Assembly (NCBI GenBank): GCA_016201695.1
Contig: JACQCK010000007.1
Location: forward strand, 1-36,063
Origin: Candidatus Roizmanbacteria bacterium
GTDB lineage: Bacteria; Patescibacteriota; Microgenomatia; UBA1406; GWC2-37-13
Direction of reading: 5' to 3'
DNA: 36,063 nt
Under the pieces are notes generated by a model. That model did not search any database, was not told the DNA's origin, and was given only the letters and a program-made list of their open reading frames with translations. Shown here piece after piece: positions 1 to 36,063 of this stretch. A program made the translations under genes and the position numbers. The first letter of the stretch is position 1. The number at the start of each line of letters is the position of its first letter.

Positions 1-1527
1 AATTTTTTTGTTCCGCAGAAAAAGAGCGGTGAATTTAGGCTGGTGCCTAAGTTTATCGTTTTTGGCCTTATCGGCAGTTTTCTCGTCAATTTAGCCGGCA
101 ACCTCCACACCATCTACCTTTTCACCAAAGGTTACCCCAATGAACATCCTGTCCCTTTTTGGCAGATTCTCTCTAGCTTTAACCCGACTAAATACTGGTA
201 TCCCAACGCTACCCGTTTTATTCCGTTTACTATCCACGAATTTCCCTCTTATTCTTATGTCGTTGCCGACCTTCACGGTCATGTTTTTGATATACCGGTT
301 GTGCTTTTGACTCTTCTTCTTCTTTTTCAGTTTTATACCACCCGCCGACACCACGCCCGCCAACTTTTTGCTACCATAATCGGCTTTGGGTTCCTAACCG
401 CCGTTCATTATATGACCAACGCTTTTGATGGACCGATTTACCTTCTACTTACTCTGACTCTTCTTTTTTCACGTTTCGGACGACAAAAAGCGGTTTTTGG
501 CAAGGCTCTGCTTTTGCTTGGGTCGTTTATTATTTTTTCCTGGCCTTTTTCTTCTCATTTTTCACCGTTCGTTTCGGGTATTGGACTTAACTGTGCTCCC
601 AGTTTGCTTGTTAAACTTCACAAAATCGGGCCGTTTCTTTTTGAAAATGACAAATGCCAGACTTCATCACTTTGGATGCTCGGAGTCTTGTGGGGGTTTT
701 TTTTGCTTTCCTTTATTCTTTACAACGTCGTCCTCTCTTGGAGAGCAAAGGAGCTTTCTTCTCATGAATGGGGCCGGCGTCATTATTACTATCGATTCAT
801 TTATACGCTGTTTCTTTTTGGCATTTTTCTTCTCATTGTTCCCGAGTTCTTTTATATCAAAGACATCTATCCGGCCCACTTTCGGGCCAATACCATGTTC
901 AAATTAGGCTATCAGACATTTATCATGATGGCGCTTGCCTCTACGCTTACCTTTTTTGAAATAAAATCGTTAAAAAAACGCGGACAGTCTCTTTTGTTAA
1001 CCGGTATTTTTTTACCTTTTTTCTTTCTCGTCTCGGTATATCCGCTATTCTCTGTTCCCTCCTACTACGGCTTACTGAAAAAACCGCCCGAGTTACGCGG
1101 CGATCTTTGGCTCAAATCAACTTATCCGGCCGACTACGAAATCATTAAGTACCTCAACACTCATATAAGCGGTCAACCGGTAATCCTTGAAGCCCAAGGC
1201 GACTCGTATACCGACTACGAAAGGATATCGGCCTTTACCGGGCTGCCGACCGTTGCCGGCTGGTGGGTGCACGAATGGTTATGGAGAGGGTCGCCAAATT
1301 ATGTCGGAGAACGTGTCGCTGATGTCTCAACGATTTACGAATCAACTGATCGGTTAAAAACCCGTTCCCTTCTTGCTAAATACCGCATCCGCTATATTAT
1401 TATTTCCGTACTCGAGCGGCAAAAATACACGCAACTCAATATTGGTAAACTTACCGCTCTCGGACCGACTATTTTTACAACAGAGGATGGGACGGGAATG
1501 ATAGTTAAAACCGAAGTAGTGTTTTAA
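1..1527 (+). CDS. DUF2298 (Chlor_Arch_YYY) membrane protein, C-terminal part
   Basis: The frame is open from base 1, so the gene starts upstream of the window and only about the last 509 codons are seen. The protein has many hydrophobic helices, the family-like motif ADLHGHVFDIPVV after the first helix block, FRANTMFKLGYQ in the middle, and a soluble C-terminal part with EAQGDSYTDYERIS followed by TGLPTVAGWWVHEW. These match the DUF2298/YYY family of large integral membrane proteins found in Chloroflexi, archaea and Microgenomates. The family is thought to be glycosyltransferase-like, but its function is unproven. A hairpin terminator follows about 75 bases downstream. An internal GTG at 43 is not needed as a start. 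Confidence 0.85.
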   Translation, partial: NFFVPQKKSGEFRLVPKFIVFGLIGSFLVNLAGNLHTIYLFTKGYPNEHPVPFWQILSSFNPTKYWYPNATRFIPFTIHEFPSYSYVVADLHGHVFDIPVVLLTLLLLFQFYTTRRHHARQLFATIIGFGFLTAVHYMTNAFDGPIYLLLTLTLLFSRFGRQKAVFGKALLLLGSFIIFSWPFSSHFSPFVSGIGLNCAPSLLVKLHKIGPFLFENDKCQTSSLWMLGVLWGFFLLSFILYNVVLSWRAKELSSHEWGRRHYYYRFIYTLFLFGIFLLIVPEFFYIKDIYPAHFRANTMFKLGYQTFIMMALASTLTFFEIKSLKKRGQSLLLTGIFLPFFFLVSVYPLFSVPSYYGLLKKPPELRGDLWLKSTYPADYEIIKYLNTHISGQPVILEAQGDSYTDYERISAFTGLPTVAGWWVHEWLWRGSPNYVGERVADVSTIYESTDRLKTRSLLAKYRIRYIIISVLERQKYTQLNIGKLTALGPTIFTTEDGTGMIVKTEVVF

Positions 1528-1562
1528 CGCTTGGCTTTATGACAATATAAAAAAGTATGACC

Positions 1563-1591
1563 TTGACAAGGCCATTAATATTTGCTATCGT
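1563..1591 (+). promoter_or_regulatory. Possible promoter just before a terminator hairpin
   Basis: TTGACA at 1563-1568 and TATCGT at 1586-1591 are separated by 17 bases. The predicted start near 1598 lies just before the hairpin at 1601, so the product would be a roughly 58-nt hairpin RNA ending in U residues. It could be a chance match near a gene end. Confidence 0.35.
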
Positions 1592-1600
1592 CTAAATTTA

Positions 1601-1655
1601 AGAGCATTACTACTCGTCGTCCCCTTATACGAGCGGTAGTGATGCTCTTTTTTTT
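1601..1655 (+). terminator. Intrinsic terminator, long hairpin
   Basis: The arm starting AGAGCATTACTAC at 1601 pairs with GTAGTGATGCTCT ending at 1648, with one G-U pair. The stem continues through TCGT/ACGA after a short bulge. A run of T follows at 1648-1655. It terminates the DUF2298 gene. It also lies just beyond the stop of the small minus-strand ORF, so it may serve both directions, although the minus-strand tail is only TTAAATTT. Confidence 0.75.
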
Positions 1656-1806
1656 ACAGATGGAAAAGCTTGATCGGAATCCTGATATTCTTCTTCGCTA
1701 ATTCTTCAAATTGAAACGAAACAAATTGGAATAACTCTTTCGGGTGCCGCTTTACGCGAACGTTCTTCGTAAACAGCGACTTTCTACCGTCTTTTTTTTG
1801 CTTCAC
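1654..1806 (-). CDS. Small basic protein of 50 aa, unrecognised
   Basis: This short ORF starts at GTG (1804-1806) and encodes a 50-residue, very basic protein. It begins with an acid-free Lys/Arg stretch (KQKKDGRKS), then TKNVRVKRHPKELFQFVSF, and ends in IPIKLFHL. I do not recognise a family. Support comes from context. A near-consensus promoter (TTGACA, 17 bases, TATATT) sits directly upstream so that the predicted start of transcription falls on the GTG itself, which fits the leaderless pattern elsewhere in the window. The stop abuts the T-run side of a hairpin terminator. The composition suggests a nucleic-acid or ribosome-binding role, but that is a guess. Confidence 0.55.
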   Translation of the reverse strand: MKQKKDGRKSLFTKNVRVKRHPKELFQFVSFQFEELAKKNIRIPIKLFHL

Positions 1807-1812
1807 ATTATA

Positions 1813-1841
1813 AATATAAAACATCCAACACCACTTGTCAA
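1813..1841 (-). promoter_or_regulatory. Promoter of the 50-aa ORF
   Basis: On the minus strand TTGACA (1841-1836) is followed after exactly 17 bases by TATATT (1818-1813). Six bases then separate the -10 box from the GTG start, so the mRNA is predicted to be leaderless. Confidence 0.65.
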
Positions 1842-1977
1842 GACCTATAGAAAAATACGTTAATGCTATAAGACTACCTCTAGTAAATAGATACGAATTT
1901 AGCCTGTTCTGTCGCTGTTTTATTAAACAAAACTATCTTTGTGGATAAGTTGTCGATAAAGACACTCAAGGGTTTTG

Positions 1978-1983
1978 TATAAT
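1978..1983 (+). promoter_or_regulatory. -10 box of the EEP operon
   Basis: TATAAT at 1978-1983 ends seven bases before the ATG at 1991, leaving a leader of about one base. No clear -35 box is seen. Apart from this box and the promoter of the small ORF, 1807-1990 holds nothing I can identify. Confidence 0.55.
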
Positions 1984-1990
1984 ACCTGAT

Positions 1991-2722
1991 ATGAAAATTG
2001 GCCTTATCACCTACAATGTACTCTTCGACAAAGCTTCACTGTCTCTTGACTCTTCACTTAGCCCTTATCGCCCCGATATCCTCTGTTTGCAGGAAGTGGA
2101 GACGAAAGAACAAAGCCTCAACAGAATTACTAATCAACGCTATCGCCTCGCCAACTTTTCCAATTCATTTATCAAGTTCGGAAAAGTATACGGGTTGGCG
2201 ACGTATTACAATCAGGAAATACTGACGTTTGTCTCGTCGGAAACATTTGACCTCCCTCGAAGCGTTATTGAAGGATTGCTCGTCATTTTACGCGGCGGCA
2301 ATAATCCGCGTTCCGTTTTAAAAACAGATTTTAAAGTAAAAGATACGACACAAAAACTGACGGTCTACAATATACATCTTTCCCCCTGGGGCTCAAACGG
2401 GGTACGCATTAAACAGCTGACGGAAACCCTTGACTCGCTTGACCTGACAAAATATAATGATACGGCCATAATCGTCACCGGCGACTTCAACTTTTCCTAC
2501 CGGAGACGAAAACTGGAAGAGATTATCCATAGATACGAGCTCAAAGAAGCCACCGCCAACATTTTTTACACCTTTGAGAGTACTTTTTTAAGGTTTATCC
2601 CCCTGCGCTGGAAGCTCGATTACATTCTCTACAAAAACATTACCTGGCTTACGACCAAAGCTCTTCCGATTCATTTTTCTGATCATTACCCCATTTTTGC
2701 CGAATTTCAACTTACAATATAA
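1991..2722 (+). CDS. Endonuclease/exonuclease/phosphatase family protein
   Basis: The 243-residue protein carries the full EEP (DNase I/exonuclease III-like) signature: TYN near residue 8, LQEVE with metal-binding Glu35, NIHL with His129, GDFN (Asp165, Asn167), LDYI around Asp210, and the terminal SDHYP (Asp231-His232). Members are Mg-dependent phosphodiesterases acting on nucleic acids, sphingomyelin or inositol phosphates, and the substrate here is open. There is no signal peptide or membrane helix, so it is probably cytoplasmic. It is the first gene of a three-gene plus-strand operon. The next start lies one base after its stop, and the -10 box lies immediately before its ATG. Confidence 0.88.
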   Translation: MKIGLITYNVLFDKASLSLDSSLSPYRPDILCLQEVETKEQSLNRITNQRYRLANFSNSFIKFGKVYGLATYYNQEILTFVSSETFDLPRSVIEGLLVILRGGNNPRSVLKTDFKVKDTTQKLTVYNIHLSPWGSNGVRIKQLTETLDSLDLTKYNDTAIIVTGDFNFSYRRRKLEEIIHRYELKEATANIFYTFESTFLRFIPLRWKLDYILYKNITWLTTKALPIHFSDHYPIFAEFQLTI

Positions 2723-2723
2723 T

Positions 2724-3551
2724 ATGCAAGACCAATTTATGCCAACTGGCGGCGGCGACATTTGCTATCAACTGAAAAAAGGAGACAAAACTACGCTTAT
2801 GTTTCTTCATGGAGGCGGCGGCTCAATATCATCATGGGTGCTGATGAAACCGTTCTTTATGAAAATGCCATTTACGCTTGTTTTTATCGATCTTCGTGGG
2901 CACGGAAAATCATTTCGTCCTGATAATTGGCACGACTACACCATGGAGAAACATGCAGACGACCTTTCCCTATTATTTGACCGACTACAGTTGAAACAAG
3001 CATTTCTTATCGGCCACTGTTTGGGTTCAATGGTAGCGGCGACATTTGCGGCCGATTATCCCGAAAAAGTGGCGGCGCTTTTTTTGATTAATCCGGGCTC
3101 CAAAAACAATTCAATTCTTTTTTCCTTTCTACCTGAACTATTTGTCAGTTTAGTCCAACCTTTTACCAGTTTTTTTCTAAACACCCTTGATCCGAAAAAA
3201 GCACAGCGCGCAGTGTACTTCCATCTGAAAGGAAGCGCTGATTTTTCCCTGAAACGTATCTTCGGCTTCATAACCGATGTTAAATATATGGGGTTTACAG
3301 CAGTCTTTAATCAGGCCCGCGCTTTTTTGGAGTGGGACCCTATTAACATATACGAACGCATAAAGTGTCCACTGCTTATTATTGCCGGAAAGCACGATAT
3401 GATTTTTCGCCTCCGTCATACCTTAAAAATGCACGCGCTACTGACTCATGCCAAATTAAAGATTCTCGAAACTAACCACGGTTCCATCATCAACCACCCA
3501 AAAGAAATTGCCTCACAGATATTACAGGTCATTAACGAACGCCTATCATGA
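2724..3551 (+). CDS. Alpha/beta hydrolase with Cys in the nucleophile elbow
   Basis: The start at 2724 is one base after the upstream stop. An earlier in-frame start at 2697 would overlap that gene and is less likely. The 275-residue protein has HGGGG (oxyanion loop, residues 29-33), DLRGHGKS, and the nucleophile elbow GHCLGS with Cys99 where most family members have Ser. It also has an acid loop IIAGKHD and a C-terminal NHGSIINHP that can supply the catalytic His. A Cys nucleophile is known in dienelactone hydrolases and PHA synthases. This protein resembles neither in length or context, so the substrate is unknown. The last four bases overlap the glycosyltransferase start. Confidence 0.85.
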   Translation: MQDQFMPTGGGDICYQLKKGDKTTLMFLHGGGGSISSWVLMKPFFMKMPFTLVFIDLRGHGKSFRPDNWHDYTMEKHADDLSLLFDRLQLKQAFLIGHCLGSMVAATFAADYPEKVAALFLINPGSKNNSILFSFLPELFVSLVQPFTSFFLNTLDPKKAQRAVYFHLKGSADFSLKRIFGFITDVKYMGFTAVFNQARAFLEWDPINIYERIKCPLLIIAGKHDMIFRLRHTLKMHALLTHAKLKILETNHGSIINHPKEIASQILQVINERLS

Positions 3552-4288
3552 TAGATACTCGCATTTCGGTCGTGATACCGGCATATAATGAAGAGAAGCG
3601 TCTTGGCGAATGCTTGTCGCATCTTGCCAAACAACAGGAAAGACCTGACGAAATTATTGTCGTTGACAACGATTCGACCGACGCCACGACTTTAATCGCT
3701 AAAAGTTGCGGAGTCCGGGTGGTCAGGGAAAAACAACGGGGGATGATTTTCGCCAGAAATAGAGGCTTTAATGAAGCATATTTTCCTATCATTGCCCGTA
3801 CTGACGCTGATTGTCTCCCGCCACCCGAATGGATTAAAATAATAAAACATGATTTTGCGACCGGAGATATTGACGGCTTGACCGGCCCGGTGATTTTTTA
3901 TGATCTACCATTTAGGACGGCGATTTTTGATACCCTTTATTTAAATTTTGTCAAACTTCTTCAAAGCAGCAAAGAAACGCTCCAAGGACCAAACATGATC
4001 ATTACCAGATCGATGTGGAAAAGGGTGAAACACGACGTCTGTCTTACCGATAAGCAAGTTCACGAGGACGTTGATTTAGCCATCCACATTTTGGCAGCCC
4101 ATGGTGTAATCAGACGAAATCCGCGCTTAATCATGTGTTCGTCCGGCCGCCGGATAGTCAGTAACCCACAATCATTTTTTGGGGAATATACAATACGCTT
4201 CTTTAATACCTTCCGAATTCATGCGCAAAAAAAGATCAACCGCCCTTCTGCTGACGGAAAAGTGACCGAAGCTCATTTAACGTCGTAG
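3548..4288 (+). CDS. GT2 family glycosyltransferase
   Basis: The 246-residue protein opens with ISVVIPAYNEE and has VVDNDSTDAT, then TDADC (Asp86 and Asp88, the DXD-type metal and nucleotide-sugar site), then HEDVDLA (the ED motif) before the acceptor region. This is the GT-A fold of family 2. No transmembrane segment is obvious, so it probably works at the inner face of the membrane on a lipid-linked or nucleotide sugar. The start overlaps the hydrolase stop (ATGA). The last 53 bases overlap the 3' end of the convergent DNA ligase gene. It ends in TAG. Confidence 0.87.
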   Translation: MIDTRISVVIPAYNEEKRLGECLSHLAKQQERPDEIIVVDNDSTDATTLIAKSCGVRVVREKQRGMIFARNRGFNEAYFPIIARTDADCLPPPEWIKIIKHDFATGDIDGLTGPVIFYDLPFRTAIFDTLYLNFVKLLQSSKETLQGPNMIITRSMWKRVKHDVCLTDKQVHEDVDLAIHILAAHGVIRRNPRLIMCSSGRRIVSNPQSFFGEYTIRFFNTFRIHAQKKINRPSADGKVTEAHLTS

Positions 4289-6026
4289 TCTCTTCTGGCC
4301 GTTTATCATCGCGAAACCGAACCAGTCGCGGAAAACGGAGGGCAAAACCCGGTGTGGCGACCTCAAACGCCGTACCCGATTTAGAAGCTTTTAAGACCCG
4401 CCCGGCCGTATGAATTGAAGAGCGTGTGATCTCGTCGGCCTTAATCTCAACGACGATGTGAGGATCGACCCACGCATCAACTTTCATCATTTTATCTACG
4501 TCGTAGACCGTCGGTTTTTCTGCTTGCTTATATTTTTGCGCACGTTTATACAGTTCCTTCCATTCTTCGTCGGTTAGTCCGGTTCCAATTTTAGACGTAG
4601 TCAGATAACGATCGTTTTTTTGATCATAAACGCCGACTAAGAATGCCCCGATCCCAAAATTGGTCCGTTTGCCTTTGCCTGCATCATACCCCATGATCAA
4701 GCAATCGATGGTATCTTCGATTTTACTTGAATAGCTTTTTTTAAATTTAATCCAGTTCCAACCACGCGCTCCGGCCTGATATACCCCATCCAGTCTCTTG
4801 GCGATAATTCCCTCCAAACCTTTAGCTATGGCGTCTTCAAAAAGCCTGTCGACCTTTTTAGGATCGGAAGTAATTTCAGTCGGCGAGGCCAGCAGTACAT
4901 CGCGATGAGTGTCGCCGTGATTTTTAATGTGTTTGAGAAGCTCTTTACTCCTCTCTTCTAAACGGGTATCGATAAAGCTTTTTCCATTCACATACAACAG
5001 CTCAAAGGGGAAAAGCTTGAGCGGGATTTTTTTGGCTGTTTCTTGAATATCATATTTTCTTTTTCGCTGGACAGTCTCCTGAAATGGCAAAAATGTATTA
5101 GTTGTTTCTTCGTAACCAATAGCTTCGCCTTCTAGAATTATTTCCTCGGCCTTCACCTCGCGCCTGACACCGGCCACAATGTCCGGATACATAAAGGAAA
5201 CGTCTTCAAGATTGCGCGAATAGATGCGTATTTCCTTTGTTTTATGTGAATAATGGATCTGTAAACGAAACCCGTCGTACTTGGGCTCAATAATGCATCT
5301 GCCTATTTGCTTAATAATATCTTCGGCGGTTGAAAGCCGCTCGGCCCGCATCATAAGAATCGGAGTGAACAGTCGGGGAACAATATGCGCCAGGCTTTTT
5401 ACGCCTTCTTTTTTCAATAAGTGGCCGATAAATCCGAGGTCCGGCCTTACGTGGTAGGCTTTTTCAATTTGCCAACGCAGCGACTTGTCGCCGCTTATCA
5501 TCCACGAATAGGCGTCAAGTACGGTCATATCCGAAAAACCGAGGCGCAGCAGCCCTTGCGGAATGCGGACAAGGTAACGGCACGATAAAGAATCGAGTCG
5601 GCGGATAAGATTAGAGAGGATGTTTATTTTTGTCTCCTGTGATCCGTCACCACCGGCAGTCGCCAGCCGGAACAGTTCGTCATATACTTTGAGAATGGTA
5701 AGATCGGTTTCTTCAAACGAGCGGATTTCCTGTTTAAACGCCTCTAATGCTTTTCCCAAATCACCCATTTTTTTGTAACGCCTGACAAATAACCGGTTCT
5801 CTAAAGATAAACCCTGGACGATGCTGCGAATAACCATTTTTTCCGCCATGCCAAAGTTGACCTTCTCATAGAGCGGCACTACTCTTCCTTGCAAAAGGTA
5901 GACTGTTTTATCGATCTCGTCCGCCGCTAATTTTTTGAATAATGAAGCCAACACTCTCGTTATTTCTAGGCGTGAGGTAGTCTTTTCAATTTTTTCGAAA
6001 TAATCGGCGAGTTCTTTAAATTTCAT
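4236..6026 (-). CDS. lig: ATP-dependent DNA ligase, archaeal type
   Basis: At 596 residues this matches the full-length three-domain archaeal/eukaryotic-type ligase. It has a helical DNA-binding domain (about 1-200), an adenylation domain with motif I EPKYDGFR (nucleophile Lys249), YSRN (motif Ia, about 269-272), EGEAIGY (motif III, about 299), EGIIAKR (motif IV, about 405), WIKFKK (motif V, about 425), and a C-terminal OB domain with IGTGLTDEEW. Most bacteria replicate with NAD-dependent LigA, and bacterial ATP ligases are usually shorter LigD or LigC types. This is either transferred or a lineage trait. TATAAT lies 11 bases before the ATG at the end of the Fic gene, which sits 12 bases upstream. 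Confidence 0.93.
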   Translation of the reverse strand: MKFKELADYFEKIEKTTSRLEITRVLASLFKKLAADEIDKTVYLLQGRVVPLYEKVNFGMAEKMVIRSIVQGLSLENRLFVRRYKKMGDLGKALEAFKQEIRSFEETDLTILKVYDELFRLATAGGDGSQETKINILSNLIRRLDSLSCRYLVRIPQGLLRLGFSDMTVLDAYSWMISGDKSLRWQIEKAYHVRPDLGFIGHLLKKEGVKSLAHIVPRLFTPILMMRAERLSTAEDIIKQIGRCIIEPKYDGFRLQIHYSHKTKEIRIYSRNLEDVSFMYPDIVAGVRREVKAEEIILEGEAIGYEETTNTFLPFQETVQRKRKYDIQETAKKIPLKLFPFELLYVNGKSFIDTRLEERSKELLKHIKNHGDTHRDVLLASPTEITSDPKKVDRLFEDAIAKGLEGIIAKRLDGVYQAGARGWNWIKFKKSYSSKIEDTIDCLIMGYDAGKGKRTNFGIGAFLVGVYDQKNDRYLTTSKIGTGLTDEEWKELYKRAQKYKQAEKPTVYDVDKMMKVDAWVDPHIVVEIKADEITRSSIHTAGRVLKASKSGTAFEVATPGFALRFPRLVRFRDDKRPEETTTLNELRSLFRQQKGG

Positions 6027-6038
6027 TCAGCTTGTAAA

Positions 6039-7082
6039 TTATACCACTACGTAGCGCGCTGCTTTGGTGCTTCCGACTTTTTTAAGAAGCTGTTTTTTAA
6101 TCAGATCCTGAATGTCACGAAGCACCGTGTCTTCCGATATCGTCGGAAAAACGGTCGTAAACGATTGATTTTGCAAGTAACCTATTTCTTGAATATACTC
6201 GATGATTTTCATTTGTCGTTCCGTCAGATAGATCTGCTGCCCGCCGAACTTATTTTTCATTTTGACGTCTTTTGATAACCGCAAAATTTTTTCCTTGATG
6301 CGTTCAAACTCCGCGGCCGCTCCGAAGGTAAAGTACTCTAACCAGGCGGTCATATTGCCCGCCGAAGCTTTTTGTAAATTTTCATAATAGGTGACGGCAT
6401 CCCGATCATAATACTCTTCGAGCGAAAAAAATCGTCTGATGTCATACCCGCCAAGAAAGAGAATTAGAGTCGCCATTACCCGGGCGACCCGACCGTTACC
6501 GTCAATAAAAGGATGAATACGGACAAGCTCATGGTGGACAACCCCCGCTTTAAGAACCGGGTGTATTTCTTCACCGGTCTCCCTATTTAACCAATAAACA
6601 AACTCTTTCATGAGAAAAGGGATCTCGATCGGCGGGGGCGGCCGGAAGGTAATCTCGCCGTTTTGGGAATTACGGACGACTACCTGTTTCAGACGGTACT
6701 CTCCCGCTTCATTGTCCGGAAGAATTTTTAAGACAATAATTTTATGCAGCTTTTTGATAAGCGGTTCAGCAATCCTATCTATCTGTTTTCGCGCCTCTTC
6801 CTCAATATATTCGATAACGTGTCGATAGTTAATGATCTCTTGGATATCGCGCGGCCGACCAACAATTTCTTTACCCGACAGAACGTCTTTGGCCTCTTCT
6901 TTATGAAGTTGGTTGCCTTCGATATGAGTGCCGTGATAGACCGCCCGCACAATCGCGTCCTCCTTAAACTGCTTTTCCCACAGGGGAAGAAGCGGCGAAT
7001 GCCTAATGACCTCAACTGCGGCTTCGATTTTGGAAATGTTGATCAGTATTTTATTGCTGATAGAATAGGCGGGCGAAAACAT
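6039..7082 (-). CDS. Fic family protein with C-terminal winged helix
   Basis: The 347-residue protein has the complete Fic active-site motif HPFIDGNGRVAR (residues 190-201, catalytic His190), typical of AMP-transferring enzymes that modify protein hydroxyls. Near the N terminus GTHIEGNQL (about 51-59) resembles the inhibitory helix of class II Fic proteins, but the first Ser/Thr of the usual motif is Gly. The last 65 residues form a winged-helix-like domain (LTERQMKIIEYI onwards, ending RYVVV), a common arrangement in bacterial Fic regulators that bind DNA. No toxin-antitoxin partner is adjacent. TATAAT at 7090-7095 ends seven bases before the ATG. Confidence 0.92.
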   Translation of the reverse strand: MFSPAYSISNKILINISKIEAAVEVIRHSPLLPLWEKQFKEDAIVRAVYHGTHIEGNQLHKEEAKDVLSGKEIVGRPRDIQEIINYRHVIEYIEEEARKQIDRIAEPLIKKLHKIIVLKILPDNEAGEYRLKQVVVRNSQNGEITFRPPPPIEIPFLMKEFVYWLNRETGEEIHPVLKAGVVHHELVRIHPFIDGNGRVARVMATLILFLGGYDIRRFFSLEEYYDRDAVTYYENLQKASAGNMTAWLEYFTFGAAAEFERIKEKILRLSKDVKMKNKFGGQQIYLTERQMKIIEYIQEIGYLQNQSFTTVFPTISEDTVLRDIQDLIKKQLLKKVGSTKAARYVVV

Positions 7083-7089
7083 AAGAATT

Positions 7090-7095
7090 ATTATA
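7090..7095 (-). promoter_or_regulatory. -10 box of the Fic gene
   Basis: TATAAT on the minus strand, with seven bases to the ATG at 7082 and no Shine-Dalgarno sequence. A near-leaderless mRNA is predicted. Confidence 0.5.
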
Positions 7096-7106
7096 GCAAA
7101 CGTTTT

Positions 7107-7796
7107 TTATCGGCCGAAGCGGCGCTTCCTTTTTTGATATTCCTTGATACAGGCGGTTAAGTCGTCTGGGGAAAAGTCGGGAAACAACTTCTTGCTAAAC
7201 AGGAATTCGGCGTAGGCCGACTGCCAGGACATAAATCCGGACAGTCTCATTTCGTTGCTCGTGCGGATAATGAGATCAGGATTAGGATGTGGTAACGCCT
7301 TTGTATCTAAAAACGAGTTAAAATTTTTTTCATCGACCTGGCCGTCAATTTTTCTTATCTGGTGAACGGCCCGAAGAATTTCGTCGTGTCCGCCATAGTC
7401 CAGAGCCAACACTAAATAATACCGCGAAAATCCTTTTGTCTTATTTTCAATATCCGCGATCCTTGACCGCAGCCGAGCCGAGATACGGTCTTTTCGCCCG
7501 ATATGAATAATTCGTATTTCATTTTTGCGCGCCTCTTTAAAAAAACGATTGATCATCGTGTAAAAAAGACGCATCAGATTTTCAACTTCAGTTTTGTCTC
7601 GCTTCCAGTTTTCCGTCGAAAAAGCCCAGAAGGTCAGCGTACGGATACCAAGCTCGCGCGATTTCTTTACAATTTCAAGCGCCCGATTGAATCCGCGCCG
7701 ATGACCCTCAAACGCCGGCAGACCATGATGTTTTGCCCATCGTCTATTGCCGTCGGGAATGATGGCAACGTGTAACGGCGTCAGTGAAGTCTTCAC
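7107..7796 (-). CDS. uppS: Isoprenyl (undecaprenyl) diphosphate synthase
   Basis: The 229-residue protein is a cis-prenyltransferase. It has HVAIIPDGNRRWA (Asp15 for Mg-diphosphate binding), FEGHRRGFN, TFWAFSTENW, the C-terminal RTSNEMRLSGFM and the YAEFLFSKKLFPDF block. It condenses isopentenyl diphosphate onto an allylic starter to make the lipid carrier for envelope sugars. The canonical SGE is SNE here. The start is GTG at 7794-7796: a TATAAT box ends exactly six bases before it, and no Shine-Dalgarno is present. The isoprenoid kinase genes lie about 0.8-3 kb away on the same strand. Confidence 0.95.
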   Translation of the reverse strand: MKTSLTPLHVAIIPDGNRRWAKHHGLPAFEGHRRGFNRALEIVKKSRELGIRTLTFWAFSTENWKRDKTEVENLMRLFYTMINRFFKEARKNEIRIIHIGRKDRISARLRSRIADIENKTKGFSRYYLVLALDYGGHDEILRAVHQIRKIDGQVDEKNFNSFLDTKALPHPNPDLIIRTSNEMRLSGFMSWQSAYAEFLFSKKLFPDFSPDDLTACIKEYQKRKRRFGR

Positions 7797-7868
7797 GCCA
7801 CTATTATAACTTATTTGACTTTCCGCCTAAAAGTTGACTTAAAAAAATATTTCTTATAGAATCTTCTT
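7797..7868. promoter_or_regulatory. Divergent leaderless promoters, uppS and VirB2-like pair
   Basis: Minus strand: TATAAT at 7803-7808, six bases from the uppS GTG. Plus strand: TTGACT at 7834-7839, a 17-base spacer, TAGAAT at 7857-7862, and six bases to the ATG at 7869. Both messages are predicted to begin at the start codon. Confidence 0.7.
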
Positions 7869-8174
7869 ATGCTTCGCTATACGGCACTTAATTTTTCTGA
7901 TCCGAATTCTTTTGCCGGCGCCAAATTTGATAGCGTCGGAAAAATCGTCAACCTTCTTTTGCCGCTTGCGATGACCGGATTCTCGTTGGTATTTTTAGCA
8001 ATGTTGCTCTGGGGCGCTTTTATGTGGCTGACGGCGTCTGGCAATCCGGAGAATGTGAAAAAAGCGCAAAAAAATATCACCTTTGCCGTCTTTGGCTTAA
8101 TAGTTATTATTAGCGCCTATCTTATTGTAAAATTATTGGCACTGGTGTTAAACATTTCCAACTTACCCTTATGA
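7869..8174 (+). CDS. Two-helix VirB2/TrbC-like membrane protein, copy 1
   Basis: This 101-residue protein has a polar N terminus and two membrane helices (about 26-55 and 70-95) joined by the loop TASGNPENVKKAQKN. That layout, especially GNPEKVKKAQ between two helices, is typical of small VirB2/TrbC pilin-like proteins abundant in CPR genomes and often linked to type IV secretion or pili. No cleavable signal is clear. It overlaps the next gene by four bases and shares the same core (LLWGAF, then a short loop, then KAQ), so the two are tandem relatives. No VirB4/VirB6 partners are in the window. Confidence 0.65.
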   Translation: MLRYTALNFSDPNSFAGAKFDSVGKIVNLLLPLAMTGFSLVFLAMLLWGAFMWLTASGNPENVKKAQKNITFAVFGLIVIISAYLIVKLLALVLNISNLPL

Positions 8175-8548
8175 TGACACTCGCCCAAGCCTCTACTGAT
8201 GTCCAAAATCTTTTTGGGACAGTGGCGCCGCCGCCAGGCTCAAGCGCTTTTGCCGACCCGGTGACCGGCTTAAGTAAACTCATTGCCACCGGTGTCCGAC
8301 TGTTTATTTTCACGGCGGCATTACTACTGCTTTTTTATATGCTCTGGGGCGCCTTTGACTGGGTGCTTTCCGAAGGCGATAAGGAAAAAGTCAGCAAAGC
8401 CCAAAACAAAATTACGAATGCCCTCGTCGGGTTTATCCTAATTTTTATTGCGCTCGCGGCCTTCGGTATCGTCACCGGCGATGTTCTTGGCATCATTAAA
8501 AACGAACCGGGTGTAGGCTGGACTTTCACCCTCCCGCAAATTCAATAA
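8171..8548 (+). CDS. Two-helix VirB2/TrbC-like membrane protein, copy 2
   Basis: This 125-residue protein is the second member of the pair. It has a longer N-terminal region containing AQASTDVQNLFGTV, a helix ending MLWGAFDWVL, the loop SEGDKEKVSKAQNK, a second helix, and a C-terminal tail GVGWTFTLPQIQ. It aligns with the preceding protein over WGAF, the charged loop and KAQ. The AQA near residue 6 could be a processing site, but the segment before it is too short for a normal signal peptide. The 3' end overlaps the kinase gene on the other strand by seven bases. Confidence 0.65.
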   Translation: MMTLAQASTDVQNLFGTVAPPPGSSAFADPVTGLSKLIATGVRLFIFTAALLLLFYMLWGAFDWVLSEGDKEKVSKAQNKITNALVGFILIFIALAAFGIVTGDVLGIIKNEPGVGWTFTLPQIQ

Positions 8549-9345
8549 GAAATTACCGTGCCTTCGACCGGTTTGCCAAGAAGGGCATTCTTCAAAAGAT
8601 CCGGCGAAGACGTACCGTTAATAATAAGAGTACTGATATTTTTTTCTGCCAGCTTCATTGACTCCTCAATTTTATGAGACATTCCGCCGGTAATATCATA
8701 GCCGGTAACTCCGTTTAAAAGCGGTTTTATTTTTCCGTATGTACTTCGAGTAATATGGGAAATTAACCCGCCATCTTGATCTAAAACACCTTTTGTTATC
8801 CCATTATGGATTATTCTCTCGACCGGAAGACGCTTTTTTTTAAACGCCAAAACAACGGCCGATAACAGTTGTTCGGTCGAATAGATTTTGAACCCCAATT
8901 CCGAATCAAAAACGATGTCGCCATAAAAAACCGGGACAAGATTCATTTTCATCGCCGACAGTAACGGATCGAGGTTAAATCTTGCGATCGCTCCTGCCTG
9001 GGAATCGATCATCGCCGAAGGCTGCAAGGAAACGGCGCGGACTCCCGCTGCCAGTAATGCCGAAACTACCATTTGATTTAGTCTGGCGGCTGCGTTCTGC
9101 ACCAGACAAAATCCCATTTTCTGTTTTTTGTTTTGTATTTTCCCGCTCATCCGGTATTCGGTCGCCGGAACATGCGCAAAAGAACCCGAACCGTTACCGA
9201 GAATCAGCTGCAGATCGGGCTCTTCTGTCAGCGCTTCTTTTATCTGACCGGCCAAATTACGGATAATATCAAGGCGCGCCGTAAACGGCTTTGTCTTATC
9301 GGTAATCAGACTTCCTCCTAATTTTAGTAAGGTAATTTTTTTCAT
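8542..9345 (-). CDS. Isopentenyl phosphate kinase
   Basis: The 267-residue protein belongs to the amino acid kinase fold. It has LLKLGGSLITDK at the N terminus, GNGSGSFAHVPATEY with His58 at the place of the catalytic His of archaeal isopentenyl phosphate kinases, VPVFYGDIVFD, and DITGGMSHKIEE near the end. The enzyme turns isopentenyl phosphate into isopentenyl diphosphate in the archaeal alternative mevalonate pathway. I chose the ATG at 9345 because the core fold begins there. The frame is open further upstream to a TTG at 9624, but that stretch is the C-terminal part of the broken Nudix-like gene. A weak AGGAG lies 11 bases upstream. Confidence 0.85.
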   Translation of the reverse strand: MKKITLLKLGGSLITDKTKPFTARLDIIRNLAGQIKEALTEEPDLQLILGNGSGSFAHVPATEYRMSGKIQNKKQKMGFCLVQNAAARLNQMVVSALLAAGVRAVSLQPSAMIDSQAGAIARFNLDPLLSAMKMNLVPVFYGDIVFDSELGFKIYSTEQLLSAVVLAFKKKRLPVERIIHNGITKGVLDQDGGLISHITRSTYGKIKPLLNGVTGYDITGGMSHKIEESMKLAEKNISTLIINGTSSPDLLKNALLGKPVEGTVISY

Positions 9346-9624
9346 TGGTTGGTATCGCTCCTGTCTTGTCCACCTTGCCCCCTTGGAATTGGCTTTATTG
9401 AGACTGATTTTAACTGATCGGGTGATCTTGGGATCAAAATAACCATTTTGCCATAATATTTTAATCATTTCACCTGTATTTGGAAACCGACGAAACGACA
9501 GTTGATTTTCCGGGTTTAAGAGTTCTGATACAGGAAAAAATTGGCCTCCTGACAACTCCTCGGTATCGATTATCGTTGGTAGAACAGCGGGATTCCTTAT
9601 CCACAAAACGGTCATACGCGCCAA
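9346..9624 (-). pseudogene. C-terminal part of frameshifted Nudix-like gene
   Basis: In frame with the kinase downstream, this stretch encodes ARMTVLWIRNPAVLP, TEELSGGQFFPVSELL and FPNTGEMIKILWQNGYF. It reads as the natural C-terminal half of a Nudix-type protein and continues the product of 9612-9980 after a one-base frame change. About 27 further codons (from TRSVKIS to QERYQP) run into the kinase Met without a stop. They look like unselected read-through or a linker. Confidence 0.5.
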
Positions 9625-9980
9625 GCCCTTTTTGGCCGCACCGCTCGGTCGGTGTAATCAAAAACACCATCCAAAAACATTTTCGACGGATAGCTCTCTA
9701 ACTCAAGTTCGCTCGCCTTGACACCAATCTCTCCTTCCATACACTCACCGAAAGTCCGGGCAAACGTTTCATTCCTGCCCCCGGCCGCCATCTGAACAGT
9801 CTCACTCGGCAGTGCCCAGTCTCCGGCCGCTATTGCTTTTTCAGGTTGAGCTTTGTGCCGGACCAAAAACAGCTGCGGACCGGTAGGATCCTGTTTTACT
9901 AAAGCAAACACGACCCCCACCCTTCCATACCCGCCTTCTTCTATTTTTCTGCTACTGAAACCGGTTGTTACAATTTCCAT
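9612..9980 (-). pseudogene. Nudix-like protein, N-terminal part, frameshifted
   Basis: The 122-residue product has a beta strand GRVGVVFALV, then FLVRHKAQPEKAIAAG, WALPSETVQMAAGG and ETFARTFGECMEGEIGV, which sits where the Nudix box should be. The box is degenerate: the usual REUXEE is ECMEGE. The frame ends shortly after DGVFDYTDRAVRPK, next to the run AAAAAGGG (minus strand). The adjacent frame continues with sensible Nudix-like sequence, so a one-base indel at that homopolymer is the simplest reading. It lies 13 bases after the GHMP kinase homologue in the same operon. A canonical type 1 IPP isomerase is not supported by the motifs. Confidence 0.5.
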
Positions 9981-9993
9981 ATGTTAACAATAA

Positions 9994-10863
9994 TTACGCT
10001 TGCCTTTGCAACCCTACTTTTGCTTGAGTAAAGCAAAACAGCGTACCACATCCAGAACTGGTATACGCTTGAGCTTGCGGCTCATCTCGTGAATACAGAA
10101 GTTCCCAACCGTTACCAAGCGACAGGGTGGCGAGGTTTTTATTTAAAGGCTGTCGCCAATAAATCCCGCCAAGATTACGCATTGCTTTAAGAAAAAAAAT
10201 CGTATCTTCTTTAGTCATACTTATAATTATCCGCTTTATTTGCCGTTCTATATTATCAAGAACTAATCGCGTTTTTTGCAGGTTATGCATCATTCCATGG
10301 CGAATCGTTTGAGAAGAACAGTCGGGATGACGCTGTGTTCTTACTAACCACAGGGCACCGGCGATAGCTTGAGGGAGACGAACGTTGAGTTGCGACACTG
10401 TTTTTAAAAATTCAAACTCACGGCGGTAATAGATAACGCCGCCGAAAACGCTGCTGCTTGTCTCCGACCCGACCATCTCTTTTTTGCATTTTTTCATAAT
10501 TTCATAAGCTGTCCTGTTGACTACGTCTGGCGTTGCCTCATTCTCGCCGTAACCATGCAAAAAACCGGCCACGGCGACGACGACCATTGCCGCAAGATAA
10601 CCGGGCAAGCTTTTTGCTTCAGGATTATCAACGGTAATGGCCACGGTTAATTTCTTCTTATTTTTAAAACGAGTCAGACGAATCAGGTAAGCGGATATTT
10701 TTTCTTTCATCAGCTCTTCTTCGTTTTGCCCTGGCCGATCAACAAAGTTAACCACTTTTCCTTTAACCGTCAACCCGGTCGCAATCGTAATACAAGGTTT
10801 TCCATAGGTGACACCCAATCCGCCAATACTGATTCCAACCGGCGCACTATACTGTATATTCAT
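9994..10863 (-). CDS. GHMP kinase superfamily protein, mevalonate kinase-like, degenerate
   Basis: The 289-residue protein starts like a mevalonate kinase (SAPVGISIGG then VTYGKPCITIA, compare APGK...VYGKPA). In the middle it has VGSETSSSVFGGVIYYRR, like the substrate loop of mevalonate kinase. Near the end SSGCGTLFCF fits the third GHMP motif. However, the ATP loop that should read GLGSSAA is SLPGYLAA, and the usual catalytic Asp in the substrate loop is not visible. It may be a divergent enzyme, a decarboxylase-like relative, or an inactive homologue. It is the first gene of the minus-strand isoprenoid cluster. GATAAT at 10871-10876 ends seven bases before its ATG. Confidence 0.65.
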   Translation of the reverse strand: MNIQYSAPVGISIGGLGVTYGKPCITIATGLTVKGKVVNFVDRPGQNEEELMKEKISAYLIRLTRFKNKKKLTVAITVDNPEAKSLPGYLAAMVVVAVAGFLHGYGENEATPDVVNRTAYEIMKKCKKEMVGSETSSSVFGGVIYYRREFEFLKTVSQLNVRLPQAIAGALWLVRTQRHPDCSSQTIRHGMMHNLQKTRLVLDNIERQIKRIIISMTKEDTIFFLKAMRNLGGIYWRQPLNKNLATLSLGNGWELLYSRDEPQAQAYTSSGCGTLFCFTQAKVGLQRQA

Positions 10864-10934
10864 ATAAAAAATTATCGCTAAACAACTATAGACTATCAGA
10901 TTAGGCCAACATTAAGTATAATATTTTACCACTT
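10864..10934. promoter_or_regulatory. Divergent promoter region, GHMP operon and DUF4340 gene
   Basis: The minus strand has GATAAT at 10871-10876, seven bases from the ATG. The plus strand has TATAAT near 10918, 12 bases from the ATG at 10935. Convincing -35 boxes are not seen. Confidence 0.4.
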
Positions 10935-11822
10935 ATGAAGAAAAACTCAGCCCGACTGGCAGTTTTACTGGTTACTTTGCTGGTATTGGGAACTGTCGTT
11001 TTGGCAGTTCTTTTTTGGCAAAAATATAAAAATTCGAAGAGCGGTTATTTTGCCACGGTAAAAAAAGAAAACATTTCCGAAGTTGATATTTCGCAGGCGC
11101 AAAAAAGCCAACGAGTAAAAAAAACACCGCAGGGATGGTATGTTGATGCTGACTCGACTCGGTTCAAGGCCGACGACGAAAGAATTACCGGACTTCTTGA
11201 GGCGTTTTTTTTGCTTAAAACAGACACCGTCGTTTCTACCAATAAAAATAAACACGCCGAATTGGGAATCGATAAGAATATCATTCTCTTTAAAGAGAAT
11301 GGCCATCAGTATCTTATCTATATTGGAGCTACGGCCGGACCCGACAGTAGTTATGTCCGCATCGGGGAAAACAATGAGGTTTTTATTGCCAAAGGATTTT
11401 CCGACGCCTACAGCCCCCTTGACTACCGCGACCTGCGGCTGCCTATTGTCGCTGATGAAACTAAAGTTCAAGCAGTCCGTCTTAGCTACGGTATCGTATC
11501 CCTACTACTTAGAAAAAATAAAGACCGGTGGGCAGTCGATGATAAAGACGCTATTCGAGAACATATTGATTTTTTTCTGAATGATATAAAAACGCTTAGG
11601 GCAAAGGATATTACTCGCCAAAACAATTCGGCTGTTCAGCTACCGCAACCGCCTGATTTGGAGATTGATGTAGACGAATCAGGCAAAAATACCTCGGCTT
11701 TTTTTTACAAATCAGACGAAACAAAGTATGCGGCGACTATTGCCAATTTGCCGTTTGTATATCAGTTGCAGTCTGCTTATATTGAATCTTTAAAAAAAGT
11801 CCAAAAAGACTTTACAAACTGA
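10935..11822 (+). CDS. DUF4340-type membrane-anchored protein
   Basis: The 295-residue protein has a short basic start, one membrane helix (about 8-29), and an outside region with features of DUF4340: GWYVDADSTRFKADDERI, AELGIDKNIILF, YLIYIGATAGPDSSYVRI and DYRDLRLP. In other genomes DUF4340 proteins often accompany ABC-type gliding or export systems, but none is present here and the function is unknown. The 3' end overlaps the convergent gene by 11 bases. The start is supported by the helix position and a TATAAT box just upstream. Confidence 0.7.
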   Translation: MKKNSARLAVLLVTLLVLGTVVLAVLFWQKYKNSKSGYFATVKKENISEVDISQAQKSQRVKKTPQGWYVDADSTRFKADDERITGLLEAFFLLKTDTVVSTNKNKHAELGIDKNIILFKENGHQYLIYIGATAGPDSSYVRIGENNEVFIAKGFSDAYSPLDYRDLRLPIVADETKVQAVRLSYGIVSLLLRKNKDRWAVDDKDAIREHIDFFLNDIKTLRAKDITRQNNSAVQLPQPPDLEIDVDESGKNTSAFFYKSDETKYAATIANLPFVYQLQSAYIESLKKVQKDFTN

Positions 11823-13551
11823 TTTTGAAGATTTTATTATGAGCCAGAACAAAAATTTTATTATCAAAAATCCCCAAATCGTCACTTTGTTGTAAGATAT
11901 CTGATCGTATCTCCCGTTCATATTCCCCGTTTTTTTTCAATATATACACTGACCCACGGCCTTTATCCCAGGCATAGAGCGATTCTGATTCTTTGGCAGT
12001 AATAATCTTATTGAGGCGAGCGCCGACAGGCAATGAATTAGAAAAAGTATCCCGAACGCCGCCTGTGTATTTTCGTATCTGCGAAGGGTAACCAAGATAT
12101 AGCGAACCGTCGATCGCAAGCGAGTTGGCGTCTTCGGTATTAGGAGCTTCCCCTTGGCCAAAATATGATTTTTTGTCCGCATAACCATTTTCTATCGGCA
12201 GATACTTATAGACATCATTTTTGGCTGTATCAAGAAGATAAAGATTGGTGTTATAGATTTTAATTGCCCGGATCTTTCCCCACTCCTGATCCGGCTCAAT
12301 AATTTTCTTAAATGACTGGTCAATATTTTTAAAAATGCCGCTTCCGGGAATCATCACGTATGCTTCTGATTGATTAATCTCAACTAAGGACGCTGACTTC
12401 AACGATGAACCACTAAGCGTGGTGACTGACTTTTTTACTAACGAAAGCAGATATATCTTTCCGCTTAGACCATCGAGAATAGCTGCCATATCCTGATCGA
12501 TAGTCATCGCCGAGCCGGCTGCGTTTTTGTCGTTTAATTTCAAGTCATAAAACTCTTCAAAGCTTTTTTCCTCTTTTCTACTGATCTTCGCCTCACTCTG
12601 ATCAATGAGACGAGCTAGCGAAGCCACTTCTTTTTTGCGTTGATTGCCGACATCTTTTTTCAGTTTTACTAAGTCGGTTTTTGCTTGAGATATAAATATC
12701 AGCGCCCGTTCCATATTCACAAAAGATGCCTCGTCTGCCTGTTCCAATTCAGAATGAATGAGCTTGGCCGTTTCTTGGATCTGTTTTTTGGCCGCCGTCT
12801 CCAGTCGACGCTGATAACCCAGGAGCACGCTCCATACTAAAATAACCGTCAACGCTCCAACCAAAAGAGAGGTCAAAAGCCGCGGCCGGCCGGCCGCCTG
12901 CGAACGTTGGCGAAGATTTTGGTAAAGTGAGGAAAGTACTACCGGTACGGCCAGATGTTTTCTTACCGCAAAAGATGACAACGGCGGGGTTTCCCTAACC
13001 GTCAAAAACTCAATCATAATCATGCCAACGCCCTCATCGGTATGATCCATAAAATACTCGCGCACTGTCTGCCCAATCATGGTTGGGGAACGACTCTGAA
13101 TTATTTTTTTGATATTTTCTAACCCGCCGATTTTTTCTAAAGAGTCTGATGTCGTCAGCAGAAAAAAATCTCCCTCTTTGAGATGGCCGGAAGCAATGTT
13201 GTTTTCCGACAAAAGCTTGGCGTACCGAGACTGACGCCGGATGAATACTGCCCCGTTTCCCCGCGTGATAAGATAGAGAACTGTACCTTTCCAATAAACA
13301 ACCGCCAATGAAAATTGTAACGGAATATTCTCTTTGCCAACAACACTGATGATAAATGACTCAAACTGCGCGAGACTCTCCCAATAAGAATCAGTCAACT
13401 TTTCTTTGATGATCTGGATTATTGCCTCGCCCTCATCTTGAGATATTGACCCTTCCCATTCGACAACCAGAAATAAATTCCGTTCCGAAATTACTCCGGA
13501 ATATCCTTCCTTTTTTTTTGTTCCGCTATAGAAATAAACCAGTGGTTGCAT
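11812..13551 (-). CDS. PP2C-like domain, membrane helix, coiled coil and propeller-like protein
   Basis: The 579-residue protein has an unusual order. Residues 1-185 resemble a PPM/PP2C phosphatase fold (GNGAVFIRR, LKEGDFFLLTTSDSL, DEGVGMIMIEF), but the DG metal-binding motif is not visible, so it may be inactive. A membrane helix follows at about 225-245, then a charged coiled coil (about 250-340), then a C-terminal region of repeated strand motifs (NLYLLDTAKNDVYKY, SLYLGYPSQIRKY, SLYAWDKGRGSVYIL, KIFVLAHNKIFKI) that reads like a beta-propeller. The phosphatase part would be cytoplasmic and the propeller outside. It is the third gene of a minus-strand operon, three bases after the previous stop. 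Role unknown, perhaps envelope signalling. Confidence 0.6.
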   Translation of the reverse strand: MQPLVYFYSGTKKKEGYSGVISERNLFLVVEWEGSISQDEGEAIIQIIKEKLTDSYWESLAQFESFIISVVGKENIPLQFSLAVVYWKGTVLYLITRGNGAVFIRRQSRYAKLLSENNIASGHLKEGDFFLLTTSDSLEKIGGLENIKKIIQSRSPTMIGQTVREYFMDHTDEGVGMIMIEFLTVRETPPLSSFAVRKHLAVPVVLSSLYQNLRQRSQAAGRPRLLTSLLVGALTVILVWSVLLGYQRRLETAAKKQIQETAKLIHSELEQADEASFVNMERALIFISQAKTDLVKLKKDVGNQRKKEVASLARLIDQSEAKISRKEEKSFEEFYDLKLNDKNAAGSAMTIDQDMAAILDGLSGKIYLLSLVKKSVTTLSGSSLKSASLVEINQSEAYVMIPGSGIFKNIDQSFKKIIEPDQEWGKIRAIKIYNTNLYLLDTAKNDVYKYLPIENGYADKKSYFGQGEAPNTEDANSLAIDGSLYLGYPSQIRKYTGGVRDTFSNSLPVGARLNKIITAKESESLYAWDKGRGSVYILKKNGEYEREIRSDILQQSDDLGIFDNKIFVLAHNKIFKISL

Positions 13552-13554
13552 TGA

Positions 13555-13794
13555 TTACAACAATAAAATTGCCACAAAAAGTAACATCAGCGCGAAAATT
13601 ATCTGAATCCAAGAAAGAGCGATAAAGACAAACTCGCCTTTGGTGCGGAATGTTTCATTCATGACGCGAATTTGACGAAACATTACCAACGCATAGAAAA
13701 AATAGAGGATTGCAAAAACTATGGAAAATAATTTAAAGAATATATGGATCAAGTTATGGGTTGAAAAGAATGTTAACAGATCGGTAAAGTTCAT
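13555..13794 (-). CDS. Small two-helix membrane protein, hypothetical
   Basis: This 79-residue protein has two hydrophobic helices (about 17-40 and 52-79) joined by a charged loop FRQIRVMNETFRTKGE. I do not recognise the family with certainty, though similar short proteins are common in Microgenomates. It overlaps the PH-domain gene by four bases and sits three bases before the PP2C-like gene, so the three probably form one transcript and perhaps a membrane complex. Confidence 0.6.
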   Translation of the reverse strand: MNFTDLLTFFSTHNLIHIFFKLFSIVFAILYFFYALVMFRQIRVMNETFRTKGEFVFIALSWIQIIFALMLLFVAILLL

Positions 13795-14336
13795 ATAGTT
13801 TCAGTCAAATCTTGAATAATGCGTACCACATCGGCCGGTCGGGTGATATTTAAAAATTCAATGTTTACTTCTGTCCCGGCCGTTTGGACAAACAAGTTTC
13901 CGTAGTTGAAAAACGACTCGAAGAATCCGCCGCTTTTTGAGGTAATATCCTCGATTTTTTTTAACTGCGCTTCCGTCACCTCTTTGTAGAGTAAATTTTG
14001 AAAATCAATATCGACGACTCGTTCATTAGTTATCACCCCGACATTAAAAAACCAACTCGAAAAATTAAAAAAAACATAACTAAAAATAACCGCTAAAAAA
14101 AACATGTTGGCAAAAACCGCTTCCATTCCGGTAAGAAAAAACGGATAGAAAAAATTGAGCACACCAAACAGTATCAGCAGCGCTAAAGTATTAAAAACCC
14201 AGTGAATTTGCGTAAAAGGATGGGCCCGCAAAACCAGGATTACTTTTTCGTCCTGTCCCTGTGACTCAAAGCGTACATCAGGACGCAGGCAGAATGAGTG
14301 CATCAGGTCGTGCGAAGATGAGGGCGGAATCGACAT
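13791..14336 (-). CDS. PH-domain (YdbS-like) membrane protein
   Basis: The 181-residue protein has a short cytoplasmic strand region (DEKVILVLRAHPF), two membrane helices (about 45-65 and 72-95), and a C-terminal bacterial PH domain with NERVVDIDFQNLLYKE, AQLKKIEDIT, GNLFVQTAGTE and IQDLTETI. Bacterial PH domains of the YdbS/YdbT type work at the membrane in protein-protein or lipid contacts. It is the first gene of the operon with the small two-helix protein and the PP2C-like protein. TATAAT at 14343-14348 ends exactly six bases before the ATG, with no Shine-Dalgarno. Confidence 0.8.
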   Translation of the reverse strand: MSIPPSSSHDLMHSFCLRPDVRFESQGQDEKVILVLRAHPFTQIHWVFNTLALLILFGVLNFFYPFFLTGMEAVFANMFFLAVIFSYVFFNFSSWFFNVGVITNERVVDIDFQNLLYKEVTEAQLKKIEDITSKSGGFFESFFNYGNLFVQTAGTEVNIEFLNITRPADVVRIIQDLTETI

Positions 14337-14342
14337 AATCTA

Positions 14343-14348
14343 ATTATA
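14343..14348 (-). promoter_or_regulatory. -10 box of the PH-domain operon
   Basis: TATAAT on the minus strand with exactly six bases to the ATG. It is divergent to the 5S promoter. Confidence 0.6.
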
Positions 14349-14364
14349 ATACAATGCAAGAAAG

Positions 14365-14393
14365 TTGTTATTTTGGTCGCTGTCATATATAAT
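14365..14393 (+). promoter_or_regulatory. Promoter of the 5S rRNA gene
   Basis: TTGTTA at 14365-14370, a 17-base spacer, and TATAAT at 14388-14393. The predicted start at about 14400 coincides with the first bases of the 5S terminal stem. Confidence 0.75.
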
Positions 14394-14398
14394 TATCC

Positions 14399-14520
14399 TG
14401 CCCTGGTTATTAGTGCGATCTGGAACCACCCTTACCCATCCCGAACAAGGAAGTGAAACGGATCAGCGTCAATGATACTCCACGCTTCGCGTGGGCGGAA
14501 AGTAGATCATAGCCAGGGCA
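14399..14520 (+). rRNA. rrf: 5S ribosomal RNA, stand-alone
   Basis: The ends TGCCCTGGTT and AGCCAGGGCA form the terminal stem. Inside are the conserved CCCATCCCGAAC and GGAAGTGAAAC of loops B and C, and later the GCTTCGCG hairpin and the GGAAAGTAG stretch. The length of about 122 is normal. No 16S, 23S or tRNA gene is nearby and the gene has its own promoter, so 5S is unlinked from the other rRNAs at this locus. Its 3' end abuts, two bases away, the stop of the convergent gene at 14522, and no terminator is evident. Confidence 0.93.
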
Positions 14521-14521
14521 C

Positions 14522-15100
14522 TTAACTTCTTATTTTGAATAATACCTGCGTCGGCGGAAGAAATATATTTTCTTCAATTGGTTGTTTTTTGCATGACTCA
14601 AGCAAGTTATTTATCACGTCTTGATTTATTCCGGTGGGAACAGGCAAACCCAGTTTGGGAAGAAACGCCCTCAAGACATCGGCATTGAGAGGAAGAAATT
14701 TCAGCATGCTTTTTATCGATGATAGCCCGCACATCTTCGTTCCTGACAAATCAGGCTCTTTCCAGATATGTAAACAGTCGCCGAGAAAAAGATAGTTTTT
14801 CTTCGAAGAAGAAGAAAAAACCGATGCTTTTATATTTTGATTCTTAAGATATATTTCTGCCGAAGCAGCTTTTTCCAAAGAAACATGGCAGTAGAAGGGA
14901 CCGACCAGATCAAGCTGACTCACCTTTACAGCCGGGGAAAAAACCGGACTAGTGGTCACCATAACCTTGGATATTTTCGGATCTTCCTTTTGAAAACCCA
15001 TTAATTTTATTGCTAACCCGCTTATAAGAATAACTATCGGCACAATAACAATAATCGTGGCTAATCCGTGAAAAAACGAATCGACCGGATGATCACTCAT
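14522..15100 (-). CDS. Single-pass membrane protein, hypothetical
   Basis: The 192-residue protein has one strong membrane helix (about 13-33) and an outside region with four Cys (in FYCHVS, GDCLHIW, KMCGLSS and LESCKK) that could form disulfides. I do not recognise a family. It overlaps the DUF2130 fragment upstream by four bases and probably shares its transcript. The stop lies two bases from the 3' end of the 5S gene on the other strand. Confidence 0.6.
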   Translation of the reverse strand: MSDHPVDSFFHGLATIIVIVPIVILISGLAIKLMGFQKEDPKISKVMVTTSPVFSPAVKVSQLDLVGPFYCHVSLEKAASAEIYLKNQNIKASVFSSSSKKNYLFLGDCLHIWKEPDLSGTKMCGLSSIKSMLKFLPLNADVLRAFLPKLGLPVPTGINQDVINNLLESCKKQPIEENIFLPPTQVLFKIRS

Positions 15101-15696
15101 ACCTTATCAGGTAATGCCTCCAAGCCGGGCAACTCACCGAGTTCTTTTCCGATAATGCTTTCTAAATCACCATGCATTCCGAGCGTATTATCAAGTACTT
15201 TTCGCATATTCTTTTCCTGTTTTGACCACTTGGTCGCAAAAAAACGCTTTTCCTTCTCGATATCCAGTTGCAGTGAAGTAAAGGCTTCGACAATCGCTTC
15301 AATACGCTGCTTAAACTCTACACCAGAGAGGTAGTTATAAAGGACGGCCATTTTCTCGTTTTTGTCAACCGAAGAGACGCGCACGGCGGAAAGACCAAGA
15401 AGATGAGTCCTAAGCGCATAAGCAAGGCCCAAAAAACAATCATATTCCCCGATCCATATGCCCTCTTTAGTCCCAAAGCGCTTCATATCGAAAGGCAGGA
15501 CCTGCGTAACAATAACCGCTAACTCCGCCTTCATCGCCCGCTGATCTTCTTTTAGTTTTACAATCCAGTCCGTACTCCACGACTTGGTGCGTTTAAACTC
15601 CCAGGCGATCGAACCGCAACTTCGGCCTTGCCGGGTTTTTCCAATCTGTAACAGGTCGGCGCCGCGAACACCCTTGTAGCTTTTTATCTTTCTCAA
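15097..15696 (-). pseudogene. DUF2130 protein, C-terminal part (broken gene)
   Basis: This frame carries the conserved DUF2130 core: KGVRGADLLQ, CGSIAWEFKRTKSWS, DWIVKLKEDQRAMKAELAVI, GIWIGEYDCFLGLAYALR, YNYLSGVEFKQRIEAIVEAF and a closing coiled-coil stretch. DUF2130 proteins are cytoplasmic, coiled-coil plus nuclease-like-domain proteins of unproven function. The part from about 15690 downstream is natural. It follows the N-terminal half (15593-16126) in a different frame, and the family segment that normally leads into KGVRGAD (the LEE...FP.D..-type stretch) is missing, so an internal deletion is likely. Confidence 0.75.
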
Positions 15697-16126
15697 GTAT
15701 TTTTAAACGATACTCTTCATTAAGCCGTTTTTTTTCTTCCTGACGTATGTGCTCTTCTCCTTCGGCCAGTCGTTTTTCAAGCTCGAGCTTCTTTTGTTCA
15801 TTATCCTGCTTTAACTGGCGCATTAATTTACTTGTTTCCAAAAGCTGCTCCTGCAAAATTTTATTGGCTTTTTCTAGTTCTTCTTTAGCGTTTTCGTTAT
15901 CTTTCATCTGAAACTCGAGGTCCTTTTTAATTTTCAGCCGTAATTTTTCCTCGGTGGCGATCGTTATTTTTGCACTCTCTTCTTTTAAACGCCGCTGATA
16001 AAGAAGAATTAATTTTTCCCGTTCATCTTTGAACTCTTTTTGATATTGTTCTTGTAATTTATGGGTCAATGCCTGTGTCAGGGGAATGGTGTTTTTACAG
16101 TGTGGACAGATAATTTGGTCATTCAT
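15593..16126 (-). pseudogene. DUF2130 protein, N-terminal part (broken gene)
   Basis: The N-terminal half begins with a zinc-ribbon-like IICPHCKNTIPLT and a long coiled coil rich in Lys and Glu, as in DUF2130 proteins. After KILEKDKKLQG, near 15690, the frame drifts into arginine-rich nonsense (SRRRPV...) over sequence that encodes the conserved core in the next frame. The rest of this ORF is therefore a shadow. TTGACA lies about 30 bases upstream, with an AT-rich -10 region next to the ATG. The gene is either decayed or hit by an assembly deletion. Confidence 0.75.
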
Positions 16127-16146
16127 AGTGCCTATTAATTTGAATG

Positions 16147-16482
16147 TTATTTTGTCAAGGCATGAAGAACCGAGTTGACGATTGATAGTACTAAACTGAA
16201 AAGCAGTGCCGCAAGAAACCCGTCGACGGCAAAGCCGCGGACTAGAGAACTGACGAAAAGAATAATCAGTGCATTTATCACAAAAGTGAATAAGCCTAAG
16301 GTCAGTAGAGTTATGGGCAAGGTCAGAATGGTTAATATTGGCTTGACAATGGCGTTGACGACGCCTAAAACTATCGCGACTGTTAGCGCCGACAAAAAAT
16401 TATCCACCCGCACTCCGGGTAAAAGATATGAAGTAATGAATACGGCTAGAGCGGAAAGTAACAGATTGGCAATCATTACCAT
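16147..16482 (-). CDS. Phage holin family 4_2 / DUF360-like membrane protein
   Basis: The 111-residue protein consists of four hydrophobic helices with LPGVRVDNFLSAL, VVNAIVKPILTILTLPIT, TFVINALIILF and GFLAALLFSLVLSIVNS, which is the pattern of the Phage_holin_4_2 superfamily. These are common chromosomal membrane proteins, and the holin name does not prove a lytic role. The start ATG (16480-16482) is supported by a promoter (TTGATT, 17 bases, TACCAT) whose -10 box ends six bases upstream. An 18-base palindrome covers both. Confidence 0.85.
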   Translation of the reverse strand: MVMIANLLLSALAVFITSYLLPGVRVDNFLSALTVAIVLGVVNAIVKPILTILTLPITLLTLGLFTFVINALIILFVSSLVRGFAVDGFLAALLFSLVLSIVNSVLHALTK

Positions 16483-16494
16483 GTGAACATGGTA
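16477..16494. repeat. 18-base palindrome over -10 box and start codon
   Basis: TACCATGT, GA, ACATGGTA form perfect 8-base arms around a 2-base centre. The palindrome covers the holin-like ATG and, on its other arm, that gene's -10 box. It is placed like an operator and could also fold at the 5' end of the mRNA. Confidence 0.55.
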
Positions 16495-16517
16495 CTGTTT
16501 CTCGTGACAAAAATCAA
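16489..16517 (-). promoter_or_regulatory. Promoter of the holin-like gene
   Basis: On the minus strand TTGATT (16517-16512), 17 bases, TACCAT (16494-16489), then six bases to the ATG. Confidence 0.5.
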
Positions 16518-16533
16518 TCTTTTCGGGTACAAT
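16504..16533 (+). promoter_or_regulatory. Promoter of the PAP2 gene
   Basis: GTGACA at 16504-16509, 18 bases, TACAAT at 16528-16533, then six bases to the ATG at 16540. It overlaps the divergent holin-like promoter. Confidence 0.6.
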
Positions 16534-16539
16534 AAGAGC

Positions 16540-17166
16540 ATGAAAGGCAAGGCCATTTTTTTTTGGCTCGGAACACTTTTCGTCGCGTTATTTATTTTTT
16601 TCTCAATTTATGTAAGGAAGGTCGGACTTCGTCAATTTGATTTTAATACTACCGTCAAAATCCAGAATCACACTCCCCGCTCGCTAGACACCGCACTGTC
16701 CTATTTCAGTTTGACGGGCAGTTTTGAATTGTTAGGACTTCTCCTTTTTTTATTCTTGGCCCTAAAACGGCGATTAAAACCGTTTGTTATCATTATAATT
16801 TTTGTCATCGCCCACGCAATCGAACTCATCGGTAAACTATTCTTAAAACACCCCGGGCCCCCTTTTATGTTTTTCCGCTACGACCTTCCTTTTTTGTTTC
16901 CCAGCGCCTATGTCCAGACCGGATCATCCTACCCCTCGGGACATAGTTTTCGGACTGTTTTTGTTTCATTTCTTTTTTTGTATTTTATTTCAAAGGAAAA
17001 ATGGAAACCAACGGCTAAAGTTATTACCTCTTCTCTTCTTATTATTTTTGATCTGATCATGCTCTATTCGCGGATCAGCCTCGGGGAACACTGGGCCACA
17101 GACGTTATTGGCGGCACTGTTTTGGCCGTTGGCCTTGGCTTTTTTTCGTTTCTGTTTATGCAGTAA
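16540..17166 (+). CDS. PAP2 superfamily membrane phosphatase
   Basis: The ATG at 16540 is chosen because a TACAAT box ends six bases before it and the first membrane helix follows directly. An upstream in-frame GTG at 16483 would lie inside the promoter. The 208-residue protein has several helices and the PAP2 motifs: a first motif near residues 99-107 in which the usual RP is HP (KLFLKHPGPP), PSGH (132-135), and SRISLGEHWATD with catalytic His184 and Asp188. Such enzymes dephosphorylate lipid phosphates such as undecaprenyl diphosphate or phosphatidic acid on the outer face. The 3' end overlaps the convergent wHTH gene by 11 bases. Confidence 0.88.
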   Translation: MKGKAIFFWLGTLFVALFIFFSIYVRKVGLRQFDFNTTVKIQNHTPRSLDTALSYFSLTGSFELLGLLLFLFLALKRRLKPFVIIIIFVIAHAIELIGKLFLKHPGPPFMFFRYDLPFLFPSAYVQTGSSYPSGHSFRTVFVSFLFLYFISKEKWKPTAKVITSSLLIIFDLIMLYSRISLGEHWATDVIGGTVLAVGLGFFSFLFMQ

Positions 17167-17461
17167 TGTCTTCCCAGTAGCATTTGCCGTAGCCGGCCGC
17201 CTCAAGTTGATCGAGAAGTTTGTCCGCATGATTCGCGTCAATGCCAAATTCTTTTTGCAAAAAAGCGCAGGTCATCACCTCATACTTAGCCAGTAGTCCA
17301 AGAGTCTTTTCCAGATAAGGATCTTTTTTTACGTCTCTAACCGTCGGATTTTTGCTTTGAGTCACGGTGATCGATTTCGCTGGTTCGCCTTTTTCAATCT
17401 CTTTCAAACGGCCGTCAATCGCGTCGAGTTTGTTAAGAATTGTTTTTAAAAGATTATCCAT
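17156..17461 (-). CDS. Small winged-helix protein, FtsK-gamma-like C terminus
   Basis: The 101-residue protein has an N-terminal helix (LLKTILNKLDAIDGRLKEIE) that may be a short coiled coil, a polar linker, and a C-terminal winged-helix region (LLAKYEVMTCAFLQKEFG, then HADKLLDQLEAAGYG). The LLDQLEAAG turn recalls the gamma DNA-binding domain of FtsK, though no ATPase is attached. A DNA-binding role is inferred. TATAAT at 17470-17475 ends eight bases before the ATG. Confidence 0.65.
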   Translation of the reverse strand: MDNLLKTILNKLDAIDGRLKEIEKGEPAKSITVTQSKNPTVRDVKKDPYLEKTLGLLAKYEVMTCAFLQKEFGIDANHADKLLDQLEAAGYGKCYWEDITA

Positions 17462-17621
17462 TGAAGGAAATTATATCAAATCTTAACGCCAAGGACAAAA
17501 TTAGGCATCACTTAGAAAAGTGATACTATGCTGAACAACATCGCTTATCATAAAAAACGAATTATTTGCGGCTGGAATAAATGATAAGATAAATAAAGTA
17601 ATAGAACCATGATAATAAAAC

Positions 17622-17640
17622 TCTCGATATGTTACCGAGA
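17622..17640 (-). terminator. Weak hairpin downstream of the DUF378 gene
   Basis: TCTCG and CGAGA pair around a 9-base loop, followed on the minus strand by GTTTTATTAT. The stem is only five pairs, so it is a weak candidate. In the rest of the gap 17462-17675 I see only a short hairpin near 17510-17525 and no credible gene. Confidence 0.3.
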
Positions 17641-17675
17641 TTTTATCAAAACAATCTTACCCGCCTCCTCAATTT

Positions 17676-17894
17676 CTAGGACATCTTCATCTTTGAACAA
17701 ATTTTGCAGTCATCTTTGTGAGTGAATAAGAGATATACTGCTGAAGCGCCAACTAATATATAAACTAGTTTTTCAACCATCGGCCATGAGCCGACGAGCG
17801 CCGTAACTAAATTAAAATTGAATAAGCCGACCAGTCCCCAATTGAGAGCGCCAATAAGCGTCAAAGGAAAAGTAACCATGTGAAGACCTTTCAT
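17676..17894 (-). CDS. DUF378 (YuzA-like) membrane protein
   Basis: The 72-residue protein has two membrane helices with the conserved LIGALNWGLVGLFNFNLV and a second helix KLVYILVGASAVYLL, the DUF378 pattern. It ends in a short Cys-containing tail (DDCKICSK) that could bind a metal. Function of the family is unknown. Unlike most first genes in the window it has a true leader and a strong Shine-Dalgarno (AAGGAGGTGAGG) six to ten bases before the ATG. Confidence 0.85.
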   Translation of the reverse strand: MKGLHMVTFPLTLIGALNWGLVGLFNFNLVTALVGSWPMVEKLVYILVGASAVYLLFTHKDDCKICSKMKMS

Positions 17895-17932
17895 TTTTCC
17901 TCACCTCCTTCAAAAAAAACTATCATTGTTTA

Positions 17933-17962
17933 AATGTAGCAGACTTTATATGAAAGTGTCAA
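17933..17962 (-). promoter_or_regulatory. Promoter of the DUF378 gene
   Basis: TTGACA (17962-17957), 18 bases, TACATT (17938-17933) on the minus strand. The predicted leader is about 30 bases and carries the strong ribosome site. The -35 box overlaps the stop of the zinc-ribbon gene. Confidence 0.65.
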
Positions 17963-18195
17963 GAAATCGTTGTCTTTTTGTTTTTTCTCGCGCGGGCGCG
18001 CTCTTCGCTTCTCGACTTCATCGCCAGACGTTTGTCGGTTTGGCGTTTGTTATCGATATCGACCTTTCTTTGGCATTCCGGATTGGGACAGCTGGTTTCG
18101 ATATTGGTGACAGTCGAATTACCTATTTTTTCAAAGGAAGTTCTGATGACTATTCGGTTAGTGCCGCAGCGCATACAGGGATTTTTGTGTGTCAT
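17959..18195 (-). CDS. Zinc-ribbon protein, small
   Basis: The 78-residue protein has CMRC (Cys7, Cys10) and CPNPEC (Cys36, Cys41), which can bind one zinc. A highly charged C terminus follows (RSEERARARKNKK). It is probably a nucleic-acid-associated cytoplasmic protein, with the exact role unknown. The assignment rests on the paired Cys motifs, the strong upstream promoter and the lack of any better frame. Confidence 0.7.
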   Translation of the reverse strand: MTHKNPCMRCGTNRIVIRTSFEKIGNSTVTNIETSCPNPECQRKVDIDNKRQTDKRLAMKSRSEERARARKNKKTTIS

Positions 18196-18223
18196 AAACA
18201 GAGTTATCGTATCTTACTGCAGT

Positions 18224-18252
18224 AGTATACTCAAATCTCTACCTGAAGTCAA
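18224..18252 (-). promoter_or_regulatory. Promoter of the zinc-ribbon gene
   Basis: TTGACT (18252-18247), exactly 17 bases, TATACT (18229-18224). The predicted leader is about 22 bases, without a clear Shine-Dalgarno. Confidence 0.65.
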
Positions 18253-18358
18253 AAGTTATGGTTGGTAAAACGTCATTATAGAATGATCGTATTAAAATCA
18301 GATATAATAATTGTCCAAACTGTCACAAAAAATATCAAGTACAGCAGATGCTCTGATT

Positions 18359-18364
18359 TACAAT
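18359..18364 (+). promoter_or_regulatory. -10 box of the MFS gene
   Basis: TACAAT with seven bases to the ATG at 18372. The -35 region is poor. Confidence 0.4.
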
Positions 18365-18371
18365 AGACAGT

Positions 18372-19547
18372 ATGAACAGAATAAAAAAATACTTTACCGG
18401 AATTTCGAGAGACGTCTACTTTCTGACTTTGGCGTCTTTTTTTGGCGATATTTCAACGGAAATGCTGTACCCGGTCCTGCCGATTTTCCTCACCCAAACG
18501 CTCAAAGCCGGCGGCGGTGTCGTTGGAATTGTTGAAGGAGTAGCCGAAGCGACAAAAAATATCATTCAGGGTTTCTCGGGATATCTTTCCGATAAATTTC
18601 AAAGAAGAAAAACGATCGCGCTTATCGGATTCGCTTTTTCAGCCATCGCCAAACCGCTGATTGGAGTTGCCACCGTTTGGCAAGGGGTTTTAGGCGCCCG
18701 TTTTTTGGATCGGCTTGGTTCGGGATCGCGTTCCGCGCCCCGCGACGCTCTTATTGCTTCTTCCGTCAGGCAGGAATATCGGGGAAAAGCTTTTGGATTG
18801 GAAGGAGTCGGCGACAACTTAGGCGCGTTTTTAGGCCCGCTAATTGCCATACTACTCTTTTTTTTACTCCACATTAATATCCGGCATCTTTTCTACCTGG
18901 CGATCATTCCCGGACTGATGGCGGTATTGATGGTGGCCATGGTCACTGAAAGAAGGCCTGCAGCGCAGGCAAAAGCAGCGGTTGATCTTCGCCTCACTCG
19001 GTTTCCTAAAACTTATTGGAAGTATCTGGCAGTAACCGGAATTTTCGGCATCGGCAACTCGAGTAATTTGTTTCTTATCCTTCAGATAAAAAATGCCGGC
19101 GCGTCTTTGGAAATAACGATTTTTATTTACGCTTTTTATAATCTCGTCGCCGCTCTTATCTCCTATCCTTCGGGCTTCTGGTCTGATAAATTCGGCCGAA
19201 AACCGATGCTGCTTGTGTCTTTTATCATTTTTTTGATTTCTTATCTGGGCTTTGCCCTCACCAGAAATATTTTTCTTATCGGTATACTCTTTATTTTCTA
19301 CGGTCTCTATCAGGGAATTTTCCGGACGGTCGGAAAATCATTTGCCACCGATCTTACGCCGCCGGAACTGCGGGCAAGCGGAGTCGGCTGGTATTCGACC
19401 GTTGTTGGCCTGTCGGCTTTGGTCGCAAGCATTATCGCCGGCCAGTTGTGGGATAAAGTAAGTCATCCGGCCGTTTTTCTCTATGGCGTCGCCTTTTCAC
19501 TCATTGGCCTTCTTGCCTTTGTTATTTTCATTCCCAACAACAAGTAG
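18372..19547 (+). CDS. MFS transporter
   Basis: The 391-residue protein has about 12 membrane helices with two MFS loop motifs: SDKFQRRKT between helices 2 and 3, and SDKFGRKPM in the second half. DRLGSGSRSAPRDALI and GVGDNLGAFLGPL also fit a large bacterial MFS group often labelled drug or unknown-substrate transporter. The substrate cannot be told from sequence. The ATG follows a TACAAT box by seven bases. The last 51 bases overlap the convergent GIY-YIG gene. It ends in TAG. Confidence 0.9.
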   Translation: MNRIKKYFTGISRDVYFLTLASFFGDISTEMLYPVLPIFLTQTLKAGGGVVGIVEGVAEATKNIIQGFSGYLSDKFQRRKTIALIGFAFSAIAKPLIGVATVWQGVLGARFLDRLGSGSRSAPRDALIASSVRQEYRGKAFGLEGVGDNLGAFLGPLIAILLFFLLHINIRHLFYLAIIPGLMAVLMVAMVTERRPAAQAKAAVDLRLTRFPKTYWKYLAVTGIFGIGNSSNLFLILQIKNAGASLEITIFIYAFYNLVAALISYPSGFWSDKFGRKPMLLVSFIIFLISYLGFALTRNIFLIGILFIFYGLYQGIFRTVGKSFATDLTPPELRASGVGWYSTVVGLSALVASIIAGQLWDKVSHPAVFLYGVAFSLIGLLAFVIFIPNNK

Positions 19548-19793
19548 TTCTTTTTTAAATTTAGACCACTTTTTTACTTCGCGCTCCCGTCTAATTGCCA
19601 GCCGCAAAGTCGAATATTTTTCAAAATATACAAGTTCTACCGGCCGGCGAAATTTGGTATAGCGGGCCGATTTGGTGGGGTGAGAATTGTGTTCATGCAT
19701 CCGCCGTTTTAAGTTATTGGTCTGTCCGCAATAGAAAGAGCTATCCGAACAGCGGACAATATAAAAATAAAAAGTATCGCCCATTTGCTTCAC
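19497..19793 (-). CDS. GIY-YIG domain protein (UPF0213/YhbQ-like)
   Basis: The 98-residue protein is a stand-alone GIY-YIG domain. It has FYIVRCSDSSFYCGQT (the GIY and YIG strands), NNLKRRMHEHN with the conserved Arg, KSARYTKFRRPVELVYFE, and a Glu/Arg-rich helix (AIRREREVKKW). Such small proteins are common in bacteria and their nuclease role is mostly unproven. I prefer the GTG start at 19793 because a TAAAAT box ends exactly six bases upstream. The ATG at 19784 is the alternative. Confidence 0.88.
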   Translation of the reverse strand: MKQMGDTFYFYIVRCSDSSFYCGQTNNLKRRMHEHNSHPTKSARYTKFRRPVELVYFEKYSTLRLAIRREREVKKWSKFKKELLVVGNENNKGKKANE

Positions 19794-19828
19794 TAAGGAA
19801 TTTTAACATTAACTTGCTCCCCATAAAG

Positions 19829-19834
19829 TATAAT
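19829..19834 (+). promoter_or_regulatory. -10 box of the transglutaminase-like gene
   Basis: TATAAT with exactly six bases to the ATG at 19841. This decides the start over upstream in-frame codons. Confidence 0.6.
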
Positions 19835-19840
19835 CAGTCT

Positions 19841-20788
19841 ATGATCGGCGGGGAAGAAAATCCTACGGCTAACCGGCCGAAAATCGAATTTGCCAAACTT
19901 GACGATGACAGATCTCATTTCAGTTTTACCCAACTTAATCTTGCGGCAAAGTCGGGTGCCTTGGCTATACCGCTTAACTTAAGAAAAGTTCCCATCGATG
20001 AAATAACCGCCCAGTCGAAGATTGACGGATACGTTGCCATCGGCGAAAGTAAACAGTTGGAGGAATTAAAGTTAAAGGCCGCCGGCCTGACCGGTCTACC
20101 GCTCGAGTCAAGACTTGAAGAGCTGATGGAGTTGACAAGATCGGCGCTTAAATATTTCGGGAAAGCGGCAAAAAAAGAACTAAAAGACAGTAATCCGGAC
20201 GAATTTGATTGGCTCGATGCAAATATTACCGCCAAGTCTGACTACAAAGCCACTTTGACTCAAGCCCTTGATCATGGTTACGGCATCTGTGGCCATTTTA
20301 CTGCCTTATATGCCTTACTCGCCCAACAGGCAGGCCTCGATGTTGTTGTTAACCACTGTGCTGCAGACATGGTTCCGGTAAACATCACCCGGTCTGATAA
20401 TCACTTACCATTATTCAAAGAGGTCCCGGTGGGAGAAAAGGTTGGAGCTCATATGTTTTTAGAAATACTGACAGATAATCGCGCGATTCCAGTTGATCCG
20501 GCGACAAATTTAATCGGTTTGAATAGTGAGGGACTGCAAATGTTTCGACAAGCACAGTACGGTGACGTTCAACTGGCTTATGGACAAAACGAAGTAAATT
20601 TACAACCCCCTACCTTATTTGTCAATATTAGCGCTCACGTCCCTGCCGGAAATTTAACGCATCAAGGGAATCTTAAAATTCAAAATCTTACGGAAACCGA
20701 TTTTGCCGGACCGTTTTCTTTCGATATGGAAATGAACAATATGAGGGCCCAAAACGGCGGATTGACAATCCTCGGCCTGGCTCAATAA
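19841..20788 (+). CDS. Transglutaminase-like cysteine protease-fold protein
   Basis: The 315-residue protein has the core of the transglutaminase fold with a complete Cys-His-Asp triad in the right order: Cys150 in GYGICGHFTALY, His204 in GAHMFLEIL, and Asp219 in AIPVDPATN. The N-terminal part (residues 1-120) is unassigned. No signal peptide is seen, so it is probably cytoplasmic. Bacterial members are often peptidases or amidases, and the substrate is unknown here. The frame is open upstream to 19595, but the TATAAT box fixes the start at 19841. After its stop begins a 690-base stretch with the attenuator and a broken gene. Confidence 0.75.
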   Translation: MIGGEENPTANRPKIEFAKLDDDRSHFSFTQLNLAAKSGALAIPLNLRKVPIDEITAQSKIDGYVAIGESKQLEELKLKAAGLTGLPLESRLEELMELTRSALKYFGKAAKKELKDSNPDEFDWLDANITAKSDYKATLTQALDHGYGICGHFTALYALLAQQAGLDVVVNHCAADMVPVNITRSDNHLPLFKEVPVGEKVGAHMFLEILTDNRAIPVDPATNLIGLNSEGLQMFRQAQYGDVQLAYGQNEVNLQPPTLFVNISAHVPAGNLTHQGNLKIQNLTETDFAGPFSFDMEMNNMRAQNGGLTILGLAQ

Positions 20789-20900
20789 ATCCGCGCTTAA
20801 CGCCTCTCTCGGTTGTAATCATTGAAAAATCAACCGGATGAATTGGAAGTTTTGTCTACTTCGATCCAAGCACGGACTAAACAGAAGTTTTTATAACCGC

Positions 20901-20929
20901 TTGTAAATGTCAAATCACGGTACTATAAT
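20901..20929 (+). promoter_or_regulatory. Promoter of the attenuator leader
   Basis: TTGTAA at 20901-20906, exactly 17 bases, TATAAT at 20924-20929. The predicted start is near 20936, about 125 bases before the terminator ends. Between 20789 and 20900 there is only a short hairpin (CGGTTG/CAACCG near 20810-20840) without a T run. Confidence 0.6.
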
Positions 20930-20969
20930 AATAATCGTGAACGGCTATATAATTATAACCTCAAAACCA

Positions 20970-21008
20970 ATGATGATGCTTACCGGCCAACGGGAGGTTA
21001 TAGTGTGA
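20970..21008 (+). other. Possible 12-codon leader peptide in the attenuator
   Basis: Three ATG codons in a row open a frame reading MMMLTGQREVIV and ending in TGA at 21006-21008. It lies in the loop and the 3' arm of the first hairpin and in the 5' arm of the antiterminator, so ribosomes on it would affect folding. No Shine-Dalgarno is visible and there is no obvious run of one regulatory amino acid. Confidence 0.3.
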
Positions 21009-21035
21009 TATAGCTCATAATAAATACACTATACG

Positions 21036-21060
21036 ACCTCCCGAAAGGGAGGTTTTTTTT
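21036..21060 (+). terminator. Intrinsic terminator of the attenuator
   Basis: A seven-pair stem ACCTCCC/GGGAGGT closed by a GAAA tetraloop and followed by eight T residues (21053-21060). It lies 29 bases before the next ATG, so it controls rather than merely ends transcription. Confidence 0.85.
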
Positions 21061-21089
21061 AGCGTAAATTTGATCGGAGGTGATCACTA

Positions 21090-21441
21090 ATGATCGATCG
21101 AATAAAACAACTTAATTTTCTTACTCTTGCTTCCAATATCGGTTTAGTTACTTTGGGGGAGTGGGTTTTTATACGTTATTCGCCGCCATCACTCACGGAA
21201 GCAAAACATACGGACCGAAGAACAATCACTACCGATCATAAAAAAGACTGATCTGGGTTATGGGACAAGAACAGTTATCCAAACTCTATTTGGTAGGAAT
21301 AAAGGCGGAAGAATTGTTACCGAATCGCATACTGTTCTTACTCATAAGTTGGCTGACCCTAATTATAGAAGAACCACGCAGTCATTACGCCCTGGCAGAA
21401 AAATAACATTGACTGACGGTAGTACAGCTGAAGGCGAATAA
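21090..21441 (+). pseudogene. Small gene behind the attenuator, apparently frameshifted
   Basis: The ATG at 21090 has a perfect GGAGGTGA ribosome site (21076-21083). Its frame gives 53 residues (MIDRIKQLNFLTLASNIG, then LVTLGEWVF) and stops at 21251. After the T run near 21165 the next frame reads more naturally (YTLFAAITHGSKTYGPKNNH). From about 21241 a third frame is protein-like up to TAA at 21439 (KKTDLGYGTRTVIQTLFG, GGRIVTESHTVLTHKL, LRPGRKITLTDG). Two one-base insertions would join all three into one protein of about 117 residues with a hydrophobic start and a basic end. I do not recognise the family. If the frames are real as given, only the 53-residue peptide is made. Confidence 0.4.
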
Positions 21442-21477
21442 CAGCTGTTACAGTAAATTATAAATTAATTATTTAGT

Positions 21478-21858
21478 ATGAAAACAAACTGTCTTTCGGT
21501 TGAGGTTGTGAATATCGATCATAAATTATCCTTATTTAACGACTATTGGAGCCCGAAAATAGTCGGCCGGCTTAACGATCATAAAGTGCAGTTGGCTAAA
21601 CTCAAAGGCGAATTTGTCTGGCATCATCATGACAACGAGGATGAGTTATTTTTGGTAATTAAGGGAAAACTCATCATCCATTTTAGCGACCGGACTATTG
21701 TCGTTAATGAAGGAGAACTGGTAGTCATTCCTCACCCGGTTGAGCACAAGCCGGAGGCGCCGGAAGAAGTCCATATTTTACTGATTGAACCGGAAAATGT
21801 CTTAAATACCGGCAATATTTCATCAAAACGGACGGTGATAAAACAGGAAAAAATCTAA
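21478..21858 (+). CDS. Cupin domain protein
   Basis: The 126-residue single-domain cupin has FVWHHHDNEDELFLVIKG (first cupin motif, with the metal-binding His cluster and Glu) and GELVVIPHPVEHKPEA (second motif with His). Metal binding is therefore likely, and small cupins of this type act as isomerases, dioxygenases or sugar-binding sensors. No partner gene identifies the substrate. It follows the broken attenuator gene on the same strand after a 36-base gap. Its 3' end overlaps the convergent histidine kinase gene by four bases. Confidence 0.88.
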   Translation: MKTNCLSVEVVNIDHKLSLFNDYWSPKIVGRLNDHKVQLAKLKGEFVWHHHDNEDELFLVIKGKLIIHFSDRTIVVNEGELVVIPHPVEHKPEAPEEVHILLIEPENVLNTGNISSKRTVIKQEKI

Positions 21859-22877
21859 AAAAGCGTGAAGAAATTTTTCTCCAAGGGCAGAGAAATAATA
21901 AAAGCCGATCCTTTCCCGACGGCGCTTTTGACGTGGATCGTCCCTTTATGAAGGGCGATAACCGATTTGCTGATGGCCAACCCCAAACCCGACCCTGACA
22001 CATTGTCTGTCGATGAACCACGGTAAAAACGGGAAAAAATATGGAGCAGGTCCGATTTTTTTATCCCTTGTCCGGTATCCAGAACCGTGATAATGGCGTT
22101 ATTCTTAATTTTGTTGAGGCGGAGCATTATTTTGCCGGCCGCCGGCGTATACTTTACGGCATTCTCAACAATGTTTAAAATTGCCCGGGCCAGTTTATCT
22201 TTGAAGCCTAAGATATGGATATTTTTTTTGATCCTTTGATCTATTTTTATTTTTTTTGACAGTGACATTTTTACGGTGATATCATAAATATCTTCCATAA
22301 GTTCGCTAAGATTTAGTCTAGTCGCGTGCTTTTGTTCGTGGGGCAGTTCGGACCAAGCCAGATCAAGAACGCTGTTTAAAGTTGCCGTGACTTGCTGATT
22401 TTCAATGAGAGCCTCCTCTAATGAACGTCGATAGTCATCGATCGGTCTTTTTTGCGATAAAACAACTTCCAAAGAACTTCGTTGTGTCGAAAGCGGAGTT
22501 TTAAGCTCATGGGCAACATCAAAAATAAACTGTTGTTCCCGCTTGAAGGCTTCGTTCAAACGGTCCAACAGATCATTAAATGTCTTGGCCAATTCACCGA
22601 TCTCATCGCGGCTTTTAATTCCCTTTATATGGGTATCAAGATTACGGCTGGATATATTTTGAATCTGCACGGTCAGACTGGTTAACGGACTGGTCATTTT
22701 CCGAACGATAAAAAACCCTGATGCCGCCAAAAAAAACAGCAGAAGAAAGAATAGTTCGGTACTAAAAGATAACTGCCAGATATGAACTACGGAATAGAAA
22801 AAAACGGCTAAGATCACCAGACTGGTCAGATACCAGATAAGCAGTCGGGTACGCAGAGTCTGTGAACTGTTTTTCAT
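21855..22877 (-). CDS. Sensor histidine kinase
   Basis: The 340-residue protein has two membrane helices (about 13-33 and 41-58) with only a few residues between them, so it lacks an outside sensor domain and probably senses within the membrane or through a partner. A HAMP region follows (RDEIGELAKTFNDLLDRL), then HisKA with HELKTP (phosphoacceptor His123), the N box NIVENAVKYT, DTGQGI and GSGLGLAISKS of the ATPase domain. The start lies one base after the response regulator stop, so the pair is co-transcribed. The gene order places it downstream of the DUF1573-CcdA set. Confidence 0.95.
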   Translation of the reverse strand: MKNSSQTLRTRLLIWYLTSLVILAVFFYSVVHIWQLSFSTELFFLLLFFLAASGFFIVRKMTSPLTSLTVQIQNISSRNLDTHIKGIKSRDEIGELAKTFNDLLDRLNEAFKREQQFIFDVAHELKTPLSTQRSSLEVVLSQKRPIDDYRRSLEEALIENQQVTATLNSVLDLAWSELPHEQKHATRLNLSELMEDIYDITVKMSLSKKIKIDQRIKKNIHILGFKDKLARAILNIVENAVKYTPAAGKIMLRLNKIKNNAIITVLDTGQGIKKSDLLHIFSRFYRGSSTDNVSGSGLGLAISKSVIALHKGTIHVKSAVGKGSAFIISLPLEKNFFTLF

Positions 22878-22878
22878 A

Positions 22879-23553
22879 TCATTTTGACAAACTAATTTTA
22901 TACCCGACCCCGTGTACCGTATGAATAAGCTTATGCTTGACTTCCTTATCGATTTTACGTCTTAGCGTGGTAATGAAAACGTCAACAACATTAGAAAGAC
23001 TGTCAAAATTATAGTCCCAGGTGTGCTCAATAATTTGCGTTCGGGTTACGACTTCGTTTTTATGGCGAAGTAATAATTCAAGAATGGCAAATTCTTTAGG
23101 AGTCAGGGTGATTACTTTTTTGGCGCGTGTCGCCACATGCTTAAGAGGATCTACGGCAAGATCGTCAATTGTAAGTATTGTCTGTGACTGTTTGTGGCTG
23201 CGTCTAAGAAGCGCCTGAATGCGCGATTTAAGTTCGGCAAAAGCAAACGGCTTACCAAGATAATCATCCGCACCGGCGTCCAAACCGGTAACCCGGTCTT
23301 CCACTCTTGTTCTCGCCGTAAGCATAAGGATCGGTGTCGGAATCTTCTTTTTTCTAAGCTCGAGACAAACTTTTATGCCGTTTACTTGCGGAAGTATCAC
23401 ATCGAGAATGATCAGATCGTATGTCTCGGACTTGGCTAAATAAAAGCCTTCCGCCCCGTCGAAAGCCTGATCAACCGCATACCCTTCTTCGGTCAAACCC
23501 TTTTTGACAACGTAGGACAGCCTTTTTTCATCTTCCACCAATAGAATCCTCAT
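22879..23553 (-). CDS. OmpR-family response regulator
   Basis: The 224-residue protein has a receiver domain with acidic VEDE near residue 6, phosphoacceptor Asp51 in LIILDVILP and Lys101 in LGKPF, then an OmpR/PhoB winged helix (LTPKEFAILELLL, ending VVDVFITTLRRKID, HTVHGVGYKI). It is a DNA-binding transcription regulator paired with the histidine kinase that follows. GATAAT ends eight bases before the ATG, so it may also be transcribed apart from the redox genes 54 bases upstream. Confidence 0.96.
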   Translation of the reverse strand: MRILLVEDEKRLSYVVKKGLTEEGYAVDQAFDGAEGFYLAKSETYDLIILDVILPQVNGIKVCLELRKKKIPTPILMLTARTRVEDRVTGLDAGADDYLGKPFAFAELKSRIQALLRRSHKQSQTILTIDDLAVDPLKHVATRAKKVITLTPKEFAILELLLRHKNEVVTRTQIIEHTWDYNFDSLSNVVDVFITTLRRKIDKEVKHKLIHTVHGVGYKISLSK

Positions 23554-23607
23554 CCTTCTTTATTATCTCATAAAAAGATTAAGATTTTATTAAGCCGTTC
23601 TCATTAA

Positions 23608-24561
23608 TCATACTCCGCAACTGCCGCCTTGTCGCGGCGGTGACTGAATAATTCCCTTATCGGTTAACCACTGCTTGGCGTTTCGCCAGCCGCTCGCCGA
23701 AGAATAATCCCGACTAAGGAGGACACTTCCCGGAATCTGTTTAAAGCTTTTTCCCTCTTTGTTTTTAAAGTAGAGCGCTAAATCATAGTAGTTACCCGGA
23801 AACCAGAAGGCGTTAAAGTATTTGGCCGCTTCATACATCTGATTTTCCGTCGCGCCGTTGGCCGCTAGTAACTGCAAGACGCCAAGAAGAGCCATTCCGT
23901 GATTGCAGTCTGGAAATGAGGTCGGATTATTGCAGCATGGCCGATAGATACGTGAGGAAACTTTCATAACGGTTTTTTCTTGATCGGCAGTTAAGGTAAT
24001 CAACCTGCTTTTCGAATAGTAATTCATTGCCTTTCCTTTCGCCAGACTCCAGCCGCCGGTTGAGGCGAAGTTGCCGGTTTGCCCTTGGCTTTGCTTCATC
24101 ATATCGCCATCGGTTAAAATTTTTGATTGGTTGGCCAAACCCAACGCCCAAAAAAAATTAAGCAGAAAATAAGAATTGTCTCTGGTAATGGTAATTTTTT
24201 TGTCAGTATCCTTGGTAAGAATGTCTAATTCGGCCCGGGTCAGCGGTTGACCATTTTTTTCATACGTACTTTTTAACTTATCGAAATCGATAACTCCCGC
24301 GGCAATCATTTTTGGACCCAGGTCTGCAAAAGAAACATTCAGCTGATAACCCTTGACCGGATTGATCTGTTCAAAGATATCATTTCGTTCTTTATCATTC
24401 GCTTTGGCAGCGCCAGGCGGGGTTGGTGCCGACGAAAACAATGCCGATTTGTTCTTAACCAAATTGCCGATAACCAACAAATTTAAGGCGAGGCTCACCG
24501 ACAAAAGAGGAAAACCGGCCGCTTTAAGAATCTTTTTCAGGAATTTATTAAGTTTGCTCAT
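23608..24561 (-). CDS. Membrane-anchored protein with CC-x8-C-x-H motif, unknown
   Basis: With the ATG at 24561 the protein has 317 residues: a basic start, one membrane helix (about 15-35), a Pro/Ala linker, and a large outside domain. That domain has a distinctive YRPCCNNPTSFPDCNHGMAL (Cys209, Cys210, Cys219, His221) and a C-terminal GGSCGV (Cys315). These residues could bind a metal or heme or take part in thiol exchange. I do not recognise the family by name. It follows a CcdA-like gene and a DUF1573 gene in one operon, which supports a redox or metal-handling role outside the membrane. A TTG at 24579 is an alternative start. Confidence 0.65.
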   Translation of the reverse strand: MSKLNKFLKKILKAAGFPLLSVSLALNLLVIGNLVKNKSALFSSAPTPPGAAKANDKERNDIFEQINPVKGYQLNVSFADLGPKMIAAGVIDFDKLKSTYEKNGQPLTRAELDILTKDTDKKITITRDNSYFLLNFFWALGLANQSKILTDGDMMKQSQGQTGNFASTGGWSLAKGKAMNYYSKSRLITLTADQEKTVMKVSSRIYRPCCNNPTSFPDCNHGMALLGVLQLLAANGATENQMYEAAKYFNAFWFPGNYYDLALYFKNKEGKSFKQIPGSVLLSRDYSSASGWRNAKQWLTDKGIIQSPPRQGGSCGV

Positions 24562-24563
24562 GG

Positions 24564-24578
24564 TGACAGATCCTGTCA
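24564..24578. repeat. Short palindrome before the Cys-motif gene
   Basis: TGACAG, ATC, CTGTCA. On the mRNA strand the central part holds AGGA, the only ribosome-site-like sequence before the ATG at 24561, so a hairpin there could mask it. Confidence 0.35.
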
Positions 24579-24582
24579 AGGG

Positions 24583-25401
24583 TTAGGATTTTTTGCCGAT
24601 CCGTAACAATTTATAAAAGATGAAAACCAGGATAAGAAAGGTCCCGATATCTAAAAATGGATTTTGAAAATTCTTGGCTAGATTAAATACGATGAGACGG
24701 ATCGATTTACTATACCCCTCCATCTGATTCATCTCGATTTTATTTTGATAATTGAAGATAAGAACGGCGATGCCGGAAAGAATAAAAATTCCGGCGCCTA
24801 ACAATTTAAAAACACCATATACTTTTTGCCGATTGCTACCCGATATTTTTGCGGTCATTTTTTCGTATGATAAGGAGAGGAGAAACAGAGGAAAAACAAT
24901 GCCCAGAACATAAGCGATCGAGACAATAAGGGCCTGGATGAGGGTGGGAGAGAGCGTCGTTAAAGTAACGGCCGCGAAAAGTACCGGAGCGCAACAGGCC
25001 GATGTCAAACCCGACATCACCCCCAGTCCGAAGGCCGAACCGGCAGTCAGCTTTTGATCCAATCTCGGTTTAATATGAAAAATCTGGGGAAAATGAAAGA
25101 AGGGCTTTAGTGTCGAAATTCCCATTAAAACAAGAATCAATCCGCCCGAATAATATACCTGTTTATGGTAGTCATTTAAGATAAAGACAAAGAGCCTGAA
25201 GCCGAACGCAATCGGAATGAGAACAAAAGATAAACCGAGCGAAAAAAGAATCGTGTATAGCGTCACTTTTGTTCTTTCCTTAAAGATTGTTCCCAAATAC
25301 GAAGGAAAAAGAAAGGTGATGCAACAGGGAGCGAAAAGAGCCAGAATGCCGGCAAGAAAAGAAGCGGTCAATGATATTCCGAACAAGAAACTGCCGTTCA
25401 T
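24583..25401 (-). CDS. CcdA/DsbD-like membrane thiol-disulfide protein
   Basis: The 272-residue protein has six to seven membrane helices and the paired Cys-Pro motifs of the CcdA/DsbD transmembrane family: FAPCCITFLFPSY (Cys26, Cys27) and SACCAPVLF (Cys136, Cys137). CcdA has one redox Cys at each site. The doubled Cys here recalls metal-transport variants. It would carry electrons from cytoplasmic thioredoxin to outside partners such as its neighbours. It lies three bases after the DUF1573 stop. An extra C-terminal helix follows after about residue 245. Confidence 0.85.
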   Translation of the reverse strand: MNGSFLFGISLTASFLAGILALFAPCCITFLFPSYLGTIFKERTKVTLYTILFSLGLSFVLIPIAFGFRLFVFILNDYHKQVYYSGGLILVLMGISTLKPFFHFPQIFHIKPRLDQKLTAGSAFGLGVMSGLTSACCAPVLFAAVTLTTLSPTLIQALIVSIAYVLGIVFPLFLLSLSYEKMTAKISGSNRQKVYGVFKLLGAGIFILSGIAVLIFNYQNKIEMNQMEGYSKSIRLIVFNLAKNFQNPFLDIGTFLILVFIFYKLLRIGKKS

Positions 25402-25404
25402 ATA

Positions 25405-25905
25405 TTACTTAACATTGGCCGTAACTTGGAAAATAATTTTTGGTTTACTGGGGTCGTTGGTCATAACATATACTTCCCGCTCGACCGGCCCATAGACCGG
25501 CATAATATACGGGCGATAGATGACTTTAACGGTCGCTTCGGTATTCGTGGCGACAGCAGGAAAAGTATCACTGACACTGGACATCCCGTACTCGCCGCTG
25601 CTTTTCCCCTGATAGAGAAATTGCCCGACTGTACAGTGGCAGCTTGAGGACATACGGGAAATCTGAAGCGGTCGCGTCCCGACATTTTTGATAGTAAATG
25701 TCGCCACTTTTTGATCGGATACTCTGATATTACCTAGATCAACCAGGGTTTTTTCGACTTCAGCAGCCGGCCTGTCTTTGTCGCGGAAAGAATACGTAAC
25801 GACTTTCACCTCGGCTTTATTTTCACCGGCGAAAAGAAGATAACCACCGCCGACAAAAATAACGCTGAAAAGAAGCAAACCAATAATGATATTTCTTGTC
25901 GACAT
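25405..25905 (-). CDS. DUF1573 membrane-anchored protein
   Basis: The 166-residue protein has an N-terminal membrane helix (about 7-26) and an Ig-like outside domain with DUF1573 features: VDLGNIRVSDQKVATFTIKN, GTRPLQISRMSSSCHC (Cys89, Cys91) and YVMTNDPSKPKIIFQV. The family usually has SCGCT, and this has SCHCT, a possible copper or thiol site. It is the first gene of the operon with the CcdA-like and Cys-motif genes. No good promoter is seen in the 207-base gap upstream, which holds no other gene. Confidence 0.8.
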   Translation of the reverse strand: MSTRNIIIGLLLFSVIFVGGGYLLFAGENKAEVKVVTYSFRDKDRPAAEVEKTLVDLGNIRVSDQKVATFTIKNVGTRPLQISRMSSSCHCTVGQFLYQGKSSGEYGMSSVSDTFPAVATNTEATVKVIYRPYIMPVYGPVEREVYVMTNDPSKPKIIFQVTANVK

Positions 25906-26112
25906 CGGATGAGTGTGTTTATTCGTAACTGTTAAACAAAATGTTCTTCCTGCCTGATCATGCTTACGATCTTAAGACGACTGATAGACTACTCATTTAA
26001 TCGTATGGTACAAGGAAGGGTATTAAGATTTTATGAAGAAAGAAGATACCTCCAGTATTTTTTGGCAATTTTGAGATATTCACAACTACATAAATGTGAT
26101 ACTATAAATAAC

Positions 26113-26841
26113 ATGGATCCGAAAAATGTTCCTTTGCCGACACTTCCATCACCGCCTGATCCTGCTCGATCCCCACGTGATTTTTTTGCCCTCATAATCG
26201 GCGGAATAATCATTCTTACCTTAGGATTAGCGGGCGGATTTTATCTGGGTAAACGGCAGAAACAGACCGCCTCTCTTCTTTACGTTTCTCCTGCTCTTCA
26301 AGTCGCTCCTAATATAACTGCCGATTGGCCGGTATATAAAAATGACCGATATGGATTATCCTTAAAGTATCCGCTGACTTTTTTTGTACAAAGCGCTGCT
26401 ATCGATACAAACTCGGCAGATTATTACCGACAATATTCGCAGGGACTGGATGACCCCGATGGTGTTTTTGTTGTCAGATTAGTCGAAACACAGTACAAAG
26501 ACAAGGAATTTCATTACCCGGAGATTGGCGTTCAAATTTATCAAACCAAATTGACTCCACAAGAATGGGCAGATAAAAACGGCAGTAGCGGTACGAAATT
26601 TTATCTTGGCGCCGGTGGGGTCAAAACTGCTCAAGTCGGCGATATTTCGGTAATCCAATTCGAGACCGAAGCAACAAGCTCTCACGCAACCCATACCTTA
26701 ATTAAAAACCGGCACTATTTATTTGATATTTATAAAACGGCAACCGGCATCGGCGACATACCTGACGATATTTACAGTCAAGTACTTTCTACCGTCGCCA
26801 TCTCTAACCCAGTCGCACCCGCTGTAAAAACCTCGCAGTAA
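26113..26841 (+). CDS. Single-pass membrane protein, hypothetical
   Basis: I start at ATG 26113 because the sequence before it (open to 25960) is not protein-like and AT-rich -10 candidates (TACTAT, TATAAA) sit just upstream. The 242-residue protein has a Pro-rich cytoplasmic start (PLPTLPSPPDPARSP), one membrane helix (about 24-44) ending FYLGKRQK, and an outside domain containing YKNDRYGLSLKYPLTFFV. That resembles the PsbP-like or lipoprotein folds widespread in CPR. Function unknown. Confidence 0.65.
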   Translation: MDPKNVPLPTLPSPPDPARSPRDFFALIIGGIIILTLGLAGGFYLGKRQKQTASLLYVSPALQVAPNITADWPVYKNDRYGLSLKYPLTFFVQSAAIDTNSADYYRQYSQGLDDPDGVFVVRLVETQYKDKEFHYPEIGVQIYQTKLTPQEWADKNGSSGTKFYLGAGGVKTAQVGDISVIQFETEATSSHATHTLIKNRHYLFDIYKTATGIGDIPDDIYSQVLSTVAISNPVAPAVKTSQ

Positions 26842-26919
26842 CTAAGGCTACGTCCTTCTTTTTTGATAACTTGATACTTCAAGCCCTTTCACAAACAATA
26901 AATTTTCCGGGGAAGTTGC

Positions 26920-27678
26920 CTAGACAACTTTTTGCACTACCATTACCAACCGGTGGCGGGTAAGCTTAATCCCTTTGTCGGTGGCGAACTTTGTTACGTA
27001 TTTTTTTAATACTTCTTTATCCTTTTTTGAATCAAAATCTTCAAAGATAGGCACGCCTTGCAGAAACAGATCGAGCTCGCCATAGTTAGGGTAGTATTCC
27101 AAGTAATGAAAATTACCGGCAAAAATCATTTTAAAACCAAGTGCCTGTAATTCTTTTACATTTTTATTTAACTTTGAAGTTTGCATTTGTCCGTAATTCT
27201 GTCCCCGACCGAACGTCTTTTTGAGCTCTGCCGCATCCGCTTCACCGATCCCTATTTCAAAATAATATCCGTTGGCTTTAAGAACCCGGTAATATTCTTT
27301 ATAATAAGATGGGCCTCTTCTGCAATAGGCCAGATCGAAAAAAGACTCTTCAAACAAAGTACGGGCGGCGTCCTGCAATGAATACTCTACATTTTTGCTC
27401 CTTTTCTCCCCGCTATGCTTTTTGGCGATATCCAGATTGACTTTTGAGGTATCAATTCCGTATATTTTTTTGAAAAAAGGGGCAACGGAGAGAGTAAACT
27501 TGCCGTCGGCGCAGCCGATATCCAGGGCTGTTTTTTCTTTGGCACTAAGTTCCAACAGTTTTTCTCTGAAAATCTTTTCCGGATTGCCGGTCGGATACTC
27601 ACTTTTATACCGCGGCCCGGCGCCATATCCATAGCCTCCGAACTTTTTTGCAACCCGATCGTAAAAATTTTTTGTCAT
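26920..27678 (-). CDS. Class I SAM-dependent methyltransferase
   Basis: The 252-residue protein has TALDIGCADGKFTLSV (SAM-binding motif I), YGIDTSKVNLDIA (acidic residue for the ribose), SFFDLAYCRRGPSYYKEYYRV (motif IV/V region) and a C-terminal sheet ending in LTRHRLVMVVQKVV. The substrate is not indicated. It stands alone on the minus strand with short gaps on both sides. The 128 bases upstream hold nothing I recognise. Confidence 0.85.
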   Translation of the reverse strand: MTKNFYDRVAKKFGGYGYGAGPRYKSEYPTGNPEKIFREKLLELSAKEKTALDIGCADGKFTLSVAPFFKKIYGIDTSKVNLDIAKKHSGEKRSKNVEYSLQDAARTLFEESFFDLAYCRRGPSYYKEYYRVLKANGYYFEIGIGEADAAELKKTFGRGQNYGQMQTSKLNKNVKELQALGFKMIFAGNFHYLEYYPNYGELDLFLQGVPIFEDFDSKKDKEVLKKYVTKFATDKGIKLTRHRLVMVVQKVV

Positions 27679-27806
27679 TAGCGTACTGAATCAGCAGAGT
27701 CGGAAAATTATTTTAAATAATCAACTTCATGAAAACGCTATTAAAATCGGCAGGCAAAGAAATTATTGATTTGTATTAACGCAACTCACTTATCATTTAT
27801 TTTGTC

Positions 27807-28124
27807 CTATTTTCTAATCCCGGTTAAAACTTTTACGATCATTTCCTTTGTTGGATAATCATACGATTTGCCTTGATAAAAATAAGGGCGACAGGCAACG
27901 GCGGCAAAATTAGTTGCTTTTTTAGCCAACGGATCAACGTCTTGACTATCAATAAGAATCGTCGGCGACCCCAGGAATCTGTATTTCTTGGCCTGGACGT
28001 TATTTTCTATCAGCACAATTTCCAATCTGACTTCTTCTTGGGCCGCCTTCAATGCCTCCTCTAATATTATTAAGGCCTCGCGCCAGACATGACAGCCTGA
28101 CGTGTGTAAAAGTTGTACTTTCAT
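27807..28124 (-). CDS. Thioredoxin-like protein related to alkylmercury-lyase C terminus
   Basis: The 105-residue protein has a thioredoxin-like start QLLHTSGCHVW (Cys11), a central RFLGSPTILIDSQDVDP with the cis-Pro, and ACRPYFYQGKSYDYPTKEMI (Cys78). This pattern matches small thioredoxin-fold proteins annotated near mercury-resistance and arsenic loci. Cys11 and Cys78 could form a redox or metal pair. TACAAT at 28131-28136, inside the end of the glutaredoxin gene, ends exactly six bases before the ATG, so it may have its own leaderless message in addition to operon read-through. Confidence 0.75.
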   Translation of the reverse strand: MKVQLLHTSGCHVWREALIILEEALKAAQEEVRLEIVLIENNVQAKKYRFLGSPTILIDSQDVDPLAKKATNFAAVACRPYFYQGKSYDYPTKEMIVKVLTGIRK

Positions 28125-28128
28125 ACTA

Positions 28129-28383
28129 TCATTGTATACCTAAAGCCAAATTAACCTGTTCTTTATCAAAGCCCAAGATTTTTGCCTCGGTTCCGTCGTC
28201 TTTCGTGATGTGAATACACGGTACTCCCATGGATCCGCAGATGTCAATAGCTGTTTGTACTTGGTCGGGATGATTATTTAGTACTACTTCTTCAAAATTC
28301 ATGCCTTTTTCCTTAAGATATTCTTTTAGCTGATGACAGTAAGGACACGTCGTTGTCGTATATATTTTAATTTTTGCCATCAT
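28129..28383 (-). CDS. Glutaredoxin-like protein
   Basis: The 84-residue protein is a glutaredoxin or NrdH-type redoxin: IKIYTTTTCPYCHQLKEYL (Cys13, Cys16), GVPCIHI with the cis-Pro, and ILGFDKEQVNLAL. It has an additional Cys next to the cis-Pro. It is cytoplasmic and could feed electrons to the CcdA-DUF3179 protein. A strong Shine-Dalgarno (AAAGGAGGTGA) precedes two ATG codons in tandem, and either could be the start. Confidence 0.9.
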   Translation of the reverse strand: MMAKIKIYTTTTCPYCHQLKEYLKEKGMNFEEVVLNNHPDQVQTAIDICGSMGVPCIHITKDDGTEAKILGFDKEQVNLALGIQ

Positions 28384-28401
28384 GATTCACCTCCTTTTAT
28401 T

Positions 28402-28584
28402 TTAATTTATACATTTACCGCCTAACTGACAGACCCCTCTTATCGTTTCCTGATTACAATCGGTCTGACTCAGACATAAAACTGCATTTTTTTTAAAATT
28501 GTCAGAATTATATTTTCGCTTTAGAAATAAAATAATTGTAAGTATGGATAAACACAAAACCATTATGATCGAAAACGTTTTCAT
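28402..28584 (-). CDS. Small membrane-anchored Cys protein
   Basis: From ATG 28584 the product is 60 residues, with one membrane helix (about 4-21), a basic flank (LKRKYNS) and a short outside tail holding four Cys (VLCLSQTDCNQE, GVCQLGGKC). Two disulfides or a metal site are possible. A TTG two codons upstream is an alternative start. It lies between the CcdA-DUF3179 gene and the glutaredoxin gene in the redox operon. I do not recognise the family. Confidence 0.55.
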   Translation of the reverse strand: MKTFSIIMVLCLSILTIILFLKRKYNSDNFKKNAVLCLSQTDCNQETIRGVCQLGGKCIN

Positions 28585-28638
28585 GGTCAAGTTCTAATTT
28601 AGATTAGCCGCCATAAAATTTTTAGTCAACCAGCGGCC

Positions 28639-30285
28639 CTACTTATAAAGTTCGGTTCCGGGATGAAAGGCCGCCCAAGCAAACCAGAACGTGCGAAAAG
28701 GGACAGATGTTTCTCCGGAGTTTTTGACTGTTAAAATAACTTCTCCGTCTTTTTTACCCTCGATGACGACGTCTTGACCGGCAATTTTATCGGCTATTAA
28801 TTTTTTATCGGTTAGGGCTTTTACCGTATAGGCTTTATATTTTCCGGCAACATCAAATCCATATACAACCTCTTTAAGCGGCAGCCTTTGGTCCGGTGAG
28901 TTTGGCAGACCGAAATAGATTTGATTATCTTGTTCATAAGTTCCGTAAGGGTAACGGTCGTAATTCCTGGAATATCCGGTATGCCGAGATAGGACTTGAG
29001 TATCGGGGTCCTCCCGGCGCCATTTTTGCCAGGTAGTTGTTATCAGCGACACTCTTGTTAGCACCTCATTTCTGCGGGCGGCCGGCCCGGCGATGGCTTC
29101 ACCGGTTATCTGTTGCCAAAGATTTCCTTCCAAACGATCATACATCACCAAATCATTGTTATAAAGTTTACCGGAAACGCCAAACTCGACAGACTTTCCA
29201 CCAACTTTTCGCAGAAAGGCCACCGCGCTTCCGCAAAGCGGACAAAATGTTACGGCAATCTTATCCCCGGCAATATCGTCGTTTATAATCTCATGCCAGT
29301 TGAGAATACGTTGAGGATAAGCTCTTACCACTCCATTCCTCTTGATTCCAAAGATAATGTCAGAGTTTTTGAGCCAGCGATCAGCGGCAGTCGCCGGGTC
29401 AAAATTCGGGTTATTTATCGACGGGATGCAGTCCTGACGGGCACATCCCACTTCAAGATCTTCCGGTTTGACCTTGGCGCCGGTGAAATCATCCTCTCCT
29501 GATACCGAAATCTTTGCCGATCGCTTTTTCTGTTTTAAAACCTCAAGCTGATTCTTGACCTCTTTATTACTTTCTAGTTTGCTGATGAAATCGGTGTAGG
29601 CCGGAAAAGTATCCAGCAGTTTGGCCTGAAGCACTTTATCATAGTTAGTATAAATTGCCAGCGCGGTCAAGATCATAATTACTCCAAATATTTGCTGGAT
29701 ACGGGCGGTATGTCGTGAGACATAACGACTTTTGTGAAAAAACCACGATCCTGCGGTAGCAAAAATAAAAAGCGGAATGGCTACGCCAAGTACATAGGCG
29801 ACCGTTATTAAAATGATGTTAATGTTTACCGCTTGAGTGGCGGCCAGGGTGGCAATTGTTACCAAGATGGGTCCGGCACAAGGCGACCAAACTAAACCCA
29901 GGGCTAATCCTGTCATGAATCCTCCTTTAAACCCGTCCCCGTGCTGTCTGGCCGCCCTTGTCCCGAGCGAACTTAACAGTCTAGAAACCATTCCCTCAAA
30001 AATCTGAGTCAGTTTCGGCACCACCAATGTCAATCCTAATAAGGCAATTACTATGACCGCGAACAACCGAAGTACGTTTGGGTCAAAAGGAATTATTTTT
30101 ACGATGTACGATATGGCTAGCGTAAAGAATCCAAAACTCAACATTATGCCAACGACTATTCCTAGCGGTTTTTGCTTGCCGCCGGTTGCAGATGACGACA
30201 AGATAATCGGCAAAAGTGGCCAGATACACGGCGCAAAGATTGTTATCAGGCCCGAGACAAAAGAAAATCCCAATAATATAATCAT
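28639..30285 (-). CDS. CcdA/DsbD transmembrane domain fused to DUF3179
   Basis: The 548-residue protein has two parts. Residues 1-215 are a six-helix CcdA/DsbD-type domain with IFAPCIWPLLP (Cys20) and GLVWSPCAGPIL (Cys136). After a charged linker (about 240-270) comes a DUF3179 domain: GCARQDCIPSINNPNF (Cys281, Cys286), RNGVVRAYPQRILNWHEII, FCPLCGSAVAF (Cys348, Cys351), GVSGKLYNNDLVMYDR and a C-terminal FRTFWFAWAAFHPGT. The DUF3179 part should face outside. The fusion suggests its Cys pair receives electrons from the membrane domain. It lies 22 bases after the thioredoxin gene. Confidence 0.88.
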   Translation of the reverse strand: MIILLGFSFVSGLITIFAPCIWPLLPIILSSSATGGKQKPLGIVVGIMLSFGFFTLAISYIVKIIPFDPNVLRLFAVIVIALLGLTLVVPKLTQIFEGMVSRLLSSLGTRAARQHGDGFKGGFMTGLALGLVWSPCAGPILVTIATLAATQAVNINIILITVAYVLGVAIPLFIFATAGSWFFHKSRYVSRHTARIQQIFGVIMILTALAIYTNYDKVLQAKLLDTFPAYTDFISKLESNKEVKNQLEVLKQKKRSAKISVSGEDDFTGAKVKPEDLEVGCARQDCIPSINNPNFDPATAADRWLKNSDIIFGIKRNGVVRAYPQRILNWHEIINDDIAGDKIAVTFCPLCGSAVAFLRKVGGKSVEFGVSGKLYNNDLVMYDRLEGNLWQQITGEAIAGPAARRNEVLTRVSLITTTWQKWRREDPDTQVLSRHTGYSRNYDRYPYGTYEQDNQIYFGLPNSPDQRLPLKEVVYGFDVAGKYKAYTVKALTDKKLIADKIAGQDVVIEGKKDGEVILTVKNSGETSVPFRTFWFAWAAFHPGTELYK

Positions 30286-30307
30286 AAAAAAAACCGGCGG
30301 CCAACTC

Positions 30308-30820
30308 TTATTCAGTAAACTGCGCTAACTTGGCGACAAATTGATTCCTGTCAAGAACGACCGTGTCCGGTCCGTATACTTTTTTACCGTCTTTAAGAAT
30401 AATTTTCGTCATCTGTGTTGTAATTCCGAATTCTTGGGCTAATTTTCTTTCGTTATCGTCAGTATCGCTGTCTTGCCAATTGACTCTAAAACCGACGACC
30501 TTATCAGTCGTCAAGCTATTAAATCCGGCCTCAAGCTCCGGTTCTTCGCTGCGACAGATCGGACACCAGTTGGCGTAGAAATCCAGAAATATTACTTTTC
30601 TGGACTTAAGCGCTTTATCATAGTCCGTCTGATTGAACGCTAGGTACGGTGACAATTTGCCGGCCAGCACTTTATCGGAAAAAGAACCTTTCTCTTTTGC
30701 ACTCTTGGTGGTTAGAACCGGCGCCGATACTTGCTTTTTATTTTTGGGAAAGATAAGCCCTCCGACGGCAATAATAATAATTGCGGCCAAAACAACTATT
30801 CCAGTGTTTTTCTCTTTCAT
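30308..30820 (-). CDS. Membrane-anchored thioredoxin-like protein
   Basis: The 170-residue protein has an N-terminal helix (about 7-24), a linker, and a thioredoxin domain with VIFLDFYANWCPICR (Cys86, Cys89), FRVNWQDSD, FGITTQMTKIILKDGKK and a C-terminal helix. The domain faces outside, a place to exchange electrons with the CcdA-DUF3179 protein encoded next. The gene lies 18 bases after the ArsR stop and has a strong ribosome site (AAAAGGAGGTGAG). Confidence 0.9.
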   Translation of the reverse strand: MKEKNTGIVVLAAIIIIAVGGLIFPKNKKQVSAPVLTTKSAKEKGSFSDKVLAGKLSPYLAFNQTDYDKALKSRKVIFLDFYANWCPICRSEEPELEAGFNSLTTDKVVGFRVNWQDSDTDDNERKLAQEFGITTQMTKIILKDGKKVYGPDTVVLDRNQFVAKLAQFTE

Positions 30821-30838
30821 ATGTTCTCACCTCCTTTT

Positions 30839-31216
30839 CTAATCACTAATTTTTAAACTGTGCAGAAACTTTTTTAGCCTACTTATTATCTTTGTTTTTT
30901 TTAACGAGTAGCAGATTAACTTTCCGCACTTATGAGCTTCGATCAGCCCCAATAGCTTGAGTGCGGATAGAGCATGAGAGACGGATGACTGTGAAAGGCT
31001 AAGGATATGGGCGATATCACTGACCGGAATTTCCTCTACCCGCTGTAAAAGTCGATAGATCTTGTATTTCGTCCCATCAGACAGTGCTTTGATGATGATC
31101 AGTAGCTCGCCTTCTTCCTCTGCTAAACTAACCACTCGTTTGAGGAAATCTAATTTAGACTTACTTAAATAATGCGGGTGTCCTTCGTGTCCTAAAATAT
31201 ATGAACGGTTGAGCAT
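30839..31216 (-). CDS. ArsR-family transcription regulator
   Basis: The 125-residue protein has an ArsR winged helix: IIKALSDGTKYKIYRLL, IPVSDIAHILSLSQSSVSHA (recognition helix), LKLLGLIEAHKCGKLICYSL. Two Cys (97, 102) flank the wing and the N terminus has His10, His13 and His15, so a metal or thiol signal is plausible. The classic ELCVCDL arsenic site is absent. It is the first gene of the redox operon and is expected to repress it. A near-perfect promoter ends seven bases before the ATG. Confidence 0.9.
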   Translation of the reverse strand: MLNRSYILGHEGHPHYLSKSKLDFLKRVVSLAEEEGELLIIIKALSDGTKYKIYRLLQRVEEIPVSDIAHILSLSQSSVSHALSALKLLGLIEAHKCGKLICYSLKKTKIISRLKKFLHSLKISD

Positions 31217-31223
31217 ATATAAA

Positions 31224-31252
31224 ATTGTAGTCTATTGTAAGAATCATGTCAA
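31224..31252 (-). promoter_or_regulatory. Promoter of the ArsR redox operon
   Basis: TTGACA (31252-31247), 17 bases, TACAAT (31229-31224), then seven bases to the ATG. The -10 box is the second copy of a direct repeat TACAAT-N4-TACAAT, which could be part of the ArsR operator. Confidence 0.75.
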
Positions 31253-31381
31253 CAGGCATTTAAGGAATCATTTTTCCTGCTTCTTCTTGCCGGTGTCGGC
31301 ATATATTTTCTCGTTATCGGATTAGTTTGAGTATCGCGCTGACACTGTTTAACTGTGTAGATACTTTTATTATAGATAAAA

Positions 31382-31966
31382 TTACGCTTTAATTGGGTAT
31401 TGAGGAGGGGTACCGTTTGGTAAATCAGTAGTAAAAACTCTATCTCCAGCAGGATTTTCAAGTGTTTTGTTAATTAAATGAGAATCAGGACAGGCAAAAG
31501 TAAAAATAAACGCTTCATTACCAGTATTACGTAAAGAGTGTACTTGTCCTTCTAAGACATTCACCTCATCTTTCGCTTGTACTGCAAATGGAGTTTCCCA
31601 AACAACTCTACCATCTACTATCCTTCCTACATTCATTTCTCCGCCTTCGCCTAGCACCATTCTGTAAGGTTCTTGACCAACTTCATGCACATGGGGCAAA
31701 ACAAAATTTGGCTCCTTAGGATTGCTCGGTTTAATTAAAGCACTATGAAAATGGTAACTCCCCTTATACGTTGTAACAGTTTCGATATCGGGTAAATGGA
31801 CGATGACGATGCCTGCTTTTGGATCTACCTCTGCTTGCGCATTGAGGCCACTGATGACTCTATCATCAGGAATTGATCTTAATCTTGCTACAACTGGTCC
31901 AACTTCACTCTGTTCAATTAGTCTAGGCCTGTGAGGAGGTACTATAATAGTCCCTGATTCTGTCAT
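31382..31966 (-). CDS. Cupin-fold protein, hypothetical
   Basis: The 194-residue protein has a cupin-like core: YHFHSALIKP, FVLPHVHEVGQEPYRMVLG, GEMNVGRIV, NVLEGQVHSLRNTGNEAFIF. Several His residues are placed to bind a metal. I do not recognise the exact family. The gene is monocistronic. By eye it uses fewer C/G-ending codons than its neighbours, which may indicate transfer. Confidence 0.65.
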   Translation of the reverse strand: MTESGTIIVPPHRPRLIEQSEVGPVVARLRSIPDDRVISGLNAQAEVDPKAGIVIVHLPDIETVTTYKGSYHFHSALIKPSNPKEPNFVLPHVHEVGQEPYRMVLGEGGEMNVGRIVDGRVVWETPFAVQAKDEVNVLEGQVHSLRNTGNEAFIFTFACPDSHLINKTLENPAGDRVFTTDLPNGTPPQYPIKA

Positions 31967-31975
31967 ATTAAACCG

Positions 31976-32004
31976 ATAATACCAACTCTTACCGTTCTTG
32001 TCAA
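31976..32004 (-). promoter_or_regulatory. Promoter of the cupin-like gene
   Basis: TTGACA (32004-31999), exactly 17 bases, TATTAT (31981-31976), then nine bases to the ATG, leaving a leader of about three bases. Confidence 0.7.
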
Positions 32005-32159
32005 TTATTTATCGCCCTAAAGCAACTTTGAAGATCACCGGAGGTTCTGCGGTTAGCATTAATACATGTTAGGAACATCGGTGCACAAAGCGTATAACTT
32101 TTCATCCACGAGCTTAGGCTACGGAGTAATTTCGCGAAGCGGATTAAATTATCCAGATT

Positions 32160-32888
32160 TTATTCCAATTTTTTCTCTCCCAGTAACCATTGATGTACCA
32201 CTCCACCGACTATATTTATTAAAAGTCCGAAAAGAACCAATCCCACAAGACTAACGGTAATAGAAATTACTTCGTCAATCAAGGTAGAAGAAGGTGGAGC
32301 CAGACTAAGTCCACCGATTAAAATTTTAAATGTTAATAACATGGTCATGGGGATAGAGGCATACGACCCTTGTTTGTCATTAAACACATAATAAAGCGAA
32401 CCGAAAATAGTTGTCGCGGAGGTCAAAGCTAAAAAATATATTGCTATATTGATATGATTAAAGTCTGATTGCGATTCTACTTTATCATGGACGTTTAGAT
32501 AAGCCCGAGAAATTTTGGCTAATCGTAGTATTCGAGCCAGTCTTAGGATACGAAGCGTTCGAATAGATTTGAGAAAAGTCCAATTTCCAAGACCTAAAAA
32601 CGTTGGAAGAATACAAATCAAATCAACTAATCCCCAAACGCTAAAAATATAGTCCGTTTTCTTTGTCGCAATTGCAATCCGCGACACATACTCTAAAGAA
32701 AAAAATAATACGGTCGTCCACTCGATAATTAAAAAAACATACGAAAAATTCTTCAGTCCCGAAACAGTCTCTAAAATAATTGAGATAATTGAGATGAAGG
32801 TTATAAGGGAAAGAAAAATTTGCGCGGGAAGAAACTTTTTCGAATTATGATCGTTAAGTGCCTTCTGTAAATAAAGTCTTATATCCAC
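32160..32888 (-). CDS. Voltage-sensor ion channel homologue with altered pore
   Basis: The 242-residue protein has six membrane segments like a voltage-gated channel. S4 is clear: Arg110, Arg113, Arg116, Arg119, Arg122 and Lys125 at every third position (SIRTLRILRLARILRLAK). S5, a pore helix (SIPMTMLLTFKILIGG) and S6 follow. The potassium filter TVGYG is missing: the place reads IGGLSLAPPSS, so selectivity must differ. The GTG start at 32886-32888 is supported by TAGACT ending six bases upstream. The 193-base gap downstream holds nothing recognised. Confidence 0.8.
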   Translation of the reverse strand: MDIRLYLQKALNDHNSKKFLPAQIFLSLITFISIISIILETVSGLKNFSYVFLIIEWTTVLFFSLEYVSRIAIATKKTDYIFSVWGLVDLICILPTFLGLGNWTFLKSIRTLRILRLARILRLAKISRAYLNVHDKVESQSDFNHINIAIYFLALTSATTIFGSLYYVFNDKQGSYASIPMTMLLTFKILIGGLSLAPPSSTLIDEVISITVSLVGLVLFGLLINIVGGVVHQWLLGEKKLE

Positions 32889-33075
32889 CTCTCAAGTCTA
32901 CTTCACAAAGCCTTTCAAATCAAATATTCTTAAAATAACAAAGGGTTAACGCTCTTTCACTCGAAGCTTGTAAAATCAGAAGTTCTATCTTTTCAAAAGA
33001 ATTGAGAGTTTAAAGTCTACGGGCAACAAATAATGAAACTGAAATATATTTTCAGGGGAAAAATCCTGAATTTTT

Positions 33076-33543
33076 CTAAATAACTCCCGACAACAGAAAA
33101 TAAAGACCGGCGGCGGCCAGAGCCAGTGAAAATAACCAGACCATTTTCTTTTTAACTAGAGTTGCCATCGCTAGCAAGGCGATCGCAATTTCAAAAAATG
33201 TTCCCGCCGTCGTGAGATGGGTGTTGTTTTCAAAGTAAGCGTTCGCTTTTACCGTCGCCTTATCCGCTTGGCGTTCTAACTCTTCTACTTTGGTTTTGAG
33301 TGTCTGCTGAATAAATTGATCAGGAGGATGTTTGAGCGCCCGACCGGTGATATCATTGGCCAAGTAGGTATTCCATTCTTTATTGGCTTTACTCTGATAA
33401 TTGTTGGCATTATTTTTTTCCAGTAGCAGCGAACTCGACGTCGAACTGGCCCGAAAAGAAGCAGTAGCAGCTAAAACCGCCACAATCGCCGTGGTGATTG
33501 CAATCGAGTTTTGCCATTCGAAGAAACTATTTTTTTGGGCCAT
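33076..33543 (-). CDS. DUF4337-like membrane protein
   Basis: The 155-residue protein has an N-terminal helix (about 11-30), a polar middle with NNANNYQSKANKEWNTYLA and a long charged helix (KTKVEELERQADKATVKA), then two C-terminal helices (about 108-128 and 133-152). The NNYQSKA-W-Y pattern fits DUF4337, a family without known function. GATAAT ends seven bases before its ATG. It is divergent from the DUF5667 gene. The 187-base gap downstream shows one short hairpin and no gene. Confidence 0.75.
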   Translation of the reverse strand: MAQKNSFFEWQNSIAITTAIVAVLAATASFRASSTSSSLLLEKNNANNYQSKANKEWNTYLANDITGRALKHPPDQFIQQTLKTKVEELERQADKATVKANAYFENNTHLTTAGTFFEIAIALLAMATLVKKKMVWLFSLALAAAGLYFLLSGVI

Positions 33544-33602
33544 CTCTTTTATTATCTACTTTTCCGGTGAAACATGCAATATGATTGTCGCGGAAAAACC
33601 AG

Positions 33603-33608
33603 TACACT
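33603..33608 (+). promoter_or_regulatory. -10 box of the DUF5667 gene
   Basis: TACACT with exactly six bases to the ATG at 33615. It decides this start over an upstream in-frame codon at 33585. No good -35 box is seen. Confidence 0.4.
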
Positions 33609-33614
33609 GACAAG

Positions 33615-35645
33615 ATGAGGCATTTTCTTACCCTATATACCATTCTTTTATTGCTCTTAATAAGCACGGTTCCGGTCCACGCCCAAGCCAATTCGATTAC
33701 TTTTTCTTCGCCGGCGCGTCAAGCTATCAGCGCCCTGGCTAAAGGCGCGTTAACCACTGGCGTAAATCCGCGCATTACCGCGGTTAAAACTCGACTTGAC
33801 CCTCACGACTATGCCACGGTCAAAACTATTGGCGTACTCCCCGATAGTCCTTGGTATGTCTTTAAAAGTTTAGGCCGCACTATCGGATTCTTCTTTACTT
33901 TCGACCAGGTCGGCAAAACCCACCGGCAGCTTAAAGCGGGGAATCAAAAAACACTGGAAGCTTTGCTCCTCATCGAAAAAGCAGCTAAAGAAAATAGTCC
34001 CAAGAAACACGACCGGTTAATTGCCCTGGCCGATTCCAACTTAGATAGTGTGGGCAGTGATTTTGATCAGGTGCGGCAGACGCTTGAAAAATTAAATACA
34101 GCCAATTCTCCTGATGCGGCAATTATTCAAGATGAAGCGTTCCGCTTTGCCGGCCAGTACTTAAAGCACCAAGTGCTTCTGCAGGAGCAGGAAGACCGTC
34201 TGAATAACGCCGACTTTCTAACGATTGAGTCCACTCGGGTGAAACACTTGGGTAGTCTGGCCGATATCGTCGTCGCCGGCAACCGGAAACCGGAAGTCTT
34301 AAGCGAACAGTTGGCTCAAACCCTGTCTAGCCAAGTGGGCAGCAACTACAGCCGCTTGAGTTTGTTGGCGATTCTGCGGGATCTTGAGAATGATGCCGGT
34401 CCCGCCGCTCGGGTGCCGCTCCAAACAGCGCAATCGCTTCTGCAAAAAGAGTTTGAAGCCAAGCTAACCAAATTAGAAAAAACACAGCGTATAAAACTGA
34501 TCAAGCGTTACAGCGGCTTTATTCACGGCAGTCCGGTCCGCCAGTTCCAGGCTTACAATCTCATTGCCAAGAGTTTTACGTCCCGGGAAATGAAGCTTCT
34601 GACCGCCGGTTTCAAAGACAAAGCCGCGCAGAACTTCAAAAGTCATTTAACCGCATTGGCTAACGGAACCGATCAGCGCCGGTTTATCCAAACCTTGTTC
34701 GGCAGTGACCCGGTTGACCTAAGGTTATTGGCCTACACCGAGATTCAACTCCAAAAACCAAAGGTACTGGGAGTGACAACGCTGATGGCACAAACTCGTC
34801 CTCTTTCGGCACAAACAACCGGCCAACTTCCTGTTCAGCTTGAACACTTACGACAACTCAAAACTATTTTAGGCAATAAGCTCTGTCAAGCTTATGGTCA
34901 AAACCCCAAAACTCTCAAACAAACCCGCTTTTTTGCTCAAGCGGCCGCCACACCGGACATTCTTGATCTTCGGGTAGCCCAATTCCTGACTCAAGCGCTC
35001 AAAACCTGCGATTCCAGAACCCCTGAAGCGCTTGCCACAGTTATGGCTCTGACCACTCAAGTTGAGCAAACATATATTAATCAGGCCAGGCAAGCCCCGG
35101 TGACCAAACTTCTAACCAGACTCGAAGCTAAAGAAATTTTGCAGGAAGAACAAATCGTGACCAGCTCTCAAGACGAACAAAAAGTCGCTGAACAGGCGGC
35201 GGAAGAAGTTCGGCGGATTGAGGAGGAAACCGCCAATAATCCTGATGAAAAAAACACTGTTGAACTAATAATCCAATCTAATGAGCCAACCCGGGAAGAA
35301 ATTGTCCAAAAAGAAGAACAGATCATCGAGGAAATTGTTGATTCGGCCAAAAGCGGTGAGACCAACCCGTTGGTAGAAGAGCTGCCAGCTGAAACTCAAA
35401 AAGAAATTACCCGGCAAACTACTCCGGTAGCCAGCCCAACGCCTGCTATTTCGATTACCGTCGCGTCACCGACCCCTGTCGTCACTGTCGTACCAACCGC
35501 CGGCGCAACGCTTGAGCCTTCTTCGACCGGCACCGTCATTGAACAAGCGGTTGAAACCGTTGCGCCGACTGCGGAGCCGATCATCAGCCCTACTCCGGCG
35601 GCGCCAAAGCCGACGCTCAAACCGGCCACGATGCCGGCTTTGTGA
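33615..35645 (+). CDS. Secreted DUF5667 protein with Pro/Thr-rich tail
   Basis: The 676-residue protein has a signal peptide (MRHFLTLYTILLLLL, cut probably after VHAQA). A DUF5667-like block follows: GVLPDSPWYVFKSLGRTIGF, FTFDQVGKTHRQLKAGNQKT and helices with an Asp/Leu pattern. A long alpha-helical middle (about 150-500) follows, then a Glu-rich stretch (about 520-600), and a low-complexity tail rich in Pro, Thr, Val and Ala (SPTPAISITVASPTP, PAAPKPTLKPATMPAL) typical of wall-spanning or stalk regions. No C-terminal membrane anchor is seen. DUF5667 has no known function. It is probably an envelope protein. Confidence 0.8.
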   Translation: MRHFLTLYTILLLLLISTVPVHAQANSITFSSPARQAISALAKGALTTGVNPRITAVKTRLDPHDYATVKTIGVLPDSPWYVFKSLGRTIGFFFTFDQVGKTHRQLKAGNQKTLEALLLIEKAAKENSPKKHDRLIALADSNLDSVGSDFDQVRQTLEKLNTANSPDAAIIQDEAFRFAGQYLKHQVLLQEQEDRLNNADFLTIESTRVKHLGSLADIVVAGNRKPEVLSEQLAQTLSSQVGSNYSRLSLLAILRDLENDAGPAARVPLQTAQSLLQKEFEAKLTKLEKTQRIKLIKRYSGFIHGSPVRQFQAYNLIAKSFTSREMKLLTAGFKDKAAQNFKSHLTALANGTDQRRFIQTLFGSDPVDLRLLAYTEIQLQKPKVLGVTTLMAQTRPLSAQTTGQLPVQLEHLRQLKTILGNKLCQAYGQNPKTLKQTRFFAQAAATPDILDLRVAQFLTQALKTCDSRTPEALATVMALTTQVEQTYINQARQAPVTKLLTRLEAKEILQEEQIVTSSQDEQKVAEQAAEEVRRIEEETANNPDEKNTVELIIQSNEPTREEIVQKEEQIIEEIVDSAKSGETNPLVEELPAETQKEITRQTTPVASPTPAISITVASPTPVVTVVPTAGATLEPSSTGTVIEQAVETVAPTAEPIISPTPAAPKPTLKPATMPAL

Positions 35646-35661
35646 GTTTGGAAACAAAACT

Positions 35662-35727
35662 ATGAAAAACTTTATCAATTTTATTAAAACTCAAGGCGTT
35701 GTCGGGCTCGTCGGCTTTACCTGCTAA
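35662..35727 (+). pseudogene. Fragment of MscL-like channel gene
   Basis: The ATG at 35662 opens a 21-residue frame MKNFINFIKTQGVVGLVGF ending in TAA. The start closely resembles the N terminus of MscL-type small channels (a basic amphipathic helix, then GVVGLA-like first membrane helix), but the frame stops inside that helix. Only about 45 bases remain before the next gene, so most of the gene is deleted. The match rests on about 15 residues. Confidence 0.35.
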
Positions 35728-35772
35728 TTCGGGTATTGCAATTGGACAGGCATTTGCCTTCAGAAAAATAAA

Positions 35773-36063
35773 ATGAAACATCTCTTCAAGCTCATCGGAT
35801 CGGTTGTTTTGTGCGAACTTGTCGGCATTGCGAGCACTCCCTTTACCCTGGCCGCTATTCCCAACTGGTACGCCGCCTTAACCAAACCGTCATTTGCTCC
35901 ACCCAATTAGGTATTTGGTCCAATATGGACGTTTTTATATTTCCTTATGGGCGTGTCGTTCTACCTGATCTTGCAGCAAAGTCGGCGAAAGAAAAAAGTT
36001 AAAACGGCGGCGGTATTGTTTCTGGGACAACTAGCGCTAAATTTTTTATGGTCACTATTATTC
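35773..36063 (+). pseudogene. tspO: TspO/MBR family gene with in-frame TAG, open at the right edge
   Basis: Reading from ATG 35773, the first 45 codons end in NWYAALTKPSFAPPN. Then comes TAG (35908-35910), and the same frame continues VFGPIWTFLYFLMGVSFYL to the end of the window. TspO proteins have a conserved PPxWxFGPVWTxLYxxMG block, so TAG stands where the Trp codon TGG belongs: one G-to-A change. TspO is a five-helix tryptophan-rich membrane sensor that binds porphyrins. Either the gene is freshly inactivated or the base is an assembly error. The C terminus lies beyond the window. Confidence 0.8.

Follow-up and report, generated by a model that had tools for sequence, protein, structure and literature searches.

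A predicted leader-peptide attenuator with a run of methionine codons in a Roizmanbacteria genome, and a family of similar elements across the Microgenomatia

The stretch of DNA analysed here, hereafter the window, comprises 36,063 nucleotides from the 985-kb genome of a Candidatus Roizmanbacteria bacterium, a member of the class Microgenomatia within the CPR (Patescibacteria). For one window protein the nearest named relative is in a Candidatus Gottesmanbacteria MAG (61% identity), as fits that class. Behind a gene that ends at 20788 lie a promoter, a short leader reading frame, the arms of three alternative hairpins, a strong ribosome-binding site, a 53-aa open reading frame and a cupin-domain gene (Table 1). 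Elsewhere the window holds a 5S rRNA gene (14402-14518, + strand, 71.5 bits), with no 16S or 23S gene in the window, and an ATP-dependent DNA ligase gene that adjoins a gene for a Fic-domain protein (4236-7082, - strand).

Table 1. Features of the leader and the genes that follow it, in window positions
Feature	Positions	Strand	Basis
Sigma-70-type promoter, TTGTAA-17 nt-TATAAT	20901-20929	+	Consensus scan, 10/12
Putative leaderless leader-peptide ORF, GTG start, MNGYIIITSKPMMMLTGQREVIV, stop TGA at 21006-21008	20937-21008	+	Sequence; 7 nt behind TATAAT; translation predicted
Segment 1, 5' arm of the 1:2 anti-antiterminator	20944-20962	+	Folding
Control codons ATG ATG ATG (Met-Met-Met)	20970-20978	+	Family position; shuffling
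Segment 2, including GGGAGG at 20992-20997; partner of segment 1 or of segment 3	20991-21006	+	Folding; common to about 250 relatives
Segment 3, antiterminator 3' arm and terminator 5' arm	21026-21043	+	Folding; flanking-pair covariation in relatives
Intrinsic terminator, segments 3:4, GAAA loop, T8 tract	21035-21062	+	Folding and sequence
Strong Shine-Dalgarno site CGGAGGTGA ahead of the 53-aa ORF	21075-21083	+	Sequence; weak local TGATC/GATCA hairpin
Orphan ORF of 53 aa, presumably the first gene under control	21090-21251	+	ORF call; homologue search; coding score
Gene for a cupin-domain protein, perhaps second in the transcript	21478-21858	+	Pfam Cupin_2, 1.6e-10

The position of the promoter puts the predicted start of transcription at about 20936-20937, and its score and 17-nt spacer back the original prediction of a transcript start near 20936. 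That prediction had also described a 9-pair hairpin, a 16-pair antiterminator and a capped terminator, all of which we recover at the positions it gave. The 1:2 hairpin joins TATAACCTC (20954-20962) to GAGGTTATA (20994-21002), and in the fold it extends to about 20944-21016; the 2:3 antiterminator pairs CGGGAGGTTATAGTG, the whole of segment 2, with segment 3; and the 3:4 terminator reads ACCTCCC-GAAA-GGGAGGT at 21035-21054, followed by T8. By partition function the three helices are mutually exclusive, and the minimum free energy of the leader is -37.6 kcal/mol against -22.95 +- 3.23 kcal/mol for shuffled sequences (z=-4.5), with none of 200 shuffles as low.

The leader reading frame runs for 23 codons to its stop, begins at the predicted 5' end of the transcript with no Shine-Dalgarno site, and stands at a distance from TATAAT that is also the mode among relatives. 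Its three methionine codons begin 23 nt and end 14 nt ahead of GGAGG; when the leader was shuffled 20,000 times, Met-Met-Met arose in none of the shuffles and any triple at that position in 116. We infer leaderless translation from the GTG, a start that is rare among relatives (4 of 140 by rule) and that is poor on leaderless mRNA in some bacteria (PMC9031893). Two parts of the leader had been put forward as sensors, and neither stands as proposed. The 12-codon ORF at 20970 is most likely the tail of the 23-codon frame, with which it shares its stop; taken as the leader itself it was rejected, as it has no Shine-Dalgarno site and would begin on the control codons themselves. The 31-base loop belongs to the leader reading frame and is no aptamer.

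Folding with a simulated ribosome, whose footprint was assumed to reach from 18 nt upstream of the A site to 14 nt downstream of it, separates the states that such a leader would need. The terminator forms with a probability of 1.00 when no ribosome is present, when the ribosome sits at the stop codon, and when it stalls late, at Gln, while a stall at the first, second or third Met codon gives the antiterminator a probability of 0.90, 0.94 or 0.95. Overall, we believe, with a probability of roughly 0.8, that the window element is a ribosome-mediated (trp-type) transcription attenuator that senses charged tRNA-Met. In such a scheme, RNA polymerase would start at about 20936, leaving the 5' end of the mRNA at or within one base of the GTG, where leaderless initiation would begin synthesis of the 23-codon leader peptide. 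With plentiful Met-tRNA, the ribosome would reach the stop at 21006 and mask segment 2, so that the 3:4 terminator forms; were no ribosome loaded, 1:2 pairing would lead to the terminator as well. When Met-tRNA is scarce, the ribosome would stall on the three ATG codons and mask segment 1, which would let segments 2 and 3 pair and so block the terminator, and the 53-aa ORF, then possibly the cupin gene, would be transcribed.

Methionine is the probable signal in this copy, and the same folds bear on the other candidate. An ATA-ATT-ATA run lies upstream in the leader, and a stall at these isoleucine codons also favours the antiterminator (probability about 0.70), as would be expected if the signal were isoleucine, or the state of translation at large through stalling of the antibiotic type, and not methionine. 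We consider this improbable: the antiterminator is favoured more strongly by the Met stalls, no resistance gene lies behind the leader, and the spacing is wrong. Among the relatives described below the median distance to GGAGG is 25 nt (quartiles 23-27) from the start of the control run and 12 nt (11-14) from its end. Their control codons fall in a zone 18-29 nt ahead of GGAGG, where the Met run, at 23 nt, fits and the Ile run, at 44 nt, does not; the Ile run was rejected as the sensor on this ground.

The relatives came from a comparison of 20880-21500 with 144 related genomes, which gave short matches at the terminator in about 25 of them. Their flanks follow a common plan: a TATAAT, a start codon a few bases on, a short ORF that repeats one amino acid in a run, GGAGG, then CCTCC-loop-GGAGG-T tract and the gene. 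The corresponding pattern, GGAGG-N20-50-CCTCC-N3-9-GGAGG-N-TTTT, was seeded by the window, which matches it by construction. Of the 72 genomes that represent the family 39 carry it, and of the 373 that represent the class (Microgenomatia, CPR) 178 do, whereas the reversed pattern, used as control, gave no match and one match, respectively. In the rest of the phylum the count is about 22 of 348 genomes. In all, the class yielded about 250 elements built in this way, and close examination covered 171-172 distinct ones. Recurrence of the same CCTCCCGAAAGGGAGG hairpin in relatives, together with the upstream gene end at 20788, might be taken to mean that the window holds a plain terminator of the upstream transcript, which by chance looks like more and regulates nothing. 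That reading is very improbable, for the promoter sits between the upstream gene and the hairpin, the fold is far more stable than its shuffles, the Met-Met-Met run is correctly placed, and the reversed pattern is absent from the family.

The helices of the relatives covary beyond the motif that was searched for. Bases that flank the anchors pair with their own partners in strong preference to swapped ones, both in the terminator (z about 10) and in the antiterminator next to the anchor (z 9.4 and 9.2). Gapped duplex energies beyond the anchor are likewise lower with the true partner, at -5.18 vs -3.22 +- 0.17 for 2:3 and -9.60 vs -8.29 +- 0.12 for 1:2, all of these values being uncorrected for shared ancestry. 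Covarying arms, the test that the original prediction set for itself, are thus found in the flanks of the relatives.

Leaders that begin at the 5' end of their transcripts appear to be common in this family. In 140 of 172 distinct elements a start codon (126 ATG, 10 TTG, 4 GTG) lies 4-11 nt behind a TATAAT-like box, with a mode of 7; under a stricter rule, an ATG stands 6-9 nt behind a box with five of six matches in 75 of 171 elements, as compared with 6.8 +- 2.4 after shuffling, and 54 of these 75 also have a -35 box (0.8 shuffled). A Shine-Dalgarno-like site precedes 3 of 140 leaders but 72 of 162 next genes. The spacing of start codon and box and the scarcity of Shine-Dalgarno sites together point to leaderless initiation.

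In the relatives the amino acid that is repeated in the leader matches the gene that follows. Threonine leaders precede threonyl-tRNA synthetase (ThrRS), threonine synthase (ThrC) and aspartate kinase; serine leaders SerA/SerB, and cysteine leaders cysteine synthase (CysK); Phe/Tyr/Trp leaders DAHP synthase and prephenate dehydrogenase; isoleucine leaders IleRS and citramalate synthase, and Ile/Val leaders dihydroxy-acid dehydratase; leucine leaders LeuRS and lysine leaders LysRS; histidine leaders HisRS and a histidine-racemase-like protein; and methionine leaders (R)-SAM hydrolase-like proteins. The mean cognate fraction, taken over 52 pairs, comes to 0.236, and to 0.085 +- 0.012 once partners are shuffled (none of 20,000 shuffles as high; p<=5e-5; 12.6 sd). 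The exceptions are L062, L133 and L142, with a cognate fraction of 0. Together with the exclusivity of the helices and the covarying flanks, this match upholds the complete antiterminator/terminator switch that had been proposed.

The leaders in these pairs were chosen blind to their amino acids, and the genes were named by HMM and clustering after the loci had been seen, which is why checks that start from the gene matter. Two such tests, for ThrRS and SAM hydrolase, are independent of the GGAGG pattern. With ThrRS genes taken from 57 relatives, runs of at least three Thr codons (ACN) precede 10 of 24 readable ThrRS genes and occur in 0 of 28 control regions; a strict scan also places a terminator in seven of the ten. 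One of the ten is the ThrRS of the window genome itself (L237), where a putative leaderless leader, MSLLNFVIVTTTTCPR*, is followed by a terminator whose sequence differs, TCCCACGCCGCGCGTGGGA-T8 with the stem CCCACG/CGTGGG. Thus this genome holds two or more copies of the design, which does not depend on GGAGG. Methionine-rich leaders precede all four readable SAM hydrolases: L201 has MKQTLKTSTMAMVAV, read by eye, L203 MSKLIQTSMMMVMRAG and L204 MKLGVYMMAMDSA, and the leader of L205 ends in MSMMMTC.

Several further observations concern single elements or groups of them. An MMM leader, MTKKYYSKFSPVMMMPLFLGGNV, stands ahead of a 268-aa protein for which neither Pfam nor NCBIfam gives a match (L014), a candidate new methionine-related gene. 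HHHP leaders lie ahead of the histidine-racemase-like protein in L023 and L024 and ahead of an Asp/Glu-racemase-family protein in L064, which may also act on histidine. In nine serine leaders (L005, L006, L007, L026, L033, L038, L061, L172 and L191) a peptide MNxRVDFxNN(Y/F)SPSSSS is conserved between genera to a degree that control codons by themselves would not require. Leu/Val/Ile-rich leaders (L092-L102, L137-L146 and others) precede proteins of about 60-100 aa, mostly lineage-specific in appearance and slightly poorer in leucine (0.058 vs 0.079, p=0.02) than the proteins that follow leaders of other kinds. Tandem attenuators precede one gene in L011 (1372 and 1501, reverse-strand positions; Cys/Thr-rich leaders) and one gene in L070 (633 and 734, reverse-strand positions; Thr-rich leaders).

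The target of the window copy is less certain than the switch itself. The next gene, its presumed target, is an orphan. Among 144 relatives the 53-aa ORF has no convincing homologue (best other E = 0.02), and its coding score, 0.08, is weak: in-frame sequence scores 0.21 +- 0.10 and off-frame sequence -0.27 +- 0.17. Orthologues of the cupin gene in relatives have no GGAGG-type attenuator upstream, and the cupin was rejected as the cognate gene for that reason. Given the orphan ORF and the attenuator-free cupin orthologues, the window copy may either control an orphan small protein or be a relic, that is, a real attenuator whose methionine gene has decayed or been replaced, with 21090-21470 as the debris. 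A relic would also account for the 53-aa and 48-aa ORFs both lacking homologues and Pfam matches, and for the weak coding signal that three frames share. At the same time, the promoter, leader, all three helices and strong Shine-Dalgarno site are intact, and 59 of 131 class elements with a close first ORF precede one of less than 110 aa, some without known relatives and some perhaps spurious, so that elements of this kind often have an orphan target; on balance we think a relic unlikely, though well worth keeping in view. A decayed gene in 21090-21470 derived from the family's known downstream proteins was considered and rejected (best tblastn E 0.014, a short match). Translational control, as proposed through pairing of the terminator's ACCTCC strand with the downstream GGAGGTGA site, finds no place in the folds (pair probability 0.00); the TGATC/GATCA flanks of the Shine-Dalgarno site do fold, into a weak hairpin only.

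Almost nothing is known of gene regulation in the CPR, whose mechanisms of cell-cycle regulation were called virtually unknown in a 2024 perspective (PMC11665869). If the repeated amino acid of a leader names its signal, the leaders would show which genes are switched on at amino-acid shortage and would name functions for orphan genes of uncultured bacteria; they would tie SAM hydrolase and the histidine-racemase-like gene to amino-acid starvation, and they predict widespread leaderless translation in the class. We would go further only tentatively, to a picture in which the whole class senses amino-acid supply through hundreds of leaderless attenuators with a GGAGG/CCTCC core, which act on genes of synthesis and tRNA charging and also control many orphan small proteins, the 53-aa ORF being one, induced by starvation in keeping with a host-dependent lifestyle. 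The window element would give methionine a leader-peptide attenuator, and we know of no earlier one.

Regardless of its target, the element differs from known RNA sensors. At gathering or relaxed thresholds the element matches no Rfam family, be it SAM riboswitch, T-box or leader (Phe_leader, at 19.6 bits, falls below its cut-off of 55), and 20 relatives give nothing at gathering score. Like SAM riboswitches (S-box) and T-boxes, the element would place methionine-related control in premature termination, but in those classes the RNA or a tRNA is the sensor. Its two-state terminator/antiterminator architecture and 31-nt loop are what one would expect of a new metabolite-binding riboswitch or T-box, yet we give that reading hardly any weight: besides the Rfam result, the loop is coding, and the loops of relatives share no sequence, only control codons that vary with the next gene. 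The new riboswitch that had been suggested thus gives way to a translated leader peptide as the probable sensor. The accompanying statement that it belongs to no known class holds for sequence families; it does not hold for mechanism, which is probably attenuation of the trp/his/thr type.

Hundreds of such switches in the class seem not to have been described before: in a literature search that left subscription papers and preprints outside its scope, we found no publication on attenuation in CPR, Patescibacteria or Microgenomates. Canestrari in 2020 reportedly described leaderless polycysteine uORF attenuators in mycobacteria. That work is cited in PMC9094748 and PMC9031893. The CPR elements resemble these mycobacterial cysteine leaders in the leaderless short ORF, the run of a single amino acid and the attenuator role. 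A 2005 comparative study found mycobacterial cys leaders without conserved terminator hairpins (PMC1262725), whereas the CPR elements have an intrinsic terminator and an antiterminator and serve many amino acids. Its survey of Actinobacteria gave candidate attenuator leader peptides for the trp, ilv and cys operons and for trpS and leuS, and no RNA structure ahead of the operons for methionine, threonine or histidine (PMC1262725); the CPR family shares the leader peptides but has structures for Met, Thr and His. The closest likeness in plan is to trpL, hisL, thrL, leuL and pheL of the Proteobacteria, with their short leader ORF and control-codon run, segments 1:2, 2:3 and 3:4, intrinsic terminator and cognate biosynthesis or tRNA-synthetase gene downstream. 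Unlike the Trp_leader, His_leader, Thr_leader, Leu_leader and Phe_leader families of Rfam, the CPR leader begins at the 5' end of the transcript without a Shine-Dalgarno site, and unlike the proteobacterial attenuators the CPR family is built on a common GGAGG/CCTCC stem core and appears to sense methionine, as well as serine, cysteine and lysine.
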